From Anaerolineales bacterium (GTDB lineage Bacteria; Chloroflexota; Anaerolineae; Anaerolineales; UBA6663), in the NCBI GenBank assembly GCA_020845955.1, contig JADLEU010000100.1, positions 1 through 64,000 on the forward strand: 64,000 bases of DNA. Direction: 5' to 3'. Below are positions 1 to 64,000 of this stretch, piece by piece; within the stretch, counting starts at the first letter, position 1; each line of letters starts with the position of its first letter. Position numbers and translations under genes: made by a program. Below the pieces are notes generated by a model. The model did not search any database. It worked only from the letters and a program-made list of their open reading frames with translations, and had not been told where the DNA came from.

Positions 1-482
1 ACGGTGTGCAGCTTGCCATACACGTCACGAAGATAGGTCACCCGCAGAGTCAGGCGGACCACTTCGCCCGAAACGCCAGACACCTCGATCACATCGCCCA
101 CCCGAAACTGGTCCTCGGCCAGGATTAGCACGCCGCCCACGTAGTCGCGAATGAGCGGCGATGCGCCCAGCGAAACGGCCAGACCGACCACCCCCGCGCT
201 GGCCAGGAGCGGACCGATGCTGAGGCCTAACGCCTGCAGAGCCATGGCCGCCGCGATCAGCGCCCCCAGCGTGAGCAGCCCGTGGTAGCCTACGCGCAGC
301 AGAGTCTGCAGGCGCGTGCGGCGATCGCTGTCGTGGACTGCCGTGGCCAGGTGGCGCTCCGCCTGGCGCTGGCCAGCGCGCAGCGCCCGGCGCAGCACGA
401 CGAAAAGCAGGGCCACGAAGGCAAGCTTGAGGGCCGTGTTGAGCAGCGGCAGCGTGAGCGCGGTACCGAGCCAGGCGGGCAT
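1..482 (-). CDS. MscS-family mechanosensitive channel, partial (3' end cut by window edge)
   Basis: Reading the minus strand from an ATG at 482 gives an open frame to the window edge, about 160 residues. The N-terminus carries a hydrophobic segment (residues about 8-32), then a basic stretch, then two more hydrophobic segments (about 65-105). The last of these is Gly/Ala-rich (ASAGVVGLAVSLGASPLIRDY), as in the pore helix of MscS channels. It is followed by the start of the beta domain (DQFRVGDVIEVSGVSGEV). MscS proteins open under membrane tension and release ions and small solutes during hypo-osmotic shock. The gene lies just downstream of, and co-directional with, a GH13_18 phosphorylase and an MFS transporter, which fits an osmolyte-release role by context. 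The family call is firm; the solute link is inference. Confidence 0.85.
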   Translation of the reverse strand, partial: MPAWLGTALTLPLLNTALKLAFVALLFVVLRRALRAGQRQAERHLATAVHDSDRRTRLQTLLRVGYHGLLTLGALIAAAMALQALGLSIGPLLASAGVVGLAVSLGASPLIRDYVGGVLILAEDQFRVGDVIEVSGVSGEVVRLTLRVTYLRDVYGKLHT

Positions 483-513
483 CGTTGTGGGTTCTCTCGT
501 CGCCGGTCGCCGC

Positions 514-2277
514 CTAGGGGTCTGGCGCCAGCCAGGCGACGCCGTAGGGGTCCAGGGTCACCTCCAGGCGGCGGTTGTTGTCGCCAGCCAGCACCCGACC
601 GTCAAGCAGGTCCCGGGCTCGCGCTGCGCCCCAATCGAGGCCGGCCAGGTCGAGGCTCAGGCGCTGAGCCTGGACGCTGACATTGTGCAGGCACAGCGCG
701 CGGGCCTGGGCGGAGGGCGACACCCGCAGCAGCGCCAGGATAGCTTCCCCGCAATCCAAGACACGCTGGCCGCCGAGCGGATGAAAGGCCGGCGTGCTGG
801 CCCGAGCTCGCAGCAATTGCGCAAAGCGGTGATACACAGCCTGCCGCCGGTGTCCGGCCGTGCCCAACTCGGCGCGCAGCGCTTCCAGGTCGAGCTTCTG
901 GCGGTTGATGGTGCGATTGCGCCCTGTTTGCGCCACGCCATCCGGCCAGCCGCGCGATCCAACCAGGCTGTGGAAGTAAAGGCCGGGCACGCCAGCCAAG
1001 GCCAGCATAATGGCGTGCGCGGCCATGAACCGCGCCACGGCGTGTTCAGGCGGCTCGGCGCCGCGCGGGTCAGACAGCGCGTCGAAGTAATTAACGTTCA
1101 ACTCGTATGGGCTCTGGCTGCCATCAGGGTTGTGCTTGTAAGACACCAAGCCCCCGTGAGCCTGCACGCGGCGTACCAGCGCCTCGATATCGGCCTCGGG
1201 CAAAATGCCGCGCGCCGGGTTAACGCCCACGCCGTCGTGCGAGGCCAGGAAATTGAAAAACGTCGTCCGCGCCGAGGGGCGTTCCAGTCCGGCCGCCCAG
1301 TCCGACAGCTCGCGGGCCCTGCCAGTGTGAAAAGCGTGCAGCGTCAGCGGTGGCAGCGCGAAATTGTACACCAACTGGGCCTCGCTGCGGCCGTCGCCGA
1401 AGTAGCTGAGGTTGTCGGCGTGCGGGACGTTGGTTTCGGTGATCAGAAGCACGGCCGGCGCCGCCTCGTCGAGCACCCAGCGCAGCAGTTGAATGATGCG
1501 ATGGGTCTGCCGAAGGTGGATACAGGGCGTGCCCATCTCCTTCCACAGGTAGGCGATGGCATCGAGCCGCAGGAACTCGGCTCCGTGCGACACGTAGAAG
1601 AGCAGGGTGTCCACGACCTCCAGCAGCACCGCGGGGTTGGCATAGTTGAGGTCGATTTGGTCCGCGCTGAAGGTTGTCCAGACCCGCTGCACCCCGGCGC
1701 TCGTCTCCACCGGTGTCAACAAGGGCAACGCCCGCGGCCGAACGACCGACGATAAGTCGGGCTCTCCGTGCACCACAATGAAGTATTCGCGAAAGCGCGG
1801 ATCTCCGCGTACAAAGCCCTGAAACCAGCCGCTCTGAGCCGAGACGTGATTAATGACGGCATCGAACATCAGCCGGAAGCGCTCCCCCAGACGGCCGATG
1901 TCAGCCCAGGTTCCGAGTGCCGGGTCAACCGCGCGGTAGTCGATGACGGAGAAGCCGTCATCAGACGAATAAGGATAGAAGGGCAGCAGGTGAACTCCGC
2001 TGACCGCGCCGGCCAGGTACTCGCGGCAGAAACACTCCAGGGTCCGCAGCGGAGGCTCGGCGAGCGCGCCGGCCGCGTCGAGACGGCGCACCTGATCACC
2101 ATAAGTGATCAAGATCGCGTCGCGCTGCGAGAGCGCCAGCCCCGCCGGCGCGACGCTGCTGGGCGGGCGCCGGGTGAGGTGCGTTTCCAGCATCGCGCGC
2201 AGGCGCGCGTGCGCGGCCGCTCCCGCGGCTTCGCCGTACAGCATGGTCAGGTGTTCTCGCAAGCGGTCGGCCGTCAT
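514..2277 (-). CDS. GH13_18 sucrose/glucosylglycerate phosphorylase-like enzyme
   Basis: A 587-residue glycoside hydrolase family 13 protein. The (beta/alpha)8 motifs are visible: DAVINHVS (D139), FLRLDAIAYLWK with the expected nucleophile D239, LITETNVPH with acid/base E281, and FLASHDGVGV holding the transition-state Asp. The ITYGDQ opening and SHDGVGVNPARG block are typical of subfamily 18, which holds sucrose phosphorylases and glucosylglycerate phosphorylases. These split an alpha-glucoside with phosphate to give glucose-1-phosphate. A GpgS homologue and a histidine phosphatase lie a few kb upstream, so glucosylglycerate is the more likely substrate than sucrose; this is inferred from context, not from a specificity residue. 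It starts 4 bp after the MFS stop and is probably co-transcribed with it. Cytoplasmic, with no signal peptide. Confidence 0.85.
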   Translation of the reverse strand: MTADRLREHLTMLYGEAAGAAAHARLRAMLETHLTRRPPSSVAPAGLALSQRDAILITYGDQVRRLDAAGALAEPPLRTLECFCREYLAGAVSGVHLLPFYPYSSDDGFSVIDYRAVDPALGTWADIGRLGERFRLMFDAVINHVSAQSGWFQGFVRGDPRFREYFIVVHGEPDLSSVVRPRALPLLTPVETSAGVQRVWTTFSADQIDLNYANPAVLLEVVDTLLFYVSHGAEFLRLDAIAYLWKEMGTPCIHLRQTHRIIQLLRWVLDEAAPAVLLITETNVPHADNLSYFGDGRSEAQLVYNFALPPLTLHAFHTGRARELSDWAAGLERPSARTTFFNFLASHDGVGVNPARGILPEADIEALVRRVQAHGGLVSYKHNPDGSQSPYELNVNYFDALSDPRGAEPPEHAVARFMAAHAIMLALAGVPGLYFHSLVGSRGWPDGVAQTGRNRTINRQKLDLEALRAELGTAGHRRQAVYHRFAQLLRARASTPAFHPLGGQRVLDCGEAILALLRVSPSAQARALCLHNVSVQAQRLSLDLAGLDWGAARARDLLDGRVLAGDNNRRLEVTLDPYGVAWLAPDP

Positions 2278-2281
2278 CGAC

Positions 2282-3559
2282 TTACCCCCACAACACCAGC
2301 AATAATCCGGCTACAACGCGCAGCACCGCGCTCAGGTAGAGCGCCTGGCGCAGACCGAGCCAATCGCCCAGAACCGGCCCAAGCAGCGAGCCGGCAAGGA
2401 TGCCAAGGTTTAGGGCCAGGTTATGCAGCGCCATGTGCGCCGGGCGGTCGTTGGCTGGAACTCGTTCCATCAGGCGCGTCACCAGGCCGCCACTGGCCAG
2501 CCCCCAGGCAATGCCGCCGGCGATAGAAGCCATCAAGAAAAAGCGGGCGTCGCGCGCCAGGGCGTTTAGCCAGGGATAGGCGCCGTACAGAACGGCACTG
2601 GCGGCCAGGACCAGGTGATGGCCCCAGCGCGACGAGAGCCTGGCCAGCGCCATCGATGCCAACAGCATTGAGGCATAAAAGCTCGCGTTCCCCAGGCTGA
2701 TGACGCCGTCGCTCAGTGTCAGGTGATTGACCCAAAACAACGGCAATATTGGGATGGGCGTGTATTGAAAGGTGTAGAACAAGAAGAACACAAGCAGGAA
2801 CAGGCCGAACGAGCCACGCAGCAAGTCCAGGCGCAGCAGCCGTTGGCCGCGCGCGCGGAGCAGAAAGCGCAGTCCAGCCGCCGGGCGAACGGCATCGGCA
2901 AAGCGGAAGAGCCCGGGGCGAGCCAGATCGCGCATGGGGCGCCCCACGCGTGGCGGCGCTGCGCCAACCGGACGCAGACGGGCCAGATACCAGGTGCTCA
3001 TGGCGGCGCCCAGCAAGCCCAGGCCAAACACCAATTGATAGTTAATCGGGAAAACCAGGACGTCGAGCAGCCAGCCGCACAGCAGGGAGGTGCCGAGCAT
3101 GCTGAGCGCCATCAGGGCGTTGCGGCGTCCGACGACCAGTGCGCGCCATTCGGGCGCTACCAGGTCGGCGAACATGGCATTGAAGGCTACGGCGATGACG
3201 GTGCCTGGCGCCGACATTAGCACGATCAGCAGCACAAGCACCCAGACCTGAACCCGATCCGTGAAAAGCCAGGGCAGGCCGACTAGGATCAGGTAGCCCG
3301 CCCGATGCGCCACGGCGGTCACTACGGTCGCCCAGGTCAGCGAGCGGCCCTCCAGCCAGCGCGCGGCTGGCAGCGAGGCCACCAGGTTGACCAGCGCCGG
3401 GCCCGCGGTCAGCAGCGCTACCTGAAATCCACTGGCGCCCAAGCGGGCGGCATAGACTGGCAGGAAGGCGAGCGTTCCGCCGGCCAGCACGCCATACCAG
3501 AAAACGTCGTAATATAGCTGGCGGGCATTGTGCTGCCCGACAGGCGTCATGGTCTGCAT
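2282..3559 (-). CDS. MFS transporter
   Basis: About 425 residues with roughly twelve hydrophobic segments, starting from MQTMTPVGQHNARQLYYDVF; an alternative ATG lies three codons later at 3550. The motif VYAARLGASGFQVALLTAGP after the first helix and the paired six-helix halves with a basic central loop are typical of the major facilitator superfamily. The open frame runs much further upstream (to 4294), but that part overlaps the divergent glycosylase gene and has no membrane-protein character. The next gene downstream is the GH13_18 phosphorylase, only 4 bp away, which suggests the transporter handles a sugar or glycoside substrate of that enzyme. No substrate-specific motif was recognised. 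Confidence 0.8.
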   Translation of the reverse strand: MQTMTPVGQHNARQLYYDVFWYGVLAGGTLAFLPVYAARLGASGFQVALLTAGPALVNLVASLPAARWLEGRSLTWATVVTAVAHRAGYLILVGLPWLFTDRVQVWVLVLLIVLMSAPGTVIAVAFNAMFADLVAPEWRALVVGRRNALMALSMLGTSLLCGWLLDVLVFPINYQLVFGLGLLGAAMSTWYLARLRPVGAAPPRVGRPMRDLARPGLFRFADAVRPAAGLRFLLRARGQRLLRLDLLRGSFGLFLLVFFLFYTFQYTPIPILPLFWVNHLTLSDGVISLGNASFYASMLLASMALARLSSRWGHHLVLAASAVLYGAYPWLNALARDARFFLMASIAGGIAWGLASGGLVTRLMERVPANDRPAHMALHNLALNLGILAGSLLGPVLGDWLGLRQALYLSAVLRVVAGLLLVLWG

Positions 3560-3571
3560 GGTAATTGTGAG

Positions 3572-4228
3572 ATGACACCCCCCCTGCGCCTCACTCGACA
3601 GACACTCGCGGCCGCTGCGCACGAACTGGCCCGCCGCGACCCGGACTTGAAAGCGATCCTTCGGCGGCACGGGCCGCCGCCGCTGTGGTCGCGCCGGCCC
3701 GGCTTCGGCACGCTGCTCCACATCATTCTGGAGCAGCAGGTTTCGCTGGCGTCGGCGCGCGCAGCCTACCGAAGACTCCAGGCCATCGCCAGCCCACTGA
3801 GCCCCGAGCGGTTTCTGCTGCTGGAGGATACGGCGCTCAAAGCCGTGGGGTTCAGCCGGCAGAAGGCGCACTACGGCCGCGAACTGGCGCAGGCGCTGGC
3901 CGCGGGACAGCTGGACCTGGCCGGTCTGGCCCGGCACGACGACGACATCGTCCGCCGCAGCCTGATGCGCATAACGGGCATCGGTCCCTGGACAGCGGAG
4001 ATCTACTTGTTGATGGTGCTTCGCCGGCCAGACGCGTGGCCGGCCGGCGACCTGGCCCTGGCGGTGGCAGTGCAGCGGGCCACGCGGCAGCCCGCGCTTC
4101 CCAACGCCGACGAGTTGGCCGAAATCGGCGCGCGCTGGCGCCCGTGGCGCGCAGTGGCAGCGCGCATGCTGTGGCACGACTACTTGAGCGACCCTCCCCG
4201 CAGGACCCCGAAGCAGCCGGGCCGGTAG
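3572..4228 (+). CDS. AlkA-like DNA-3-methyladenine glycosylase (HhH-GPD)
   Basis: A 218-residue HhH-GPD superfamily protein that excises alkylated bases. The block LHIILEQQVSLASARAAY, the lysine-containing segment GFSRQKAHYGRELA and the helix-hairpin-helix ITGIGPWTAEIYLLM are in the expected order. They are followed by WPAGDLAL, where the Asp sits at the catalytic position of the family. The protein is short next to E. coli AlkA because it lacks the N-terminal domain, as many bacterial versions do. I chose the ATG at 3572; an in-frame ATG 14 codons upstream would overlap the divergent MFS gene. The gap between the two divergent start codons is only 12 bp, which leaves no room for a conventional promoter between them. 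Confidence 0.85.
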   Translation: MTPPLRLTRQTLAAAAHELARRDPDLKAILRRHGPPPLWSRRPGFGTLLHIILEQQVSLASARAAYRRLQAIASPLSPERFLLLEDTALKAVGFSRQKAHYGRELAQALAAGQLDLAGLARHDDDIVRRSLMRITGIGPWTAEIYLLMVLRRPDAWPAGDLALAVAVQRATRQPALPNADELAEIGARWRPWRAVAARMLWHDYLSDPPRRTPKQPGR

Positions 4229-4245
4229 GCAGCCGCGGGCCTGCG

Positions 4246-4881
4246 ATGCCGTTGAGGAATCGAGTGAACCCATTTGGAACGTTGATCGCTGCACCGGCCC
4301 GATGCCGGTGGTTGGGCAACCGGGGCTGCCTGCACGATGCCCACGGCCAAATCCGCCGCGCGTATGCTACCATGCGTTGGATATTTTGCGAACTTGAGTT
4401 CAAGGACCGGCGCCGTCCCCTTTTACAGCCGGGACATTACACCGAGCTGTTCTTCCTCGATGAGGCCACCGCACTGGCGGCCGGCCACCGGCCGTGTGCC
4501 GAGTGCCAGCGCCGGCGGTTCGATGCCTTCGGGCAGGCCTGGTCAGCCGCCAACCCGCGGGCAGCGCTGGATCCGCGCCCGAAGGCAGCCGCCCTCGACG
4601 CGGCGCTGCACGCCGACCGGCTGCAACCCGATGGGCGGCAAACGACCTTCGCCGCCCGGCTGGGCGACCTGCCGCCCGGCACGCTGGCGGCGCGGGGACC
4701 AGATGCCTTCCTGGTCACCATGTCGGGGCCACGCGAGTGGGCGCCGAGCGGATATGGGCCGGCTGCCCTTGGCAGCAGCCTGGTCGTTGAGGTGCTCACC
4801 CCGCGTTCAATCGTGCGCATGCTGGCCGCGGGTTACCTGCCCGACCTGCACCCATCGGCTTCAGCCACGCAGGCCGCCTAG
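4246..4881 (+). CDS. conserved protein with Ada-like CxxC motif
   Basis: A 211-residue soluble protein, starting 17 bp after the AlkA-like gene. It opens with MPLRNRVNPFGTLIA, contains GNRGCLHD and RRPLLQPGHYTELFFLDEA, and has a central AAGHRPCAECQRRRFDAF. The HRPCAECRR-type segment resembles the RPCKRCRP element of the Ada methyl-phosphotriester domain. The context with an alkyl-base glycosylase makes a DNA-alkylation or zinc-binding role attractive, but no catalytic signature of a methyltransferase (PCHR) is present. I recognise the protein as a recurring bacterial hypothetical and cannot assign a function. The 3' end overlaps the convergent phosphatase gene by 21 bp. Confidence 0.7.
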   Translation: MPLRNRVNPFGTLIAAPARCRWLGNRGCLHDAHGQIRRAYATMRWIFCELEFKDRRRPLLQPGHYTELFFLDEATALAAGHRPCAECQRRRFDAFGQAWSAANPRAALDPRPKAAALDAALHADRLQPDGRQTTFAARLGDLPPGTLAARGPDAFLVTMSGPREWAPSGYGPAALGSSLVVEVLTPRSIVRMLAAGYLPDLHPSASATQAA

Positions 4882-5447
4882 CCCAACGGCGTGCGGAGGC
4901 CAATCGACAACTTCCGGCCGGCAATTGTCGGGCACCAGGTCATAGGCGCGCTCCAGCGGCAGCCCGCGTCCCAGGCACAGCAGCGTCGCCAGCGTGAGCC
5001 CGTGCGCGACGACCAGGACGTCGGCGGCGGGATGCGCTTGCGCAATCTCGTCGGCCGCCGCGCTGGCGCGCACGGCGACCTCAGCCAGCGTTTCACCCTG
5101 GGGGGGCCGCGCGTGCAGCGGATCGCGCTGGCGCTCCTGCCACGCCGCGGCGTACTGGTCCTGAATATCGCTGAAGAGCATCCCCTCCCAGAGGCCTAGC
5201 CGAACTTCGCGCAACCCGACGCGCACCTGGACCGGCAGGCCGAGGTGGGCGGCCAGAATGGAGGCCGTGTCGCGGGCGCGGCGAAGGTCGCTGCTGTAGA
5301 TTGCCGCGAAAGCAATGCCGTCGAGTTGCGGCAGCATAGCCCGGGCCTGCTCCCAGCCCGCGGCAGTGAGGGGCGGATCAGCCTGGCCTTGATACCGGCC
5401 TTCGAGATTCCAGGCCGTCTGCCCATGGCGCACCAGCCAGAGCCGCG

Positions 5448-5451
<4 letters not shown>
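4861..5451 (-). CDS. histidine phosphatase family protein, candidate glucosyl-3-phosphoglycerate phosphatase
   Basis: A 196-residue phosphoglycerate-mutase-like phosphatase. The RHG motif LVRHGQTAWN carries the phospho-accepting histidine. YSSDLRRARDTA carries the arginine of the phosphate pocket, and a second histidine lies in VVAHGLTLATL. The family includes cobalamin, sugar-phosphate and glucosyl-3-phosphoglycerate phosphatases; the mycobacterial GpgP is of this fold. Its ATG overlaps the stop of the upstream GpgS homologue by 4 bp, so the two are probably translationally coupled. This placement is the main argument for a GpgP role: removal of the phosphate from glucosyl-3-phosphoglycerate to give glucosylglycerate. 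Family call is firm, substrate is inference. Confidence 0.8.
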
Positions 5452-7246
<1,795 letters not shown>

Positions 7247-7250
<4 letters not shown>

Positions 7251-8482
7251 TTGCTTTCTCCTTCCGGCGCAGCCAACAGCGGCGCGATACCACGCTCATA
7301 GATCTGCTGCCAGGTGTAATGGCTGCGCGCGCGTGCTCCAAAGCGATAGGCCGGCTGAGACTTCAGGCGCGCCGCGACCATGGCCGCAATCTCCGCCGGA
7401 TCGGCGCCCAAGTCAAAGTAGGTCACGTCATCCTGCCCCAAGTCCCGCAGGACGGGGATGTCGCTACAGAACACCGGCAGGCGGACCAGCGCCGCTTCGA
7501 TCAAGGGGATGCCGAACCCCTCTTCCTGGCTGGGCAAGAGCAGCGCATCGGCCAGGCGCAGGAAATCGGCCACGACGGCATCGGGCAGCCAGCTCGACTG
7601 GTGTTCGCTGGCGAAGTGCGCAGCGCCAACCAGGCCTAACTCAGCGCGCAGCGCCAGCAGGCGCTGACGGTACTCGGCGTTGGCCGGGTTGTGCGGCCCC
7701 TCCGGCCCGGTCACGAGCAACATGGCAGCAGGCATCGGCGCGCCCCGCAGCGCGGCCAGGATGCGCAAGGCCATCTCGATATTCTTGCGGCGCGTCAGGC
7801 GCACGGGCAGCAGCAGGAGTGGCTCGGCGGCCTCCAGACCCATGGTCTCCACCAGGACCTCGGTCAGCGGTTCCAGTTTATGCAAGACCCGTGTCTCCAC
7901 GCCGTTTGGGACCACGGCAATAGTTTCAGACGGGATCCCCAGCAACTGCGCCAGCTCCTGCCGGCGGGGCTCGGACACGGCAACATGCCGGGCCATAGGC
8001 CAGTCAGTGCGCAATAGATCCCAGGGGTAGCCCGGGTGCAGCTCCGCCCGGTACTGCGCTGCCGTCCAGGCCAGGTCGTGGTGCCACAAGATCAGTCGCG
8101 GCCCACCCGCGGCCGGCCGCCGGCGCAGGGCAGCCGTGAGCGCTAAGTTCTTGTGCAGCGTGGCCACGTTGTGGGCGATCAGAACGTCAATGCCGGTCAG
8201 CGCCTCTTCCAGGGCCGCGCCGATCTCCTGGACAAGCGCCTCAAAGTCCGGCGGCACGCGGCCGGCATCCAACTCAGCTTTGGCCGCCAGAACGCGCGGA
8301 TGACGTGAGTCCGCCAGCGGCAACGCTCGGAACTCGATCTCCGGCCCAGGCGCGGCCCCGCGGGCGGCCAGGAGCCGAACGCGGTGGCCGGCCGCCTGGA
8401 TCAGGCGCGCCTGGTGACCGATGACGCTCTCGACCCCGCCCACGACCGGCGGCACCGAATAGTGCAGCAGAGCAACGTTCAC
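7247..8482 (-). CDS. GT4 family glycosyltransferase
   Basis: A 411-residue GT-B glycosyltransferase. The N-terminal half opens with MNVALLHYSVPPVVGGVESV, including the glycine loop of the acceptor domain. The donor half carries VAVVPNGVE, LLLPVRLTRRKNIEMALRIL and the E-x7-E element in LLPSQEEGFGIPLIEAA. It is the first gene of the three-gene minus-strand operon and overlaps gpgS by 4 bp. Because the other two genes predict glucosylglycerate synthesis, this enzyme may add a further sugar, as the mannosyltransferases of mannosylglucosylglycerate synthesis do. That substrate is inferred only from the operon; the sequence itself shows no more than the GT4 family. Confidence 0.8.
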
Positions 8483-8816
8483 ACTGACCTCTCACCAGCC
8501 ACGGGCAGCCGCCGCGCTCGACCGGCGAGGCGGGGTCCAGGCGATTCCAAAGTGAGTAGACCGAACGGGCAATTCAGCCGACAGCACGAGGCTCCCCAGA
8601 CGATTGGCTTCGCTACGCGACGGGCGCGAACCGGCCTGGACAAGCGCGGACCGAGGCGAGGCAGTGAATTGCATTATGCGAAGCTGGCAGGCCAGGCAGC
8701 GGCGCGGCTGAGAGCCTGGCGATGACCAGATCCCGCGGCCTGTGCAAGCCGCGCTGATTAGGTTGGCAGGCGCTGCCCGGTGGCGGGCAGACCAGGGCTG
8801 CAGGTCAGACGACACC
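8483..8816 (-). other. long 5' leader of the gpgS operon, or non-coding stretch
   Basis: About 330 bp between the promoter and the first start codon hold no convincing gene. On the minus strand several short GC hairpins can be drawn, for example GCGGC/GCCGC and GCCCG/CGGGC. No intrinsic terminator with a T-tract and no riboswitch class that I know was recognised; the c-di-AMP (ydaO) class was considered and its core was not found. Confidence 0.4.
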
Positions 8817-8845
8817 ATTATAGGGATTGGCAAAGAGCCGGTCAA
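8817..8845 (-). promoter_or_regulatory. sigma70-type promoter for the gpgS operon
   Basis: On the minus strand TTGACC (8845-8840) and a perfect TATAAT (8822-8817) are separated by 17 bp. It faces the GT4-gpgS-phosphatase operon. Transcription would start near 8810, giving a leader of about 330 nt before the ATG at 8482. Confidence 0.65.
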
Positions 8846-8904
8846 GGATTGTGGTATTATTCGGGCCTCACGCGGGCGCGGGCCCAAGCCAATCTACGTG
8901 CACT

Positions 8905-9108
8905 ATGGACGATCTTGACCAACTTTGGGAGGAAATGTTGTCCCAAGACGCGGCGCGCATTCGGCGCGCCTGGGACAACCTGACCGACGACGAAGCTCGA
9001 GCCGTATTGGCGCACCTGGCGCGGATGCGCGACGAAGAAGGCTGGAGTCCCCAGCAGAAGGTCGCCGCGGCCGCGGCGCTAGCCGTGCTGCGCGATCTAA
9101 GCCAATAA
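8905..9108 (+). CDS. small acidic helical protein of unknown function
   Basis: A 67-residue protein, MDDLDQLWEEMLSQDAARI at its start, then a Trp-containing helix (RRAWDNLTDDEARAVLAHL) and GWSPQQKVAAAAALAVL. It is predicted to be all-helical and soluble, with no cysteine and no signal peptide. Codon use matches the neighbours. I do not recognise a named family, although short proteins of this pattern seem to recur in Chloroflexota. It stands alone between the divergent gpgS promoter and the two membrane proteins that follow. Confidence 0.6.
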   Translation: MDDLDQLWEEMLSQDAARIRRAWDNLTDDEARAVLAHLARMRDEEGWSPQQKVAAAAALAVLRDLSQ

Positions 9109-9163
9109 CCGCTGCCGCCCCGCGGCCAGGCGATCGGGGCGCTGTCCGCTAGAAAGTCCCCCT

Positions 9164-9862
9164 ATGTCAGAGACCACTGGCAAGAAATCCGAGCGCTTTT
9201 CGACTGTTGTCACCGTCTTGATCGCCGTGGTATCTACGGTGATCGCCCTGGTGGCTTCGCAAGCTGCCGTGGCCAGCGGCGACGCCACCGAAGCCCAGCA
9301 CAACGGCGTCCTGGCCAAGATCAATCTGGAGCGTGTCGACGGCGGCAGCTGGACCCAGATCGCCCGCAATCGCCGCGCCTTCAACGACTATCGCGTCAAC
9401 CGTGACCTGTACTCCCTGACGTTTGACTACATCACCCAGGCGGAGGCCGAGGGAAGTTCGCCGCTGGGCACACGCCTGCGCCTGGAGGCCGCCGGCCAAC
9501 TGGAAGAGAGCAACGGCGCCTATCGTTTTATTGACAGCGGCTATCTGATCGCCGACGAGGCGGGTGAGTACGTTGGCCTGGACGAACCCAACTTCATCAA
9601 CGACAAGCGGCAGACGGCAGCCATTTATCAGGACATCGACTACGACGACAACTTCGCCGACGCCAACCGCTTCCGCACGGAGGGCCTGTACCTGGGGGCC
9701 ACCCTCTTCGTCTGGTTCCTGTCCCTGATGTTTCTTACCTGGGCCGAGATTACCAAGTCGGCGCTGCGCTGGGTGTGGCTGGCGGCGGGGGTCCTCATTG
9801 CGCTGGGCCTGGTGGCCGCCTACGTCGTGTCAGGCATGATCAGCGCACTGGGGCTGGGCTAG
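9164..9862 (+). CDS. membrane protein with large extracytoplasmic helical domain
   Basis: A 232-residue protein. One membrane segment lies at residues about 14-36 (VVTVLIAVVSTVIALVASQ), then a polar, probably extracytoplasmic domain of about 135 residues, then two closely spaced membrane segments (about 172-192 and 202-225). No cysteine pair and no catalytic motif was seen. The next gene starts 4 bp after its stop, and its first 215 residues repeat the same layout, so the two are probably a co-transcribed pair of distant paralogues. Function unknown. Confidence 0.75.
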   Translation: MSETTGKKSERFSTVVTVLIAVVSTVIALVASQAAVASGDATEAQHNGVLAKINLERVDGGSWTQIARNRRAFNDYRVNRDLYSLTFDYITQAEAEGSSPLGTRLRLEAAGQLEESNGAYRFIDSGYLIADEAGEYVGLDEPNFINDKRQTAAIYQDIDYDDNFADANRFRTEGLYLGATLFVWFLSLMFLTWAEITKSALRWVWLAAGVLIALGLVAAYVVSGMISALGLG

Positions 9863-9865
9863 GGC

Positions 9866-11953
9866 ATGAGCGCCGAAACCGAGCCCGAGAGGCGCGACCT
9901 GTTCAAGAACAGCGTCATCGTCATGCTGACGCTGGTGAGCGTGTTCGCCGCGCTGGTGACGTTTCTTCAAAACTACGCTTCGCTCAGTTCGTCCGACCTT
10001 GCGCAGCGCAGCTCGTTTAGCGCGGTCGACGCCACCGGCCTCTATTTTCGTTCAGGTCTGACGGCCGCCCAAGGCACTGACGTGCTGCAGCGCTACCAGG
10101 AGTTTGTGCAGCGCTCGGTCCGCGCCGACACCAAGGCCCGCGCGCTGCGCATGGGCGGCGAGGCCGCGCTGGCCGCCGAATACGACCTGGAGGCCGATCG
10201 CTGGCGGCAGGCGGCTGATCGGGTCGCGACGAGCGATCCCTTGCTGGCCGAGTTCGGCCAGGATCTGGCCTGGTATAACGAGGAGCTCTCGCGCGACGCC
10301 TACCGCGAGGAGGAGAAGGAGCACACGCTGCTGGAGCAGTCGCGGGTCTGGAGCAGCAAGGCCAATGGCTACGTGGCCGTGTTGTCCAGCCTCTCCGTGG
10401 CGCTCTTTCTGGCGGGCCTATCCTTGACGCTCAGCTCCCGCCTGCGCTATCTGCTGGCGCTTTCGGCGTTGGGTCTGACGCTGGCCTGCGGCGCGTGGGT
10501 GTTGGCGATTCTGTTCTCGCCGGTGCCGGTCGTGCCAGACGAAGCCATCGAGCGTTTCGTGGAGGGCCGCATCCAATACACACTCGCGACCAGCCGCGGC
10601 GAGGACGGCTCGGGCTCCCTCGACGCGTTCGACGCTGCCTTGGAGCTGGCTCCGAACTACGGCCGCGCCTTGTTCTATCGTTCGCTGGCCAATACCGACA
10701 GCACACTGCTCGCCAAACACCTCGACACTCAGCAGGCGATCGACGACGCCCGGCGCGCTATCGAGCTCGGCAACCACACCTCGCCGGTGTACGGCAACCT
10801 GGGCTGGCTGTACTACCTGAACGGCCAGTACCGCAGTGCCCTGGAGCACACCGAGCGGGCGCTAGAGATGTCAGGCGATGACTGTTACCTGGCCTTCAAC
10901 CACGGACTGATCCGGCTGGCGCTGAGCCAGCCTGAGGCCGCTCGAGACGCCTATACAGTGGCCATCGACTGCGCCCAGCGGGAGAGTAGCGATGCGGTCT
11001 TCAACTACTACATGGACGTCGGCGTGACTGACCTGGTAGAACTGGCCGCCGCGCGCCCCGACCTGGGCGACACGCTCAACCCGGCCATCGAGCGCCTGAA
11101 AGAGGCGCTGGCGCAGGTGCGGTTGTACGGCATGCTGCAGGACGCCGAGGTCGAGGCCAAATTCGGCTCGATCAGCTTCGGAGGGGCTGTCGACAGCGGC
11201 GACATCGTGCAGGATCTGGCCAGCGAGTTCCCACAGTCAGCCACGATCGTTTACGCCCAGTTGACCTTCGAGAACGTTAAGCCCGAGAGCCGCTGGCTGA
11301 CGCGCTGGGTGCTCGACGGCGAAGAGTACCTGAGCCGCGCCTACGACAGCTGGATCTACGGTGAGTCTGGCACGACCTGGATCAGCCTGTACAACTACGG
11401 CGGCCTAACCTCAGGCACGTATACGCTCGACGTCTTCGTCGAGGGTCAACTGGTGACCAGCGGCCAGGTCACTGTCTTGCCCGGCGACCTGCCGCCGATG
11501 ACATACTTCTCAAGCACCGGGGTCGGGGTGACGATCAGCTACCCAACCACGTGGAATGTCACCGACCTGGCCGACAACGAGGTCTCGGTCGTGGCCGCCC
11601 GCAACCCGGCCTCGGCTGACTTCTTTGGCGTGACCGCCTGGGTCGCGAGCACGGGCACCGACGAGGATGTCTTCCAGTTGTTCGACCTGTATCTGGATGC
11701 CCTTGAGCAGGATCGCGAGGGCTTTAGTGCCGAGGCGCGCGAGGCCTTCACCCTGGCCGAACGCGACGGCTGGCTGAACTATTATGAGTACACGAACGCG
11801 TCCGGCGAACTCATCCAGGGCGCCCTATCAGGCGTGGTGGACGCGGACAGCCTGCTGACCTACATCGTCGTGATCGAGGCCCGCGACGCTGAATGGGACG
11901 AGCAGGTGGAGATGTTCAACGTCATGCTGGAGCGCATGACAATCGACCAGTAG
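9866..11953 (+). CDS. TPR membrane protein with C-terminal beta domains
   Basis: A 695-residue protein. Residues 1-215 mirror the upstream gene: a membrane segment (about 12-32), a helical domain with YDLEADRWRQAADRV, and two more membrane segments (about 170-190 and 193-215). Residues about 230-370 contain TPR-like helical repeats, for example GNLGWLYYLNGQYRSALEHTERALEMS. After about residue 430 come two beta-rich parts. One resembles an adhesion or Ig-like module (TLDVFVEGQLVTSGQVTVLPG). The other looks like the PsbP/LpqN-type fold often found at the C-terminus of such proteins (GVTISYPTTWNVTDLADNEV). A scaffold or sensing role is likely; no enzyme motif was seen. Confidence 0.75.
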   Translation: MSAETEPERRDLFKNSVIVMLTLVSVFAALVTFLQNYASLSSSDLAQRSSFSAVDATGLYFRSGLTAAQGTDVLQRYQEFVQRSVRADTKARALRMGGEAALAAEYDLEADRWRQAADRVATSDPLLAEFGQDLAWYNEELSRDAYREEEKEHTLLEQSRVWSSKANGYVAVLSSLSVALFLAGLSLTLSSRLRYLLALSALGLTLACGAWVLAILFSPVPVVPDEAIERFVEGRIQYTLATSRGEDGSGSLDAFDAALELAPNYGRALFYRSLANTDSTLLAKHLDTQQAIDDARRAIELGNHTSPVYGNLGWLYYLNGQYRSALEHTERALEMSGDDCYLAFNHGLIRLALSQPEAARDAYTVAIDCAQRESSDAVFNYYMDVGVTDLVELAAARPDLGDTLNPAIERLKEALAQVRLYGMLQDAEVEAKFGSISFGGAVDSGDIVQDLASEFPQSATIVYAQLTFENVKPESRWLTRWVLDGEEYLSRAYDSWIYGESGTTWISLYNYGGLTSGTYTLDVFVEGQLVTSGQVTVLPGDLPPMTYFSSTGVGVTISYPTTWNVTDLADNEVSVVAARNPASADFFGVTAWVASTGTDEDVFQLFDLYLDALEQDREGFSAEAREAFTLAERDGWLNYYEYTNASGELIQGALSGVVDADSLLTYIVVIEARDAEWDEQVEMFNVMLERMTIDQ

Positions 11954-11971
11954 CTGGCGCGAGCGGAACCA

Positions 11972-12006
11972 AGCGGGCCGGGACTGTGCTGTCTCCCCGG
12001 CCCGCT
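11972..12006. terminator. bidirectional terminator hairpin
   Basis: A perfect 11-bp stem, AGCGGGCCGGG (11972-11982) pairing with CCCGGCCCGCT (11996-12006), with a 13-nt loop. It lies between the convergent TPR gene and etfA. It has no T-tract on either side, so it may act as a simple transcriptional barrier or need Rho. Confidence 0.6.
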
Positions 12007-12019
12007 CCGTCAAGCGCCC

Positions 12020-13003
12020 TTATTGGCCGAGGCGCTTCTTGAACTCGGCTGTCAGGGCCGGCAGGATCTTGAACAGGTCGCCGACAATGCCGTAGCGGGC
12101 CAGCTTAAAGATCGGCGCCTCAGGATCCTTGTTGATGGCGACGATCGTTTTAGCCGACCGCATGCCGGCCTGGTGCTGGATGGCGCCCGAAATGCCCGCG
12201 GCGATATACAAGTCGGGGGCTACGGTCTTGCCAGTCTGGCCAACCTGGTGCGCGTATGGGATCCAGCCAGCATCCACCGCCGCGCGGCTGGCGCCCATGG
12301 CGGCCCCGAGTGTTTCGGCCAACTCGCGCACGGGCGCAAAACCTTCCGGCCCGCCCACGCCGCGGCCGCCGCTGACGATGATGCGCGCATCGGCCAGGCT
12401 AACGCGGCCTTCGTCAACCGCGTAGTCGGTCACCTTCACCGCAATGGCATCTTCCGCCAAGGCCGGCGTGACCTTTTCAATACCGCCGCTGCGGCTGGCG
12501 TCGGGCTCTGGCCTGGGAAAGGCGCGCGGCCGCAGGCTGAGCAGCAACGGGCGCCGTTCGCCAACCACTTCCGCCAGAAGCTTGCCGGCGTAAACCGGCC
12601 GAGTGGCCACAATCTGGTCGCCGACCAGCTTCAACTCGGTGACATCCGCCAGGGCGCCAGTGCCCAGGTCGACCGCCGCTATCCCCAGCACGTCGCGGCC
12701 GCGCGTGGTGGCGCCAGCCAGGATGACGTCCGGCTGGCGCTCCTGGGCCAGCTTACTCAGCAGGCTGGCATAAGGCTCGGCGCGAAACTCGGCCAGGGTG
12801 GCGTCATCGGCTAACAGCACCTCGTCGGCGCCGTACGCGATCACGTCTGGCGCCAGCCCCTCAATGTCCTGCCCGAACAGCAAGGCGGTAACGCCGCCGC
12901 CCCGGCCAGCAGCCAGGCGCCGCGCCTCGCCCAGCGCTTCCAACGAAGGCTGCGCCAACGTGCTTTTGAACTGCTCAATGAAGACCCAAGTCTTGTGGCT
13001 CAT
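12020..13003 (-). CDS. etfA: electron transfer flavoprotein alpha subunit
   Basis: A 327-residue EtfA/FixB protein. The N-terminal half (TWVFIEQFKSTLAQPSLEAL) is the degenerate nucleotide-binding domain. The C-terminal FAD domain contains RIIVSGGRGVGGPEGF, GASRAAVDAGWIPYAHQVGQ, VAPDLYIAAGISGAIQHQAGM and ivAINKDPEAPIF, the characteristic FAD-binding signature. With EtfB it carries electrons from acyl-CoA and other flavin dehydrogenases to the quinone pool. It follows etfB with a 2-bp gap on the same strand, as an operon. Length and motif order are normal for the family. No ETF-quinone oxidoreductase is in the window. Confidence 0.95.
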   Translation of the reverse strand: MSHKTWVFIEQFKSTLAQPSLEALGEARRLAAGRGGGVTALLFGQDIEGLAPDVIAYGADEVLLADDATLAEFRAEPYASLLSKLAQERQPDVILAGATTRGRDVLGIAAVDLGTGALADVTELKLVGDQIVATRPVYAGKLLAEVVGERRPLLLSLRPRAFPRPEPDASRSGGIEKVTPALAEDAIAVKVTDYAVDEGRVSLADARIIVSGGRGVGGPEGFAPVRELAETLGAAMGASRAAVDAGWIPYAHQVGQTGKTVAPDLYIAAGISGAIQHQAGMRSAKTIVAINKDPEAPIFKLARYGIVGDLFKILPALTAEFKKRLGQ

Positions 13004-13005
13004 GA

Positions 13006-13797
13006 CTAGATCACCTTATCGGCCAGCAGTTTGTCGGCCAGCTTGGCCGCAATCTCTTCCGGCGTGCCGTCAATGAGCTCCACGCTGCCCGCGCGGGCCG
13101 GCAGTGGAAACACCCTCGGCCAATGCGTGGGCGACCCAGCCGCGCCGATTTGGCTGGCATCCAGGCCCAGATCGGCGGCCGACCAAGTGTTGATCACGGC
13201 CTTAGCTGCCTTGCGAATGCCCATAAAGGAGGGGTAGCGCGGCTCGTTAATATCCTTGACCGTGCCCACGACGGCCGGGAGCGTAGCCGTTACGATCTGC
13301 TTGCCCTGCTCCAGCAGCCGCTCGGCTTTGATGATTTTCGTGCCGGGGTCGAGCTCGGCGATCTTGATCGTGTAGGTCAGCGGCGACCAGTTCAGGCGGC
13401 GGGCGACGGCCACGGGCACCAGGCCGGTATCGCCGTCGATAGCCTGCTTTCCAAACAGAACCATGCCGACGTCGCCCAACTTCTCGATAGCCTTCGCCAG
13501 CACATAGGATGTGGCCAGGGCATCGGAACCCTTCAGCGCCGGGTCTGAGATGAGCACGGCCTCATCACAACCCATGGCCAGGCAAGTCTTGAGCGCCTCC
13601 TTGGCGCTTTCCGGACCCATGCTGATGGCAGTAGCCTTGCCGCCATGTTTCTCCTTCAGCCGGATGGCTTCCTCGATGGCGTACTCATCCCACGGATTGA
13701 CCACCAGGCCAGAGTCTCCCCAGGTGACCTTGCCGTTGTCGACGCTCATCTTGGCCGCCGAGTCCGGGGTTTGTTTCACACAGACAACGACGTGCAT
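13006..13797 (-). CDS. etfB: electron transfer flavoprotein beta subunit
   Basis: A 263-residue EtfB/FixA protein. It opens with MHVVVCVKQTPDSAAKMSVD and has NPWDEYAIEEAIRLKEKHGG, followed by AISMGPESAKEALKTCLAMG, all typical of the subunit. The signature VARRLNWSPLTYT and the segment FGKQAIDGDTGLVPVAV form the AMP-binding and interface region. An AGGAGG box lies 11 nt upstream of the ATG, and a TGC-TATAAT extended -10 lies at 13874-13866. It is first in the etfBA operon. Confidence 0.95.
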   Translation of the reverse strand: MHVVVCVKQTPDSAAKMSVDNGKVTWGDSGLVVNPWDEYAIEEAIRLKEKHGGKATAISMGPESAKEALKTCLAMGCDEAVLISDPALKGSDALATSYVLAKAIEKLGDVGMVLFGKQAIDGDTGLVPVAVARRLNWSPLTYTIKIAELDPGTKIIKAERLLEQGKQIVTATLPAVVGTVKDINEPRYPSFMGIRKAAKAVINTWSAADLGLDASQIGAAGSPTHWPRVFPLPARAGSVELIDGTPEEIAAKLADKLLADKVI

Positions 13798-13865
13798 CGT
13801 TTTGCCGACCTCCTCTCGCGAATTGGTAGTTGACGGCCTTGTGCAATACGGCGCAATATGCCCGT

Positions 13866-13874
13866 ATTATAGCA
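13866..13874 (-). promoter_or_regulatory. extended -10 promoter for etfBA
   Basis: Minus-strand TGC followed by TATAAT (13871-13866), giving a leader of about 60 nt before the etfB ATG. No clear -35 element was seen, which is normal for TGn-type promoters. Confidence 0.55.
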
Positions 13875-13933
13875 CCCCGCTGGGGCCAACACAGGCAAAA
13901 CCGGGTGAGCCACACGACCCGCCCCACCGGGAC

Positions 13934-13956
13934 TATAATGGCCCCGGCGCCGGGGC
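13934..13956 (+). promoter_or_regulatory. -10 box with adjacent 16-bp palindrome upstream of the receiver gene
   Basis: A TATAAT at 13934-13939 is followed after one base by a perfect palindrome, GCCCCGGCGCCGGGGC (13941-13956). The palindrome spans the expected transcription start. It may be an operator for a dimeric repressor or a hairpin at the 5' end of the mRNA; the sequence alone does not decide. Confidence 0.45.
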
Positions 13957-13990
13957 TCATCCCGGCGTTAGTCCATTCCTGGAGACGCGC

Positions 13991-14368
13991 GTGCCGCCCA
14001 CCTACCAAGTTCTGGCGGTCGAAGATGATCTCGACGCCATGATGCTGATGCGCCTGGAGCTGCAGACCCTGCCGCTCGATATCCATCATGCCAGCGACGG
14101 CAGCCAGGCCAAGAAATACCTTGATCGGGAAACGCCCGATTTGCTGCTGCTTGACCTAAACCTGCCCGACATGCGCGGCTGGGATTTGCTTGAGCATTTC
14201 AAGAACGACGCCCGGCTGCGCAACGTGCGCGTGATCGTGCTTACGTCGCACGCTGAGCCCGTTAACCGCCTGATTGGCATGCTGCAGCCGATCAGCGCGT
14301 ATCTGCGCAAGCCTGTCCAGGCCGGCCGGCTGCGGGAGCATGTCCGCGACGCGTTGAGGCTGCCGTGA
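13991..14368 (+). CDS. single-domain response regulator
   Basis: A 125-residue receiver domain with no output domain, starting at a GTG (13991) that has GGAG about 6 nt upstream. The acidic pair is in VLAVEDDLDAM, the phospho-accepting aspartate is D55 in LLLLDLNLPDMRG, the switch Thr/Ser is in VIVLTSHAEP, and the conserved lysine is K107 in YLRKPVQAG. It ends in a GTGA overlap with the following TPR gene, which suggests coupled translation and a shared role. No histidine kinase is nearby. Upstream in-frame codons read through the promoter region and are not used. Confidence 0.85.
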   Translation: MPPTYQVLAVEDDLDAMMLMRLELQTLPLDIHHASDGSQAKKYLDRETPDLLLLDLNLPDMRGWDLLEHFKNDARLRNVRVIVLTSHAEPVNRLIGMLQPISAYLRKPVQAGRLREHVRDALRLP

Positions 14369-15819
14369 CGGCCACTGCCTCGGCGCCCACCCGGGGCGTC
14401 ACATCACCCCGACGGGCGCCCAGCCTACTGCGTGGCCTGGCCGTTCTCCTGGCGGTGGCGCTGCTCGGCGCTCAGCCGGTTGTGTGGCGCATCGCGCAGA
14501 ATCTGGCCGTCGCCCAGGCGGCCACCCAGCGGGCAGACTATGCAGCCGCGGCTGACGCTCTCGCCGACACGGCGGCCCGCCTGCCCTATTCGGGGTACGC
14601 ACAACACCGCGCCGGGCTGGCGGCGATCTCGGCAGAGCGTTTTGACGCCGGCATTCGCTTTCTGCAGGCTGCCGCGGCGCTCGACGGCTGGAATACGGCC
14701 CGCCGCATCGCGGTCGGCGACGCTTACCTGGGCCAGGGTGACGTCACGGCCGCGATCGATCAATGGGAGCGGGCCCTGGCCGAAACGCCAGAGGACGACG
14801 CCCTGCTGGTGCGCCTAGCGCGCAGCTACGAGGCCACCGGCCAGTTCGGAGAGGCGGTGGCGGTCCTGAACGCCCTGGCGCGGCTGCGCGGCAATGATTC
14901 GACCGTCTACTACCGGCTGGCCCTGCTCTCGGCGGCCAGCACACCGCTGGAGGCCGCTGCGCGCCTCGCGCTCGTGGCTGAAATCGACCCTGGACTGGCA
15001 CCCACGGTGCAGGGGCTGCTGGACGCGATCGAAACAGGTCAGGCCACCGGCGACAACGGCGTGGTTTTCGCGCTGGTGGGGCGGGCCCTCGAGGAGCTCC
15101 AGGAATGGCGCCTGGCCGAGGCAGCGCTCACCCGCGCAGCACGGCTGAACCCCACCTACGCCGATGCCTTCGTATACCTGGGGTTGGCGCAAGACATGCA
15201 AGGCAAGGACGGCCTGGCCGCCTACGAACAGGCGCTCGCGCTCGCGCCGGAATCCCCGGTGGCCCAGTTCTACACCGGTCTGTATTGGCGCCGCTCTGGC
15301 GACGCGCAGGCAGCCTTGCCCTATCTCCAGGCCGCGCAGCGGCTGGATCCACAGAACCCCGCCTTTGCCGCTGAGATTGGCGGGGCCTACGCCAGCCTGG
15401 GGGACCTGGCCGCCGCCGAGCAGTGGCTGACCGAGGCGGTGAGGCTGGCAGAACACGACGCTCGCTGGTGGCGCCTGCTGGCTCGTTTTTCGGTTGACAG
15501 CGAATATCACGTGGCCGAGCTTGGGCTCCTCGCGGCGCGCCAGGCGGTCGGTCTGGAGCCGGACAATGCGGAAGGCACAGACATCCTGGGTTATGCCCTG
15601 GTGCTCACCGGTGACCTGACCAACGGCGAGAAGCTGCTCGAACGCGCCCTGGCACTGGATGCGCAGGCGCCCGGCGTATACTTCCACCTGGGCGTGCTGT
15701 ACGCTCGCCAGGGCCGCGCGCCGGAAGCCGAAGCCATGCTCAACCATGCCCTGGCCCTGGACCCGCAGGGATTCTATGGCGGGCTGGCGCTACAGGCGCT
15801 GGCACGACTGGGCCAATAG
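14365..15819 (+). CDS. TPR-repeat membrane-anchored protein
   Basis: A 484-residue protein, GTG start inside the GTGA overlap with the receiver gene. A single membrane segment lies near residues 22-40 (LLRGLAVLLAVALLGAQ). The rest is about ten TPR units, for example GDAYLGQGDVTAAIDQWERAL, AFVYLGLAQDMQGKDGLAAY and YFHLGVLYARQGRAPEAEAM. Such proteins are protein-protein scaffolds, and the N-terminal anchor places the repeats probably outside the membrane. The coupling to a receiver domain is of interest but gives no function. Confidence 0.8.
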   Translation: MTATASAPTRGVTSPRRAPSLLRGLAVLLAVALLGAQPVVWRIAQNLAVAQAATQRADYAAAADALADTAARLPYSGYAQHRAGLAAISAERFDAGIRFLQAAAALDGWNTARRIAVGDAYLGQGDVTAAIDQWERALAETPEDDALLVRLARSYEATGQFGEAVAVLNALARLRGNDSTVYYRLALLSAASTPLEAAARLALVAEIDPGLAPTVQGLLDAIETGQATGDNGVVFALVGRALEELQEWRLAEAALTRAARLNPTYADAFVYLGLAQDMQGKDGLAAYEQALALAPESPVAQFYTGLYWRRSGDAQAALPYLQAAQRLDPQNPAFAAEIGGAYASLGDLAAAEQWLTEAVRLAEHDARWWRLLARFSVDSEYHVAELGLLAARQAVGLEPDNAEGTDILGYALVLTGDLTNGEKLLERALALDAQAPGVYFHLGVLYARQGRAPEAEAMLNHALALDPQGFYGGLALQALARLGQ

Positions 15820-15857
15820 GCCCGTGATACAATGAATCAGGCCGCGCGGCGGCGAGT

Positions 15858-16547
15858 ATGTTTGGCATGAATCGGCATGCGCCTTTCCAGCCGGCAGTGG
15901 GCATCGGCGTGTGCCTCGGGCTGGCGCTGGCAGCCTCCTGCGGGCAGGTTAGGCTGTCCACACCTAGTGAGCCGGGCATCCTCTTTCACGACGATTTTTC
16001 TTCGACCGCGAGCGGCTGGGATAGCCACACCGGCACCGAAGTCACGACCGACTACGTCGACGGCCGTTACCTGATCGCGGTGGAGGAGCCAGGCGTCGAT
16101 GTGTGGGCCCGGCCCGGCCTGATGCTGGCCAACGTGGTCTTCGAGGTCGAAACGCAGTACGCGGCCGGACCGATCAACAACGAGTACGGTCTGCTGTGCC
16201 GCTACGAACACGGCGGAGACGGTCGGCACAGTTTCTACTTCTTCTTTGTCAGTAGCGATGGCTACTTTGCCCTGGGCAAAGTCATCGATGACGTCCGCAC
16301 GATCTTGAGCCCGGCCGAGGGCAGCTTCCAGCCCAGCGGCGCGATCCGGCTGGAGCCGGAGGCTACTAACACGTTGACAGCCACCTGCGCCGGCAGCCGG
16401 ATGGCGCTGGCCATCAATGGAACGCCCGTCGGCGAGTTCAGCGACGATGAATTGACCCGCGGCGATATCGGCCTGATCGCCGGCACGTTCGACGAGGGCG
16501 GCGTCCACATTCACTTCGACAACGTCATCGTGCGCTCACCGAGCTGA
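15858..16547 (+). CDS. lipoprotein with concanavalin-like beta domain
   Basis: A 229-residue protein. The signal peptide ends in the lipobox LAASC (Cys about residue 28), so it is a membrane-anchored lipoprotein. The mature part (LFHDDFSSTASGWDSHTGTE, then VDVWARPGLMLANVVFEVE and MALAINGTPVGEFSDDELT) reads as an all-beta jelly-roll of the laminin-G/DUF1080 kind, often involved in binding glycans. A TG-A-TACAAT extended -10-like box lies at 15825-15833, 24 bp upstream of the ATG. Ligand unknown. Confidence 0.75.
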   Translation: MFGMNRHAPFQPAVGIGVCLGLALAASCGQVRLSTPSEPGILFHDDFSSTASGWDSHTGTEVTTDYVDGRYLIAVEEPGVDVWARPGLMLANVVFEVETQYAAGPINNEYGLLCRYEHGGDGRHSFYFFFVSSDGYFALGKVIDDVRTILSPAEGSFQPSGAIRLEPEATNTLTATCAGSRMALAINGTPVGEFSDDELTRGDIGLIAGTFDEGGVHIHFDNVIVRSPS

Positions 16548-16581
16548 GGCCGGCTGAAACGCCCAGCGCCCAGGAGCCAGA

Positions 16582-16926
16582 ATGCCCCTTGACTGCTTGT
16601 TCTGCCGCATCATTGCCGGAGAGATTCCGGCAACCATCGTGTATCGCGACAACGAACTGACGGCTATTCGCGACATCAACCCCGCGGCGCCCACCCACCT
16701 ACTGGTGCTGCCCAATCGCCATATCGATTCGATCTCAGACGCCCAGGCCCGCGACCAGGCTCTGCTGGGCGCCCTGCTGCTGGCGGGTGCTCGGTTGGCT
16801 CAGCAAGCTGGCCTCGACGGCGGTTACCGGCTGGTGATCAACACCGGCGCCGATGCCGGCCAGAGCGTCCACCATCTGCACCTGCACATCTTGGGCGGCC
16901 GTGCCATGCGTTGGCCGCCCGGCTGA
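16582..16926 (+). CDS. HIT family nucleotide-binding protein
   Basis: A 114-residue histidine-triad protein. It opens with CLFCRIIAGEIPATIVYRDN and ends with the triad VHHLHLHILGG (H-x-H-x-H-x-x), the nucleotidyl hydrolase/transferase active site. The length is normal for the Hint branch, which removes AMP from phosphoramidates. The sequence ARLAQQAGLDGGYRLVINTG is also typical. It heads a compact run with yqeY, pgpH and ybeY, a grouping seen in many Gram-positive and Chloroflexota genomes. Confidence 0.92.
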   Translation: MPLDCLFCRIIAGEIPATIVYRDNELTAIRDINPAAPTHLLVLPNRHIDSISDAQARDQALLGALLLAGARLAQQAGLDGGYRLVINTGADAGQSVHHLHLHILGGRAMRWPPG

Positions 16927-16947
16927 GGCGGCCAGAGTGAGAGCCCT

Positions 16948-17469
16948 ATGAGCCTCAAGGACCAACTCAACGCCGATCTGAAGACCGCGATGCGGGCCAA
17001 CGATGAGGTCCGCAAGACGGCCTTGCGGCAGCTTCTGGCGGGTATTCGCCAGGCCGAGCTCGAGCGGCGCACCGCCGTGGCCAGGCAGCGCGCGCGGGGC
17101 GGCCAACTCGACGCGGCCCAACTGGCCGATTTGGAGAACCTGAGCCTGGACGAGGCCGAAATGGTCGCCGTGATCCAAAAGGAAGCCAAATCCCGGCGCG
17201 AATCCATGGTGGACGCCGAAAAGGCAGGCCGCGCAGACCTGATGGCCGCCAACACGGCTGAGCTGCGCGTCATTGAAAGCTACCTGCCGCAGCAGTTGGG
17301 CCGCGAGGCGCTTGTGGCGCTGGCGCAGGCCGCGATTGCCGAGGCCGGCGCTAAGGACCCCAAGCAGTTGGGCGCGGTTATGAAGCTGTTGACGCCCCGC
17401 ACAAAGGGCTTGGCCGACGGCCGCCTGGTCAGCGAGGTCGTGCGGGAGCTGCTGTCGCGCGAATCATGA
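16948..17469 (+). CDS. yqeY: GatB/YqeY domain-containing protein
   Basis: A 173-residue YqeY homologue. It has the expected start MSLKDQLNADLKTAMRANDE, then RKTALRQLLAGIRQAELERR, a middle with VAVIQKEAKSRRESMVDAEK and the tail ESYLPQQLGREALVALAQ, and LGAVMKLLTPRTKGLADGRLV. YqeY resembles the tRNA-interacting tail domain of GatB; its cellular role is poorly known. The length is slightly above the usual 150 because of an insert near residues 46-62 (AVARQRARGGQLDAAQ). Its stop overlaps the ATG of the pgpH-like gene by 4 bp. Confidence 0.92.
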   Translation: MSLKDQLNADLKTAMRANDEVRKTALRQLLAGIRQAELERRTAVARQRARGGQLDAAQLADLENLSLDEAEMVAVIQKEAKSRRESMVDAEKAGRADLMAANTAELRVIESYLPQQLGREALVALAQAAIAEAGAKDPKQLGAVMKLLTPRTKGLADGRLVSEVVRELLSRES

Positions 17470-19649
17470 ATGCGCCCGATCGTCCCCTGGAACGCCTGGA
17501 GCGCCCGCTGGGCCGGTCGGTCATCGTTCTGGCGCTAACCGCGGCGTTCTGGCTGGTGACGACTGCCATCGTGGCCGCACCCAATGCCGGCCTGGGCAGC
17601 GTCGACCTGTCGGTTGGCGAATCGGCGACCCAAGACATCCTCGCCCCCGTCCCTATTTCGTATGTCAGCACAGTCATGACCGAGCGCGCCCGGGCCGAGG
17701 CGGCCGCGGCCGTGCAGGATGTGTACGACGCGCCCGATGCGCGCGTAGCGCGCCAGCAGGTCCTGCTGCTGCGTGACATCCTTGACTACATCGACAGTGT
17801 GCGCGCCGACACGTTCGCCTCGTCCAGCCAGCGGGAGGCCGATCTGCTGGCCATCCAGGGTCTTGCCCTGGACACGATGGAAGCGGACCTGATCCTGAAC
17901 CTGGACAACAGCAACTGGATCGGCGTCAAAGACGAGGCGCTGAGCGTGCTCGAGCAGATGATGCGCAGCCAGGTGCGCGCCGATCAAGTCGACGACGTGC
18001 AGCGGGCCGTGCCGGCGCGCGTGAGCGTTAGCCTGAGCGAGTCGCAGGCCCAGGTCGTGGTGGCCCTGGTAGTGCACTTGATCGCGCCCAACAGCGTGTA
18101 CAACGAAACCGCCACGCTGGCGGCCCGCGACGCGGCCCGCCAGGCCGTCGAGCCGGTGGTGCGCCAGATTGTGCGCGGCCAGGCGGTTGTGGTGCGCGGG
18201 CAGGTGATCACCGCCGAAGACCTGGAAGAACTGGCCGCCCTCGGGCTGCTTGAGCCGGAGGCCAGCTGGCGTGAACCCGCCAGCGCCGTGTTGGTGACGC
18301 TGCTGATCACTGCCCTGGTCATTCTGTTCGTTGCGCGCTTCTTCCCCGAGCTCGGCGGCCGGCCGCGGCGCGTGTTGCTGGTGGGGCTGCTGTTCACCAT
18401 GTTCCTGCTGGCCGCGCGTTTGACGGTCCCCGGGCGGACCGTGCTGCCGTTCCTGTTTCCCGCGGCCGCGCTCTCACTGTTGCTAACGGTCTTCGCCAGC
18501 CCGTACCTGGCCATGCTCATCGCCATCGCCCTGGCCGCGCTGGTAAGTTATATCGGCGGCAATAGCCTGGAACTGATGCTGTACTACAGCCTGGGCGGCA
18601 TTCTGGCGCCAATGGCCGTGGGCCGCGGGGAGCGCCTCAACCAGTTCTTTTGGGCCGGTCTGGCGGTTGCGCTGGGGAACATTGGTGTGCTCCTAGTATT
18701 CCGGCTGCAGGATCCAGGCCTGGATCCCCTAGGCCTGGCCCAACTGCTGGCGGCCTGCCTGCTCAATGGCGCCATCTCGGCCTCACTCACCCTGGCTGGA
18801 TTCTTCGTGCTCGGCACCGTTTTCGATATTACCACCAGCCTGCAGTTGATCGAGCTGGCCCGCCCCGACCATCCGCTCCTGCGCTTCATTCTGCTGCACG
18901 CCCCTGGCACCTATCAGCACAGTTTGCAGGTCGCCAACCTGGCCGAGCAGGCAGCCGAACGGATTGGGGCCAACGCGATGCTGACGCGCGTGGGCGCGTT
19001 GTACCATGATTGCGGCAAAGCCCTCCACCCGCAATTCTTCGTCGAGAACCAGTTGGATGGCCTGAACATACACGACACCCTCGACCCGGCAGAGAGCGCC
19101 CGGATCATCATCGGTCACGTCCACGATGGGGTTGAAATGGCGCGCCGTCACCGCTTGCCGACGGCAGTGCGCAGCTTCATTGCCGAACATCACGGCACCC
19201 AGCGAGCCGTGTATCAATATACGCGGGCCGTGCAGGCCGCGGGCGGCGAACCGGCCGCGGTTGAGGCCTCACTCTACGTCTACCCTGGGCCTCGCCCGCA
19301 ATCCAAAGAAACCGCTTTGCTCATGCTGGCGGATGGCTGCGAAGCGCGCGCCCGATCCGAGCGGCCCAAGAGCGAGGCCGAAATCGACCGCCTGGTAAAG
19401 TCGGTGCTGGACGACCGGCAAGCGGCCGGGCAGCTCGACGATACCGGCCTGACCGTGCGCGACCTGGCGTTGATCCGCGAGTCATTTGTCGGCACGCTGA
19501 AAGGCGTCTTTCACCCGCGGCTGGAGTACCCCTCCCAAGAACGGCCCGCGCTCCCCAGCCCAACCGGATCTGACGGTGTGGCTGCGGCGTTGCCATCTGC
19601 TCCGGCTGCCAGCCCCCCGCCCGGCCAACAACCAGGGCGCGCATCCTGA
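17466..19649 (+). CDS. PgpH/YqfF-type 7TM HD phosphodiesterase (cyclic-di-AMP class)
   Basis: A 727-residue membrane protein. A first helix (about 20-42) is followed by an extracytoplasmic domain (about 45-270), seven membrane segments (about 275-455) and a cytoplasmic HD domain. The HD domain holds APGTYQHSLQVANLAEQA, the metal pair in ALYHDCGKALHP (H and D near residues 514-515), GHVHDGVEMARRH and AEHHGT. This order is that of the 7TMR-HDED/7TM-HD family, whose members hydrolyse cyclic-di-AMP. The last 40 residues are Pro/Ala-rich. Cyclic-di-AMP often controls osmolyte and potassium balance, which fits the osmolyte genes at the left of the window, though no direct link is visible. Confidence 0.88.
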   Translation: MNAPDRPLERLERPLGRSVIVLALTAAFWLVTTAIVAAPNAGLGSVDLSVGESATQDILAPVPISYVSTVMTERARAEAAAAVQDVYDAPDARVARQQVLLLRDILDYIDSVRADTFASSSQREADLLAIQGLALDTMEADLILNLDNSNWIGVKDEALSVLEQMMRSQVRADQVDDVQRAVPARVSVSLSESQAQVVVALVVHLIAPNSVYNETATLAARDAARQAVEPVVRQIVRGQAVVVRGQVITAEDLEELAALGLLEPEASWREPASAVLVTLLITALVILFVARFFPELGGRPRRVLLVGLLFTMFLLAARLTVPGRTVLPFLFPAAALSLLLTVFASPYLAMLIAIALAALVSYIGGNSLELMLYYSLGGILAPMAVGRGERLNQFFWAGLAVALGNIGVLLVFRLQDPGLDPLGLAQLLAACLLNGAISASLTLAGFFVLGTVFDITTSLQLIELARPDHPLLRFILLHAPGTYQHSLQVANLAEQAAERIGANAMLTRVGALYHDCGKALHPQFFVENQLDGLNIHDTLDPAESARIIIGHVHDGVEMARRHRLPTAVRSFIAEHHGTQRAVYQYTRAVQAAGGEPAAVEASLYVYPGPRPQSKETALLMLADGCEARARSERPKSEAEIDRLVKSVLDDRQAAGQLDDTGLTVRDLALIRESFVGTLKGVFHPRLEYPSQERPALPSPTGSDGVAAALPSAPAASPPPGQQPGRAS

Positions 19650-19652
19650 ACA

Positions 19653-20147
19653 ATGCCGGCCGGCCCTGTGAAATTCACGATTGACGTGACGATTGAGCCG
19701 CGCTATCGGCGTTGGGTGGCAGCGGCCCTGCTGCGCAGCGCCGCCCGGGTGGCGCTGCGGCAGCAGCGCGCCAGCGGGCCGGCGGCCCTTAGCGTGCTGG
19801 TGACTAATGACGCGGCCCTTCAGGCGCTAAATCGGGATTTCCTGGCGCAGGATAGGCCAACCGACGTGCTCGCCTTCCCCTCGGGTGACATCGATCCGGA
19901 AACGGGCCGCCTTTACCTGGGCGATATTGCGCTCTCTTACCCGAGCGCCAGCCGGCAGGCGCGGGGCGCTGGACACCCGGTGCGGGCGGAGCTGCAATTG
20001 CTGGTGGTGCACGGCGTCCTGCACCTGCTGGGGCGCGACCACGGCACGACCTGCGACCAGACTCGCATGTGGGCCGAGCAGGCCGCGATCCTGGCGAAGC
20101 TTGGGGCGCCCATTACCGGGCCAATCGAGCCCAGGCCCCGCGGCTGA
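19653..20147 (+). CDS. ybeY: rRNA maturation endoribonuclease YbeY
   Basis: A 164-residue metalloprotein. The zinc motif is complete: LLVVHGVLHLLGRDH gives the H-x3-H-x5-H set. The middle has ALNRDFLAQDRPTDVLAFP and YLGDIALSY, all family hallmarks. YbeY processes the 3' end of 16S rRNA and takes part in ribosome quality control. It follows the pgpH-like gene after 3 bp, the usual order in many bacteria. The N-terminus is a little long, and the first ATG is used here. Confidence 0.93.
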   Translation: MPAGPVKFTIDVTIEPRYRRWVAAALLRSAARVALRQQRASGPAALSVLVTNDAALQALNRDFLAQDRPTDVLAFPSGDIDPETGRLYLGDIALSYPSASRQARGAGHPVRAELQLLVVHGVLHLLGRDHGTTCDQTRMWAEQAAILAKLGAPITGPIEPRPRG

Positions 20148-20194
20148 GAGGGTGCGCCAGAACAAGAATGGGCCATCTTCGTGCGATATTTCTC

Positions 20195-20222
20195 TTGACA
20201 CGCGGCGTCAACAGCGTATAAT
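20195..20222 (+). promoter_or_regulatory. consensus sigma70 promoter upstream of cysM
   Basis: TTGACA (20195-20200) and TATAAT (20217-20222) with a 16-bp spacer. Both hexamers are perfect, the strongest promoter seen in the window. Transcription should start near 20229, about 200 nt before the cysM ATG. Confidence 0.75.
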
Positions 20223-20228
20223 ACCGAT

Positions 20229-20396
20229 CAAGATAGAGATGATCATGAATACCGGATTAATGGCGCGGGTTTGCATGTGTAGTGGGCGGGAGCGGTAGCC
20301 TCACGTCTACTTTTGGTTGCGCCTGATTCAGCGTTAGAAGCCAACAGACTAGAGTGGCCGCCCCCGAGTAACTACTGGGGTGCGGCTGTCTTTTTT
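20229..20396 (+). ncRNA. structured leader or small RNA ending in an intrinsic terminator
   Basis: From the predicted start to the T-tract the 168-nt transcript can fold. GGCGC (20262-20266) pairs with GCGCC (20319-20323) around an inner GTAG/CTAC stem. TTGGTT (20313-20318) can pair with AGCCAA (20339-20344), overlapping the first helix as an alternative. It ends with the hairpin GCCGC-CCCC...GGGG-GCGGC (20357-20386) followed by TTTTTT (20391-20396). It precedes cysM, so it may be an attenuator or riboswitch sensing a sulfur metabolite, or a separate small RNA. T-box, SAM-I and SAM-II consensus elements were not found. Confidence 0.5.
20357..20396 (+). terminator. intrinsic terminator in the cysM leader
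   Basis: The stem pairs GCCGC and CCCC with GGGG and GCGGC, with one bulged T, extended by AGT/ACT near the loop. It is followed by GTC and six T. It lies 34 nt upstream of the cysM ATG, so readthrough is needed for expression from the upstream promoter. Confidence 0.75.
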
Positions 20397-20430
20397 GTTG
20401 GCTGTTTCGTTTCTCTTGGACAGGTTGGCC

Positions 20431-21408
20431 ATGACTCACACACCGATATTGCCTCGCCTGCATGTGCGCGAACCGATCGACCTGGCAGCTCGCGGCCGGG
20501 TGGCCGGCGCGGCCGACCTTGTCGGCAACACGCCCCTGGTGCGGCTGCGCCGCGTCACGCAACATCTGCCGCCCGGCGTGGAAGTCTATGCCAAGGCCGA
20601 ATGGTACAACCCGAGCGGCTCCGTGAAGGACCGCCCGGCCCTCAGCATCATCCGCTCTGCCGAGGCGGAAGGCGCGCTGACGCCCAACACGGTCTTGCTC
20701 GACTCCACCTCGGGCAACATGGGCATTGCCTATGCCACGCTGGCCGGCGCACTGGGTTATGCGGTGCGGCTCGTGATCCCAGCCAATGCCAGCCCAGAGC
20801 GCCTGAGCATCCTGCGCGCCCTGGGCGCCGAGTTCACGTTGTCATCGCCTCTGGAAGGCTCAGACGGCGCGATCCGCGCGGCGCGGGCCCTGGCCGCCGC
20901 CGAGCCCGAGCGCTTTTTCTACGCCAACCAGTATAACAACCCGGCCAACTGGCAGGCCCACTACTACTCGACGGGGCCCGAGATCATCGCTCAGACCGAT
21001 GGCGCTGTTACGCACTTCGTCGCTGGCCTGGGAACCAGCGGTACCTTTACCGGCACCGGGCGCGCCCTGAAGGCCTACAACCCTGATATCGGCCTGGTAG
21101 CCTTCCAGCCCGATTCGCCTTTCCACGGTCTGGAAGGTCTCAAACATATGGACACGGCCATCGTGCCCGAGATCTTCGATCCCACGCTGGCAGACGAGAA
21201 CCTAACAGTGTCTACCGAAGCGGCGCACGCGATGACCCTGCGCCTGGCACGGGAGGAGGGCCTGTTCGTCGGCGTCTCGGCCGGGGCGGCGGCGGTGGTC
21301 GCCCTGCACATCGCGGCGCGCTTGACCTCGGGCGTGGTCGTTACGCTCTTCCCCGATTCGGGGCACAAGTACGTCAGTGAGCGCTTCTGGTATGCTGACC
21401 ATCGCTAG
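20431..21408 (+). CDS. cysM: cysteine synthase, sulfur-carrier (CysO) dependent type
   Basis: A 325-residue PLP enzyme. The internal-aldimine lysine is K66 in NPSGSVKDRPALSI. The phosphate-binding TSGNMGIAYATLAGALGY and the GLGTSGTFTGTGR glycine loop are clear. Length and neighbours match mycobacterial CysM, which uses O-phosphoserine and the thiocarboxylate of the carrier CysO rather than free sulfide. The next genes are a JAMM protease and a CysO-like carrier, which supports this type over plain CysK. I chose the ATG at 20431; an in-frame upstream start would fall inside the terminator hairpin. Substrate choice is inferred from the gene cluster. Confidence 0.9.
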   Translation: MTHTPILPRLHVREPIDLAARGRVAGAADLVGNTPLVRLRRVTQHLPPGVEVYAKAEWYNPSGSVKDRPALSIIRSAEAEGALTPNTVLLDSTSGNMGIAYATLAGALGYAVRLVIPANASPERLSILRALGAEFTLSSPLEGSDGAIRAARALAAAEPERFFYANQYNNPANWQAHYYSTGPEIIAQTDGAVTHFVAGLGTSGTFTGTGRALKAYNPDIGLVAFQPDSPFHGLEGLKHMDTAIVPEIFDPTLADENLTVSTEAAHAMTLRLAREEGLFVGVSAGAAAVVALHIAARLTSGVVVTLFPDSGHKYVSERFWYADHR

Positions 21409-21820
21409 CGGCGTCCTGCGGGCCATCCAGGCGCACGGCGAGGCCGCTTACCCGAATGAGGGTGTGGGCCTGCTGTTGGGGCGGACCCAAGCGAATGGGA
21501 AGACCACGACCGACATTCTGCCGCTGGCGAACGGCTGGGAGGTCGGCGAGCAGTCTCACCGCTACCAGGTCAGCGGCGGCGAAATGCTGGCCGCTGAATT
21601 GGAGGCGGCCCGCCGCGGGCTCGACGTGCTGGGCATCTTCCACTCACATCCCGATCACCCGGCCGAGCCCTCGCGCTTTGATTACGAGTGGGCCACCTGG
21701 CCCGGGTATTCGTACGTCATCACCACGATCGAGCAGGGCCGCGCGACAACGACCCGTTCCTGGCAGCTGCGCGACGATCGCAGCGCCTTCGACGAAGAAG
21801 TGGTCGCCCTGCCGGCGTGA
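21392..21820 (+). CDS. mec: JAMM/MPN+ metalloprotease, Mec-like (releases cysteine from CysO)
   Basis: A 142-residue single-domain JAMM protease. The glutamate is in YPNEGVGLLLG, and the zinc motif HSHPDHPAEPSRFD gives H-x-H-x10-D with the serine in place. In mycobacteria the homologue Mec cleaves the new cysteine from the carboxyl end of CysO. The start (ATG 21392) lies 17 bp inside the end of cysM; a GTG five codons upstream is possible. It is followed by cysO after 18 bp. Family, active site and context agree. Confidence 0.88.
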   Translation: MLTIASGVLRAIQAHGEAAYPNEGVGLLLGRTQANGKTTTDILPLANGWEVGEQSHRYQVSGGEMLAAELEAARRGLDVLGIFHSHPDHPAEPSRFDYEWATWPGYSYVITTIEQGRATTTRSWQLRDDRSAFDEEVVALPA

Positions 21821-21838
21821 CGTTTACCAGGAGATTGC

Positions 21839-22114
21839 ATGGCAACGATCCGCATTCCAACCCCGCTTCGGTCCTATACCGGCAGCCAAGCCGAGGTCAG
21901 CGTGACGGGCGACACCGTAGGCGCCGCGCTGAATGACTTGACCCGGCAGCACCCAGCGCTGCGACAGCACCTCTACGCCGACAGCGGCGAGCTGCGCGCT
22001 TTCGTCAATGTCTTCCTCAACGAGGAGGATGTTCGCCATATCCGTGGAGCTGACACGCCGGTCAAAAAGCAGGACCGGCTTATGATCGTGCCCAGCATCG
22101 CGGGCGGGCGCTAG
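21839..22114 (+). CDS. cysO: sulfur carrier protein CysO (ThiS/MoaD family)
   Basis: A 91-residue ubiquitin-fold carrier. It opens with MATIRIPTPLRSYTGSQAEV and contains LRAFVNVFLNEEDVRHI and RLMIVPSIAGG. Carriers of this family end in Gly-Gly, the carboxyl of which is adenylated and thiolated by a MoeB/MoeZ enzyme. Here one extra residue, arginine, follows the Gly-Gly before the stop codon. The carrier would need trimming before it can be activated, or the tail works as it is. The JAMM protease just upstream is a natural candidate for the trimming. An AGGAGAT box sits about 6 nt upstream of the ATG. Confidence 0.9.
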   Translation: MATIRIPTPLRSYTGSQAEVSVTGDTVGAALNDLTRQHPALRQHLYADSGELRAFVNVFLNEEDVRHIRGADTPVKKQDRLMIVPSIAGGR

Positions 22115-22124
22115 AGATAGCGGG

Positions 22125-22718
22125 GTGTCTACCGTGCTGTCGGCGGTCGATTACGCGGCGTTGCGCACGAACCAGGCCGCGATCGTCACGCTGCTGGTCG
22201 TCGTCTTCGACGTCTGGTGGTGGGCCGCGATGGTCATGTTGGTCATGGCCTTTGGCGCGCCTCGCCGGCAACCTGGGTTTCGCTTCATTTATGCGGGCTG
22301 GCTGCGGCCGCGCAGTTGGGTCAAGCCCGAGCCGTTGCGCGACAATGCCGAGCCTCGCCTGTTCGCCCAGAGTTTTGGCGCGGTGATGCTTCTGGCTGCC
22401 ATGATCGCGCTGCTGGCCGGTGCGCCTGTGCTGGGTCGGGCACTGGTGTGGCTGGTGGTGGCGCTGGCCGCCCTCAACCTGTTGGCCGGCTGTTGCCCGG
22501 GCGGCGCGATGCAACCTTGGCTCAACCGCCTGCGCCTGCCAGGCTTTGTCAAGGCACCGCCGCCGGGTACGTCTCCTGGCATGCGGCCGAGCAGCCGGCC
22601 GTTGCCGACTGTTGGGGTGTCCTATCGGTGTCGACCACGTTCATCGTTGATCGGCACGGACGGCCTTTCGCCGTTACCTACGGCCTGGCCAGCCAGGCCA
22701 AACTGGAACAACAATTGA
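22125..22718 (+). CDS. DUF4395-like membrane protein, C-terminus probably altered
   Basis: GTG start 11 bp after cysO. Residues about 1-135 look like the DUF4395 family: VDYAALRTNQAAIVTLLVVV, then GWLRPRSWVKPEPLRDNAEP, four membrane segments and the cysteine-containing LLAGCCPGGAMQPWL. Such genes often sit with thioredoxins and sulfur-carrier activating enzymes. The last 55 residues (from about APPPGTSPGMRPSSRPLP) are low-complexity and do not resemble the family. In the other frame the same DNA encodes a thioredoxin-like C-terminus, so a deletion has probably joined this gene to a broken thioredoxin gene. Confident for the N-terminal part only. Confidence 0.65.
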   Translation: MSTVLSAVDYAALRTNQAAIVTLLVVVFDVWWWAAMVMLVMAFGAPRRQPGFRFIYAGWLRPRSWVKPEPLRDNAEPRLFAQSFGAVMLLAAMIALLAGAPVLGRALVWLVVALAALNLLAGCCPGGAMQPWLNRLRLPGFVKAPPPGTSPGMRPSSRPLPTVGVSYRCRPRSSLIGTDGLSPLPTAWPARPNWNNN

Positions 22719-22744
22719 CAAAGGTGCAGCCGCATACAGAGGCC
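22601..22744 (+). pseudogene. remnant of a thioredoxin-family gene
   Basis: In a frame different from the DUF4395-like gene, this stretch translates as VADCWGVLSVSTTFIVDRHG followed by RPFAVTYGLASQAKLEQQL. This is the strand carrying the cis-Pro region and the last helix of a thioredoxin fold, with Ser in place of the usual cis-proline (VPTTF to VSTTF). The CxxC active site and the first half are absent. No start codon or ribosome site belongs to it. Confidence 0.55.
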
Positions 22745-22822
22745 GTGCCTGGCCGTGCCTGGCCGGCCCGAACTCGCCCACGTCAAGGTGGACGCTGAGC
22801 CGGTCGGCCCGAGGGTGTTACC

Positions 22823-24007
22823 ATGAGCTTGATACTCGAACGAATCGATCCGCAAGCGATCGAACTGTCGCACGCTGAAATTAGCCGTTACAGCCGCCAC
22901 CTCATCATGCCCGAGGTGGGGCTGGCCGGGCAAAAGCGCCTCAAGGCCGCCAGCGTGCTCTTGATTGGTACCGGCGGGCTGGGTTCGCCTCTGGGTATGT
23001 ATCTGGCCGCGGCCGGTATTGGCAAGATTGGGTTGGTGGACTTTGACGTCGTCGACGCCAGCAATCTCCAGCGGCAGGTGATCCACGGCACTGCCAGCCT
23101 TGGCCAGCTCAAGGTCGACTCGGCCAGGGCCCGGCTGCTCGACATCAACCCGGACATCGAGGTAGCGACCTACAACGAGCCGTTCACGTCCGAAAATGCT
23201 CTGGCGATCGCCCGGCCTTACGACATTATCATCGACGGCACCGACAACTTCCCCACCCGCTACCTGACAAACGACGTCTGCGTGCTGCTGGGCAAACCCA
23301 ACATCTACGGCAGCATCTTCCGCTTCGAAGGGCAGGCGTCGGTCTTCTATGCGAAAGAAGGTCCGTGTTACCGCTGCCTCTTTCCCGAGCCCCCGCCACC
23401 CGGCCTGGTGCCGTCCTGCGCGGAGGGCGGCGTGCTGGGTGTTCTGCCTGGCACCATCGGCACCATCCAGGCCACCGAGGCCATAAAGCTCATCCTGGGT
23501 ATCGGCCAGCCGCTCATCGGCCGGCTGCTGCTTTACGATGCCCTCAACCTGACCCTGGAAGAAGTCAAGCTGCGCAAGAACCCACGCTGCCTGATTTGCT
23601 CGGAGAATGCCTCGATCAAGGAGTTGGTCGACTACGAGGCATTCTGCGGCGTGCCGGGCCACGATCACGAGGAGGAGAGCGCCGGCGCCGGCTGGGACAT
23701 CACTCCTACTGAACTGGCGGCGCGGCTGGTGCAAGGCAACCACCTAAAGATCATCGACGTGCGCGAGCCGCACGAGTGGGATATTTCGCACATCGAAGGC
23801 GCCGAGATGATCCCCCTGGGGAGCCTGGCCGCCCGCATGCATGAGCTCGACTCGGCCCAGGATATTGTGCTGCAGTGCAAGACGGGCGCGCGTTCAGCAC
23901 GCGCCCTCGAGATGCTGCGCACGGCCGGATTCCGCAAGCTCAAGAACCTGAAGGGCGGCATCAATGCCTGGGCGCGTGAGGTCGATCCGTCGCTGCCGAC
24001 GTACTGA
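22823..24007 (+). CDS. moeZ: MoeZ-type adenylyltransferase/sulfurtransferase (ThiF + rhodanese)
   Basis: A 394-residue two-domain protein. Residues about 20-265 are a ThiF/MoeB domain: SRYSRHLIMPEVGLAGQKRL, ATP-binding GTGGLGSPLG, the adenylation segment DGTDNFPTRYL and the cysteine in VPSCAEGGVLGVLPG. Zinc ligands are CYRC and CLIC. Residues about 290-390 are a rhodanese domain with active-site Cys about 351 in VLQCKTGARSARA. It adenylates the carboxyl end of a sulfur carrier and transfers sulfur to it. Placed after cysM-mec-cysO it is the likely activator of CysO; in many bacteria MoeZ also serves MoaD. An intrinsic terminator follows. Confidence 0.93.
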   Translation: MSLILERIDPQAIELSHAEISRYSRHLIMPEVGLAGQKRLKAASVLLIGTGGLGSPLGMYLAAAGIGKIGLVDFDVVDASNLQRQVIHGTASLGQLKVDSARARLLDINPDIEVATYNEPFTSENALAIARPYDIIIDGTDNFPTRYLTNDVCVLLGKPNIYGSIFRFEGQASVFYAKEGPCYRCLFPEPPPPGLVPSCAEGGVLGVLPGTIGTIQATEAIKLILGIGQPLIGRLLLYDALNLTLEEVKLRKNPRCLICSENASIKELVDYEAFCGVPGHDHEEESAGAGWDITPTELAARLVQGNHLKIIDVREPHEWDISHIEGAEMIPLGSLAARMHELDSAQDIVLQCKTGARSARALEMLRTAGFRKLKNLKGGINAWAREVDPSLPTY

Positions 24008-24046
24008 CCAGCCGCCGCGAGGCCGCTTCCGCTTCCGCTGCGCCTG

Positions 24047-24073
24047 AGCCCGCTTTCGCGGGCTCTTTCTTTT
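24047..24073 (+). terminator. intrinsic terminator after moeZ
   Basis: Stem AGCCCGC / GCGGGCT (24047-24064) with a TTTC loop, followed by CTTTCTTTT. It closes the cysteine gene cluster. Confidence 0.85.
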
Positions 24074-24165
24074 CCGGCGCCCGGCCACTGACAATTGGCT
24101 ATTGCCTTCGGCTGAAAAGCCTCTTATTATCGTCCATAGTCGCTTATAGTGTTTCAAAGTGATCC

Positions 24166-24939
24166 ATGAACATCCAGGAGCCGCTGCTGACGACCGAAGA
24201 TGTGGCCAAATATCTCAACGTTGAGGTTGTGACCGTGCGGCGGCTGGTTGGACGCGGCGAGCTGGCCGCCTTCCGCGTCGGCGGCGAGTTCCGCTTCGCG
24301 CCGGCCGACGTCGAGGCCTTCCTCAAGCGCCAGTATCTCCCTGCCCATCCCGCTGTGCCGAGCGTCTCTCCGGCCCCCGGTGCACGCTACTTCGGCGAGC
24401 CGTGGCTGTCGTTGTCGGCTGTTTTGAGCCGCCGGGAGCAGCATACCGCGCGCGGCGCAAAGCCCGCTCGCGGCGAACGGTTCACCGAGCGCGCCCAGCA
24501 CGTCTTGGCGCTCACCCAGGCCGAGGCCGAGCAGCAGCAGGCCGCCGAGATCGAACCCATCCACCTGCTGCTGGCGTTAGCGGCGGAAGGCGGCGGCGGG
24601 GCCGCGCGCGCGCTGCGCGAGTGCGGCCTGACGGTCGAGACCTTGCGGGCAACCCTGGCGCAGCACCCCGACCTGGCCAGCGCGCCGCGGGCCGCGCTTG
24701 ACCAACCCCAGGCTCTGGCGGCCGGTATCAAGCAGGCGCTAGAGGCCGCCGTCGGCCAGGCCAACAAGCTGCGCCACGACTACGTGAGCACCGCGCACCT
24801 GCTGCTCGGGCTGCTCGACGACGCCCAGAGCGCCGCCATGCGGCTGCTGACCCGCCTCAATGCCAAGCCAGAGGCCATTCGTAAGCGCGCGGTGGCGGCG
24901 CTGAAGGATGACCCGGGGCACGAGGCACCCCGGCAGTAG
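24166..24939 (+). CDS. excisionase-type HTH fused to a Clp N (repeat) domain
   Basis: A 257-residue protein. Residues about 7-58 are a MerR/excisionase-like winged helix (LLTTEDVAKYLNVEVVTVRR, then GELAAFRVGGEFRFAPADVE). Residues about 100-250 hold two Clp N repeats (TERAQHVLALTQAEAEQQQA, IEPIHLLLALAAEG; HDYVSTAHLLLGLLDDAQSA), the adaptor- and substrate-binding domain of ClpA/ClpC. No AAA+ domain follows, so it cannot unfold proteins itself. The fusion may bring DNA binding under control of Clp adaptors or phospho-arginine-like signals; this is speculative. The 92-bp gap upstream is AT-rich and holds TTATTAT-like promoter sequence. Confidence 0.8.
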   Translation: MNIQEPLLTTEDVAKYLNVEVVTVRRLVGRGELAAFRVGGEFRFAPADVEAFLKRQYLPAHPAVPSVSPAPGARYFGEPWLSLSAVLSRREQHTARGAKPARGERFTERAQHVLALTQAEAEQQQAAEIEPIHLLLALAAEGGGGAARALRECGLTVETLRATLAQHPDLASAPRAALDQPQALAAGIKQALEAAVGQANKLRHDYVSTAHLLLGLLDDAQSAAMRLLTRLNAKPEAIRKRAVAALKDDPGHEAPRQ

Positions 24940-24959
24940 CCCGGCCGGCGCTCGCGGCG

Positions 24960-26225
24960 ATGCGGCGTACATCGTGGCTGCTGCTGGGGTGCGCCGGGCT
25001 GCTTCATCTGGTGCTGCTGGCCAGCTGGCGCTGGCCGCAACCGCTAGTCCCCTACTTTTTCGACGCCACGGTCCTCAGCGGGGGGCGCGGCCTCGATTTT
25101 TACGCCATCTACCAGGCAGGCTACAACGCCCGACACGGCTGGGATATCTACGAAGGTGATCCCGCAAAGGTGGAGATCGTCGTGCCTTACTTCACGCCGT
25201 TCCGCTATCTGCCGATCGTCGCCTACTCCGCCGGGGCCGCGCTCAGCCTGCTGCCCCCGCTCACGGCTTTCAAGCTATGGGTCGTGTTGGTGGAGTTGAC
25301 CTTGCTGGCCTGCGTGGCGGCGACTTACCGGGTCACACGGTATGATCCAGACCTGTTCGCCCGCCTGGCGGCCATGTGGCTGGTCTTCACGCCGTACTAC
25401 CTCGAGCTGTTCATGGGCCAGTTCTCGCTGGTACAGGGCGCGTTGATCTTTGGGATGCTGGTCTTAGCTGCCCCGGCTGAGACCGACCAGGCCCAGACGC
25501 CGCGCTGGCGCCTTTTCGGCGGCCTGTGGCTCACCAGTCTACTCTGGAAAATCAACACAGTCGTGTTCGTGCCCGCGCTTGGGCGGTGGGGCCGCTGGCG
25601 CACGCTGGCAGCGGCCACCGCCGTTGTGGCATTGACTACCCTGCCCTACTTTTATGCCTTCCCCGCCCATGCCGTCGACCTGTTGGCCAATAACTTTGGC
25701 AACACCGTCAGCCGGCCGGAGTTGGGCAACCTCGGGTTTCGGCAGCTAGTCTTCACGGCGTTGAACGCGGCCGGCGCCGGCCCAGGGCTCCAGGCCTGGG
25801 CCCAGCGCGCCGTCGTTCTGGCCGTGGGCGGCTTGGCGCTGGGGCTGACTGCCGGCCGGCCGGCCGGGCGGCCGGCCGATCTACTTTCGCTGTGGCTGAC
25901 GGCCTACTTTCTGGCCACACCCCAGGTGTGGGAGCACCACTACGTAATGATGCTGCCGGCTGTTATCGCGGCCTATCGCGTCGGGCCGCGCTGGACGTTG
26001 GCGGCGCTGTGGCTGCTCCTGGCGCTGCCCACTCCCTTCGGCTTCACCGGCCTGCAACCGCTGATTGCCGCAAATCACGACCTGCGCGCTTTCGCGCTCG
26101 AACCGGCCTGGCGCCCCCTGCTCCAGCATGCCTCGAAGGCGCTGCCCACGCTGGCCCTGTTCATTTACTGGGCTCATCGCGTTTACACCTCGTCGCCGCC
26201 TGGGCAGCTGGCGCCTGCTCTCTAG
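24960..26225 (+). CDS. GT87-like (DUF2029) membrane glycosyltransferase
   Basis: A 421-residue protein with about ten membrane segments. The first periplasmic loop has GGRGLDFYAIYQAGYNARHG and IYEGDPAKVEI, where the Asp-Phe-Tyr motif is the usual signature of the GT87/DUF2029 (polyprenol-phosphate-sugar dependent) family. PYFTPFRYLP and a later WEHHYVMMLP are also characteristic. Members transfer mannose or arabinose to cell-envelope lipids or glycans. The ATG lies 20 bp after the HTH-ClpN gene. Donor and acceptor cannot be read from the sequence. Confidence 0.75.
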   Translation: MRRTSWLLLGCAGLLHLVLLASWRWPQPLVPYFFDATVLSGGRGLDFYAIYQAGYNARHGWDIYEGDPAKVEIVVPYFTPFRYLPIVAYSAGAALSLLPPLTAFKLWVVLVELTLLACVAATYRVTRYDPDLFARLAAMWLVFTPYYLELFMGQFSLVQGALIFGMLVLAAPAETDQAQTPRWRLFGGLWLTSLLWKINTVVFVPALGRWGRWRTLAAATAVVALTTLPYFYAFPAHAVDLLANNFGNTVSRPELGNLGFRQLVFTALNAAGAGPGLQAWAQRAVVLAVGGLALGLTAGRPAGRPADLLSLWLTAYFLATPQVWEHHYVMMLPAVIAAYRVGPRWTLAALWLLLALPTPFGFTGLQPLIAANHDLRAFALEPAWRPLLQHASKALPTLALFIYWAHRVYTSSPPGQLAPAL

Positions 26226-26265
26226 CCCAAGCGGCCACAATTCTCCCAACTCTGACCTGACCCGG

Positions 26266-26274
26266 TGGTATAAT
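26266..26274 (+). promoter_or_regulatory. extended -10 promoter for the pdh operon
   Basis: TGG followed by TATAAT (26269-26274), about 63 nt upstream of the pdhA ATG. No good -35 hexamer was seen. Confidence 0.5.
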
Positions 26275-26337
26275 CTTCTTGCTGGGGATGACGCGCCTTA
26301 CTTTATCTCCCACTGTCCGGCATAATCTGGAGGGCCG

Positions 26338-27315
26338 ATGGATCAGGCCGAGCACTTGACTCTGTATCAACAGATGGTGGTCATACGCCGCCTGGAAGAA
26401 AAGAGCGCCGAACTCTACCAGCAGGGCAAAATCGGTGGTTTTCTGCACCTGTATATTGGCCAGGAAGCGACCGGGGTGGGCGCTGTCGCGGCCCGCAGCC
26501 CACACGACAATGTGATCACGGCCTACCGCGACCACGGCATCGCGGTCGCGTGCGGCATGGAACCAAAGGTCATCCTGGCCGAAATGCTCGGCAAGGTGAC
26601 GGGCTGCTGCAAGGGAAAAGGCGGCTCGATGCACTTGGCCGACAAACGGCTCAACTTCTGGGGCGGCCACGCCATTGTAGGCGCCCACATCCCCCTCGCT
26701 ACTGGCCTGGCCCTGGCCAATAAGTTCCGCGGCGAAGACTCCGTCACCCTGTGCTTCTTTGGCGACGGCGCCACAAATATCGGATACTTCCACGAGGGCC
26801 TAAACCTGGCCGCGGTTTGGGATCTGCCGATCGTCTTCATCTGCGAGAACAATCAGTATGGCATGGGCACGTCCATTGAGCGTGCCTCGGCCGTGCCCGA
26901 GATGCGCCAGAAGGCCGAGGCTTACGGCATGCCCAGCGCCCGGGTGGACGGTATGGAACTCCTGGCCGTGCACGAGGCAGCGGCCGCGGCCATTGCCCAT
27001 GCTCGCGCCGGCCAGGGTCCATACTTTCTCGAGGCGCTGACCTACCGCTACCGCGGCCACTCGATGGGCGATCCGGAGCGCTATCGCAAACAAGAAGAAG
27101 TGCGCCGCTGGCAGAGCGATGACCCAATTGGCAAGTTTGAGGCGGTGCTGCTCAAGCGCGGCATTTCGCCTGATGACCTCAATGCCATCGAAGCCCAGGC
27201 CGAAGCGACCATCGCCGACGCGGTCCGTTTCGCCGAAGAATCCCCGTTCCCCCCGCCTGAAGAACTCTGGCGCGATGTCTACGCCGAGCCCGAGGCGGAG
27301 CCGCAGCCGGCCTGA
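26338..27315 (+). CDS. pdhA: pyruvate dehydrogenase E1 component, alpha subunit
   Basis: A 325-residue thiamine-diphosphate enzyme subunit. The TPP motif runs from FFGDGATNIGYFHEGLNLAA to VFICENNQYGMGT. The segment GGSMHLADKRLNFWGGHAIV and the phosphorylation-loop region YRYRGHSMGDPERYR are typical of E1alpha of pyruvate or acetoin dehydrogenases. A GGAGGG box precedes the ATG. With E1beta it decarboxylates the oxoacid and loads the acyl group on E2. The operon order alpha-beta-E2 is standard. Pyruvate is the most likely substrate, but acetoin or branched-chain oxoacids are not excluded. Confidence 0.92.
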   Translation: MDQAEHLTLYQQMVVIRRLEEKSAELYQQGKIGGFLHLYIGQEATGVGAVAARSPHDNVITAYRDHGIAVACGMEPKVILAEMLGKVTGCCKGKGGSMHLADKRLNFWGGHAIVGAHIPLATGLALANKFRGEDSVTLCFFGDGATNIGYFHEGLNLAAVWDLPIVFICENNQYGMGTSIERASAVPEMRQKAEAYGMPSARVDGMELLAVHEAAAAAIAHARAGQGPYFLEALTYRYRGHSMGDPERYRKQEEVRRWQSDDPIGKFEAVLLKRGISPDDLNAIEAQAEATIADAVRFAEESPFPPPEELWRDVYAEPEAEPQPA

Positions 27316-27333
27316 GGCCGCTAGGATACTGCC

Positions 27334-28308
27334 ATGCCAGTCATGACCATTCGCGAGGCGGTCTCCCAGGCGCTGTGGGAGGAGATGGAGCGCGACCCCA
27401 ACGTCATCATCCTGGGCGAAGAGGTCGGCATGTGGGGCGGGACGTACGCCGTCACCAAGGGGTTCTACGACCACTTCGGCGCCGAGCGCGTGCGCGACAC
27501 GCCGATCGCCGAGGGCGTGATCGTCGGCGCCGCGGTGGGCGCCGCCATGAACGGTCTCAAGCCAGTAGCCGAGATCATGACGATCAACTTCGCCTTTCTG
27601 GCCATGGACCAGATCGTCAACCACGCGGCCAAGATCCACTCGATGTTCGGAGGCCAATTCGAGGTCCCCGTCGTGATACGGACGACCTCCGGCGGCGGCA
27701 AGCAGCTAGGCGCTACCCATTCCCAGACCCCAGACGTGATCTTCGCGCATTTTCCGGGCCTGAAGGTGGTGGCGCCGGCGACGCCCGCCGATGCCAAAGG
27801 CCTGCTCAAGTCCGCCATTCGCGGGCGAGACCCGGTGCTGTTCATCGAACACTCGACCATGTACCAGGAGCGCGGAGAAGTGCCGGCCGACAAGGATTTC
27901 CTGCTGCCCATCGGCAAGAGCGATGTCAAGCGCCCCGGCAACGACGTGACCATCGTCACGTACTCGAAAATGGTGCAGATCACCATGCGGGCCGTAAAGC
28001 AACTGGAGGCCGAAGGCATTGACTGCGAAGTCATCGACCTGCGCAGCCTGCGGCCGCTGGATCTCGGCCCGGTGTACGCGTCTTTCAAGAAAACGAACCG
28101 GGCCGTCATCGTCGAAGAAGGCTGGCGCAGCTATGGTGTCGGCGCCGAAGTGGCCGCTCGCATCTACGAGGAGTGTTTTGATTACCTGGATGCTCCCATC
28201 CAGCGCGTGGCGCAGAAGGAAGTCCCCCTGCCCTACAGCGCCGACCTGGAGAAGAGCGCTATCCCCGGTCCCGCCGACGTGATCGCGGCGGTCAAGGCCG
28301 TTGTGTAG
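27334..28308 (+). CDS. pdhB: pyruvate dehydrogenase E1 component, beta subunit
   Basis: A 324-residue E1beta. It has MTIREAVSQALWEEMERDPN, the conserved EEVGMWGGTYAVTKGFYDHF, DTPIAEGVIVGAAVGAAMNG and the C-terminal segment DLRSLRPLDLGPVYASFKKT. The conserved glutamate that activates TPP is in the early EEV block. It follows pdhA after 18 bp. Length is normal. The full set forms a soluble cytoplasmic complex with the E2 encoded next. Confidence 0.93.
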   Translation: MPVMTIREAVSQALWEEMERDPNVIILGEEVGMWGGTYAVTKGFYDHFGAERVRDTPIAEGVIVGAAVGAAMNGLKPVAEIMTINFAFLAMDQIVNHAAKIHSMFGGQFEVPVVIRTTSGGGKQLGATHSQTPDVIFAHFPGLKVVAPATPADAKGLLKSAIRGRDPVLFIEHSTMYQERGEVPADKDFLLPIGKSDVKRPGNDVTIVTYSKMVQITMRAVKQLEAEGIDCEVIDLRSLRPLDLGPVYASFKKTNRAVIVEEGWRSYGVGAEVAARIYEECFDYLDAPIQRVAQKEVPLPYSADLEKSAIPGPADVIAAVKAVV

Positions 28309-28345
28309 TTGTAGCGCGGTTCGCCAGTGCCAAGGGAATTGACCC

Positions 28346-29674
28346 ATGCCTGAACTAGTCCCCATGCCCAAGCTCGGTTTCGACATGGCTGAAGGCACGC
28401 TTGTCCGCAAAGTCAAGCAAGACGGTGAGGCAGTCAAGAAGGGCGAAGTCCTGGCTGAGATCGAGACTGACAAGGCCACGGTCGAAGTGGAAGCGCCGGC
28501 GAGCGGGGTCGTGAAGGGCTGGGTGGTCGACGAAGGTCAGGCGGTTCCGGTGGGCGCGCTGATGGCCATCATTGGCGCGCCTGATGAACAGGTCGATGTG
28601 GCCGCCCTGAAGGCCAGCGCCGGCCATGCGCAGGACGGCACAATGGCCAAGGCCGCCGCTGAGGAAGTGCCCCAGGGCGCCGCCGGCGCTGCGGCCAGCC
28701 AGGCAGCGCCGCAGTCTGGCGCCGGTCCAGCACAAGTCGAGATCCGGCCCCAAAAGCAGAACGGGAAGCCGCCAGCCGGGGCCGGCCCAGAAATCGCGCC
28801 GGCCGCCGGGGGCGGAGCGCCGGCATCACCCATCGCGCGCAAGATGGCCAGCGAAGCTGGCGTCGATATCCAGCAGATCCCCGGCACCGGCCCCGGCGGC
28901 CGTATCACCAAGAAAGACGTCGAGCAGTATCTCAGCCGACCACAGCCGGCCGCCCCGGTCGCCACGCCCGCGGTGCCCACGGTCTCGAGTCAGGACCAGG
29001 AAGTGCCGCTAACGCGCCTGCGCCAACTCATCGCCCGGCGCATGACGGAGTCCAAGCAGACCGTTCCGCAGTTCTATGTCAACACTGAAGTCGACATGGC
29101 CGCGGCCATGGAACTGCGCCGGCAGTTGAACTCCTTCGTGCCCGAGGAGCGCAAGCTCTCAGTCAACGACCTCATTATCAAGGCCGCGGCGCTGGCCCTG
29201 CGCGACTTTCCTAATCTCAATGCCAGCTTCGGCGGCGATAAGGTCGTCCACAAGGGCCGCGTCAATATCGGCAATGCCGTGGCCATCGAAGGCGGGCTGC
29301 TCACGGTTGTGGTCAAGGATGCCGATCAGAAGTCGCTGGGCCAGATTGCGGCCGAAATGAAAGCAATGGTGGGGCGCGTCCGCGCGGGCAAAGTCCAGGG
29401 TGGCGATATCGAAGGCTCGACGTTCTCAGTCTCGAACCTGGGCATGTACGACGTGGACCATTTCATTGCTATCATTAACCCGCCCGAGGCCGCCATTCTA
29501 GCCACGGGCGCGGTCAAGCAAGTGCCGGTCATCAAGGACGGCGCGGTGGTGCCTGGCCAGCGGATGCTGGCCACGGTCTCGGCCGATCACCGCGTCACCG
29601 ACGGCGCCGAGGCAGCCCGCTTCCTCCAAGCCGTCAAGCAATACCTGGAAGAGCCCATGCGGCTCTTGTTGTAA
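28346..29674 (+). CDS. pdhC: dihydrolipoyl acyltransferase (E2) of the 2-oxoacid dehydrogenase complex
   Basis: A 442-residue E2. Residues 1-78 are a single lipoyl domain with the lipoylated lysine K43 in EIETDKATVEVEAPASG. An Ala/Pro/Gly-rich linker follows. The peripheral-subunit-binding domain is near residues 153-192 (SPIARKMASEAGVDIQQIPG, then GPGGRITKKDVEQYL). The catalytic domain starts near residue 215 (LTRLRQLIARRMTESKQTV) and ends with the active site DHRVTDGAEAARFL. No E3 lipoamide dehydrogenase gene follows, so E3 must be encoded elsewhere. Confidence 0.94.
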   Translation: MPELVPMPKLGFDMAEGTLVRKVKQDGEAVKKGEVLAEIETDKATVEVEAPASGVVKGWVVDEGQAVPVGALMAIIGAPDEQVDVAALKASAGHAQDGTMAKAAAEEVPQGAAGAAASQAAPQSGAGPAQVEIRPQKQNGKPPAGAGPEIAPAAGGGAPASPIARKMASEAGVDIQQIPGTGPGGRITKKDVEQYLSRPQPAAPVATPAVPTVSSQDQEVPLTRLRQLIARRMTESKQTVPQFYVNTEVDMAAAMELRRQLNSFVPEERKLSVNDLIIKAAALALRDFPNLNASFGGDKVVHKGRVNIGNAVAIEGGLLTVVVKDADQKSLGQIAAEMKAMVGRVRAGKVQGGDIEGSTFSVSNLGMYDVDHFIAIINPPEAAILATGAVKQVPVIKDGAVVPGQRMLATVSADHRVTDGAEAARFLQAVKQYLEEPMRLLL

Positions 29675-29699
29675 CCCTTGCCCCAAGGAGCCTGTTCGC

Positions 29700-30104
29700 A
29701 TGAGCGCCACCGCTGCCAGCTGGTTTTACCGCATGCCCGAGAAGGAGCCCTACCTTCTCGCGGAACGCGTCAACGGCACCTTCTGGGAAGCACGCCTGGG
29801 CGGCGTGTGGCTCCAGGTCGTGAAAGCTGACCCACCCTTTCGGATGGAGGGCACTTACAACGGCGCCCAAATCGCCCTGGAATGGGAGCCGAACAAGTGG
29901 CTGCGCGTGTCCAGCGCGCCAGCCTCGGCAGGGCTGGCCAATGCGCTCGCCAACATCGTGCGGCGGCGGCCCAGCCTACGCTACCAGACGCCCAGCGGCG
30001 ACACGGTTTGGGAATGGTGGCTGCAGGGCGCCGACAAGCGCTGGCAAGAACTGCAGGGCAAGCCAGCCTACCGCAGCCCGGTCCGCCTGGACCGGCCGAG
30101 CTAA
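29700..30104 (+). CDS. small soluble protein of unknown function
   Basis: A 134-residue protein rich in aromatics: ASWFYRMPEKEPYLLAERVN, GTFWEARLGGVWLQVVKADP, and a C-terminal VWEWWLQGADKRWQELQG. It is predicted mostly beta, without membrane segment or cysteine. It starts 25 bp after pdhC, with AAGGAG about 10 nt upstream of the ATG, and is followed by a terminator hairpin, so it is probably the last gene of the pdh operon. No family recognised. Confidence 0.65.
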   Translation: MSATAASWFYRMPEKEPYLLAERVNGTFWEARLGGVWLQVVKADPPFRMEGTYNGAQIALEWEPNKWLRVSSAPASAGLANALANIVRRRPSLRYQTPSGDTVWEWWLQGADKRWQELQGKPAYRSPVRLDRPS

Positions 30105-30119
30105 TCCCCCCGGGAGGCA

Positions 30120-30144
30120 ACAGGGCGACCAGTGGTCGCCCTGT
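30120..30144 (+). terminator. terminator hairpin after the pdh operon
   Basis: A perfect 11-bp stem ACAGGGCGACC / GGTCGCCCTGT with a 3-nt loop. The downstream tract is weak (GTCTAGTTT). Confidence 0.7.
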
Positions 30145-30187
30145 GTCTAGTTTGATATGACTTATGAGGTGAATGGAGGCAGCGCGC

Positions 30188-30757
30188 ATGAATGTTGCGC
30201 ACGACCTGGCCGCTTTCAAGCATATGGCCGCCGAGCTTCAGGACTACCTGCTTTCTAGCACTCTGTTCTGGCAGATGCAAGCGTCGAGCGACTTTCCCAA
30301 GCTAAGCCTGGGGATGCTGCTGCTCACCCAGGCCCGGCTCGAGGGCGCCGACTCTCTGCTCAGCCAGACCCAGCGCGCTGAGCGCAATGCGACCGCTCGC
30401 CAGGTCGATGCCACCCTGGGAAATTGGCAGGTGGCGGCTGAGAAGAAAGCCGCGCAGGAGTTCCGCAGCCGCGTCAACCTGTGGGAACAGTATTGGAATG
30501 ATTGCCGTGAGCAGCCCGTCACCTGCGCCGATAATTACCCGCAGGAGGTGACGCAGCGCGTGATCGCCGGGCTTCTGCTGCTCAAGTTTCCGCGCTTACT
30601 CGACTCGCCTGAGGCGCGCTCCCTCGAAGCGCTGGATCGCCTGGCGCGTGCCCGGCTGGTCGGCGGCCGGTGGATCTGGCCGCCTGACCTTCAACCCGGC
30701 TTCCCCGAGGCCGAGCACTGGTATCTGTACGGCCTGCCGGCCAGCCTGATCGGTTGA
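30188..30757 (+). CDS. conserved helical protein of unknown function
   Basis: A 189-residue soluble protein, probably all-helical. It opens with MNVAHDLAAFKHMAAELQDY and has LFWQMQASSDFPKLSLGMLL, QEFRSRVNLWEQYWNDCREQ and a Trp-rich C-terminus (GGRWIWPPDLQPGFPEAEHW). I chose the ATG at 30188 because GGAGG lies about 10 nt upstream; an ATG five codons earlier is possible. It is separated from the pdh operon by a terminator and faces the convergent rny gene. No family name recognised. Confidence 0.65.
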   Translation: MNVAHDLAAFKHMAAELQDYLLSSTLFWQMQASSDFPKLSLGMLLLTQARLEGADSLLSQTQRAERNATARQVDATLGNWQVAAEKKAAQEFRSRVNLWEQYWNDCREQPVTCADNYPQEVTQRVIAGLLLLKFPRLLDSPEARSLEALDRLARARLVGGRWIWPPDLQPGFPEAEHWYLYGLPASLIG

Positions 30758-30781
30758 GCGCCCCCGGCAGCCTGGACCTGG

Positions 30782-32323
30782 CTATTTGGCAAGTTCCGTG
30801 GCGCGTGTCTCGCGGATGACGGTAACACGGATCTGGCCAGGGTAGGTCATGCTCTCTTCAATCTTGCGCGCGATATTCTTGCTCAGCAACTGGGCTGCCA
30901 GGTCGTCAACTGCATCTGGGCGAACGATAATGCGGACCTCACGCCCGGCCTGCAACGCGTAGCTTTGCTGCACGCCTTCGAAGGAGTTGGCGATTTCCTC
31001 CAGTGTCCGTACGCGCTTTACGTACTGCTCGTACGACTCGCGGCGGGCGCCCGGGCGCGCGCCAGAAATCGCGTCGGCCGCCTCGACGATGATGGCCTCG
31101 ACCGAATCCTGCTCAGCCTCGTGGTGGTGGGCCGCAATCGTGTTGACGACCTTGGAAGGCACGCCATAGCGCCGGGCATACTCGGCCCCAATGGCGGCAT
31201 GGGTCCCCTCCACCTCGTGGTCGATCGCTTTGCCCAGGTCGTGCAGCAGACCGCCCGCCTTGGCCACCGCCACATCGGCCCCCATCTCGGCTGCGATAAC
31301 GCCGGCGATTTGGGCCGTCTCGATCGCGTGCGCGTGCTGGTTCTGCCCATAGGAAGTTCGGAACTTCAGCCGGCCCAATAGGCGCAGCACTTCGGGATGC
31401 AAGCCGGGCACGCCGGCCTCGTAGGCCGCCTGATCTCCGGCCTCGCGGATCGTCTGATCAACTTCCTTCTGGGCATCGCTGACCAGTTTCTCGATGTGCG
31501 CTGGGTGGATACGCCCGTCGACCACCAGCTTGGCCATGGCCCGCTTGGCGACCTCGCGGCGGATTGGATCGAAGGACGAGATGGTCACCGCCTCGGGCGT
31601 GTCGTCGACGACCACGTCGACTCCGGCCGCCTGCTCGAAGGCCCGGATGTTGCGCCCGTTACGGCCGATGATCCGGCCTTTCATTTCATCCGAGGGCAGG
31701 GGCACTACCGAGACGCTGATCTCGGACACGTGCTCAGAGGCGATGCGCTGGATGGCGGTCGCGATAATCTTGCGGGCACGGGCCTCCCCCTCGGCGCGCG
31801 CCTCCTCATCGATCTGGCGAATGGTGCGTGCCATATCGGTGCGGGCATCTTTTTCAACCGCCGCGACGAGCATGGCGCGGGCCTCGTCGCGAGTCATGGC
31901 CGCGATGCGCTGCAGCTCGGCCATGCGTTCCGCCTGCAGCTTGTTGATGTCGGACTCGCGGCGATCCAGCCCGCTCTGGCGTTTTTCCAGTTGGGCACGG
32001 CGCTGGTCGATCTGGTCGGTTTTGCGGTCCAGCTCCTCGCGCCGGCGCAGCAGGCGCTCGTCTTCCTTGTTCAGCTCGGCCAGGCGCCGAACCCCCTCCT
32101 CTTCTGCCTGGTTGCGAACCTTGAAGGCCTCGTCTTTGGCCCGCAGCACAACCTCGCGCGCTTCGGCCTCGGCCGTCTGAACCACGTTGCGCGCCTGAGC
32201 GCCCAACTCGGCCGCGCGCGCCTCAGCCTGGCGGCGCTGGTAAGCAAAGCCAGCCAGCGCCCCGACAGCCAGCGCCAGGATTGCCACGATGATGACGGTT
32301 ATGATGACCGCAGGCACACTCAT
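30782..32323 (-). CDS. rny: ribonuclease Y
   Basis: A 513-residue membrane-anchored endoribonuclease. It has an N-terminal membrane helix (AVIITVIIVAILALAVGALAG) and a long coiled coil (about 30-200) rich in Glu/Arg. The KH domain follows with RIIGRNGRNIRAFEQAAGVD. The HD domain has QNQHAHAIETAQIAGVIAAE and the metal pair in LLHDLGKAIDHE. RNase Y starts mRNA decay in many bacteria that lack RNase E. Length and domain order are normal. It lies 72 bp downstream of recX on the same strand. Confidence 0.95.
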   Translation of the reverse strand: MSVPAVIITVIIVAILALAVGALAGFAYQRRQAEARAAELGAQARNVVQTAEAEAREVVLRAKDEAFKVRNQAEEEGVRRLAELNKEDERLLRRREELDRKTDQIDQRRAQLEKRQSGLDRRESDINKLQAERMAELQRIAAMTRDEARAMLVAAVEKDARTDMARTIRQIDEEARAEGEARARKIIATAIQRIASEHVSEISVSVVPLPSDEMKGRIIGRNGRNIRAFEQAAGVDVVVDDTPEAVTISSFDPIRREVAKRAMAKLVVDGRIHPAHIEKLVSDAQKEVDQTIREAGDQAAYEAGVPGLHPEVLRLLGRLKFRTSYGQNQHAHAIETAQIAGVIAAEMGADVAVAKAGGLLHDLGKAIDHEVEGTHAAIGAEYARRYGVPSKVVNTIAAHHHEAEQDSVEAIIVEAADAISGARPGARRESYEQYVKRVRTLEEIANSFEGVQQSYALQAGREVRIIVRPDAVDDLAAQLLSKNIARKIEESMTYPGQIRVTVIRETRATELAK

Positions 32324-32394
32324 ACCCCACTCGCTTTCCGTGTCCCCGCGCGGGCAAAACCCACCGGAGACGGCTATTCGTTGAGCGCCAGCGC

Positions 32395-33036
32395 TCAGGG
32401 CCCCGGATCGGGCGCGGCCGGCTGGCCGATCTCGTTCCAGAGGCGTTCCACGACAGGCTCAACGATGTCATACCCAAAGCCGCGCCGGGCCAGGAAATCG
32501 CCCAGCTTGCGCCGAAATTCGTCTCGCCCCAAACCAGCCAGACGGCCGGCACGCTGGGCAGCGACCTTGTGGGCGGCGCTAGCGTCATCCAGGCCGTCCA
32601 GCGCCGCGCGCACAGCCGCGTCGCTGAGCCCCTTCTGTCTCAATTCCACCCGCAGCGCCCGTTTGCTGCGCGGCCGAAAGGTGGCCCGGTTGTCGACCCA
32701 GTAGTTGGCGAAGGCCTGGTCGTCCAGCAAGCCGGCCTCCCGGAGCCGCTCGACGACCGTGTCGATGAGAGCGGGCTCGATGCCGTGCTGCTTGAGCCGG
32801 CGACGGACCTCGGCCTCGGACCGCGGCCGCGGCGCCAGAAACTTCAAAGCACGCTCGTAGGCCTGTTCCGCGTCATCCAGGCCGCGCAGGTTTGCCAGCG
32901 CCGCATCGTCGAGCTCCTGGCCAATCTGCAGGCGAGCCGCCACAACCTTGGCCACTCCAAAGGCGTACTTGCCATCAAGGTACACATTGACGCGCGTCTT
33001 GTTGCGGGACTGCACCCGCAGCGCCGTGACTTTCAC
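32395..33036 (-). CDS. recX: regulatory protein RecX
   Basis: A 213-residue protein with GTG start at 33036, preceded by GGAG about 7 nt upstream. It opens with MKVTALRVQSRNKTRVNVYL when the GTG is read as Met. It carries RecX three-helix repeats: ALKFLAPRPRSEAEVRRRLK, VVERLREAGLLDDQAFANYW, LRVELRQKGLSDAAVRAALD. RecX inhibits or tunes RecA filaments. recA lies about 2.7 kb upstream on the same strand with a glycosyltransferase gene between, an unusual separation. A strong terminator hairpin sits only about 10 bp before the GTG, so expression may depend on readthrough or on a promoter not recognised here. Confidence 0.88.
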   Translation of the reverse strand: MKVTALRVQSRNKTRVNVYLDGKYAFGVAKVVAARLQIGQELDDAALANLRGLDDAEQAYERALKFLAPRPRSEAEVRRRLKQHGIEPALIDTVVERLREAGLLDDQAFANYWVDNRATFRPRSKRALRVELRQKGLSDAAVRAALDGLDDASAAHKVAAQRAGRLAGLGRDEFRRKLGDFLARRGFGYDIVEPVVERLWNEIGQPAAPDPGP

Positions 33037-33048
33037 CGTTCTCCGTCC

Positions 33049-33097
33049 AAAAACAAAACAGCCGTGTTCCGCCCGTCTGGGCGCACTCCACGGCTGT
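33049..33097 (-). terminator. intrinsic terminator just upstream of recX
   Basis: On the minus strand ACAGCCGTG (33097-33089) pairs with CACGGCTGT (33066-33058), with a 22-nt loop that can itself form GCGCCC/GGGCGG pairing. It is followed by TTTTGTTTTT. It is the natural end of a transcript starting near 33531. Confidence 0.8.
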
Positions 33098-33531
33098 TGA
33101 CTGGCATGGCCGCTCACTGACGAGCCGCCACGCCGGACTGTCTCAGTTGGCCGATTCAGGCCTGGGCGTGGCCGGCGGGGCCACAGCCAACTCAGGTTTG
33201 GTGCGCGGCTCGAAAGCAGGCCGTCATCCCCCTGGAAGCAGCGCCGCGCTGGAACACGTTCACGACCCGACCAAATGCCGCAGACTGCTTCGGTCCCCCG
33301 GTACCCTGAGTGAAACGATGACACCCGGCGGCGGGGGCAACGCGCTGACCCAACTCGGGCCTTCCGCCGGTGATTTCGTGGCAAGACTGAGACCGCATGT
33401 TAATTGGCCGTGGAAACCGCCCCTGATGGGCCAACGCCGCCAGGACCCAGCCAGCAACGGGCCAGCAGGATGGGTACCGAACGGCAGACGTTCTGCAAAG
33501 GTGGATATATAGCACGATCCAACTAAGCATG
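33058..33531 (-). ncRNA. possible non-coding transcript of unknown class between the GT39-like gene and recX
   Basis: This 474-bp stretch has a good promoter at one end (33567-33538) and an intrinsic terminator at the other, both on the minus strand. It has no coding region with the codon use of the neighbours. One 112-codon frame (33530-33192) exists but has scattered rare codons and no family resemblance. The size would fit RNase P RNA, tmRNA or a large SRP RNA. I looked for their conserved cores (GAGGAAAGUCCGGGC, the tmRNA ends, GGAAGCAGC) and did not find them. It may also be a long attenuated leader of recX. Confidence 0.45.
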
Positions 33532-33537
33532 GGCCGA

Positions 33538-33567
33538 ATTATAGCTGGGATTGGTTATTTATGCCAA
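33538..33567 (-). promoter_or_regulatory. sigma70-type promoter for the recX-proximal transcript
   Basis: Minus-strand TTGGCA (33567-33562), 18-bp spacer, perfect TATAAT (33543-33538). It lies just beyond the stop of the GT39-like gene. Confidence 0.65.
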
Positions 33568-33570
33568 ATC

Positions 33571-35784
33571 CTAGCGCGGCAGCTGGAAAACCGTCTCGGC
33601 CGTGCTGTCCACCGGCAGGCGCTCGCCCGTGGCCAACACGTACAGGCCCACCTGGACCGTCGCGCCGGGGGGCAGGCTGAGCGGGCGCTGGTCTGTGACC
33701 CATTCACCCGGCGTCCAGGCCCGCGTTGGATACTGCCCGCCAACGGGTGGCCCGTCGGCGCCGGCGAGCGGGTTTCCAGCTGCGTCAGCCACGTGAACGA
33801 ACACGATGTAGTTGTCGGCAGGCACGCGCAGTGCCTGCCAGCACAGCGTCAGGGTGTTAGCGTCGAAGCTGTAGCCGACTAGCCGGATCTGCTCGCCGAA
33901 GTCGACCCGCGTGGGCACTTGCGGGCTGCAGGTTGCCGCGGGTGAAAGTGCTATGTGTCCCAAGGTGACAGAATCTTGTCCTGGGCTGACCGGCCACAGA
34001 TCTGCTGTCTCTGCCCGCACGCCCAGGGCCATCGCGACCAAAGCGGGCGAGGCCAGTGGCTCGTCGACCAGGATAGATAGGTCCGTCATAACCAGCTCAC
34101 CCGGCTGCCACGCCGAGCTGGGATAGAGCGAAGTACCCAGCCGCGCTTCGCCTCGCCCAACCGCCCGCCCATCGGGCCGGATCAGGGCAATGACCGCGGA
34201 CAGGTCGGGTAGGGCGAGGGTCACTGGACCGACAGCAGCATCCACCCGCCAATAAGTCGTCAAGCGCATGATTTCGCCTGGCCGGGCACGGGCGGGCAAG
34301 GGCGAATGGCCAACAAGCCGAACGCGACCGCCAAATACGGTCTCCGACGCTACCGCGCCGGATGGCATTTGCCCACCGGCGACCACCGGCCCCGCAAACG
34401 CTGGGCGAATGAGCGCTATAGGCACGGCGGCGCTTACACCCCACAAACCCGCCGTGGCGGCGATCAGTAGCCACCGGCCAGGACGCGGACCAAAGCCGCT
34501 GAGCCCAACTGCCACAACCACGCCCATCACGGGCAAGGCGGGGTGAAGCAGCCGGCCGTGGATTTCGGTGACCACGAGGCCGTAACGCACCGCCGAGGCC
34601 AGGAGCAAAAGGAACATGCCGGCCGCCAGCGCCAGGCCAGGCCAATAGAGCGGCGGCCAGTCACGCCGCACCAGACGCCGCCCCCACCCCACGCTTGCCA
34701 GGAAAACGAGCGCCCAGAATCCCCAGGCCCAGTGCCGGTCCACTCGCAAGCCGAAATCAACCCAGAATGTGCCGAATAGCCCCAGCAGGTCAGCCAGGAA
34801 TTGGCCCACGCTGACCGCCGGGCGGCCAACACCGGCCAGCGCCTGCCATTCGCGCCACGCCAACGGGTCGCCGTAGAGCCACCAGTTGCGCAGGTACCAC
34901 CATCCGGCTACCAGAACCGCCACACCATAAACGCCAGCCATCCGCGCCAGAGCGAGCCGCAGCCGGGCCTGGCCAGTTGGTCGCTGCTCGATCGCCCACG
35001 CGGCGGGCCAGGCTGCCGCCAGACCCATCGCCAGCGCCGGGAGCGGCAGCAGCGACACCATTCCGATCTTGGCGAGCAGCGCAGCGCCCAAGCCCAGTCC
35101 GGCCAGAAACACCCAACGCGCCTGCCCGGTCTGCATCAGCGCGACCAGCGCCGCCAGCGTGCCAGCTCCGGCCGCCGCCGCCAGGGCATCATTATTGATC
35201 AAGCCCACGCCGTACACGAACTGCGGCACGCCCGCCGCCAGCGCCGTGGCCCATAGCGCCAGGCCGGGAGCCAGCCGGCGGGCCGCCGCCCAGGTGAACC
35301 AGACGGTCAGCGCCCCGAACGCTATCGACACCAACCGGCCAAGGTGGACGGCGAGGGTCGTTCTTCGAAATGGGAAGTTCTCGGCGCCGGTGTGGATGAG
35401 CAGGTTGGGACGATCGCTGCGGCTGCCCGGCGTGATGTGCGGGCTGGCTAAGTTGAAACGAAAACCCACAGGGAAGTCGGATCGATCGATCGGGGCGATA
35501 AGCGCCGCCACCGGAAGGTAATACAGCGGGGGATGCGCGGCATTGCGCAGAAGAATATTGGGGTTGTCCGCGTCGAGCATCGGCAGCCCACCACCGTCAG
35601 CCAGGTGGGCGGCGAAGGCGAAGTGCCAGATTTCGTCTGGCCCTTCGAAGATGGGCGTATTCAGGCTATAGAGGCCCGCCAGGACCGCCAGGGCGGCGGC
35701 CAGCGCCGCGTAGGCCGGCGGTGGGGCCGGCGCTCGCCGGCCCGGGAGGTGACGCTCATACTTAGTCGTCGTCGCCCTCGTCAT
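33571..35784 (-). CDS. GT39-like membrane glycosyltransferase with C-terminal beta domains
   Basis: About 737 residues, starting at an ATG (35784) inside the last codons of recA. Residues about 20-470 hold ten or more membrane segments. The first large loop has [20 protein letters not shown], where the acidic pair matches the catalytic loop of PMT/ArnT (GT-C) enzymes, and [17 protein letters not shown] is also typical. Residues about 500-737 form two beta-sandwich parts, each with a similar block ([35 protein letters not shown]), probably glycan- or polymer-binding. Such proteins move sugars from polyprenyl phosphate to envelope targets. The frame is open further upstream, but that part is the recA shadow. 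Confidence 0.78.
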
Positions 35785-36805
35785 CGCGCACGGCGGCTGG
35801 TTTGGCGTGAGCTGGACCGGCGCCAGTTTGGGAACGGACCTCCGCCTCGATAGCGGCTGCCACTTCGGGATGCTCCTTGAGGTAGGCCTTGGCGTTCTCG
35901 CGGCCCTGGCCGATCCGCGTATCGTTGTACGAAAAGAAGGCGCCGCGCTTGGTGATGACGTCCAGGGCGCTCCCCAGGTCGACGATGTCGCCCTCTTTGG
36001 AGATGCCCTCGTTATACATGATGTCGAACTCGGCTTCGCGAAAAGGCGGCGCGACCTTGTTCTTGGTGACGCGCACGCGCGTACGCGAGCCGACCACGTC
36101 GGGGCCAGTCTTGATCGCCTGGATCCGGCGCACGTCGAGGCGCACACTGGCGTAGAACTTGAGCGCCATGCCGCCGGTGGTGGTTTCGGGGTTGCCGAAC
36201 ATGACGCCGATCTTCTGGCGCAGTTGATTCGTGAAGATCATAGCCGTGTTGGACTGTTTGATGGCGCCCGAGAGCTTACGCAGGGCTTGCGACATCAGAC
36301 GCGCCTGCATGCCCATGGGAGCATCCCCCATGTCGCCTTCGATTTCGGCCCGAGGCACCAGGGCAGCCACCGAGTCCACGACGACGACATCCATAGCCCC
36401 CGAACGGACCAGCGCCTCGGCAATCTCCAGGGCTTGTTCGCCGGTATCGGGCTGGGCAATATAGAGGTTGTCGATATCGACGCCACAGCGCGCGGCGTAG
36501 GAGGGATCCAGGGCGTGTTCCATATCCACGAAGGCACACAGGCCGCCGCGATCCTGGGCTTCTGCCACGATGTGTTGACAGATCGTGGTCTTTCCGGCTG
36601 ATTCAGGCCCGTAGATCTCCGTGACACGCCCGCGGGGCACACCGCCGACTCCCAGTGCCAGGTCTAGCGACAGCGACCCGGTCGGGATCGCTTCGACTGC
36701 AAGGTGGGTGGCCTCGCCCAGGCGCATCAGAGCACCATCGCCAAACTGCTTCTTGATCTGTGTCAGCGCCGCATCCAGCGCCTTAGCCTTCGCGCCACTC
36801 GTCAT
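35762..36805 (-). CDS. recA: recombinase RecA
   Basis: A 347-residue RecA. The ATG at 36805 follows AGGAG by about 8 nt; an in-frame ATG six codons upstream is less likely. Walker A is GPESAGKTT, Walker B is in [12 protein letters not shown], and the L2 loop is [20 protein letters not shown]. It catalyses strand exchange and activates LexA-type repressors. The C-terminal tail is acidic (DDEGDDD), as usual. No LexA box is evident in the 100 bp upstream, so SOS control, if any, uses an operator I do not recognise. The next gene starts within its 3' end. Confidence 0.97.
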
Positions 36806-36887
36806 GGTCTCACTCCTGAACACCCGGGCCAGTCTACCTGAGCCACAGTCTTAATGCAAGCCTTTGCTACCGAAATAGGGCCGGTCG

Positions 36888-36896
36888 TGCTATAAA
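36888..36896 (+). promoter_or_regulatory. extended -10 box for a probably leaderless GNAT mRNA
   Basis: TGC followed by TATAAA (36891-36896). The ATG at 36903 starts 6 nt later, about where transcription should begin. Confidence 0.45.
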
Positions 36897-36902
36897 CAAC
36901 CT

Positions 36903-37757
36903 ATGTTTGTAGGGCGGAGGACCAGCGCGCGGCCTGCCAATCTCACCGATCGCAACGCTGTCATTGCGCTGGTCCGTTTTGAAACCTACGTCCATGCGCA
37001 CCTGGATTGGAAACCGCCCGAAGATTGGCTGGGAACACAACCCTACTGGCTCGCCGAATGTGGCCGGCGCGTCATTGGCGCCCTGGCCTGCCCGCCCGAC
37101 CCACCCGACACGGCCTGGCTGCGCTTGTTTGCCGCCGTGGATGATGTGCCCCGCGGCGACGTGTGGCAACTGCTCTGGCCCAAGGTCCAGATTGCATTGG
37201 TCAACGCCGGTGTCAGACTGGCGGCGGCGCTCAGCCTCGACGCCTGGCTGGGAGAACTGTGCCAAGCCGCTGGCTTTGTGGAGGCGCATGGGGTCGTCGT
37301 GCTGGGGCGGCCCAGGGGCGCGCTGCGCGGCGGCCTGACCAGCCCCGTAGCGATCCGCGCGGCCGGCCCGGCCGACTTTGGCGCGGTCGCTGCCGCCGAC
37401 CTGGCCGCCTTCGCGCCGCCCTGGCAGATGTCGGCGGCCGTCCTAGCCGACGCCATCCACCGCGCCGACGTGATCACGGTGGCCGAGGCCGGCAGCCAGA
37501 TCATCGGATATCAGCTGACCACGCCAACCCAGTTTGGCGCGCACCTGGCTCGGCTGGCTGTGCTGCCGGCTTGGCAGGGGCACGGCATCGGGACCGCCCT
37601 GGTACAGCACCTGGTGGACTATGCCAATCGGCGCGGCTACCGCGAGCTGACCGTGAACACCCAGGACAGCAACGCCGCCTCGCTGGCTTTGTATCAACGC
37701 CTCGGTTTCACGCTAACCGGCGCCCGGTATCCGGTTTATCAACTTAGCCTGGTCTAG
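36903..37757 (+). CDS. GNAT acetyltransferase, two tandem GNAT domains
   Basis: A 284-residue protein. The C-terminal half (about 140-284) is a complete GNAT fold: VAIRAAGPADFGAVAAADLA, then LARLAVLPAWQGHGIGTALV with the acetyl-CoA pyrophosphate loop Q-G-H-G-I-G-T, and NTQDSNAASLALYQRLGF. The N-terminal half (about 8-130) resembles a second GNAT domain but lacks the glycine loop, so it is probably degenerate or structural. Substrate unknown. The gene is divergent from recA and appears leaderless. Confidence 0.82.
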   Translation: MFVGRRTSARPANLTDRNAVIALVRFETYVHAHLDWKPPEDWLGTQPYWLAECGRRVIGALACPPDPPDTAWLRLFAAVDDVPRGDVWQLLWPKVQIALVNAGVRLAAALSLDAWLGELCQAAGFVEAHGVVVLGRPRGALRGGLTSPVAIRAAGPADFGAVAAADLAAFAPPWQMSAAVLADAIHRADVITVAEAGSQIIGYQLTTPTQFGAHLARLAVLPAWQGHGIGTALVQHLVDYANRRGYRELTVNTQDSNAASLALYQRLGFTLTGARYPVYQLSLV

Positions 37758-37767
37758 AACTGGGGAG

Positions 37768-37776
37768 TGCTATAAT
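37768..37776 (+). promoter_or_regulatory. extended -10 promoter for the V4R gene
   Basis: TGC-TATAAT (TATAAT at 37771-37776), 18 nt upstream of the ATG at 37795. Confidence 0.5.
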
Positions 37777-37794
37777 CGCGCTTGAGTTCCTGCT

Positions 37795-38409
37795 ATGGTG
37801 GACAATTCGTCTCGGGCACTTCCCAATGCGCGTGTGCGCCGCGTGATGTCTGCCATTCAGGATGTCATGGGCCTGAGCGGCCTGGCCACGATCCTGCGCC
37901 AAGCCGGTCTGCAGCGCTACACGAACGCGCTGCCGCCCGCCAATTCCGATCCAGGGCTGCGCGCGTCCGAGTACGCGGCTCTGATGCAGGCCATTGAGAA
38001 CTACTACGGCCGGGGCGCTCGCGGCACGCTGACGCGTATTGGCTACGCCGCCTTTGAGCGGCTGGTGGCCGAAAAGCGGCTGGTCGCCTTGGGCTACCGG
38101 CTGTTGTTCCGGTTCCTGCCGCTGCAGACCCGCAAGCTGATGGTGCTGCGCTGGCTGGCACACGAGATCTCTGGCGCCGGCGGCGATGTCACGGTTCACC
38201 TGGATGACCAGCACGTTCAGCTGGTTGACCACGAAAGCGACGCCACCACCGGACGCCAGCGCGATACCGCCATCTGCTGGGAAACGCTGGGCGAGATCCA
38301 GGAGGCGCTCAAGTGGGGCACGGGTCGGGAATATGAGGTGGCCGAGATGAACTGCCGGGCCAAGGGCGATTCCACGTGCCGGTTCGAAATCGGCGACCCC
38401 ATCGGCTGA
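37795..38409 (+). CDS. V4R-domain (4-vinyl-reductase-like) protein
   Basis: A 204-residue soluble protein. The N-terminal half is helical (VRRVMSAIQDVMGLSGLATI, YYGRGARGTLTRIGYAAFER). The C-terminal part ends with TGREYEVAEMNCRAKGDSTC followed by RFEIG, the pattern of V4R domains, where the cysteines may bind zinc. V4R domains bind small hydrophobic molecules and are found in bacteriochlorophyll vinyl reductases and in signalling proteins. No photosynthesis gene is nearby, so a sensor or ligand-binding role is more likely than pigment synthesis. Confidence 0.68.
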   Translation: MVDNSSRALPNARVRRVMSAIQDVMGLSGLATILRQAGLQRYTNALPPANSDPGLRASEYAALMQAIENYYGRGARGTLTRIGYAAFERLVAEKRLVALGYRLLFRFLPLQTRKLMVLRWLAHEISGAGGDVTVHLDDQHVQLVDHESDATTGRQRDTAICWETLGEIQEALKWGTGREYEVAEMNCRAKGDSTCRFEIGDPIG

Positions 38410-38448
38410 GACCTCGCCGGCCAGCGTTGCGCGAACGCCTGTGCCCGC

Positions 38449-38454
38449 TATAAT
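38449..38454 (+). promoter_or_regulatory. -10 box of a probably leaderless comEA mRNA
   Basis: A perfect TATAAT at 38449-38454, with a weak TTGCGC 16 bp upstream. The ATG at 38462 lies 7 nt after the box, about where transcription should begin. Confidence 0.5.
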
Positions 38455-38461
38455 GCCCCTA

Positions 38462-39073
38462 ATGTCCGCCCACTCTCGGTTGCGGCTTGTGGCCGGCTAT
38501 GCCTTCGTGTCGGCGCTGGTGGCCCTGGTCGTGCTGCTGATCGTGGCCCGCCGGCCCGTCGGGCGGCCGGTTCAGCTGCAGCCTCTGCCAACCCGGGTAC
38601 CGCTGCGGGTGCACGTGATAGGCGAGGTCGCCGTTCCTGGCGTCTACGACCTAGCGCCAGGCAGTATCGTGGAAGATGCCATCCTGGCTGCCGGTGGCGC
38701 CAGGGCAGCGGCGGACCTGAGCAATCTGAACCTGGCCCGGCTGCTGCAGGACGGCGACCAGGTGATGGTGCCGGCAGAGTCGGCCACAGCCGCCCCTGGT
38801 CTCGACGCCGGCCAGACCAGCGCCACCGCGCCGCCTGTCACTGCCAAGGTTCCGAGCGCGGCGTCCGAGGCCTTCCAGACACAGATCAACGTGAATAGGG
38901 CGACGGCGGCCGAGCTGGAAACCCTGCCCGGCATCGGCCCGGCCTTGGCTGCGCGCATTATCACCCACCGGGGCCAGCATGGCCCGTTTGCCAGTGTCGA
39001 GGATCTGCTTGACGTCGATGGCATTGGCCCCGCCAAACTGGAGGCCATCCGCGAACTGGTGGTCACTCATTGA
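38462..39073 (+). CDS. comEA: ComEA-like DNA-binding protein (SLBB + helix-hairpin-helix)
   Basis: A 203-residue protein. It has one N-terminal membrane helix (LVAGYAFVSALVALVVLLIV), an SLBB domain (about 48-110: VHVIGEVAVPGVYDLAPGSI), a Ser/Ala/Pro linker, and a C-terminal double helix-hairpin-helix (INVNRATAAELETLPGIGPA, then SVEDLLDVDGIGPAKLEAI). ComEA binds incoming double-stranded DNA at the membrane during natural transformation. I chose the ATG at 38462, because the in-frame GTG seven codons earlier would put the TATAAT box inside the gene. No comEC follows. Confidence 0.9.
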   Translation: MSAHSRLRLVAGYAFVSALVALVVLLIVARRPVGRPVQLQPLPTRVPLRVHVIGEVAVPGVYDLAPGSIVEDAILAAGGARAAADLSNLNLARLLQDGDQVMVPAESATAAPGLDAGQTSATAPPVTAKVPSAASEAFQTQINVNRATAAELETLPGIGPALAARIITHRGQHGPFASVEDLLDVDGIGPAKLEAIRELVVTH

Positions 39074-39118
39074 CCCGAAGCGCGGTGTCCCGGCCGCCCT
39101 GCCCCGCCAACCCGCTCA

Positions 39119-39346
39119 ATGCCTCGCCGGCGTGCGATCACGCGCCCCTGGCAGCGGCGCGTGATCGCCGAAAACCGCCGCTCGCTCGACGGCCTGTTGG
39201 CGGCCTTGCGCGCCGAACTGGTGTGCAGGACTACGGCAACCGGCACCACTCACCAGAGGCGGGAGGCCGTGACCGCTTTCTATACCGGCCAGTTCAACGG
39301 CATGCCAATGGACAACCGGCAGCGCCCGCTCGGGCTAGGCGACTGA
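39119..39346 (+). CDS. small basic ORF of unknown function
   Basis: A 75-codon frame (MPRRRAITRPWQRRVIAENR at its start, then RSLDGLLAALRAELVCRTT). Codon use is fair for the region but the protein has no recognised family. It ends one base before a GTG that opens another short frame. The region 39074-39850 may be the decayed remains of one or two genes, so this could be a fragment rather than a working gene. Confidence 0.35.
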   Translation: MPRRRAITRPWQRRVIAENRRSLDGLLAALRAELVCRTTATGTTHQRREAVTAFYTGQFNGMPMDNRQRPLGLGD

Positions 39347-39347
39347 C

Positions 39348-39772
39348 GTGGTCGCGGCTTTTCACCGCCAGGTGCTGCGCCGCTCGCTGAGCGCGCGTGT
39401 ATCAGGGCGCGCCCTATCTGCAACCTCGGCCAGGATTCACTGCGCGGCTTGCTGCGGTTTGCCCGCCAGGTCGTCGAGGCCATCGATGGCCTCGATCCGG
39501 CGCTGCTGTGCCATCCCGAACTCCGCTCAGGCCGCGTATACCTGCCCTGGGATTGCGCCGCTTTCGTTCCGCTCCTCAGACCGCTCGCCAAACGCCTGGC
39601 GCCGCGCGACGGGCAGGCCTGGATGAACCTGGACGCCCCCGACAGCGGCCCACTGTTCCCATATTCGCTGGAAGCAGCCACCCAGCGCACCGGGGCAGAA
39701 TTCGACCGCACGCTGGCGGCCATCGGCCAGGCCAGCGGCCGGGCGGCCGTGCGAGCCTTTCTCGACCAGTAG
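39348..39772 (+). pseudogene. possible frameshifted gene
   Basis: A frame opening with GTG at 39348 (VVAAFHRQVLRRSL) loses its protein-like character after about 15-20 codons. From about 39405 another frame continues with CNLGQDSLRGLLRFARQVVE, DPALLCHPELRSGRVYLPWD and a tail ending AAVRAFLDQ. The second frame has good codon use to its stop at 39772. A single frameshift near 39385-39410 would join them into one protein of about 140 residues. No family recognised. If no shift exists, a shorter protein from the ATG at 39449 (107 residues) is the alternative. Confidence 0.4.
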
Positions 39773-39852
39773 CCCCGTCACAATCGGCGCGCGGCCGGTG
39801 TTATTATGATAGAAGGCCGCCGCACAGCAACGGCGCGGACCACTCAAAGACC

Positions 39853-40419
39853 GTGGCCCAACATCAGGCACTTGACTGCCGCGCAGCACGGGCTGCACGA
39901 GCCTGCCCGCCATTGGCACAGACCGCCGACCGCGAAGCCGCGTTCGAAGCAGCCTTCTCCGAACACTACACCCGAGTCTATGGGGTGCTGTTCCGCCTGT
40001 TGGGCGATCGGGCCGTGGCCGAGGACCTGACCGTGGAAACGTTCTGGCGCCTGTGGCAGCGCGCGCCGCGCCAGGTCGACAACATGGCGGGATGGCTGTA
40101 TCGGGTGGCGCGGCGACTGGGCCTGAACGCCCTGCGAGCGGCCCGGCGCCGAGCACGCTATGAGCAGGAGGCGGGCGCACAGGCGCTGGAAGACAGCGCC
40201 CCGCCCGACCCGGTCCAGGCCGCTGAACTGGCCGAACAGCGGTCGCGGGTCCGGGCAGCGCTGCGCCAGATGCCTGAGCGCGACGCGCACCTGTTGACGC
40301 TGCGCAGCACTGGATTGTCGTATAAGGAGCTGGCGGCGATCCTCGGCGTCGCGCCGAGCTCGGTGGGTACCCTGCTCGCGCGGGCAGCCGAGGCCTTTGA
40401 GCGGCACTACGAGGCGTAG
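39853..40419 (+). CDS. ECF-type RNA polymerase sigma factor
   Basis: A 188-residue sigma factor from a GTG at 39853. Region 2 reads FSEHYTRVYGVLFRLLGDRA followed by VAEDLTVETFWRLWQRAP, and region 4 reads LRQMPERDAHLLTLRSTGLS followed by YKELAAILGVAPSSVGTLLA, an HTH of the sigma-70 region 4 type. The N-terminal 35 residues are not conserved, so a later start is possible. It is followed after 29 bp by a gene with a zinc-finger anti-sigma domain, the usual pair. Target promoters are not visible. Confidence 0.88.
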   Translation: MAQHQALDCRAARAARACPPLAQTADREAAFEAAFSEHYTRVYGVLFRLLGDRAVAEDLTVETFWRLWQRAPRQVDNMAGWLYRVARRLGLNALRAARRRARYEQEAGAQALEDSAPPDPVQAAELAEQRSRVRAALRQMPERDAHLLTLRSTGLSYKELAAILGVAPSSVGTLLARAAEAFERHYEA

Positions 40420-40448
40420 AAGTCGCGGCCGGCGCAAGGAGACACGCC

Positions 40449-41636
40449 ATGCACGTAAGCCATGCTGACCTGCGGGCCTTTGTTGACAATGAACTGCCCG
40501 GCGCGCAGCGGGCCGGCATCGAGCAGCACCTCAACCAGTGTCCCGATTGTCGCGCGCGGCGCGCGGCCGTCGCGCGCCGGGCCGAGCGGGTTAACGCTCA
40601 GTTGGCAGTGCTGGCGCCCGGCCCGGCCGAAGCGCCGCAGCCGATACATCGGGCGAGGCAGAAGGTTGAGGATCGTGGAAGAAAGGATCTGGTTGATATG
40701 CTTAGGTCTTGGTTAGCGAAACGTCCGGTATGGGTAGGGCTCACGGCTGTCGTCGTGGTGGCAGTGGCGTTCAGCTTTGCGCCCGTGCGGGCCTGGGCCG
40801 GGCAGTTCCTGGGCCTGTTCCGGGTGCAGCGCATCGAGGTGCTGCCGGTGGATACCACGCGGCTGGCCAGCCTGAGCGGCGACCCAACGCTCGGCGAGCA
40901 GTTCGGGCAGATCTTTGCCGACTCAGCGACCGTCACCAAGGAGCCTGGCGAGCCTACCCTTGCCGCCAGCGCCGCCGAGGCCAGTGCGCTGGCCGGCTTT
41001 GCGGTGCGAGAATTGAGCGCCGCCCAAGGACAGCCGGTGATCTCCGTGCAGGGCGGAACGGCCTTCGAGATCGTGATCGATCGCGATCGGGCTCAGGCGA
41101 TCCTCAACGAGGCCGGGCGCGGTGACCTGGTGCTGCCCGAGGCGCTGGATGGCGCCCACGTGGCGATCGATATCCCCACGGCGGTCACAGCGGCCTATGG
41201 CAGCTGCCCGGGAAGCGCGCTGGGAGCGTACGGCCATGACCCGTCGGATCCGGACAATCGGCGCAGCTACATCGATCCATCCGAATGCGTCCTGCTGGCC
41301 CAGGTGCCCAGCCCCACCGTCGAGGCGCCGCCGGATCTCAACCTGGCGCAGTTGGCCGAGCTCGGGCTGCAGTTTACGGGCATGTCGGCCGACGAGGCCC
41401 GCTCCTTCAGCCAAACCGTCGATTGGACGACGACCCTGGTCGTGCCTATCCCGCGCAATGAGGCCGACTACGAGCAGGTGGCGGTTGACGGCGTCACCGG
41501 GACACTGGTGTATGCCACAGGCGAGCACGACTATCAACCGTATGTGGTCATGTGGGTCAAGAATGGCATCGTCTACGCTCTGAGCGCCTTTGGCAATCCC
41601 GCCGAGGCCGTGGCGCTGGCCAACTCGATCGAGTAA
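40449..41636 (+). CDS. anti-sigma factor with zinc finger and large extracytoplasmic domain
   Basis: A 395-residue protein with AAGGAG about 9 nt before the ATG. Residues 1-45 are a zf-HC2 anti-sigma domain: H27, C31 and C34 form the H-x3-C-x2-C motif in QHLNQCPDCRA. One membrane segment lies at about 93-113 (WVGLTAVVVVAVAFSFAPV). The rest (about 280 residues) is extracytoplasmic, with VRELSAAQGQPVISVQGGTA, a Cys pair and a C-terminal VMWVKNGIVYALSAFG. The outside domain is much larger than in typical anti-sigma factors and is probably the signal sensor. Confidence 0.83.
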   Translation: MHVSHADLRAFVDNELPGAQRAGIEQHLNQCPDCRARRAAVARRAERVNAQLAVLAPGPAEAPQPIHRARQKVEDRGRKDLVDMLRSWLAKRPVWVGLTAVVVVAVAFSFAPVRAWAGQFLGLFRVQRIEVLPVDTTRLASLSGDPTLGEQFGQIFADSATVTKEPGEPTLAASAAEASALAGFAVRELSAAQGQPVISVQGGTAFEIVIDRDRAQAILNEAGRGDLVLPEALDGAHVAIDIPTAVTAAYGSCPGSALGAYGHDPSDPDNRRSYIDPSECVLLAQVPSPTVEAPPDLNLAQLAELGLQFTGMSADEARSFSQTVDWTTTLVVPIPRNEADYEQVAVDGVTGTLVYATGEHDYQPYVVMWVKNGIVYALSAFGNPAEAVALANSIE

Positions 41637-41661
41637 GCTACAATGGCGTCTGGCGCTGCCC

Positions 41662-41700
41662 AATTGGGGATCGAGCTGCAGTGCAGCCCGATCCCCAATT
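41662..41700. terminator. long hairpin after the anti-sigma gene
   Basis: AATTGGGGATCG (41662-41673) pairs with CGATCCCCAATT (41689-41700), and inside it GCTGC pairs with GCAGC. The T-tract is weak (ATTTGCG), so it may stop RNA polymerase imperfectly or act as an mRNA stabiliser before the ABC transporter genes. Confidence 0.6.
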
Positions 41701-41727
41701 TGCGTTACTGACCCGGTCCGGAGCCCC

Positions 41728-42651
41728 ATGGTCTCGCCCAGCTTCGCCATTCAGACCACCGGCCTGCGCAAGGCCTTTGGCGACAACGTCGCCGTGCGCG
41801 GGCTGACACTGGAGGTGCCAGCGGGCGAAGTCTTCGGTTTCCTGGGCCCTAACGGGGCCGGCAAGACCACGTCCATCAAGATGCTGCTGGGGCTGGTGGC
41901 GCCCACGGCGGGCACCGGGCAGGTGCTGGGCGCCCCGGTGGGTGACCGCGCGGCGCGCACCCAGGTGGGCTTCCTCCCCGAGCACTTTCGATTTCACGAC
42001 TGGCTGACGGCGGAAGAATTCTTGACGCTGCACGGCCGCCTCTACAACATGCCGGCGCCACGCCTGCGCGCCCGGCTGAGCGATCTGCTGGAGAGGGTGG
42101 GCCTAATGTCCTTCAGGCGCAAAACTTTGCGCACCTTCTCCAAGGGCATGCTCCAGCGCATCGGCCTGGCCCAGGCGCTGATCAATGACCCCGCCCTGGT
42201 GTTTCTCGATGAGCCCACCTCCGGGCTGGACCCGGTGGGCCGGCGCCTGGTTCGCGACATCATCCGCGATCTCCGCGCGCGCGGCACCACGGTCTTTCTC
42301 AACTCGCATCTGCTCAGCGAAGTCGAGATCACCTGCGACCGGGTCGCCTTCATCAAGCATGGCGAAGTCGTGCACCTGAGCCCGCTCAAGACCCTGCTGG
42401 AGGGTGAAACGCGCGTCACCGTACGGGCCGGCCGCCTGACACCGGAGATCCTGGCCGGCCTGGCCGGCCTCGGCAGGGATATGCGCGCTGACGGATCGCA
42501 GGTGACGCTGACAATCGAAGGCGAAGCGGCGCTGCCCGGGTTGGCACGCTACTTGGTCGAGCAGGGCGCCGAGCTGTATGCTCTGACGCCGCAGCGCCTG
42601 GCGCTGGAAGATCTGTTTATTCAGATCGTCGGCACGGATGGCGGGCTGTAG
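41728..42651 (+). CDS. ABC transporter ATP-binding protein
   Basis: A 307-residue ABC ATPase from the ATG at 41728; upstream codons in frame fall in the hairpin. Walker A is GPNGAGKTTS, the Q-loop region is VGFLPEHFRFHDWLTAEEFL, the signature is TFSKGMLQRIGLAQAL (FSKGM rather than LSGGQ, common in this class), and Walker B is LVFLDEPTSGLDP. The C-terminal 80 residues form the small domain seen in DrrA/CcmA-like exporter ATPases. The permease follows after 2 bp. Substrate unknown. Confidence 0.88.
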   Translation: MVSPSFAIQTTGLRKAFGDNVAVRGLTLEVPAGEVFGFLGPNGAGKTTSIKMLLGLVAPTAGTGQVLGAPVGDRAARTQVGFLPEHFRFHDWLTAEEFLTLHGRLYNMPAPRLRARLSDLLERVGLMSFRRKTLRTFSKGMLQRIGLAQALINDPALVFLDEPTSGLDPVGRRLVRDIIRDLRARGTTVFLNSHLLSEVEITCDRVAFIKHGEVVHLSPLKTLLEGETRVTVRAGRLTPEILAGLAGLGRDMRADGSQVTLTIEGEAALPGLARYLVEQGAELYALTPQRLALEDLFIQIVGTDGGL

Positions 42652-42653
42652 GC

Positions 42654-43502
42654 ATGGCCACCTTCACGATCATGCGCCTGACGTTTCTGGAGGCGGCCCG
42701 GCGGAGAATCGCGCTGGCGGCCTTTCTCCTTGGAATCGCGTTCTTAGCGCTGTTTGCCATTGGCTTCCACTTCATGCGGACAGAGACGGGACTGCCAACC
42801 AGTGAAGACCCGGGGACCACGCTCCTTCGCAGCCAGGTCTTCAACTTCCTGGGCCAGATGGGCCTTTATGCCGTCAATTTCCTGACCATCGCCATGGGCG
42901 CGCTGGTCTCCGCCGACACGCTGGCCGGCGAGATCGCCTCCGGCACCATTCAGGCCCTGGTGACCAAGCCAGTGCGGCGGGCGGAGATCGTCCTGGGCAA
43001 GTGGCTGGGGTTCGCCGTGCTCCTGGCGGTTTACCTGACACTGATGGATGGCGGCTTGATGGCGGCGGTCTATTTACAGTCGGGCTACGTCTTCCCCAAC
43101 ATCGGCACCGGCCTGCTGCTCACCTACCTGGAGACGCTCGTCGTCATGACGCTGACCCTGGCGTGCAGCAGCACGTTCTCCACTCTGGCGACGGGGGGCA
43201 TTGTCTTTGGGATGTGGGGCCTGGCATTCATCGGCGGCTTCGTCGAGCAGGTCGGGGCCTTGCTCAATAACGCCACCGCCGTCAACATCGGCATCGTCTC
43301 CAGCCTGATCCTGCCCACCGAGGCCGTGTTCCGGCGCGCCCAATATGCCATGATGTCACCGGTCGCGCGGTCACTAGGGTTCTCGGCCGGACCGCTGCTC
43401 GTGGTCTCCGTGCCCAGCCTGGCCATGGTGATCTACGCCGCGCTGTACCTGCTGGCCTGGCTGGCATTGGCGGTCCGGCAATTCAACCGGCGCGATCTAT
43501 AG
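42654..43502 (+). CDS. ABC transporter permease (ABC-2 type)
   Basis: A 282-residue membrane protein with six membrane segments. The first helix and a polar loop (RTETGLPTSEDPGTTLL) are followed by NFLTIAMGALVSADTLAGEI, ASGTIQALVTKPVRRAEIVL and GKWLGFAVLLAVYLTLMDGG. The A-G-E-I-A-S-G-T-I block with a re-entrant coupling helix is a hallmark of ABC-2 permeases. It works with the ATPase just upstream. The sigma/anti-sigma pair upstream may control this exporter, but nothing in the DNA shows it. Confidence 0.85.
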   Translation: MATFTIMRLTFLEAARRRIALAAFLLGIAFLALFAIGFHFMRTETGLPTSEDPGTTLLRSQVFNFLGQMGLYAVNFLTIAMGALVSADTLAGEIASGTIQALVTKPVRRAEIVLGKWLGFAVLLAVYLTLMDGGLMAAVYLQSGYVFPNIGTGLLLTYLETLVVMTLTLACSSTFSTLATGGIVFGMWGLAFIGGFVEQVGALLNNATAVNIGIVSSLILPTEAVFRRAQYAMMSPVARSLGFSAGPLLVVSVPSLAMVIYAALYLLAWLALAVRQFNRRDL

Positions 43503-43540
43503 GCTCTGGATCTGGGCGATGGGGCGGCCGAGCCCCCGTG

Positions 43541-44350
43541 CTAGGCCAGGCGACCTGGCTGGAATCCTGCGGTCTGGCCACCGCGCCGCGCCAAGAAATC
43601 CACTACCCGCGCCGACCACTCCTCAGGGCGCTCGTCGTGCACATTGTGCCCGACGCCCTCCGGCAGCCAGAGCTCGGCCCCGGGAATATGTTCGGCCAGG
43701 TAGTGCGCATGTCGCCCGGTGGCATTCACGCGGTCGTTGGCCCCCTGGATGACCAGCACCGGCCGGCGCACGCCGTCCAGGTCCGCTGGCGTGTAGTTGG
43801 GTTCACTGATCAGCTCCTGCACTGTCAGGCGCAGCAGATCGCGCCAGTACTCCGGACCGTGGGTGGGGCCGTGCAACGCCTGCATCTCTTCCATCCAGGC
43901 CGGCGCATCCCGCGCCACGCGCTCAGCATCGAACAAAAGGGGTTCCTTCTCAACCAGGTCAGCGCTGACGTAGCCGTTGGCGGCCTGTAGGACGCAAGCC
44001 TGCACCACGTCCGAATGTTCTATCAAAGTCACCAGCACGACGTTGCCCCCATTGCTGTGCCCAATGCAGTGCGCGGTGCGGAAGCCGAGAGCCGGCACCA
44101 GCGCCGCCAGATCATCCGCAAGCTCGCGAAAGGAATAGGTGCGGAGCGGGTTCTCGCTCTGACCGTGGCCGCGGCAGTCGGGCACGATCACCTGGTAGCC
44201 GCTCGCGGCCAGGCGCGGCGCCGTCGCGCCCCAATCGCTAGCCCCGGTGCGAGTCGATCCATGGATCAGCACGATTGGCGCGCGGCCCGACTGGGCTACG
44301 CCAAACGTCTCGAAGTGAAGCCGTGTGCCGTTGACCGTGACAAACGCCAT
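43541..44350 (-). CDS. alpha/beta-fold hydrolase
   Basis: A 269-residue hydrolase. The oxyanion HG is in IVLIHGSTRTGASDWGATAP, the nucleophile Ser is in IGHSNGGNVVLVTL (G-H-S-N-G), the acid is near VLVIQGANDRVNATGRHAHY, and the catalytic His is in LPEGVGHNVHDERPEEW. The fold covers esterases, C-C hydrolases and haloperoxidases; the substrate cannot be told. It is followed by no obvious partner, and the arginase gene lies 46 bp upstream on the same strand. Confidence 0.85.
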   Translation of the reverse strand: MAFVTVNGTRLHFETFGVAQSGRAPIVLIHGSTRTGASDWGATAPRLAASGYQVIVPDCRGHGQSENPLRTYSFRELADDLAALVPALGFRTAHCIGHSNGGNVVLVTLIEHSDVVQACVLQAANGYVSADLVEKEPLLFDAERVARDAPAWMEEMQALHGPTHGPEYWRDLLRLTVQELISEPNYTPADLDGVRRPVLVIQGANDRVNATGRHAHYLAEHIPGAELWLPEGVGHNVHDERPEEWSARVVDFLARRGGQTAGFQPGRLA

Positions 44351-44396
44351 GCAGGCCCCGTTTCTTTTCAGGCTGATGAGGCAGCCCGGGCGGCCA

Positions 44397-45293
44397 TCAG
44401 AAGATCCGCTTACCCAGCAGCGAGGCGGCCAACCCTACGCTCAGACGGGCAGTTCGGTTGCGGTCGTCCAGGATCGGGTTCACCTCCACAATGTCGAGTG
44501 ACCCGACCTTTCCGCCGTCCGCTAGGATTTCCATAAGGAGATGGGCCTCCCGGTAGGAAAGCCCGCCGGGCACTGGCGTCCCAACGCCCGGCGCCTCGCC
44601 AGGGTCGAGGACATCCATGTCGAGACTCACGTGCAGCCGAGGCAGCCCGCCGAGCCGGTCGAGCGCCAGCCCGGCGGCCGTCGCCACGCCTATCTCGTCA
44701 ATGTCGCGCATCGTGATGACCAGCATACCGCACGCGCGCAGCGCCTGGCGTTCGGCCGAATCCAGGTCGCGCACTCCAAACAAGACTGCCTGAGCCGCGC
44801 TCAGCTTGGCTCCGGTCCGGCCGATGTTGGTTAGCTCAGGCGCACCGTATCCCAACAACGCCGCCAGGGCCATGCCGTGCACATTGCCGCTCGGCGTGAT
44901 GTCCGGGGTGTTAAAGTCACCGTGGGCGTCGACCCACAGCACGCCTACCGGCTCCCCCTGTGCGGCCATGGCCGAGACCGTGCCGATGCTGATGGAGTGA
45001 TCGCCGCCGAGGAAGATCGCCGCCTCGTGCAGCGCGGCGCAGCCTTGAGCCGCCGCGTAGACGTCCTGGCAGACACCGGCAATGCTGAGCAGATGGCGCG
45101 CCCGGCTGTTGTCGGGAGGCTCATTCTCCGGCAGTGGCACCGGTAGATTGCCGTTGTCGATCACGGTGTGGCCCAGTTGGCGCAGGCGCTGATCCAGGCC
45201 GGCATAGCGCACGGCGCTAGGTCCCATGTCGACGCCGCGCCGCTGTTGGCCCAGGTCCATTGGCACGCCAAAGATGCGTAGAGTCTTGTTCAT
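44397..45293 (-). CDS. rocF: arginase
   Basis: A 298-residue ureohydrolase. Manganese ligands are in [27 protein letters not shown] and [20 protein letters not shown]. The segment [16 protein letters not shown] followed by [20 protein letters not shown] matches bacterial arginases better than agmatinases. It splits arginine into ornithine and urea. The ATG at 45293 overlaps the stop of the GH2 gene by 4 bp, an odd pairing with no metabolic link that I can see. No ornithine-using gene is in the window. Confidence 0.9.
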
Positions 45294-47986
45294 CCGAACT
45301 GTTCCGAGCCAAGCACGGCCAACAGGCTGGCGAAGAGCCAGGCTCCCATGGGGTTGGTGGCGAAGGTATCGGGCTGCCGGCCCAAGCCGCCCTCCAGGCG
45401 CAGGCTGGTGATCAGCAGCCGGCCCGCGCCGATTTGCACTGCGACCACGTACTCCGCCCAGATCAACTGGCGGGCATCGAAACGCCGCCACACCGGCTGG
45501 CAGACAGCCTCAGGCCCCAGCAGCGCCTGGAGCGCCGCCAGGTCAAGCGCCATATCGGCAGCGACGCTGAAGAAGCGCAGATCGGCATAGCCCGCGTGCG
45601 GCACATGCCGCCACAGCGGGTGCGGGACAAAGACATGGATCGCTTCGCGCCAAAAAGGCAAGCTGCGCGAATAGCGCGCGTCGGGTCGCTGCAGCCAGAC
45701 CAGGCCAGATCCGCCTTGGCGGGCGCCTTCGAGCACGCCGGCGGACAAATCTCCGGCGACAAAGGGCGCCGTCTGCGCGGCCGGCAGAGCCTCCACGACC
45801 TCCACCTGCCTGTCAAGCCGGTCAAAAGCGCGCGCGTAGCGCAGGGCGCCCGCCACGGGCAGGTGGCGCGGCAGGCGGGGATGCGGCACGACCCACAGCC
45901 TCCAGCAGTTGCGCACGGGCTGCAGTTGGCTGCCCGGGAATTCGATCTCAGCACTCAGACGGACCTCGGCCAGGCGGTCCTGGCCGGCGGCCAGGACCGG
46001 TGTGAGTACTGCCACCTCGGAAACTTCGCCGGCGGGCAGAGCAGGCGCAGCGCTCTCGCCCGAGGCCAGGACCTCCCCGCTCTTACTGGTCAGAGCCCAG
46101 CGTAGAACGGCGCGTTCGGCCGCGCCGAGGCCGTTCGAATAGAGCACGTGCAGCTCGGCGTGCTCGCCCGCCCAGAACACGTAAGGATCGCGACAGGCCG
46201 GGCGATCCCCGCCCACCCAGCGGCGGCGGCGCTCGCGGTCGAGCAGCAGCACACCATCCGCGTTGAACATCCGCCAGGCCTGCGGCTCAAACTTGAGCGC
46301 GCCCCGGTCATCCACCACGCCGGCGGTCGTGATCGGCGTGTCGGTCCACCCGGTGATCACATAGCCGCCGGTGGCGGAATGAAGGCGCGTGAGCTCACAA
46401 ACGAACTTGCGAACGGCGTTGGCCTGCCGGCGCGCGGTCCGGGACAGGGCGGCGGCCCCGTCTATGACGCCGGCCGCGGCCAGCCGCTGGCGGTACGCGC
46501 GCATATGCAGAAAGTCATTGCGCTCCAGGCGGACAGGGTCGGTGAGCCACCAGGGCGCCGGCGCCAGGGCGGCGAAGTCGCGGCAGGTATCGGCGTCACA
46601 GAACTCGCCATACAACCAGGGTTTGGCGGGCCGATAGCCTCGATGGAAATGATCCACCAGATCCTGAAAGAAGTGAGGCTCGGCATAGAAGTGGTAGTCG
46701 TAGAAGTCGCTCAGCGCGGTGACCGCGCCGCCATAGGCCTCGGCCGAGCCGCTGTTGTCGCAGTGTAGCGCATTCGGCAGCCAGGCGCGCGCCAGACCGT
46801 GCAGGCGCTGCAGGAAACCGGCATCGGCCTCCGCCCCCAGCTCGCAGCCCAGGCTGACCACGACAAGAGATGGATGGTGATGCAGACGCCGCAGAAGCGC
46901 CGCGTACTCGTCCAGGGCCAGCGCCCGAAGCGCGGGGGTCACGCGCGGCTGCCACATCGGCAGCTCTAGCCACAGCAACATCCCGGCTTCGTCGGCCGCC
47001 TCGAAGGTGGCAGCGTCGGGCACGAACAGGCATAGCTTGACCAGGTTGAAACCCAGGGCGCGCGCCTGCGCAAACTGGCGCTTAACGCGCTCACGGGGCG
47101 GCGCTGGCGCGATCAGATCGGGATGCCAGCCCCAGTCGAGCACGCCGCGCAGATGCAGCGGGCGCTCGTCGATCCACGCCGCGCCGCCGGCCACGCGCAC
47201 AGCGCGCAGGCCGATGCGGCGCTGAGCGCACACGGCGCGCCGGCCAGCCAGCCAGGCCGTGATGGTGACGGTATGCAGCGCCGGCGCGTCTGGCCGCCAG
47301 CGCGCCAACCCGGCGGCGGGTAGCTCGGCGGCAAAGCTGCCGTCCGCTTCGGGCATCACCTCGACTGCCAACGCTCGGTCCGCTATCTCCATCCGAACCA
47401 AAGCAGGCGCAGCGCCCGCCGGGACCGCCGGCAGGCTCAGTAGCCGTCCGCGCACGACCACCGGGCCGTCTGGCTGGGCCAGCACCTGGAGGTCGGCCAG
47501 TACGGCGCCAAACAGGCGCAACCCCAGGCTCTGCCAGGGCCCGCCAAACGCGGTAGCAACGTCGGGCAAGAAGCCTGACAACGTCTCGCGCAGCGGAAAG
47601 CGCTCGCCCGGCTTCCAGACCTCCAGTTCGAGCGTGTTGGCGCCAGGGCGGACTAGCTCCGAAATGTCGAGTTGGAAGGACGACCACAGCCCGGCGTGTT
47701 CGCCGGCCAACCGCCCATTGACCCGCACGGCCGCGTGGAAGCTGATGGCACCCGCCTCGAAGATGATGCGCCGCCCGTCTAGCCACTCAGCCGGCAATGC
47801 GAACTCACGCCAGAAGCGGGCAGGCCCATCCGGGCGCTTGTCGCGAACGTATACTTCCCAGGCGGCAGGCACTCGAATGGCAATCGCCGGGCTGCCCGCT
47901 AGTGAGAACGACCACTGACCATCCAGCGGCAGGTAAGGGGCCAGCACGTCCTCGTAGAACAGGCTCGCGGCAGCCACGGCACTCAC
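45290..47986 (-). CDS. glycoside hydrolase family 2 protein
   Basis: An 898-residue protein with the GH2 domain order: sugar-binding jelly roll (about 15-165, [32 protein letters not shown]), Ig-like domain (about 185-285) and TIM barrel (about 290-590). The acid/base glutamate is E382 in [11 protein letters not shown]; the family normally has Asn-Glu, here Cys-Glu. The nucleophile is E461 in [10 protein letters not shown]. About 300 more residues form C-terminal beta domains. GH2 includes beta-galactosidases, mannosidases and glucuronidases. The lack of the Asn that normally binds the 2-OH of the sugar may mean altered specificity. Cytoplasmic, no signal peptide. Confidence 0.82.
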
Positions 47987-48039
47987 GCCAGGACGGCGGC
48001 CACATCCGCCGCGCGGGCCGGCCTTTCGCGCTGGCGTGA

Positions 48040-48308
48040 GTGGTCAGCGCACACACCGCCAGATTGGGGCGGCAGCATCGCTGCCAGCGTGGTCATGATC
48101 TCGCCGGTCGGTTCATCCCGGTCCGCGCCCTTGGGCCGGTCGTTGGATACCAGGCGAAAGGGCAGGCCGATGCGGCAAGTGACGGCCGAGCGCCGTGGGT
48201 GCCGCCGGGGGCAATGCCGAGGCGGCGCCATTTGTCGGCCCCAAACATCACCAGGCGCGTGGGCGGGTTCATATCGCGTTCACGGGCGGCCCTCAGCCAC
48301 GACGCCAA
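48040..48308 (-). pseudogene. C-terminal remnant of a PlsC-type acyltransferase
   Basis: Two frames on the minus strand together read like the end of a lysophospholipid acyltransferase. The first has PPTRLVMFGADKWRRLGIAP, and the second has VTCRIGLPFRLVSNDRPKGA followed by EIMTTLAAMLPPQSGGVCAD. The catalytic HX4D motif and everything before it are missing. A frameshift near 48200 separates the two parts. Its 5' end overlaps the LysM lipoprotein gene, so the rest was probably deleted. Confidence 0.5.
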
Positions 48309-49257
48309 AATGATCCACCGCAGCCCCCAGTACGCCGGCGGTCACGCGGAAGTCAAGCGCCTCTCCCGGCGCCAGGGGCCCGGCCAACGCCTGCTTGCGA
48401 TACCCGGTCAGGCGCCCCTCGGCATCATACAACGACAGCGCCACCCAGACCGCGCTAAGCGGCTGATCGACCGGGTTGCGTGTCCGGCCAGTCGCGCTCC
48501 AGCGGCTGTCGAGCAGTTCGCCGGCTGCGTCGAACACTTCCATCGCTACTGGCTGGCCGGCGGCGGGTTCGCTGATGAGGTTGCCGGTTAACACCTCAAC
48601 GCCAGTGGCAGCGACCGGCGCGCTTGGCGCCGGCTGAAAGAGCGCCCCCATCGGAGCGGCGCCGCCCGGCGGGATCAGATCCAGGGCGGCAAAGAGCACG
48701 GTGTTGGTCAGCGGCAGGCCATCCGCGCCGGCCAGTGTCAGACGGGCCGACACGTTTTCCAGCGGCTGCTCACCGGGATTGCGAGCCTCGACCAGGCAAT
48801 ACAGACTGCTGGGCAGCAGCGGGTAACAGGCTGGCTGGCTCAGCAGCACTGGCGCCGGTGGCGGCGGGGCCAGGTTCGTCGCGGCGATGGCGAAGCCGCC
48901 CTCCGGCGGTGGAATGATCAGTAGCGTGCCGATCGAAAGGAAACGCACCTGGACCGCCGGATTGGCGGCCTGGAGGGCCTCGACCGAAACGCCGTAGTCC
49001 AGCGCAATTCCCAGGAGGGTCTCGCCATCCTGCACGACATGGGTCACGGGAGTTGGCGTGGCTGTCGGGGAGGCAATAAGCACCGGAGTGGACACCGATC
49101 CTGGCGTGGCGCTCAGCGCCTGGGCCGGGGCCGGGGTGCTCGGCATGGGGCGCAGCGACGGCGCGGCCGTCGCCGGGCGGGCCGGCGTGCCTCCGGCGTC
49201 GCAGGCAGCTACCAACCAGACCAGCGCCAGGAGCAGCCTGAGCGTTCTCACGGTCAT
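48280..49257 (-). CDS. LysM-domain lipoprotein
   Basis: A 325-residue lipoprotein: signal peptide with lipobox LVAAC (Cys about residue 19), a Thr/Pro/Ala-rich linker to about residue 72, and one LysM domain (THVVQDGETLLGIALDYGVS, then ALQAANPAVQVRFLSIGTLL). A C-terminal part of about 190 residues has two Ig-like units (VEARNPGEQPLENVSARLTL; SVWVALSLYDAEGRLTGYRK style). LysM binds peptidoglycan or chitin oligomers, so the protein is probably anchored to both membrane and wall. The TGC-TATAAT box 8 nt before the ATG predicts a leaderless mRNA. Confidence 0.8.
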   Translation of the reverse strand: MTVRTLRLLLALVWLVAACDAGGTPARPATAAPSLRPMPSTPAPAQALSATPGSVSTPVLIASPTATPTPVTHVVQDGETLLGIALDYGVSVEALQAANPAVQVRFLSIGTLLIIPPPEGGFAIAATNLAPPPPAPVLLSQPACYPLLPSSLYCLVEARNPGEQPLENVSARLTLAGADGLPLTNTVLFAALDLIPPGGAAPMGALFQPAPSAPVAATGVEVLTGNLISEPAAGQPVAMEVFDAAGELLDSRWSATGRTRNPVDQPLSAVWVALSLYDAEGRLTGYRKQALAGPLAPGEALDFRVTAGVLGAAVDHFGVVAEGRP

Positions 49258-49265
49258 TGGCGGCG

Positions 49266-49274
49266 ATTATAGCA
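49266..49274 (-). promoter_or_regulatory. extended -10 box of the LysM lipoprotein gene
   Basis: Minus-strand TGC-TATAAT (TATAAT at 49271-49266). The ATG at 49257 lies 8 nt downstream. Confidence 0.5.
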
Positions 49275-49342
49275 TTTGCCGCTGTCCCCAGAGCACGGGT
49301 TAATTTTTGGTTTGGCGGTATTCGTGCTAAACTCCCGGCTCC

Positions 49343-51442
49343 ATGTCGGACGAAATGTACAAAGCAGCGGTCCAGGCGCTAAAGAGTGGCCAGCGTCTGC
49401 GCGCCAAGGACCTGCTCACGCGCCTGCTCAAGGTCGACCAGTCCAACGCCGACTATTGGCTGTGGATGAGCGCGGCCGTCGACTCTGAAAAGGAGCAGGT
49501 CTACTGCCTGCAGAATGTCCTCAAGCTCGACCCGAACTCGATCCCGGCGCGCCGCGGCCTCGTAGTGTTGGGCGCCTTGCGCCCGGAAGACGCGGGTCTG
49601 CCGCCGGCTCACATCCTGGAAGACCTTCCGGTCGTCCTACCCGAGTTGTCGCCGCAGGGCGGATTGGGACGGCTGCTTGGCAAGCGCCGCAATATTGAGC
49701 TGGCCGCCATTGGCGGCCTGAGCGCGCTGGCCTTTGTCGTCCTGACAGTAGCGTGCCTGGCGGTGTTCCGCCTGGGGCCTTTCCGCCCGGCCCGCAACGT
49801 GGTGGTCGTCACATCCACTCCAGCGCCAACCCGGCCCCCGCCGGCTACAGCCGAAACTGTCGTGGTCACTTCCGGCCCCTGCCTGTTACCGTCCAACCCC
49901 AACCCGGCTACGCCCCTGGCCGCCTACCTCTGCCTGCAGCAAACTCCCACCCCGGGCCCCGTGCCCACTGAGCCGTCGCTGTCGGAGGACTACACCAGCC
50001 TCAAGAACGCCTATCGCGATGGGCTGTGGGACCGCGTCATCGAGCGTGGAACCATCGTTGCAGCCGACCCGACGCTGGCACAGAGCCCGCGCGTGTACTT
50101 CTACATCGCCGAGGCCTATCGCCACACCGGCCGCGGCGAAGAAGCCCTGCGCCATTACGGCCTCGCCCTACAGAAGGATGCGGGTTTCGCGGCGGCTTTT
50201 TGGGGCAAGGCGCTCGTGGAGCTAGGACAGAACAGCCGCACGCAGGCCATGGCCGACTTCGACCGGGCTCTCGCCTCCGACCCCGCCTTTGTTCCGGCCT
50301 ACCTGGATCGCGCCGCGTATCTCGCGGCGACGGGCAATATCACGGGCACCATCGCCGACCTGGAGCAGGCGCGATTGTTAGCGCCAACCAATGCGCTCGT
50401 GCAAGCCAGCCTGGCATTGGCCTACGTGGAGGCAGGCAACCCCCGCACAGGGCAGTCGGCCGCAGAGGTCGCGCTGGAGCTCGACCCAGGGCTGGCGCTG
50501 GCCTACTTCGCTCGCGGCCGGGCGGCCCTGGCCTTGGGTCAGGCCGAAGACGCGGAGGGCGATCTGTCGCTGGCATACCGCTACGTGCTCGACCTGCCCC
50601 ACCCCCTTCCCGCCCAGTGGCAAGCCAGCGTGCTGGCCGCCACGGCTGCCGGCCAGACCGCGGTCGGCAACGATACCACCGCCCTGCCCCTCTACACGCG
50701 GGCCCTTGGGTTGTATGACCGCGATCCGGCCATCTGGCTGGCGCGCGGCCAGCTTTACCTGCGCGGCGCCAGGTTCGAGCTGGCGCGCAGCGACTTTGGC
50801 GCCGCCATCGCGCTGTTTGATCGCAGCATGCCGGCTTCACCGGCGCGCGTCGACGCCTATCTTGGGCTCGGCGAAGCGCAGCTGGGGCTAGAGCGCCCTG
50901 CGGAGGCGCTGGCGGCCTACCAGGCGGCGCTGCGCCTGGCGCCTGAGAGCTTCACAGCCCTGCTGGGCCTGGGCCGGGCGCAGCTCGGCGCGGGCCGAGT
51001 TGATGACGCCATTGCCACGCTGAGCGCGGCGGTGGAGAGCGCCGAAACGTCGACCGAAGCCTCGCAAGCCTACTCCTGGCGCGCACGAGCCTACCAGGCA
51101 GCTGACCGGCCAGCCGACGAGGCAGCTGACCTGGCAGCGATCGAGGCGGTTCGTAATGTCGACGAGGCACTCGCGGGCACGGCCGCGGCTCGGCTGACTG
51201 AAATTGGCCCGCTGCCGGCCGCGACGGCCCCCGCCAGCCCGACCCGTACGGCCAGTGCTTCGCCCGCCGCCACCGTCACGCGCACCGCCACCGTCACGCC
51301 GCGGCCTACGGCCACCCGCACGCTCACCCCGACGGCAGCGCCCACGGCGACTATCGTGGCTACCCGCACCCCAATACAGACTGCCTCCGCGACCACAACG
51401 CGCACCGCCACCGTCACGCGCACGGCCACGACCAGGCCCTAG
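49343..51442 (+). CDS. TPR-repeat protein with central membrane helix
   Basis: A 699-residue protein. Residues 1-90 contain a TPR pair in the cytoplasm (SGQRLRAKDLLTRLLKVDQS, YCLQNVLKLDPNSIPARRGL). One membrane helix follows (about 125-148, IGGLSALAFVVLTVACLAVF), then a Thr/Pro linker. About nine TPRs follow outside (residues about 215-600), for example YFYIAEAYRHTGRGEEALRH and GLGEAQLGLERPAEALAAYQ. The last 80 residues are a repetitive Thr/Arg/Pro/Ala tail (RTATVTPRPTATRTLTPTAA), probably extended and maybe glycosylated. A TGC-TAAACT box ends 9 nt before the ATG, so the mRNA may be leaderless. Confidence 0.8.
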   Translation: MSDEMYKAAVQALKSGQRLRAKDLLTRLLKVDQSNADYWLWMSAAVDSEKEQVYCLQNVLKLDPNSIPARRGLVVLGALRPEDAGLPPAHILEDLPVVLPELSPQGGLGRLLGKRRNIELAAIGGLSALAFVVLTVACLAVFRLGPFRPARNVVVVTSTPAPTRPPPATAETVVVTSGPCLLPSNPNPATPLAAYLCLQQTPTPGPVPTEPSLSEDYTSLKNAYRDGLWDRVIERGTIVAADPTLAQSPRVYFYIAEAYRHTGRGEEALRHYGLALQKDAGFAAAFWGKALVELGQNSRTQAMADFDRALASDPAFVPAYLDRAAYLAATGNITGTIADLEQARLLAPTNALVQASLALAYVEAGNPRTGQSAAEVALELDPGLALAYFARGRAALALGQAEDAEGDLSLAYRYVLDLPHPLPAQWQASVLAATAAGQTAVGNDTTALPLYTRALGLYDRDPAIWLARGQLYLRGARFELARSDFGAAIALFDRSMPASPARVDAYLGLGEAQLGLERPAEALAAYQAALRLAPESFTALLGLGRAQLGAGRVDDAIATLSAAVESAETSTEASQAYSWRARAYQAADRPADEAADLAAIEAVRNVDEALAGTAAARLTEIGPLPAATAPASPTRTASASPAATVTRTATVTPRPTATRTLTPTAAPTATIVATRTPIQTASATTTRTATVTRTATTRP
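51238..51439 (+). repeat. low-complexity Thr/Arg/Pro coding repeat
   Basis: The 3' end of the TPR gene repeats near-identical units; CGCACCGCCACCGTCACG occurs at about 51281 and 51401 with variants between. It encodes TRTATVT-type repeats and is a likely site of length change. Confidence 0.6.
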
Positions 51443-51625
51443 ACATTCGGCAGGGGGTAATCGTGGCCGGCGCGCAATCCGCGTCTGAGATGTGCCAGCC
51501 GGCCCGGTTTGGAATAGAATCGAGAGCATGGCCCGCGGCCTGGCTGCCCGTCTCGGCCAGCGCCCGCGCCTCAATCGCTATTGGTCACGGGCGGTCGAAA
51601 CACGCTGCCAAAGGAAGGAAGCCCA

Positions 51626-52648
51626 ATGTCAAGCCAGCCCGCCGGCAAGGAGACGTTTGTCAGTCACCTCAAACCGGGCGACCGGGTGACCAGTTATTTC
51701 CTGGTGCGCCAGAAACAGTTGGAGCCTTTTCGCGATCAAACCAAGGGCGAATTCTTGACTCTGTTGCTGGCCGACCGCACCGGCCAGGTCCTGGCGCGCG
51801 TGTGGGAAAACGCCCTTGCCATCGCAGAGCTCATTGCGGTGGGTGACGTGGTCAAGGTCGCCGGAGATGTCGAGGCCTACCAGGGGCGGACACAGTTCAT
51901 TGTCCACCGCCTCCGCCGGGCCGCTGACGGCGAGGTCAACCTGGCCGATTTCCGCCCGGCGACTGCGCGGGATATCGAGCAGATGCAGGCCGAGTTGCAG
52001 GCAGCCGTCGCGCGGGTGAGTGACCCGCATCTGGCGGCCCTGCTGCGCTATTTCTACGACGACTCCGACTTTGTAGCCCAGATTGCGCAGGCGCCCGCAG
52101 CCCGCCGCCTCCACCACGCGTACGTCGGCGGCTGGCTGGAGCACTTGACCCAGGTCTTATCCCTGGCCGAAACGGTGCTGGCGCTTCATCCGGAGATCAA
52201 CGCGGATTTGCTGCGCACCGGCGCGCTGCTGCTGTCGGCCGGGAAACTGCGCGAGCTCACCTGGGCGCGTGACATCGACTATACAGACTCCGGCCGCCTG
52301 CTCGGCCACGTAGTGCTGGCCGATGAGGAGGTATCGCGCGCCCTGGCGACTATGCCCGATTTCCCGGCCGGGCTGGCCCTGCGGGTGCGCCATATATTGG
52401 TCAGCTACCGCGGCCGCTACGAATGGGGCGCGCCGCGCCAACCGATGACGTTGGAAGCCATTGCCCTGCACCACATCGACAACCTTAACACTCAGATCAG
52501 CCGCTTCCGCGACGTGCTGAGCGCCCGGCGCGATCCCAGCCAGGCGTGGACCAGCTACGACCGCCTGCTGGGACGTTACCTGTACGCCGGCGATGAAGAA
52601 CCGGCTGGGACCGAGGAAGCCGACCCGGACGACGAACTGGCGCGTTAA
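51626..52648 (+). CDS. OB-fold/HD-domain protein related to YhaM, with degenerate HD site
   Basis: A 340-residue protein with AAGGAAGG about 10 nt before the ATG. Residues about 10-110 are an OB-fold nucleic-acid-binding domain (DRVTSYFLVRQKQLEPFRDQ, GDVVKVAGDVEAYQGRTQFI). Residues about 160-310 are an HD domain of the YhaM 3'-5' exoribonuclease type (RLHHAYVGGWLEHLTQVLSL). The expected HD-x-GK is replaced by S204-A205 in LLLSAGKLREL, and the later SHHG block is SYRG. Two metal ligand sets are thus lost, while the first His and last Asp (HHIDNLN) remain. It is probably inactive as a nuclease and may work as an RNA-binding or regulatory protein. Confidence 0.82.
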   Translation: MSSQPAGKETFVSHLKPGDRVTSYFLVRQKQLEPFRDQTKGEFLTLLLADRTGQVLARVWENALAIAELIAVGDVVKVAGDVEAYQGRTQFIVHRLRRAADGEVNLADFRPATARDIEQMQAELQAAVARVSDPHLAALLRYFYDDSDFVAQIAQAPAARRLHHAYVGGWLEHLTQVLSLAETVLALHPEINADLLRTGALLLSAGKLRELTWARDIDYTDSGRLLGHVVLADEEVSRALATMPDFPAGLALRVRHILVSYRGRYEWGAPRQPMTLEAIALHHIDNLNTQISRFRDVLSARRDPSQAWTSYDRLLGRYLYAGDEEPAGTEEADPDDELAR

Positions 52649-52677
52649 CGCAGCGCTGATGCCGGTCTGCTATCATA

Positions 52678-52705
52678 TTGACGGCATACCGGCGGGTGCT
52701 ATAAT
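52678..52705 (+). promoter_or_regulatory. sigma70-type promoter for the FmdB-like gene
   Basis: TTGACG (52678-52683), 16-bp spacer, TATAAT (52700-52705) preceded by TGC. The ATG follows at 52743. Confidence 0.6.
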
Positions 52706-52742
52706 TCCGTGACGGCCCCGCTAGACCAAGAGGTGATCGATC

Positions 52743-53048
52743 ATGCCGACTTACGCGTACCAGTGCCAAAGCTGTGGTGTGCAGTTCGAAAGAGTCCAGA
52801 AGTTTACCGATAAGCCATTGACCCGATGCCCGGAGTGCCGGAAGGGCCGAGTGCATCGCGTCGTCCAGCCGGCGGCCATCGTGTTCAAAGGTTCGGGTTG
52901 GTATTCTACGGACAGCCGCTCGGCGTCCGGCACGAAGCGCGCCGCCAAGTCAGACAAAGGCGAGAGCGGCGGCGCGGCGAGCAGCCCGGGCGCCAATGAC
53001 GTCAAGGCCGAGGCCAAGCCGGCCAAGACCGACACGGGCGGCGCCTGA
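52743..53048 (+). CDS. FmdB-family zinc ribbon protein
   Basis: A 101-residue protein. Residues 1-50 are the FmdB/CxxC_CxxC_SSSS zinc ribbon: MPTYAYQCQSCGVQFERVQK and RCPECRKGRVHRV supply four cysteines. The core ends with KGSGWYSTDSRS. The C-terminal half is a charged Ser/Gly/Lys/Ala tail without structure. FmdB-like proteins are common and were named as regulators of formamidase or amidase operons; their general role is unclear. A strong terminator follows 31 bp after the stop. Confidence 0.88.
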   Translation: MPTYAYQCQSCGVQFERVQKFTDKPLTRCPECRKGRVHRVVQPAAIVFKGSGWYSTDSRSASGTKRAAKSDKGESGGAASSPGANDVKAEAKPAKTDTGGA

Positions 53049-53079
53049 CGCGCGTTCAAGAGCAAGCGAATAACAAAAG

Positions 53080-53107
53080 GCCCGTCTCGCGGACGGGCTT
53101 TTTTGTT
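53080..53107 (+). terminator. intrinsic terminator after the FmdB-like gene
   Basis: Stem GCCCGTC / GACGGGC (53080-53098) with a TCGCG loop, followed by TTTTTTGTTT. On the other strand AACAAAAG supports only weak use. Confidence 0.88.
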
Positions 53108-53127
53108 TGGGCAACCGGGCGCGGCGG

Positions 53128-53430
53128 CTAGAGCTGAAAGCCGCCCGAAGCCTTGATGACCTTTTGGTCGAAATCCTCGACCAGACCCAGCAACTGGCCC
53201 TTGAGGGCCTGCCATTCCTCGGTCTCTAGGATCTGGTTCATCGTTTTGAGGTTCTTCGCCGTGCCACCAATCATGATCTGCGGCGACGACCCGTACATCG
53301 TATACCAGGCGTCAGTAGGCTCAAGCCCCAGCTTTTGCAGGCCAGGCACCCATTCGCGCACCTGGAACTCGAAGAACTCGGCCTCGCGGCCCGACTTGAT
53401 GTTCCAGGTCATCAGCAGTTTGACCGGCAT
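53128..53430 (-). CDS. small dimeric alpha/beta-barrel (NIPSNAP/ABM-like) protein
   Basis: A 100-residue protein: MPVKLLMTWNIKSGREAEFF at its start, then EWVPGLQKLGLEPTDAWYTM and LKTMNQILETEEWQALKGQL. Beta-alpha-beta pattern and length suggest a ferredoxin-like dimeric barrel of the ABM/NIPSNAP kind, used by monooxygenases and stress proteins. No conserved catalytic residue was identified. It follows the metallo-hydrolase gene on the same strand after 22 bp, so it is probably in one operon with it. Confidence 0.65.
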   Translation of the reverse strand: MPVKLLMTWNIKSGREAEFFEFQVREWVPGLQKLGLEPTDAWYTMYGSSPQIMIGGTAKNLKTMNQILETEEWQALKGQLLGLVEDFDQKVIKASGGFQL

Positions 53431-53452
53431 CGGCCATCCTCTCCCGGCCGGG

Positions 53453-54118
53453 CTAGGCCGTTTTGGTCTCCAGCATCACCACGCGCGTCTCGTCCGGCAG
53501 GCTAGACCTGGTGACCTTGAGACCAGGCTCGGGTTTCATCGCGCCGAGCCCCATTTCCTTCAAGAATTTGCTGACGGGTTCTAAGTCGCGCGAGCCGGCC
53601 TCAGTACGGTAGTGCATGGGCACCACTAACGACGGCTCAATCAGCGAGATGACTTCGGAGGCCTGCGCAGCAGTCAGGCCTCCGCCCCCGCCGACGGGCA
53701 CTAAGGCCACATCCACCGAGCCCAGCGCCTCAATCTGCGCCTGTTCCGGCACGTGGTCGAGGTCGCCAAAGTGGCAGACTGTCAGCCCGTCAAAGTCGAA
53801 GACGAAGATCGTATTCACGCGATTGGCCGCGCCGCCCTTCTTCTTCTTGTTGGCGTCGCCATCGGGTTTCGACGTGGCAATCCCGGTGATGAACACGCCA
53901 CCAATCTCGTATTCGCCGGGCCCGGTGAGTGCGCGCCGCTCGCCTTTCACCGCCTCAATGTGACTGTGGCCCGGGGCATCGTGGCTGACGGTTACAATCT
54001 CCGCCTTTAGGCGCAGCGTTGGATACCCCAGCGAGGCATCGTAGGGATCCGTGACGGCGGATGCCAGGCCGCGTTCCGCCAGCCGAAAACAGGAATGTCC
54101 AAACCACGTAATCTCCAT
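53453..54118 (-). CDS. UlaG-like metallo-beta-lactamase-fold hydrolase
   Basis: A 221-residue MBL-fold protein. It opens with MEITWFGHSCFRLAERGLAS, the usual start of UlaG-like enzymes, with DPY at the second strand. The metal motif TVSHDAPGHSH replaces the classic H-x-H-x-D-H with H-D-x3-H-x-H, as often seen in this subgroup. Later ligands are in VCHFGDLDH and VVPMHYRTE. A Lys/Gly-rich insert (ANKKKKGGAANR) lies mid-protein. Substrate unknown; related proteins hydrolyse lactones or phosphoesters. Confidence 0.82.
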   Translation of the reverse strand: MEITWFGHSCFRLAERGLASAVTDPYDASLGYPTLRLKAEIVTVSHDAPGHSHIEAVKGERRALTGPGEYEIGGVFITGIATSKPDGDANKKKKGGAANRVNTIFVFDFDGLTVCHFGDLDHVPEQAQIEALGSVDVALVPVGGGGGLTAAQASEVISLIEPSLVVPMHYRTEAGSRDLEPVSKFLKEMGLGAMKPEPGLKVTRSSLPDETRVVMLETKTA

Positions 54119-54184
54119 CCGTTCCTGGCCTCCTAACGATGGGAATTATATCAGAACATCGAATCGACCTGATATACTGCAGGC

Positions 54185-54952
54185 ATGTTGGCGTCACTAG
54201 AAGCTGGCGGGGGGCAGGTCATGTATGACGCGGCATCCGGCCGCGCGATGTTGCAGGCCCCTCCGACCCCAGCGCGGCAGTACACCGACGCACAGCTAGA
54301 CGACTATCACGCGCCGCGCGCCGGCGGCCGGCGGGCGCGCCTCCGCTTTGCTCACCGGCCGCCACTGCGCCTGTCACTGCGGGCGCGCGCCTCGCACGCC
54401 GCGCCGGCCGGCACGCTTGGGTTTGGATTTTGGAACGAGCCCTTTTCCGTGTTGGGCGCCATTGGGGGCACGCCAAACGTGGCCTGGTTCTTCTACGCGG
54501 CGCCGCCGTCTGATATGGTCCTGGCGCCGGGCGTACCTGGCCGCGGCTGGAAAGCGGCCACGCTGTACACGGGCCGGCTGCCGGGGTGGCTGGTCGGGCC
54601 TCCGGTCCTGGCGGCGATGGCGCTGGCCCGCGTGCCTGGGCTGGGACGGCCCATCTTGAGCCTGGGACGCCGTTTTGTAACCGCCTACGAAGCCTTGCTC
54701 GACGATGTGGCGCTCGATGCCTGGCGCGAGTATGTGCTGGAATGGCGGCCGCGCGAAGCCCGCTTTTTGGTCGATGGCGTCGAACGCCTGCGCTCGCCGG
54801 CCCCGCCGGTCGGCCCGTTGGGGCTGGTCATCTGGATCGACAACCAGTATGCCGTCGCCTCACTTGACGGGCGCCTTGGGTTCGGCGTCACACCGCTGGC
54901 CGAGGCCCAGACCCTTGAGATCGAGGGATTACGGCTGGAACCTTTGGTATAA
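54185..54952 (+). CDS. putative jelly-roll (concanavalin-like) protein
   Basis: A 255-residue protein without signal peptide or clear membrane segment. The pattern LRFAHRPPLRLSLRARASHA, GTLGFGFWNEPFSVLGAIGG, YVLEWRPREARFLVDGVERL and VIWIDNQYAVASLDGRLGFG is that of a laminin-G/GH16-like beta sandwich. No paired catalytic glutamates of GH16 (E-x-D-x-x-E) were found, so it is probably non-enzymatic. The end of the gene overlaps the -10 box of the ABC-F transcript. Function unknown. Confidence 0.65.
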   Translation: MLASLEAGGGQVMYDAASGRAMLQAPPTPARQYTDAQLDDYHAPRAGGRRARLRFAHRPPLRLSLRARASHAAPAGTLGFGFWNEPFSVLGAIGGTPNVAWFFYAAPPSDMVLAPGVPGRGWKAATLYTGRLPGWLVGPPVLAAMALARVPGLGRPILSLGRRFVTAYEALLDDVALDAWREYVLEWRPREARFLVDGVERLRSPAPPVGPLGLVIWIDNQYAVASLDGRLGFGVTPLAEAQTLEIEGLRLEPLV

Positions 54953-54953
54953 T
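54945..54953 (+). promoter_or_regulatory. extended -10 promoter of the ABC-F leader
   Basis: TGG-TATAAT (TATAAT at 54948-54953). Transcription should start near 54960-54961. Confidence 0.6.
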
Positions 54954-54960
54954 GCGGCCC

Positions 54961-55068
54961 GTGATCTACGTGACCCGGTTAGCCCAGGCGATGCTGTGCG
55001 TGGGGATGCGCGGTTCCATCGTCCGCCGTCCTGCTTGGATTCCGCCTGCTGCCTGCTGGCTAGGCTAA
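54961..55068 (+). CDS. candidate leader peptide (uORF) of the ABC-F gene
   Basis: A 35-codon frame starting at GTG exactly where the transcript should begin. It reads VIYVTRLAQAMLCVGMRGSI, then VRRPAWIPPAACWLG and a TAA stop. It has no ribosome site and would be translated as a leaderless message. The codons CGGTTAGCC early in the frame (54976-54984) are perfectly complementary to GGCTAACCG at its stop (55063-55071). A terminator hairpin follows 30 nt later. The layout is that of a ribosome-mediated attenuator; the peptide itself has no known relative. Confidence 0.45.
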   Translation: MIYVTRLAQAMLCVGMRGSIVRRPAWIPPAACWLG

Positions 55069-55097
55069 CCGCGTGCCATCCCGGCGCGCACCTGATC

Positions 55098-55130
55098 CGC
55101 CGCAGGCCCCGCCTGCGGCGTTTTGTTTGT
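55098..55130 (+). terminator. intrinsic terminator/attenuator upstream of the ABC-F gene
   Basis: Stem CGCCGCAGGC / GCCTGCGGCG (55098-55120), ten base pairs with a CCC loop, followed by TTTTGTTTGT. It lies 16-26 nt before the ATG at 55146, so the gene is silent unless the hairpin is prevented. Confidence 0.78.
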
Positions 55131-55145
55131 CTATGGAGCCTTGCC

Positions 55146-56798
55146 ATGATTGCGGTGAGCTTTGCCAACGTTAGCCTTGTCCTGGGAGCACGCCCCATTT
55201 TCCGTGACCTCTACTGGGAAATCCAGCGTGACCAGCGGGTGGGCTTGATTGGGCCCAACGGCGCGGGCAAATCGTCGCTGTTGAAACTCATTACGGGCGA
55301 GTACACCCCCGAGCCCGGCGGCCAGGTCGTGAAGACGCGCGGTTTGAATGTCGGCTACCTGGCGCAGGAGCCTGATCTCGACCTGCGGCAGACGGCCCTT
55401 GAGGCGGCCCTGGCCGGCAATGCCAGAGTCGCCGAGCTGGAGGCCGAATTGGACCAGGTCGAGCAGCGTTTGGGCGACCGGGCCGTCTACGGCGATGAGC
55501 GCGCGCTGACGCGCACGCTGGAACGCCAGGAGCGGCTTCTGGACGAATACAAGGCCCTGGGCGGAGCGGGCTACGCCGAGCGCGTGGCAGCGGCACTGCG
55601 CGGCCTGGGGTTGTCGGAAGCAGACTCCGCTCGCCCCATCGGGGCGCTGAGCGGGGGACAGAAGAAACTGGTCGGCCTAGCCCGCCTGCTGCTGGCCCGG
55701 CCGGACGTGCTGCTGCTGGACGAGCCCGACAACCACCTCGACCTGGCCGGCAAGGCTTTCCTCGAACAACTCATCAACACCTATAGCGGCGCTGTCGTCA
55801 TCATCTCGCACGACCGCTACCTCCTCGACGCCGTCGTCACGCACATCGCCGAGATCGAAGATGGCCGCCTGACGACCTTTGCCGGCGTCTATTCCACCTA
55901 CGTGGCCGAAAAGGAAGAACGGCTGGCGCGCCTGGACGAGCTATACCGAGTGCAGCAGCGCAAGATCAGCCGCATCGAGGCCGCCATCAAACGCTACGCT
56001 GTCTGGGCCAAGGTCTACGACAACGAGAAGTTCGCCAAACGCGCCCAATCTATCCAGAAGCAGCTCGACAAGGTCGATAGGATTGAGCGCCCGGTGCTGG
56101 AGCGGCGCCGGATGGAGTTGGCTCTGCGCGGCTGGCGCGGATCCAGCAAAGTGCTCGAAATGACCGGCGTGGAGAAGCGCTTTGGCGCCGAGGCGCCGCT
56201 GCGGGGCGTCGACCTGCTGCTGCGCCACGGCGATCGCGTCGGGTTGATCGGCGCCAACGGCGCAGGCAAATCGGTCCTGCTGCGCATCATCAGGGGCGCG
56301 ACAGCCCCCGACGCCGGCCAGGTCAAACTTGGTCCCAGCGTGCAATTGGGCTATTACGCCCAGGAGCATGAGACGCTTGCCCCGGAACAGACCCCGCTCC
56401 AGGCCGCGCGCCGCGCCGCCGCGATCTCAGAAGACGGGGCTGTGGCCTTCCTCAAACGTTATCTGTTCTCATACCAGCAGGTTGCGCAGCGGATTGGGGC
56501 GCTCTCGGGGGGCGAGCGCAGCCGCCTGCAGATGGCGCTGTTGGTGCTGTCTGGCGCCAACTTTCTGCTGCTCGATGAGCCCACGAACAACCTCGACATC
56601 GCCTCGGCGGAGGTGCTGGAGGACTCGCTGGCAGACTTCGAGGGCACGGTGCTGGTCATCTCGCACGACCGCTACTTCCTTGACCGCACGGTCAACCGGA
56701 TCGTCGAATTGGAGGCTGGGCGTTTGACCGAATACGTGGGTACCTTTGCTGACTACACCGAGAAGAAGGCTCAGGCCGGACCCAGCCGCGCGCCTTGA
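55146..56798 (+). CDS. ABC-F family ATPase
   Basis: A 550-residue protein with two ABC cassettes and no membrane segment. Cassette 1: GPNGAGKSS, LSGGQKKLVGLARLLLARP and DEPDNHLDL (Asp for the usual Thr). Cassette 2: GANGAGKSV, LSGGERSRLQMALLVL and DEPTNNLDI. The linker between them (about 255-320) is the charged helical P-site tRNA interaction motif (RIEAAIKRYAVWAKVYDNEK and more). ABC-F proteins act on the ribosome, either as translation factors or as antibiotic-resistance proteins. Resistance members are often controlled by leader-peptide attenuation, and this gene has such a leader upstream. Subfamily not determined. Confidence 0.92.
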   Translation: MIAVSFANVSLVLGARPIFRDLYWEIQRDQRVGLIGPNGAGKSSLLKLITGEYTPEPGGQVVKTRGLNVGYLAQEPDLDLRQTALEAALAGNARVAELEAELDQVEQRLGDRAVYGDERALTRTLERQERLLDEYKALGGAGYAERVAAALRGLGLSEADSARPIGALSGGQKKLVGLARLLLARPDVLLLDEPDNHLDLAGKAFLEQLINTYSGAVVIISHDRYLLDAVVTHIAEIEDGRLTTFAGVYSTYVAEKEERLARLDELYRVQQRKISRIEAAIKRYAVWAKVYDNEKFAKRAQSIQKQLDKVDRIERPVLERRRMELALRGWRGSSKVLEMTGVEKRFGAEAPLRGVDLLLRHGDRVGLIGANGAGKSVLLRIIRGATAPDAGQVKLGPSVQLGYYAQEHETLAPEQTPLQAARRAAAISEDGAVAFLKRYLFSYQQVAQRIGALSGGERSRLQMALLVLSGANFLLLDEPTNNLDIASAEVLEDSLADFEGTVLVISHDRYFLDRTVNRIVELEAGRLTEYVGTFADYTEKKAQAGPSRAP

Positions 56799-56856
56799 GG
56801 TCGGGAGGGCAGCGGACATCGCCTCGGGCGGGGCCGATGCGATGCGCCTCCGAGCG

Positions 56857-58095
56857 CTAACGCAAACGGAAGACGAAGGGGCGCTGGTTGGTGCGGTTCA
56901 TGTAGCCCTGGCTGTCGCGCACAAAGACCTTCCACGCATAAGTGCCCGGTACCAGATCCGGCGTCTGCCAGCAAGTCTCGGCGATCCAGCCGCTGTCGGC
57001 GGCGATTGGACCGGCCACGCGCGCGCGGAAGAGCAGCGGCGGCGGCCCGGCGCTGGCCGGCTCGCTCCAGCAAAGCCGCGGGGCTTCTGCCAACTCCGAC
57101 CAATTGGCCGGCCCCACGAAGATTGGGCTGATCCACACAATCCTGGCGCCCGCGCCGGTCACAGGCGGCGCGCGGACCGCAAAGCGCAAGCGCAACGCCC
57201 GGCCAGCCGCGCGCCCCCCCCAGGCGCTGCTCAGCTGCAGTAACCCTGCATACTCGCCGGTGGCGGCGGGCGCCGCCACCGGCACGATAAAGACCTTTTG
57301 GGTCTCGGTCTGCGCCACGGCCGTCAGGCGGCGCCCCGCGTAGGCAACGCCGCCCCGCATCAGGGCCGTGGTCCTAATAGCCACTGGCAGTCCCACCGTG
57401 GTGCCCGGCGCCAAGATCAGGCGCTGCGGGAGCGCGGCGGATTCGAGCGCCGCCGCGTTCAGGAGCGGAAGCCAGCTGGGCAGGCCATCCGGCGGGTCGA
57501 CCAATTCGAGATCGGTCCAGGCCAGGTTGTACGATCGGACCGTCATCGCCCGGAGGTCGGTGTCGTCGAGCGTATCCAAAGGGAGACAGGTGCGTTCCAC
57601 GACATTCGGCTGCACGTGAAAGTGCAGGTGCGGGCGCGTGCTGCTGCCGCTGTTGCCGGCGTAGGCCACCACCTGACCCTGGATCACGCGTTCGTCGGGG
57701 GCGACGACAATCCTGGCCAGGTGCATCAGGGCGCTGACGCGCCCGTCCGCGTGTTCGAGCATTACGGTCAGGCCGGAATCGCTGCGGGTGCCGACAAAGA
57801 ACACCTGGCCGGACTGCGGGGCCAACACCGGCACGTTCTCCATGCTGCCGACCATGGGCGTCAGGTCTAGCGCGCAGTGATCCTCATAGTAGCCGCACTG
57901 GTGAGTGAACAGCCCACCCGCGCCGCACGGCCCGCGGCTGATCCGCCACTCTCCAGCTGGTAAAGGCAAGTGCCAATCGGCGAAGTCTGCCGCGGCCGCG
58001 GCTCGCGTAGAGCGCGCTCCGCCAGGCCAGACCCCCAAGCACCCGAGCAGCACTGCCAGCCCCAACCGCACTGCCCGGCTGGCCCACGTGGACAA
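56857..58095 (-). CDS. M23 family metallopeptidase, secreted
   Basis: A 412-residue secreted protein: signal peptide (about 1-33, cleavage near ARSTRAAA) and a LytM/M23 domain (about 70-165). Zinc ligands are H in YYEDHCALDLTPM, VSALMHLARI and the H-x-H in STRPHLHFHVQP. About 240 C-terminal residues of beta structure follow. M23 enzymes cut glycyl or peptide cross-links of peptidoglycan. The first metal ligand block reads H-C-A-L-D rather than the usual H-x-G-x-D, so the set is close but not identical to the standard. Divergent from the L,D-transpeptidase gene. Confidence 0.83.
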   Translation of the reverse strand: MSTWASRAVRLGLAVLLGCLGVWPGGARSTRAAAAADFADWHLPLPAGEWRISRGPCGAGGLFTHQCGYYEDHCALDLTPMVGSMENVPVLAPQSGQVFFVGTRSDSGLTVMLEHADGRVSALMHLARIVVAPDERVIQGQVVAYAGNSGSSTRPHLHFHVQPNVVERTCLPLDTLDDTDLRAMTVRSYNLAWTDLELVDPPDGLPSWLPLLNAAALESAALPQRLILAPGTTVGLPVAIRTTALMRGGVAYAGRRLTAVAQTETQKVFIVPVAAPAATGEYAGLLQLSSAWGGRAAGRALRLRFAVRAPPVTGAGARIVWISPIFVGPANWSELAEAPRLCWSEPASAGPPPLLFRARVAGPIAADSGWIAETCWQTPDLVPGTYAWKVFVRDSQGYMNRTNQRPFVFRLR

Positions 58096-58112
58096 AGTCG
58101 ATCACGCTCCTT

Positions 58113-58121
58113 TGGTATAAT
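58113..58121 (+). promoter_or_regulatory. extended -10 box of the L,D-transpeptidase gene
   Basis: TGG-TATAAT (TATAAT at 58116-58121), 9 nt before the first ATG at 58131, which predicts a nearly leaderless mRNA. Confidence 0.5.
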
Positions 58122-58130
58122 CCTGAGGCG

Positions 58131-59150
58131 ATGATGCTTTCGCGCCGCGATTTCTTGAAGCTCTCGGGCCTGGCGCTCGGCGCTGCCTGGCTGCCCCCGC
58201 TGCCCCCCGACGAGGGACCGCGGCGCCCGGCCTTGCTCGGCCGGACGATCTACCTGAACTACATCTATGACCGACCCAGCTTCAACGGGCGGCAGGTCGG
58301 CCTCATTCCGTCCGAGTCGGTCTTCAGCATCTACAACACCATTCAAAGCACGGACAACTACTACAATCGCACCTGGTACGAGGTCCAGCGCGGCTACGTC
58401 CACTCGGCTTCCGTCCAGCCCGTGCGCTGGCAGCTCCAGACCCCGCGGACGGAACTGCCGCCCGACGGGTTCCTGGGTGAGGTCACGGTGCCATTTACGC
58501 TGGCTAAGGCCGGGCCCGGCGCCAACTATAACACGGCCTATCGCTTCTACTACAGCACCACGCACTGGATCACCGACGTGACCGTCAACGAAGATGACGG
58601 GCAGGTGTGGTATCAGGCCTTCGACGATCGATTCCATGAGTACCACTGGGTGCGTGCCGATCACATCCGGCGCGTACCGGCCAGCGAGCTGGCGCCGATC
58701 GCGCCCGAGGCCAGGGACAAGCGCATCGAAGTTGATCTGGACACGCAGACGTTTCGCTGTCTTGAGAACGGCCAGGTTGTGCAGGAAACCCTGTGTTCCA
58801 CCGGTCCCTACCTGCGCACCGAGAACGGCCGCCGCCTGTTCGGCACTCCCACCGGAGCATGGTTAATCAACCGCAAGCGCCCTAGCCGCCACATGGCCGG
58901 CGACGACCTAGCCGCCGACGACTTCTTCGATCTGCCAGGCGTGCCCTGGGTGAGCTACTTCCATTGGTGGGGTGTTTCCATCCACGGCACCTACTGGCAC
59001 AACGACTACGGCCGGCCGCGGAGCCACGGCTGTGTCAATCTGCCCTCGGACGTTGCCAAGTGGGTCTATCGCTGGACCGTGCCGGCCGGCAATGTCGCCG
59101 AGCGCGAAACCAATGGTGACGGCACCCCCGTCATTGTTATCGTCGCATGA
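58131..59150 (+). CDS. L,D-transpeptidase (YkuD domain), Tat signal
   Basis: A 339-residue protein. The start MMLSRRDFLKLSGLALGAAW carries the twin-arginine motif S-R-R-D-F-L-K and a hydrophobic region, so it is exported by Tat. The middle (about 60-195) holds two SH3-like beta parts. The YkuD domain is at about 200-335 with active site HGTYWHNDYGRPRSHGCVNL, giving the H-x-n-S-H-G-C set with catalytic Cys. L,D-transpeptidases form 3-3 cross-links in peptidoglycan or attach proteins. With the divergent M23 gene this makes an envelope pair. The following gene overlaps it by 4 bp. Confidence 0.9.
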   Translation: MMLSRRDFLKLSGLALGAAWLPPLPPDEGPRRPALLGRTIYLNYIYDRPSFNGRQVGLIPSESVFSIYNTIQSTDNYYNRTWYEVQRGYVHSASVQPVRWQLQTPRTELPPDGFLGEVTVPFTLAKAGPGANYNTAYRFYYSTTHWITDVTVNEDDGQVWYQAFDDRFHEYHWVRADHIRRVPASELAPIAPEARDKRIEVDLDTQTFRCLENGQVVQETLCSTGPYLRTENGRRLFGTPTGAWLINRKRPSRHMAGDDLAADDFFDLPGVPWVSYFHWWGVSIHGTYWHNDYGRPRSHGCVNLPSDVAKWVYRWTVPAGNVAERETNGDGTPVIVIVA

Positions 59151-59569
59151 GCCGGCGAGGACTGTTTGAGGGTCTGGTCGTCGACACGAACGGGCAGCCC
59201 GTGGCAGCCAGCGAGGTTGGTGGTGAAGCCCAGTACGTGGTCAGTGACGGCGGCTTCAGTTTCCACGTGCCGGCCGAGCCGGTCGACCGGGAGGTCCTTG
59301 GCCAGCTGCGCGCCCAGATCCTGGCCAATCAAGAGGCCGTTACACAAGGCACCATGAAGATGCTCGGACAGGACGACCTCTTTACCAAGGCCATGATCGA
59401 CTCCTCGCTCAAGAACATGGATGAGCACTTCACGCGCCTGATTGAGCACGGTCTGCCGGCCGAGGCCCGCGCCTATCTAGGGATGCTGGGTTTTCGAATT
59501 GTTTTGAACTACCACGGCGAAGTCGTCAGTATTGACCAGCCAGGCATCGCCGGGCCCGAGGAGGATTGA
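59147..59569 (+). CDS. conserved protein of unknown function
   Basis: A 140-residue soluble protein starting in an ATGA overlap with the L,D-transpeptidase gene. It begins with a short beta part (LFEGLVVDTNGQPVAASEVG), followed by helices (LGQLRAQILANQEAVTQGTM, SSLKNMDEHFTRLIEHGLPA) and an end GFRIVLNYHGEVVSIDQPGI. No cysteine, signal or catalytic motif seen. Translational coupling suggests that its product is needed together with the transpeptidase, but no role can be assigned. Confidence 0.65.
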   Translation: MSRRGLFEGLVVDTNGQPVAASEVGGEAQYVVSDGGFSFHVPAEPVDREVLGQLRAQILANQEAVTQGTMKMLGQDDLFTKAMIDSSLKNMDEHFTRLIEHGLPAEARAYLGMLGFRIVLNYHGEVVSIDQPGIAGPEED

Positions 59570-60521
59570 CATCGACCCCCGGCCCGCGTGCGTCGCAGCG
59601 CTGCTGGTGGTTGCGGGCCTGGCTTGCGGCGGCCAGCCCGACATCAACGCGACCGTCAACGCCGTCGGCACGTCGGTTGAGCTAACTCTGCTGGCCATGA
59701 CACAGCCCGGTGGGACAACGCCGGCGATCACGCCCGCGCCGCCCAGCGCCACGCCCCCCGCCACCCTGGGCATCGAGCCGACTGCCGCTTCGCCCAGCCC
59801 CACGGGACCACCGCCGGCCATCACGCCGCCCGCGGCAGCCTCCGCCACGGCCACACTGGAAGCAGTGGTGCGGCCCAACGGCGTCTTGGTGCACGCTCAA
59901 TACCGGGCGACCGCACCAACCATCGACGCCCAAGGCGAGGACTGGAGCGCCCCCCTGCCCAACTTCATCGATCAGATCGTTTTCCGGCCCGAAAATTGGT
60001 CTGGTCCCTCCGATCAAAGCGCCAGCTTCGCGCTGGGCTGGGACGCCAACTCGCTTTATCTGATTGCCGTGGTGAGCGACGATATCCACGCCCAGTCCGA
60101 GCACGGCGAATTGCTCTACCGCGGCGACAGCCTGGAACTGCAGCTTGATGTCGACTTGGCGGGCGACTTTCAGGAAGCCCGCTTGAACAGCGACGATTTT
60201 CAGCTTGGGCTGTCGCCCGGCAGCAATCGCAACAATCCGGAGGCCTACCTGTGGAACCCCGCCGAGCGGCGGGGCGTGCCGGCCGGCCTGGCGCTGGTCA
60301 CGCGCGCGGCGGGCGAAGGCGGGGGCTACGTGCTGGAGGCAGCCATCCCTTGGTCAATGTATGGCATTACGCCCAGCGGCGGCCTGCGCCTGGGCCTGGC
60401 CCTCAATAGCTCGGACAACGACAACCCGGCCGCCGCCGAGCAGCAAAGCATGCTTTCCAGCGTCTCCACGCGCACGCTCTTGAACCCCATGACTTGGGGC
60501 ACGCTGCAGCTAGATCCCTGA
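59532..60521 (+). CDS. lipoprotein with CBM9-like sugar-binding domain
   Basis: About 329 residues from a TTG at 59532, inside the end of the previous gene; no ATG or GTG precedes the signal peptide in frame. The lipobox is VAGLAC (Cys about residue 32). A Thr/Pro/Ala linker runs to about residue 110. The rest is a CBM9/DOMON-like beta domain: ATAPTIDAQGEDWSAPLPNF, SFALGWDANSLYLIAVVSDD, GDSLELQLDVDLAG and GLRLGLALNSSDNDNP. The family binds sugars or heme at the cell surface. Start codon uncertain; domain call good. Its end overlaps the convergent M28 gene by 12 bp. Confidence 0.75.
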   Translation: MTSQASPGPRRIDIDPRPACVAALLVVAGLACGGQPDINATVNAVGTSVELTLLAMTQPGGTTPAITPAPPSATPPATLGIEPTAASPSPTGPPPAITPPAAASATATLEAVVRPNGVLVHAQYRATAPTIDAQGEDWSAPLPNFIDQIVFRPENWSGPSDQSASFALGWDANSLYLIAVVSDDIHAQSEHGELLYRGDSLELQLDVDLAGDFQEARLNSDDFQLGLSPGSNRNNPEAYLWNPAERRGVPAGLALVTRAAGEGGGYVLEAAIPWSMYGITPSGGLRLGLALNSSDNDNPAAAEQQSMLSSVSTRTLLNPMTWGTLQLDP

Positions 60522-61805
60522 CCCGTCATCGCGGCTTGCTGGGCTCGGTGCCCAGCCGCCAGCCAACTGCTCTACCACTCCCAAAACCGCCGTGCCGGCC
60601 CAGCGAAAGCCGGCCTCGCTCAAGCGCTCGGCTGAGTCGGACGGCGTGTGCACCGATCGGACGGCTGCACCAGTCGTCACCAGCGAAATCGCGTCCAAGC
60701 CTGCGTCGGCGAACGGCAGATGGTCGTACAACGTGCCGACCAAGGGCAAACGTTGCAGCTGCCAACCTCGGGCTGCGCACACGGCCCGCACCGCCTGGGC
60801 CACTGCCGCATTCGCGCTGCCGATATAGGCCAGCGGGCCATCGGTGCCGATGCCATCGAGGTTCAGCACCCGCACCCGCTCTGGCGCATCCCATTCGCCG
60901 CGCGCCGCGGCCGCCTGCACGAACGCCGCCGCGCCCTGCAAGCCAAGCTCCTCAGCCCCGGTAAACACGAACGTCAGCCGCACTGGCGGAGCGTCCTGGC
61001 AGAAGTGCTCGGCCAGGTGCAGGAGCAGGCCGGCGCCAGAGGCGTTATCGACGGCGCCGGGCGAGGCGTTGCCCGCGCCGGCCAGGTAGAGTAGCAGCAC
61101 CGGCGCGCCTGCGAGCAGCGCGATCAAGCCGCTGACCGCCGCCGCGGACGTCACTGCCGGCCATACCATGCGGAACAGCGTCAGGACCTCAAAGACGCTG
61201 GCCGCCGCCACGGCCACGGCGATCAGGCCTATGCGGACCACCAGCGGCAGGACCTGGCTCTTGCTGTCCCAATGCGCGACTAGGTAGAGGTGCGGCGCGG
61301 CAGCCGCGGCAGGCGGCTGCCAGCGCGCGACGAGGTTGGCCGTGGCATAGCGCCGCCCCAGTCGGCGCGGCCACCGCAGAGCGGCCAGCATCAGCCCCAG
61401 GAGGGGCGACTGCCCCGAACCGGTCTGCGCTACATCAACTGGCCCGGCCGCCAGCCGCGTGGCCGCGCGGCTCAACCGGCCGGCGAAGCCCACTAACAGC
61501 AGGAGCAGCAGCGCCGGCAGGACTGCTAAACCCGGCCAGCCGGACCAGGCCCAGAAAGTGAGCACGATGAGGACTTGGGCCGCACCCAGCAGCAGGGCAA
61601 TGGCGATATCGGGACCGGTCGAGCATTCGAACGGCTGCTCCTCGACCTCGCAGCCCAGCATCCGCAGGCGCCGGTTCAGGAAGGCGCGCGCCCGCGCTTC
61701 GCCGGGCGATCCAACCCGGCGCGGATAGGACATTGCGCGCGCCTCGTCGAGGGCCGCGAGAGGATCGAACGTTATGCGCGGGTTGTGAGAGGCAGATGCA
61801 GCCAC
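60510..61805 (-). CDS. M28-family membrane peptidase-like protein
   Basis: About 431 residues from a GTG at 61805 (VAASASHNPRITFDPLAALD). The open frame extends to 61913 but would overlap the upstream gene. M28 zinc-peptidase blocks: HLYLVAHWDSKSQ (H and D), GAVDNASGAGLLLHLAEHF (D), VFTGAEELGLQGAAAFVQ with the catalytic and metal Glu pair, and a late YDHLPFADAGLDAISLVTTG plus HTPSD. Membrane segments lie near residues 70-105 and 190-260, inserted inside the catalytic fold. The layout is typical of integral membrane aminopeptidase-like proteins of unknown substrate. Good family match, function open. Confidence 0.82.
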   Translation of the reverse strand: MAASASHNPRITFDPLAALDEARAMSYPRRVGSPGEARARAFLNRRLRMLGCEVEEQPFECSTGPDIAIALLLGAAQVLIVLTFWAWSGWPGLAVLPALLLLLLVGFAGRLSRAATRLAAGPVDVAQTGSGQSPLLGLMLAALRWPRRLGRRYATANLVARWQPPAAAAAPHLYLVAHWDSKSQVLPLVVRIGLIAVAVAAASVFEVLTLFRMVWPAVTSAAAVSGLIALLAGAPVLLLYLAGAGNASPGAVDNASGAGLLLHLAEHFCQDAPPVRLTFVFTGAEELGLQGAAAFVQAAAARGEWDAPERVRVLNLDGIGTDGPLAYIGSANAAVAQAVRAVCAARGWQLQRLPLVGTLYDHLPFADAGLDAISLVTTGAAVRSVHTPSDSAERLSEAGFRWAGTAVLGVVEQLAGGWAPSPASRDDGSGI

Positions 61806-61854
61806 GGTTCGCCCTGAGCTTAGGCGCGCGTCCGGCCGGGCGGGACGCCGCGCG

Positions 61855-62979
61855 TCAGGCCGCCTCCCTGAGAGAAAGCGCAAAAGCGCCCAGCGCGGCT
61901 GGCAAGAGAGCACCCGGCTGCGCGAAGATCAGCGGCGCGCCTTGCGTCAGGGCCAGCGGCTGCTGGCGGTCATACGGGATCACCAGCCGGGGCGGCCCGC
62001 CGAGGGCCTTCTCCACCGCCGACAGGGGCAGGTTATGCTCTGGCGAGACGTGGTTGAGGACGGTGTAGGCCAGGCCGCCGCTGGGTCGCGCGCTGGCCAG
62101 GACCTGCAGGATGCCCACCGCCGTGTGCACCGCGCAGACCTCGGGGGTGCACACGACCAGGACCTGCTCTGACGCGCCCAGGGCCGTCCAGGTCGCTTCA
62201 TCCAGCGTCGGCGCCGCATCGACAATCACGTCGGTGAAGAACACCAGCAGCGCGTCCAGCACCGCGCGGAACGTCGGCGCTGCCAGGCCGGCGCGCACGG
62301 GCTGGGCGGGCGCCGCCAGCACTAGCAATCCCGAATCGTGCCGGAGGAGATGATGGGCCACGGTGGTGGAATCAGGCGCCGCCGGCAGGTTGGCCCAGCT
62401 CACCGGTACAGGCAACCGTAAGTGCAGCGACACGTGGCCGCCCGACGGCGATAGGTCGACCAAGCACACCCGCCGGCCGGCGCGCAGCCGAGCGCCTGCC
62501 AGGGTGATGGCGCAGGTTGTCGTCCCGGTCCCGCCGCGCAGCCCAATGACCGTGGTTACCCGGCCCAGGTTGGCCTGGGCATTGTGGCCAGGAGCGGCTT
62601 GGCGCCGTTCGGCCGACTGCTTGAGCAGATCGGCGACGCGCCGATAGAGGATGTCCGCATCATAGGGCTTGGCCAGGTAGCTGTCGGCCCCAGCTTCCAC
62701 GGCCGCGTCAAAGTCGGCCGTTTGGGCGCGAGCGGTGAGGATGAGAATGGGCGTGTTCTGCGTTTTGGAGTCGGCCCGCAGCCGCCGCGTGACCTCGTGG
62801 CCGTCCAGGTCCGGCATCATTAGGTCAAGCACAATCAGATCGTAGCTGTCGCTGGCAGCCAGGCGCAGGCCTTCCTCGCCGCGCGCGGCCAGGGTGATCT
62901 CATGGCCAAGCTTGGCGAGCGTCACCCGCAGCAGCCCGCGCACGTCGGCATCGTCGTCGACAACCAGCAGTTTCGCCAT
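61855..62979 (-). CDS. receiver domain fused to a CpaE/MinD-like ATPase domain
   Basis: A 374-residue fusion. Residues 1-122 are a response-regulator receiver (VVDDDADV, phospho-acceptor D52 in VLDLMMPDLDG, Lys104 in YLAKPYDADI). Residues about 138-370 are a CpaE/ParA-like domain. The P-loop reads R148-G-G-T-G-T-T-T instead of K-G-G-x-G-K-T/S, so both lysines normally needed for ATP hydrolysis are missing. Such proteins place type IV pili or Flp pili in other bacteria. The upstream gene overlaps it (TGATG), so the two are probably co-translated. No pilus gene is in the window. Confidence 0.82.
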   Translation of the reverse strand: MAKLLVVDDDADVRGLLRVTLAKLGHEITLAARGEEGLRLAASDSYDLIVLDLMMPDLDGHEVTRRLRADSKTQNTPILILTARAQTADFDAAVEAGADSYLAKPYDADILYRRVADLLKQSAERRQAAPGHNAQANLGRVTTVIGLRGGTGTTTCAITLAGARLRAGRRVCLVDLSPSGGHVSLHLRLPVPVSWANLPAAPDSTTVAHHLLRHDSGLLVLAAPAQPVRAGLAAPTFRAVLDALLVFFTDVIVDAAPTLDEATWTALGASEQVLVVCTPEVCAVHTAVGILQVLASARPSGGLAYTVLNHVSPEHNLPLSAVEKALGGPPRLVIPYDRQQPLALTQGAPLIFAQPGALLPAALGAFALSLREAA

Positions 62980-63506
62980 CAGGCGGCCTTGCCGTGTGCG
63001 GTCTGGGCAACGAGCTCGATCCGGGCACGGTTCACCAGGATCACCCCGCCCGAGAAGCTCGTTTCCCCATGCAGGGTCGGCACGGCCGCAGCGTTGTACA
63101 CCTGAACGAAACGTCCGATGCCTGCCACCAGCAGCTCAACCGCGTCAAACTGGCGCACGACTTCGACCGTGCCCTGCACCTCGTACTCCGGCGTGGTCAG
63201 GAGCACCGGCACCGGGAACACCCGCGTATACCCGCCGCGCGCCAGGCCTTGGGGGCCGAGATCTTCGCGCCGCGCCAGCACGATCAGCGTCACCTGGGCC
63301 TTGACCAGGTGCGCGGCCTCATACTGGGCCACGATCTTGGCCGGCTGCTGCAGACGCGAAAAGTACACATCCTCAATTTCAAGGAGCGATGTGGTGGCAT
63401 CATTGAGCAACCCGATCAGCCCGTGCGGGCCGACCGCAACCCGGCAGGAAATCCGGTGTGCTTCCGTCAGCATATCGGCATTAACAAGGTTGCGTGAGGT
63501 GAGCAT
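62979..63506 (-). CDS. conserved protein of unknown function, partner of the receiver-CpaE fusion
   Basis: A 175-residue protein from the ATG at 63506, which has a perfect AGGAGG box about 6 nt upstream. It is soluble, mostly beta: RISCRVAVGPHGLIGLLNDA, LLEIEDVYFSRLQQPAKIVA, LVKAQVTLIVLARREDLGPQ, TVEVVRQFDAVELLVAGIGR. The pattern suggests a roadblock- or PilZ-like small fold, but no named family was recognised. Its stop overlaps the ATG of the receiver-CpaE gene. First gene of its operon. Confidence 0.72.
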   Translation of the reverse strand: MLTSRNLVNADMLTEAHRISCRVAVGPHGLIGLLNDATTSLLEIEDVYFSRLQQPAKIVAQYEAAHLVKAQVTLIVLARREDLGPQGLARGGYTRVFPVPVLLTTPEYEVQGTVEVVRQFDAVELLVAGIGRFVQVYNAAAVPTLHGETSFSGGVILVNRARIELVAQTAHGKAA

Positions 63507-63572
63507 GCGCCCTCCTGGCGCCAGTCGAGCGTAACCTGTGGTTAGACCGAGACACACCGGTTAACGCAGCCA

Positions 63573-63600
63573 ATTCTATGCTAACCGTCGCAAATGGCAA
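63573..63600 (-). promoter_or_regulatory. promoter for the 63506-60510 operon
   Basis: Minus-strand TTGCCA (63600-63595), 16-bp spacer, TAGAAT (63578-63573), giving a leader of about 60 nt. Confidence 0.5.
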
Positions 63601-63687
63601 TCGAGCCGCCTGGCGCCCGCGGCGCAGCGAAAGGAACGAATGCGGCCGGCCCTCGGTAAAGGGTAGGTGAGCTTTCCAGATCGGCTG

Positions 63688-63840
63688 TTGACAATTGACC
63701 TATCTCGACTAAAACTAAACTGGAGACGGCCGGCCGCCTGCGAGGCCGGAGCTATGGAAATTTTCCAAGGAGGTGCGCGGCGCAAAGTCCAAGAGCAGCC
63801 CAGTCGTGCAGATCAGAGCCTTTTTGTGAGGAGAAAGAAG
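63688..63840 (+). promoter_or_regulatory. promoter and leader of the right-edge lipoprotein gene
   Basis: TTGACA (63688-63693), 16-bp spacer, weak TAAAAC (63710-63715). The leader of about 115 nt contains a near-palindrome TGGAAATTTTCCA and GC-rich pairing between GGCCGG copies. A GAGGAG box lies about 10 nt before the ATG at 63841. Nothing else was seen in the 63507-63840 gap. Confidence 0.45.
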
Positions 63841-64000
63841 ATGCTCGTACGCAAGCCAGTTTGGATCGTCGCCAGCGGCCTCGTCGCGCTGGCACTGCTC
63901 GTTGGGGCCTGCACACCCGGTGCCGCCGCCGTGCCCACCCAGGCGCCCCAGCCGACGTCGGCGCCGAGCAACACCCAGGCGCCCCAGCCTACCACACCCC
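63841..64000 (+). CDS. lipoprotein, partial (cut by window edge)
   Basis: The first 53 codons of a lipoprotein: MLVRKPVWIVASGLVALALL, lipobox LVGAC with Cys about residue 24, then a repeated linker (PTQAPQPTSAPSNTQAPQP). This start is typical of Chloroflexota ABC-transporter solute-binding proteins, but the binding domain lies outside the window, so the class cannot be confirmed. Confidence 0.8.
   Translation, partial: MLVRKPVWIVASGLVALALLVGACTPGAAAVPTQAPQPTSAPSNTQAPQPTTP

Follow-up and report, generated by a model that had tools for sequence, protein, structure and literature searches.

A predicted ribosome-mediated transcription attenuator with a leaderless uORF upstream of an ABC-F gene in an uncultured Chloroflexota bacterium

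Described attenuators and the locus analysed here

In Bacillus subtilis, the ABC-F gene vmlR is controlled by uORF-dependent attenuation, in which an anti-antiterminator, an antiterminator and a terminator take part (Takada et al. 2022, PMC9226507). Another ABC-F gene, msrD of streptococci, is regulated by a macrolide-sensing leader peptide that responds to ribosome-bound drug (PMC10314930). Leaderless cysteine-responsive attenuators are found in mycobacteria (Canestrari et al. 2020, cited in PMC9031893 and PMC13236596); in these, cysteine is sensed through polycysteine codons, with an effect on the translation of downstream genes. In the case of ilvB1, the ribosome at the stop codon masks the antiterminator strand (PMC13236596).

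The locus described here comes from an uncultured Chloroflexota bacterium and lies in a window of 64,000 nucleotides, the window being the whole stretch of DNA that was analysed. It consists of a short uORF, the translation of which is suggested by its codon pattern, and of an intrinsic terminator and a structural gene that follow it. As in vmlR, an ABC-F gene appears to be subject to uORF-dependent transcription attenuation involving an anti-antiterminator, an antiterminator and a terminator. While the vmlR uORF comprises three codons (MIN), has a Shine-Dalgarno (SD) sequence and lies inside SL-1, uORFs of the window type are leaderless, span about 31-35 codons, and have a conserved nascent-peptide segment and an antiterminator strand inside their own 3' end. 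A leader peptide upstream of an ABC-F gene is shared with msrD, whereas the peptide, the host phylum and the RNA anatomy differ from those of msrD. The use of a leaderless short ORF as an attenuator is shared with the mycobacterial systems; in contrast to these, the window leader carries an intrinsic terminator and no codon run, and it stands before an ABC-F gene. The position of the ribosome would select antiterminator or terminator as it does in trp/ilv-type attenuators, but there is no regulatory run of cognate codons and the target is not a biosynthetic operon. The initial annotation had stated that the leader matches none that is known. In agreement with this, no Rfam 15 family was matched above its gathering cut-off (the best sub-threshold match was terminator-like, with E 2.6), and the open-licence literature searched yielded no account of attenuators that respond to drugs or stalling in Chloroflexota. 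As a form of ribosome-mediated attenuation, the attenuator predicted in the window is new, and it probably belongs to a larger family that has not been described.

Anatomy of the leader and its ABC-F gene

The features of the locus are listed below, in window coordinates.

54945-54953, forward strand: extended -10 box TGG-TATAAT, of which TATAAT (54948-54953) overlaps the TAA stop of the upstream ORF 54185-54952
54961-55068, forward strand: leaderless uORF of 35 codons, GTG start at the predicted +1, stop TAA
54976-54990, forward strand: R1, CGGTTAGCC followed by CAGGCG, predicted anti-antiterminator strand with partners CGCCTG (55043-55048) and GGCTAACCG (55063-55071); its 9-bp part is lineage-specific
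54994-55017, forward strand: uORF codons 12-19, LCVGMRGS (family consensus LxIGVRGF), a candidate motif for stalling, with conservation at the amino-acid level
55030-55056, forward strand: R2, predicted antiterminator strand, with CCTGC (55030-55034), GCCTGC (55044-55049) and GCCTGC (55051-55056), each able to pair with GCAGG(C) at 55102-55107
55063-55071, forward strand: GGCTAACCG, 3' partner of the 9-bp helix, spanning the uORF stop; lineage-specific
55098-55129, forward strand: intrinsic terminator with a 10-bp stem, CCC loop and T-tract
55098-55107, forward strand: R3, terminator 5' arm and also 3' strand of the predicted antiterminator
55135-55138, forward strand: the ABC-F gene's SD, GGAG, lying outside the terminator
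55146-56798, forward strand: ABC-F ATPase gene (550 aa, ATG at 55146; NCBIfam NF000355)

The uORF encodes the peptide VIYVTRLAQAMLCVGMRGSIVRRPAWIPPAACWLG. Its GTG lies 7 nt 3' of the -10 box, at the expected +1, with neither a leader nor an SD, and the predicted transcript is thus leaderless. The terminator hairpin is CGCCGCAGGC-CCC-GCCTGCGGCG at 55098-55120, followed by TTTTGTTTG. The extended -10 box, the 35-codon GTG frame at the expected +1 and the ten-bp terminator with its T-tract just 5' of the ABC-F ATG had all been noted in the initial annotation, and each was located in the sequence as described. The upstream ORF has no assigned function and has its stop codon inside the -10 box; it also lies upstream of the leader in a genome of the same family (L002).

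It could be envisaged that the uORF lies by chance before the ordinary terminator of the upstream gene. Terminator-like hairpins are no rarer than chance in this GC-rich stretch (2 found, 2.4 expected), and a perfect inverted repeat of at least 9 bp arose in 10 of 500 shuffles of the stretch. The repeat and the terminator are not compelling alone, and the locus stands above chance because it is conserved. Its conservation in 70 genomes and the pattern of constraint within it, both given below, contradict a chance arrangement, which we find scarcely credible.

The ABC-F protein scored 409 bits against NF000355 (ribosomal protection-like ABC-F; cut-off 380), a cut-off also passed by the relatives L036, L034 and L075, and reached the cut-off of no EttA, Uup or drug-specific ABC-F model in NCBIfam. 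As the EttA of the same genome scored 370.7 against the same cut-off, the separating margin is small and the NF000355 score is supportive, not decisive. The nearest solved structures were ExpZ (VmlR), followed by YheS and EttA, and the best plasmid matches were about 37% identical.

Conservation of the uORF and the constraint along it

A DNA search for the leader in 61 genomes returned a single full-length match beyond the window (70% identity over 218 nt, E 2.7e-18). It lies in the same-family genome, shares synteny, the -10 box, the leaderless start, the terminator and the ABC-F gene, and encodes the peptide MIYVSRMAQAMLCIGMRGSIGAAPNWIPPAARTT. The upstream regions of ABC-F orthologues yielded more leaders in other families, and a peptide profile (E <= 1e-3) run over 400 genomes of the order recovered the uORF peptide from 70. 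The uORF is thus kept in relatives, on which the annotation had made its proposal depend. After further loci had been fetched, 72 distinct leaders were tabulated. A -10-like hexamer is common to all 72, located 6-10 nt 5' of the start codon and exactly 7 nt from it in 50; 68 start with ATG and four with GTG, and a hairpin with a T-tract stands behind nearly all of the uORFs. The leader is absent before some ABC-F orthologues, for example L033 (71% identity). Three distant leaderless leaders (L079, L084 and L098) have another peptide motif (LMTSV / MMTSI) with a MIY-like start, and a GCGCC-like segment is kept in most of them; their motif suggests another sensor class.

The two halves of the uORF are constrained differently. 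Across the family, Gly18 is present in 72/72 leaders and uses four codons, Leu12 is kept in 83% with six codons, Arg17 in 88% and Phe19 in 90%, and codons 12-19 vary freely at the synonymous level. In contrast, codons 28-29 (GCGCCT) are fixed as nucleotides: Ala28 is GCG in all 61 cases and Pro29 is CCT in all 66, while CGCCT is kept in 71 of the 72 leaders whatever the frame. In nine leaders the usual Ala-Pro is not read from this segment, owing to a premature TGA (L147, L200 and L203) or a frameshift (L061, L087, L226, L229, L230 and L231). Thus the middle of the uORF seems to be read as peptide, while its 3' end acts as RNA. LxIGVRGF would be a new candidate stalling motif, and we infer that the ribosome stalls at codons 12-19; the nine natural variants offer ready-made tests of RNA versus peptide function. 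A CCTTSTCG/CCTCCTCG-like stretch lies just 5' of R2 (55030-55038 in the window) in all leaders, leaderless and SD-led, frameshifted ones included.

The same pattern bears on two other explanations. Close to the uORF stop, R-(I/S)-A-P-(V/A) could act by itself as a C-terminal arrest peptide similar to RAPP or SecM, with relief or strengthening of the arrest as the signal, and this motif does recur at the C-termini of leaders with unrelated N-termini and different downstream genes (PSRSAPVDR and PCRIAPVR, each followed by the stop, and WIPPAA). However, the nine leaders above retain the nucleotides and lose the peptide, the segment is also out of frame in the SD-led leaders L260 and L264, GCG and CCT are fixed where a peptide would permit synonyms, and arrest at this motif would mask R2 and favour termination. 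As RNA rather than peptide is kept, arrest at R-I-A-P was rejected as the main reading and is unlikely to explain the locus. Alternatively, the uORF could encode a conserved small protein with a function of its own, the terminator merely separating it from the ABC-F gene. The peptide is indeed kept with free synonymous codons and the uORF has its own promoter, but the peptide has no family match and tolerates truncated and frameshifted C-termini, and the RNA segment that can pair with the terminator arm keeps the same position within the uORF; moreover, the same architecture occurs with unrelated peptides before other genes. We consider a small protein of this kind very improbable.

Antiterminator pairing and the predicted switch

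When the sequence from codon 27 to the terminator loop was folded, GCGCCUG paired with the terminator 5' arm (CAGG.. or GGCGC..) in nearly all leaders, and the antiterminator often enclosed a further GC:GC step together with a hairpin, for example UGAAAG/CUUUCA or UAAACA/UGUUUA. With a ribosome placed at codon 20, all of the 70 leaders modelled (100%) had 4 bp or more between R2 (20 nt) and the terminator arm, a share that was 45% when the left halves were shuffled; the mean folding z of this state was -1.8, and the expected R2:arm pairs fell from 9.3 to 3.8 once all sequence upstream of the arm was shuffled. With the P-site at codons 10-20, R2 was free and mostly paired with the arm, while with the P-site at codon 25 or later, the stop included, it was masked, as a consequence of the assumed footprint. 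The computed antiterminator is thus mutually exclusive with the terminator and masked or freed by ribosome position. In a naive search, R2 was the best complement of the terminator arm in 31/70 leaders against 13% expected, which is not decisive alone.

Consensus folding of MAFFT alignments gave the terminator and weak 4-bp antiterminators only, because the linkers misalign, and it was replaced by per-sequence folding and swap tests, which only partly correct for sequence relatedness. In these, the linker helix of the antiterminator covaried (matched -6.13, swapped -4.44 +/- 0.22, best of 2000 swaps -5.10 kcal/mol), and a control segment pair displayed no such effect. R2:R3 covariation within the leaderless set alone was modest (-11.73 vs -11.53 +/- 0.08), because both segments hardly vary. 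The putative conserved switch is the pairing of the segment at codons 27-31 with the terminator 5' arm. The leader of the window itself contains two GCCTGC copies and the CCTGC at 55030, and the one used depends on the modelled ribosome position. The models favour R2:R3 only at codons 20-22 without upstream RNA or with a ribosome at codon 25, and with a ribosome at codon 18 CCTGC (55030-55034) is picked instead. In these models the GC-rich window leader is less clear-cut than most of its relatives, and this weakens the case.

The initial annotation had also pointed to a perfect 9-bp pairing between the start and stop regions of the uORF. This pairing is present in the window, where CGGTTAGCC (54976-54984) can pair without a mismatch with GGCTAACCG (55063-55071), but it is specific to the lineage and absent even from the closest relative, the same-family genome with 70% DNA identity, and it was ruled out as the conserved switch. 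In the ribosome-free fold of the window, CAGGCG (54985-54990) pairs with CGCCTG (55043-55048) and the 9-bp helix closes the structure from outside. We read the predicted structure containing R1 as an anti-antiterminator that the helix supports in the window; over the leaderless family, R1:R2 pairing was weak in the swap test.

On the proposed mechanism, RNA polymerase would start at the first base of the uORF and a 70S ribosome would load on the leaderless start codon. A ribosome that reaches the stop codon would cover R2 (codons ~27-31 and just beyond), leaving R3 to pair with the 3' arm (R4), and the resulting terminator would stop transcription short of the ABC-F gene. A ribosome stalled upstream of about codon 22 would expose R2, which would pair with R3 and allow the polymerase to read into the ABC-F gene. 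With no ribosome, R2 would tend to pair with R1 and termination would again be favoured. The comparative support for the uORF-controlled attenuator put forward in the annotation is strong, comprising the conserved leaderless uORF, terminator and antiterminator segment and related leaders on resistance-like genes. From sequence, the locus is very likely a translated leaderless attenuator, and probably a ribosome-mediated transcription attenuator in which stalling on the uORF turns the ABC-F gene on; this direction of the switch is the most coherent one.

As for the signal, our best guess is an antibiotic that targets the ribosome and against which the ABC-F protein acts. The attenuator could instead sense the general state of translation (amino-acid shortage, slow initiation or stress), with the ABC-F protein as a housekeeping translation factor. 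Leaderless initiation would couple readthrough to 70S availability, YheS and EttA, neither of them a resistance factor, are among the close ABC-F relatives with a known function, and the distribution of the leader is patchy. Against this, the leader peptides contain no run of one amino acid's codons, such as marks a trp-type attenuator, LxIGVRGF is kept as peptide and not as codon identity, the ABC-F protein exceeds the NF000355 cut-off, and related leaders stand before exporters and GNATs, which are typical of drug resistance. General sensing is thus possible but doubtful. If sensing of an antibiotic is correct, the largely uncultured Chloroflexota would detect ribosome inhibitors by means of nascent peptides encoded on leaderless transcripts, with initiation that needs no SD and a sensor read from the first base of the RNA.

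Related leaders in the class Anaerolineae

A covariance model built from 29 leaders was run over 396 genomes of the class at E <= 0.01; 116 of these contained matches, frequently more than one or two each, the weakest matches being partly chance. At E <= 1e-4, the model R1 found no copies outside the order in the phylum genome sample and none outside the class; the denser class sample of 396 genomes has members in other orders. The matches include SD-led uORFs (AAAGGAGCGCACTC..ATG) ending in PSRSAPVDR or PCRSAPARW. In these, R2 has two pairing partners, R1, which is located in the SD/start region, and the terminator arm. Matched R1:R2 partners scored 18.98 against 18.20 for the best of 1000 swaps, and R2:R3 18.28 against 17.83. 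R1 of the SD-led leaders does not align in columns, and compensated sets include GCGCACTTC/GAAGTGCGC in L280 and CGCGCTAC/GTAGCGCG in L269.

The genes downstream of related leaders encode ABC exporters, ABC ATPases, GNAT acetyltransferases and other ABC-Fs (domains ABC_membrane, ABC_tran and GNAT). These leaders may form a class-wide regulon, a single attenuator family, partly leaderless and partly SD-led, with a common R2 core (GCGCC) and terminator, through which ribosome stalling would directly control ABC-Fs, ABC exporters, ABC ATPases and acetyltransferases without a regulatory protein; we hold the balance for and against this joint reading to be even. The leader would also provide a sequence signature for finding uncharacterised resistance-like genes.

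The SD-led attenuators before ABC exporters and GNAT acetyltransferases (L251, L257, L265-L273, L275, L276, L279, L280 and L282) mostly have R1 in the SD region, and some carry a second terminator-like hairpin in tandem. In L163 and L165, the leader ends PCRIAPVARCTVN; two terminator-like hairpins come next, and then the gene for a GNAT acetyltransferase. The window's own genome holds a second family member (L264/L284, G000:C343:19988-20079), which is SD-led, has the uORF MAMFVSMNDALLRTPSGFAKIALPDCACCPE with R2 out of frame, and precedes a gene that is cut by the contig end.
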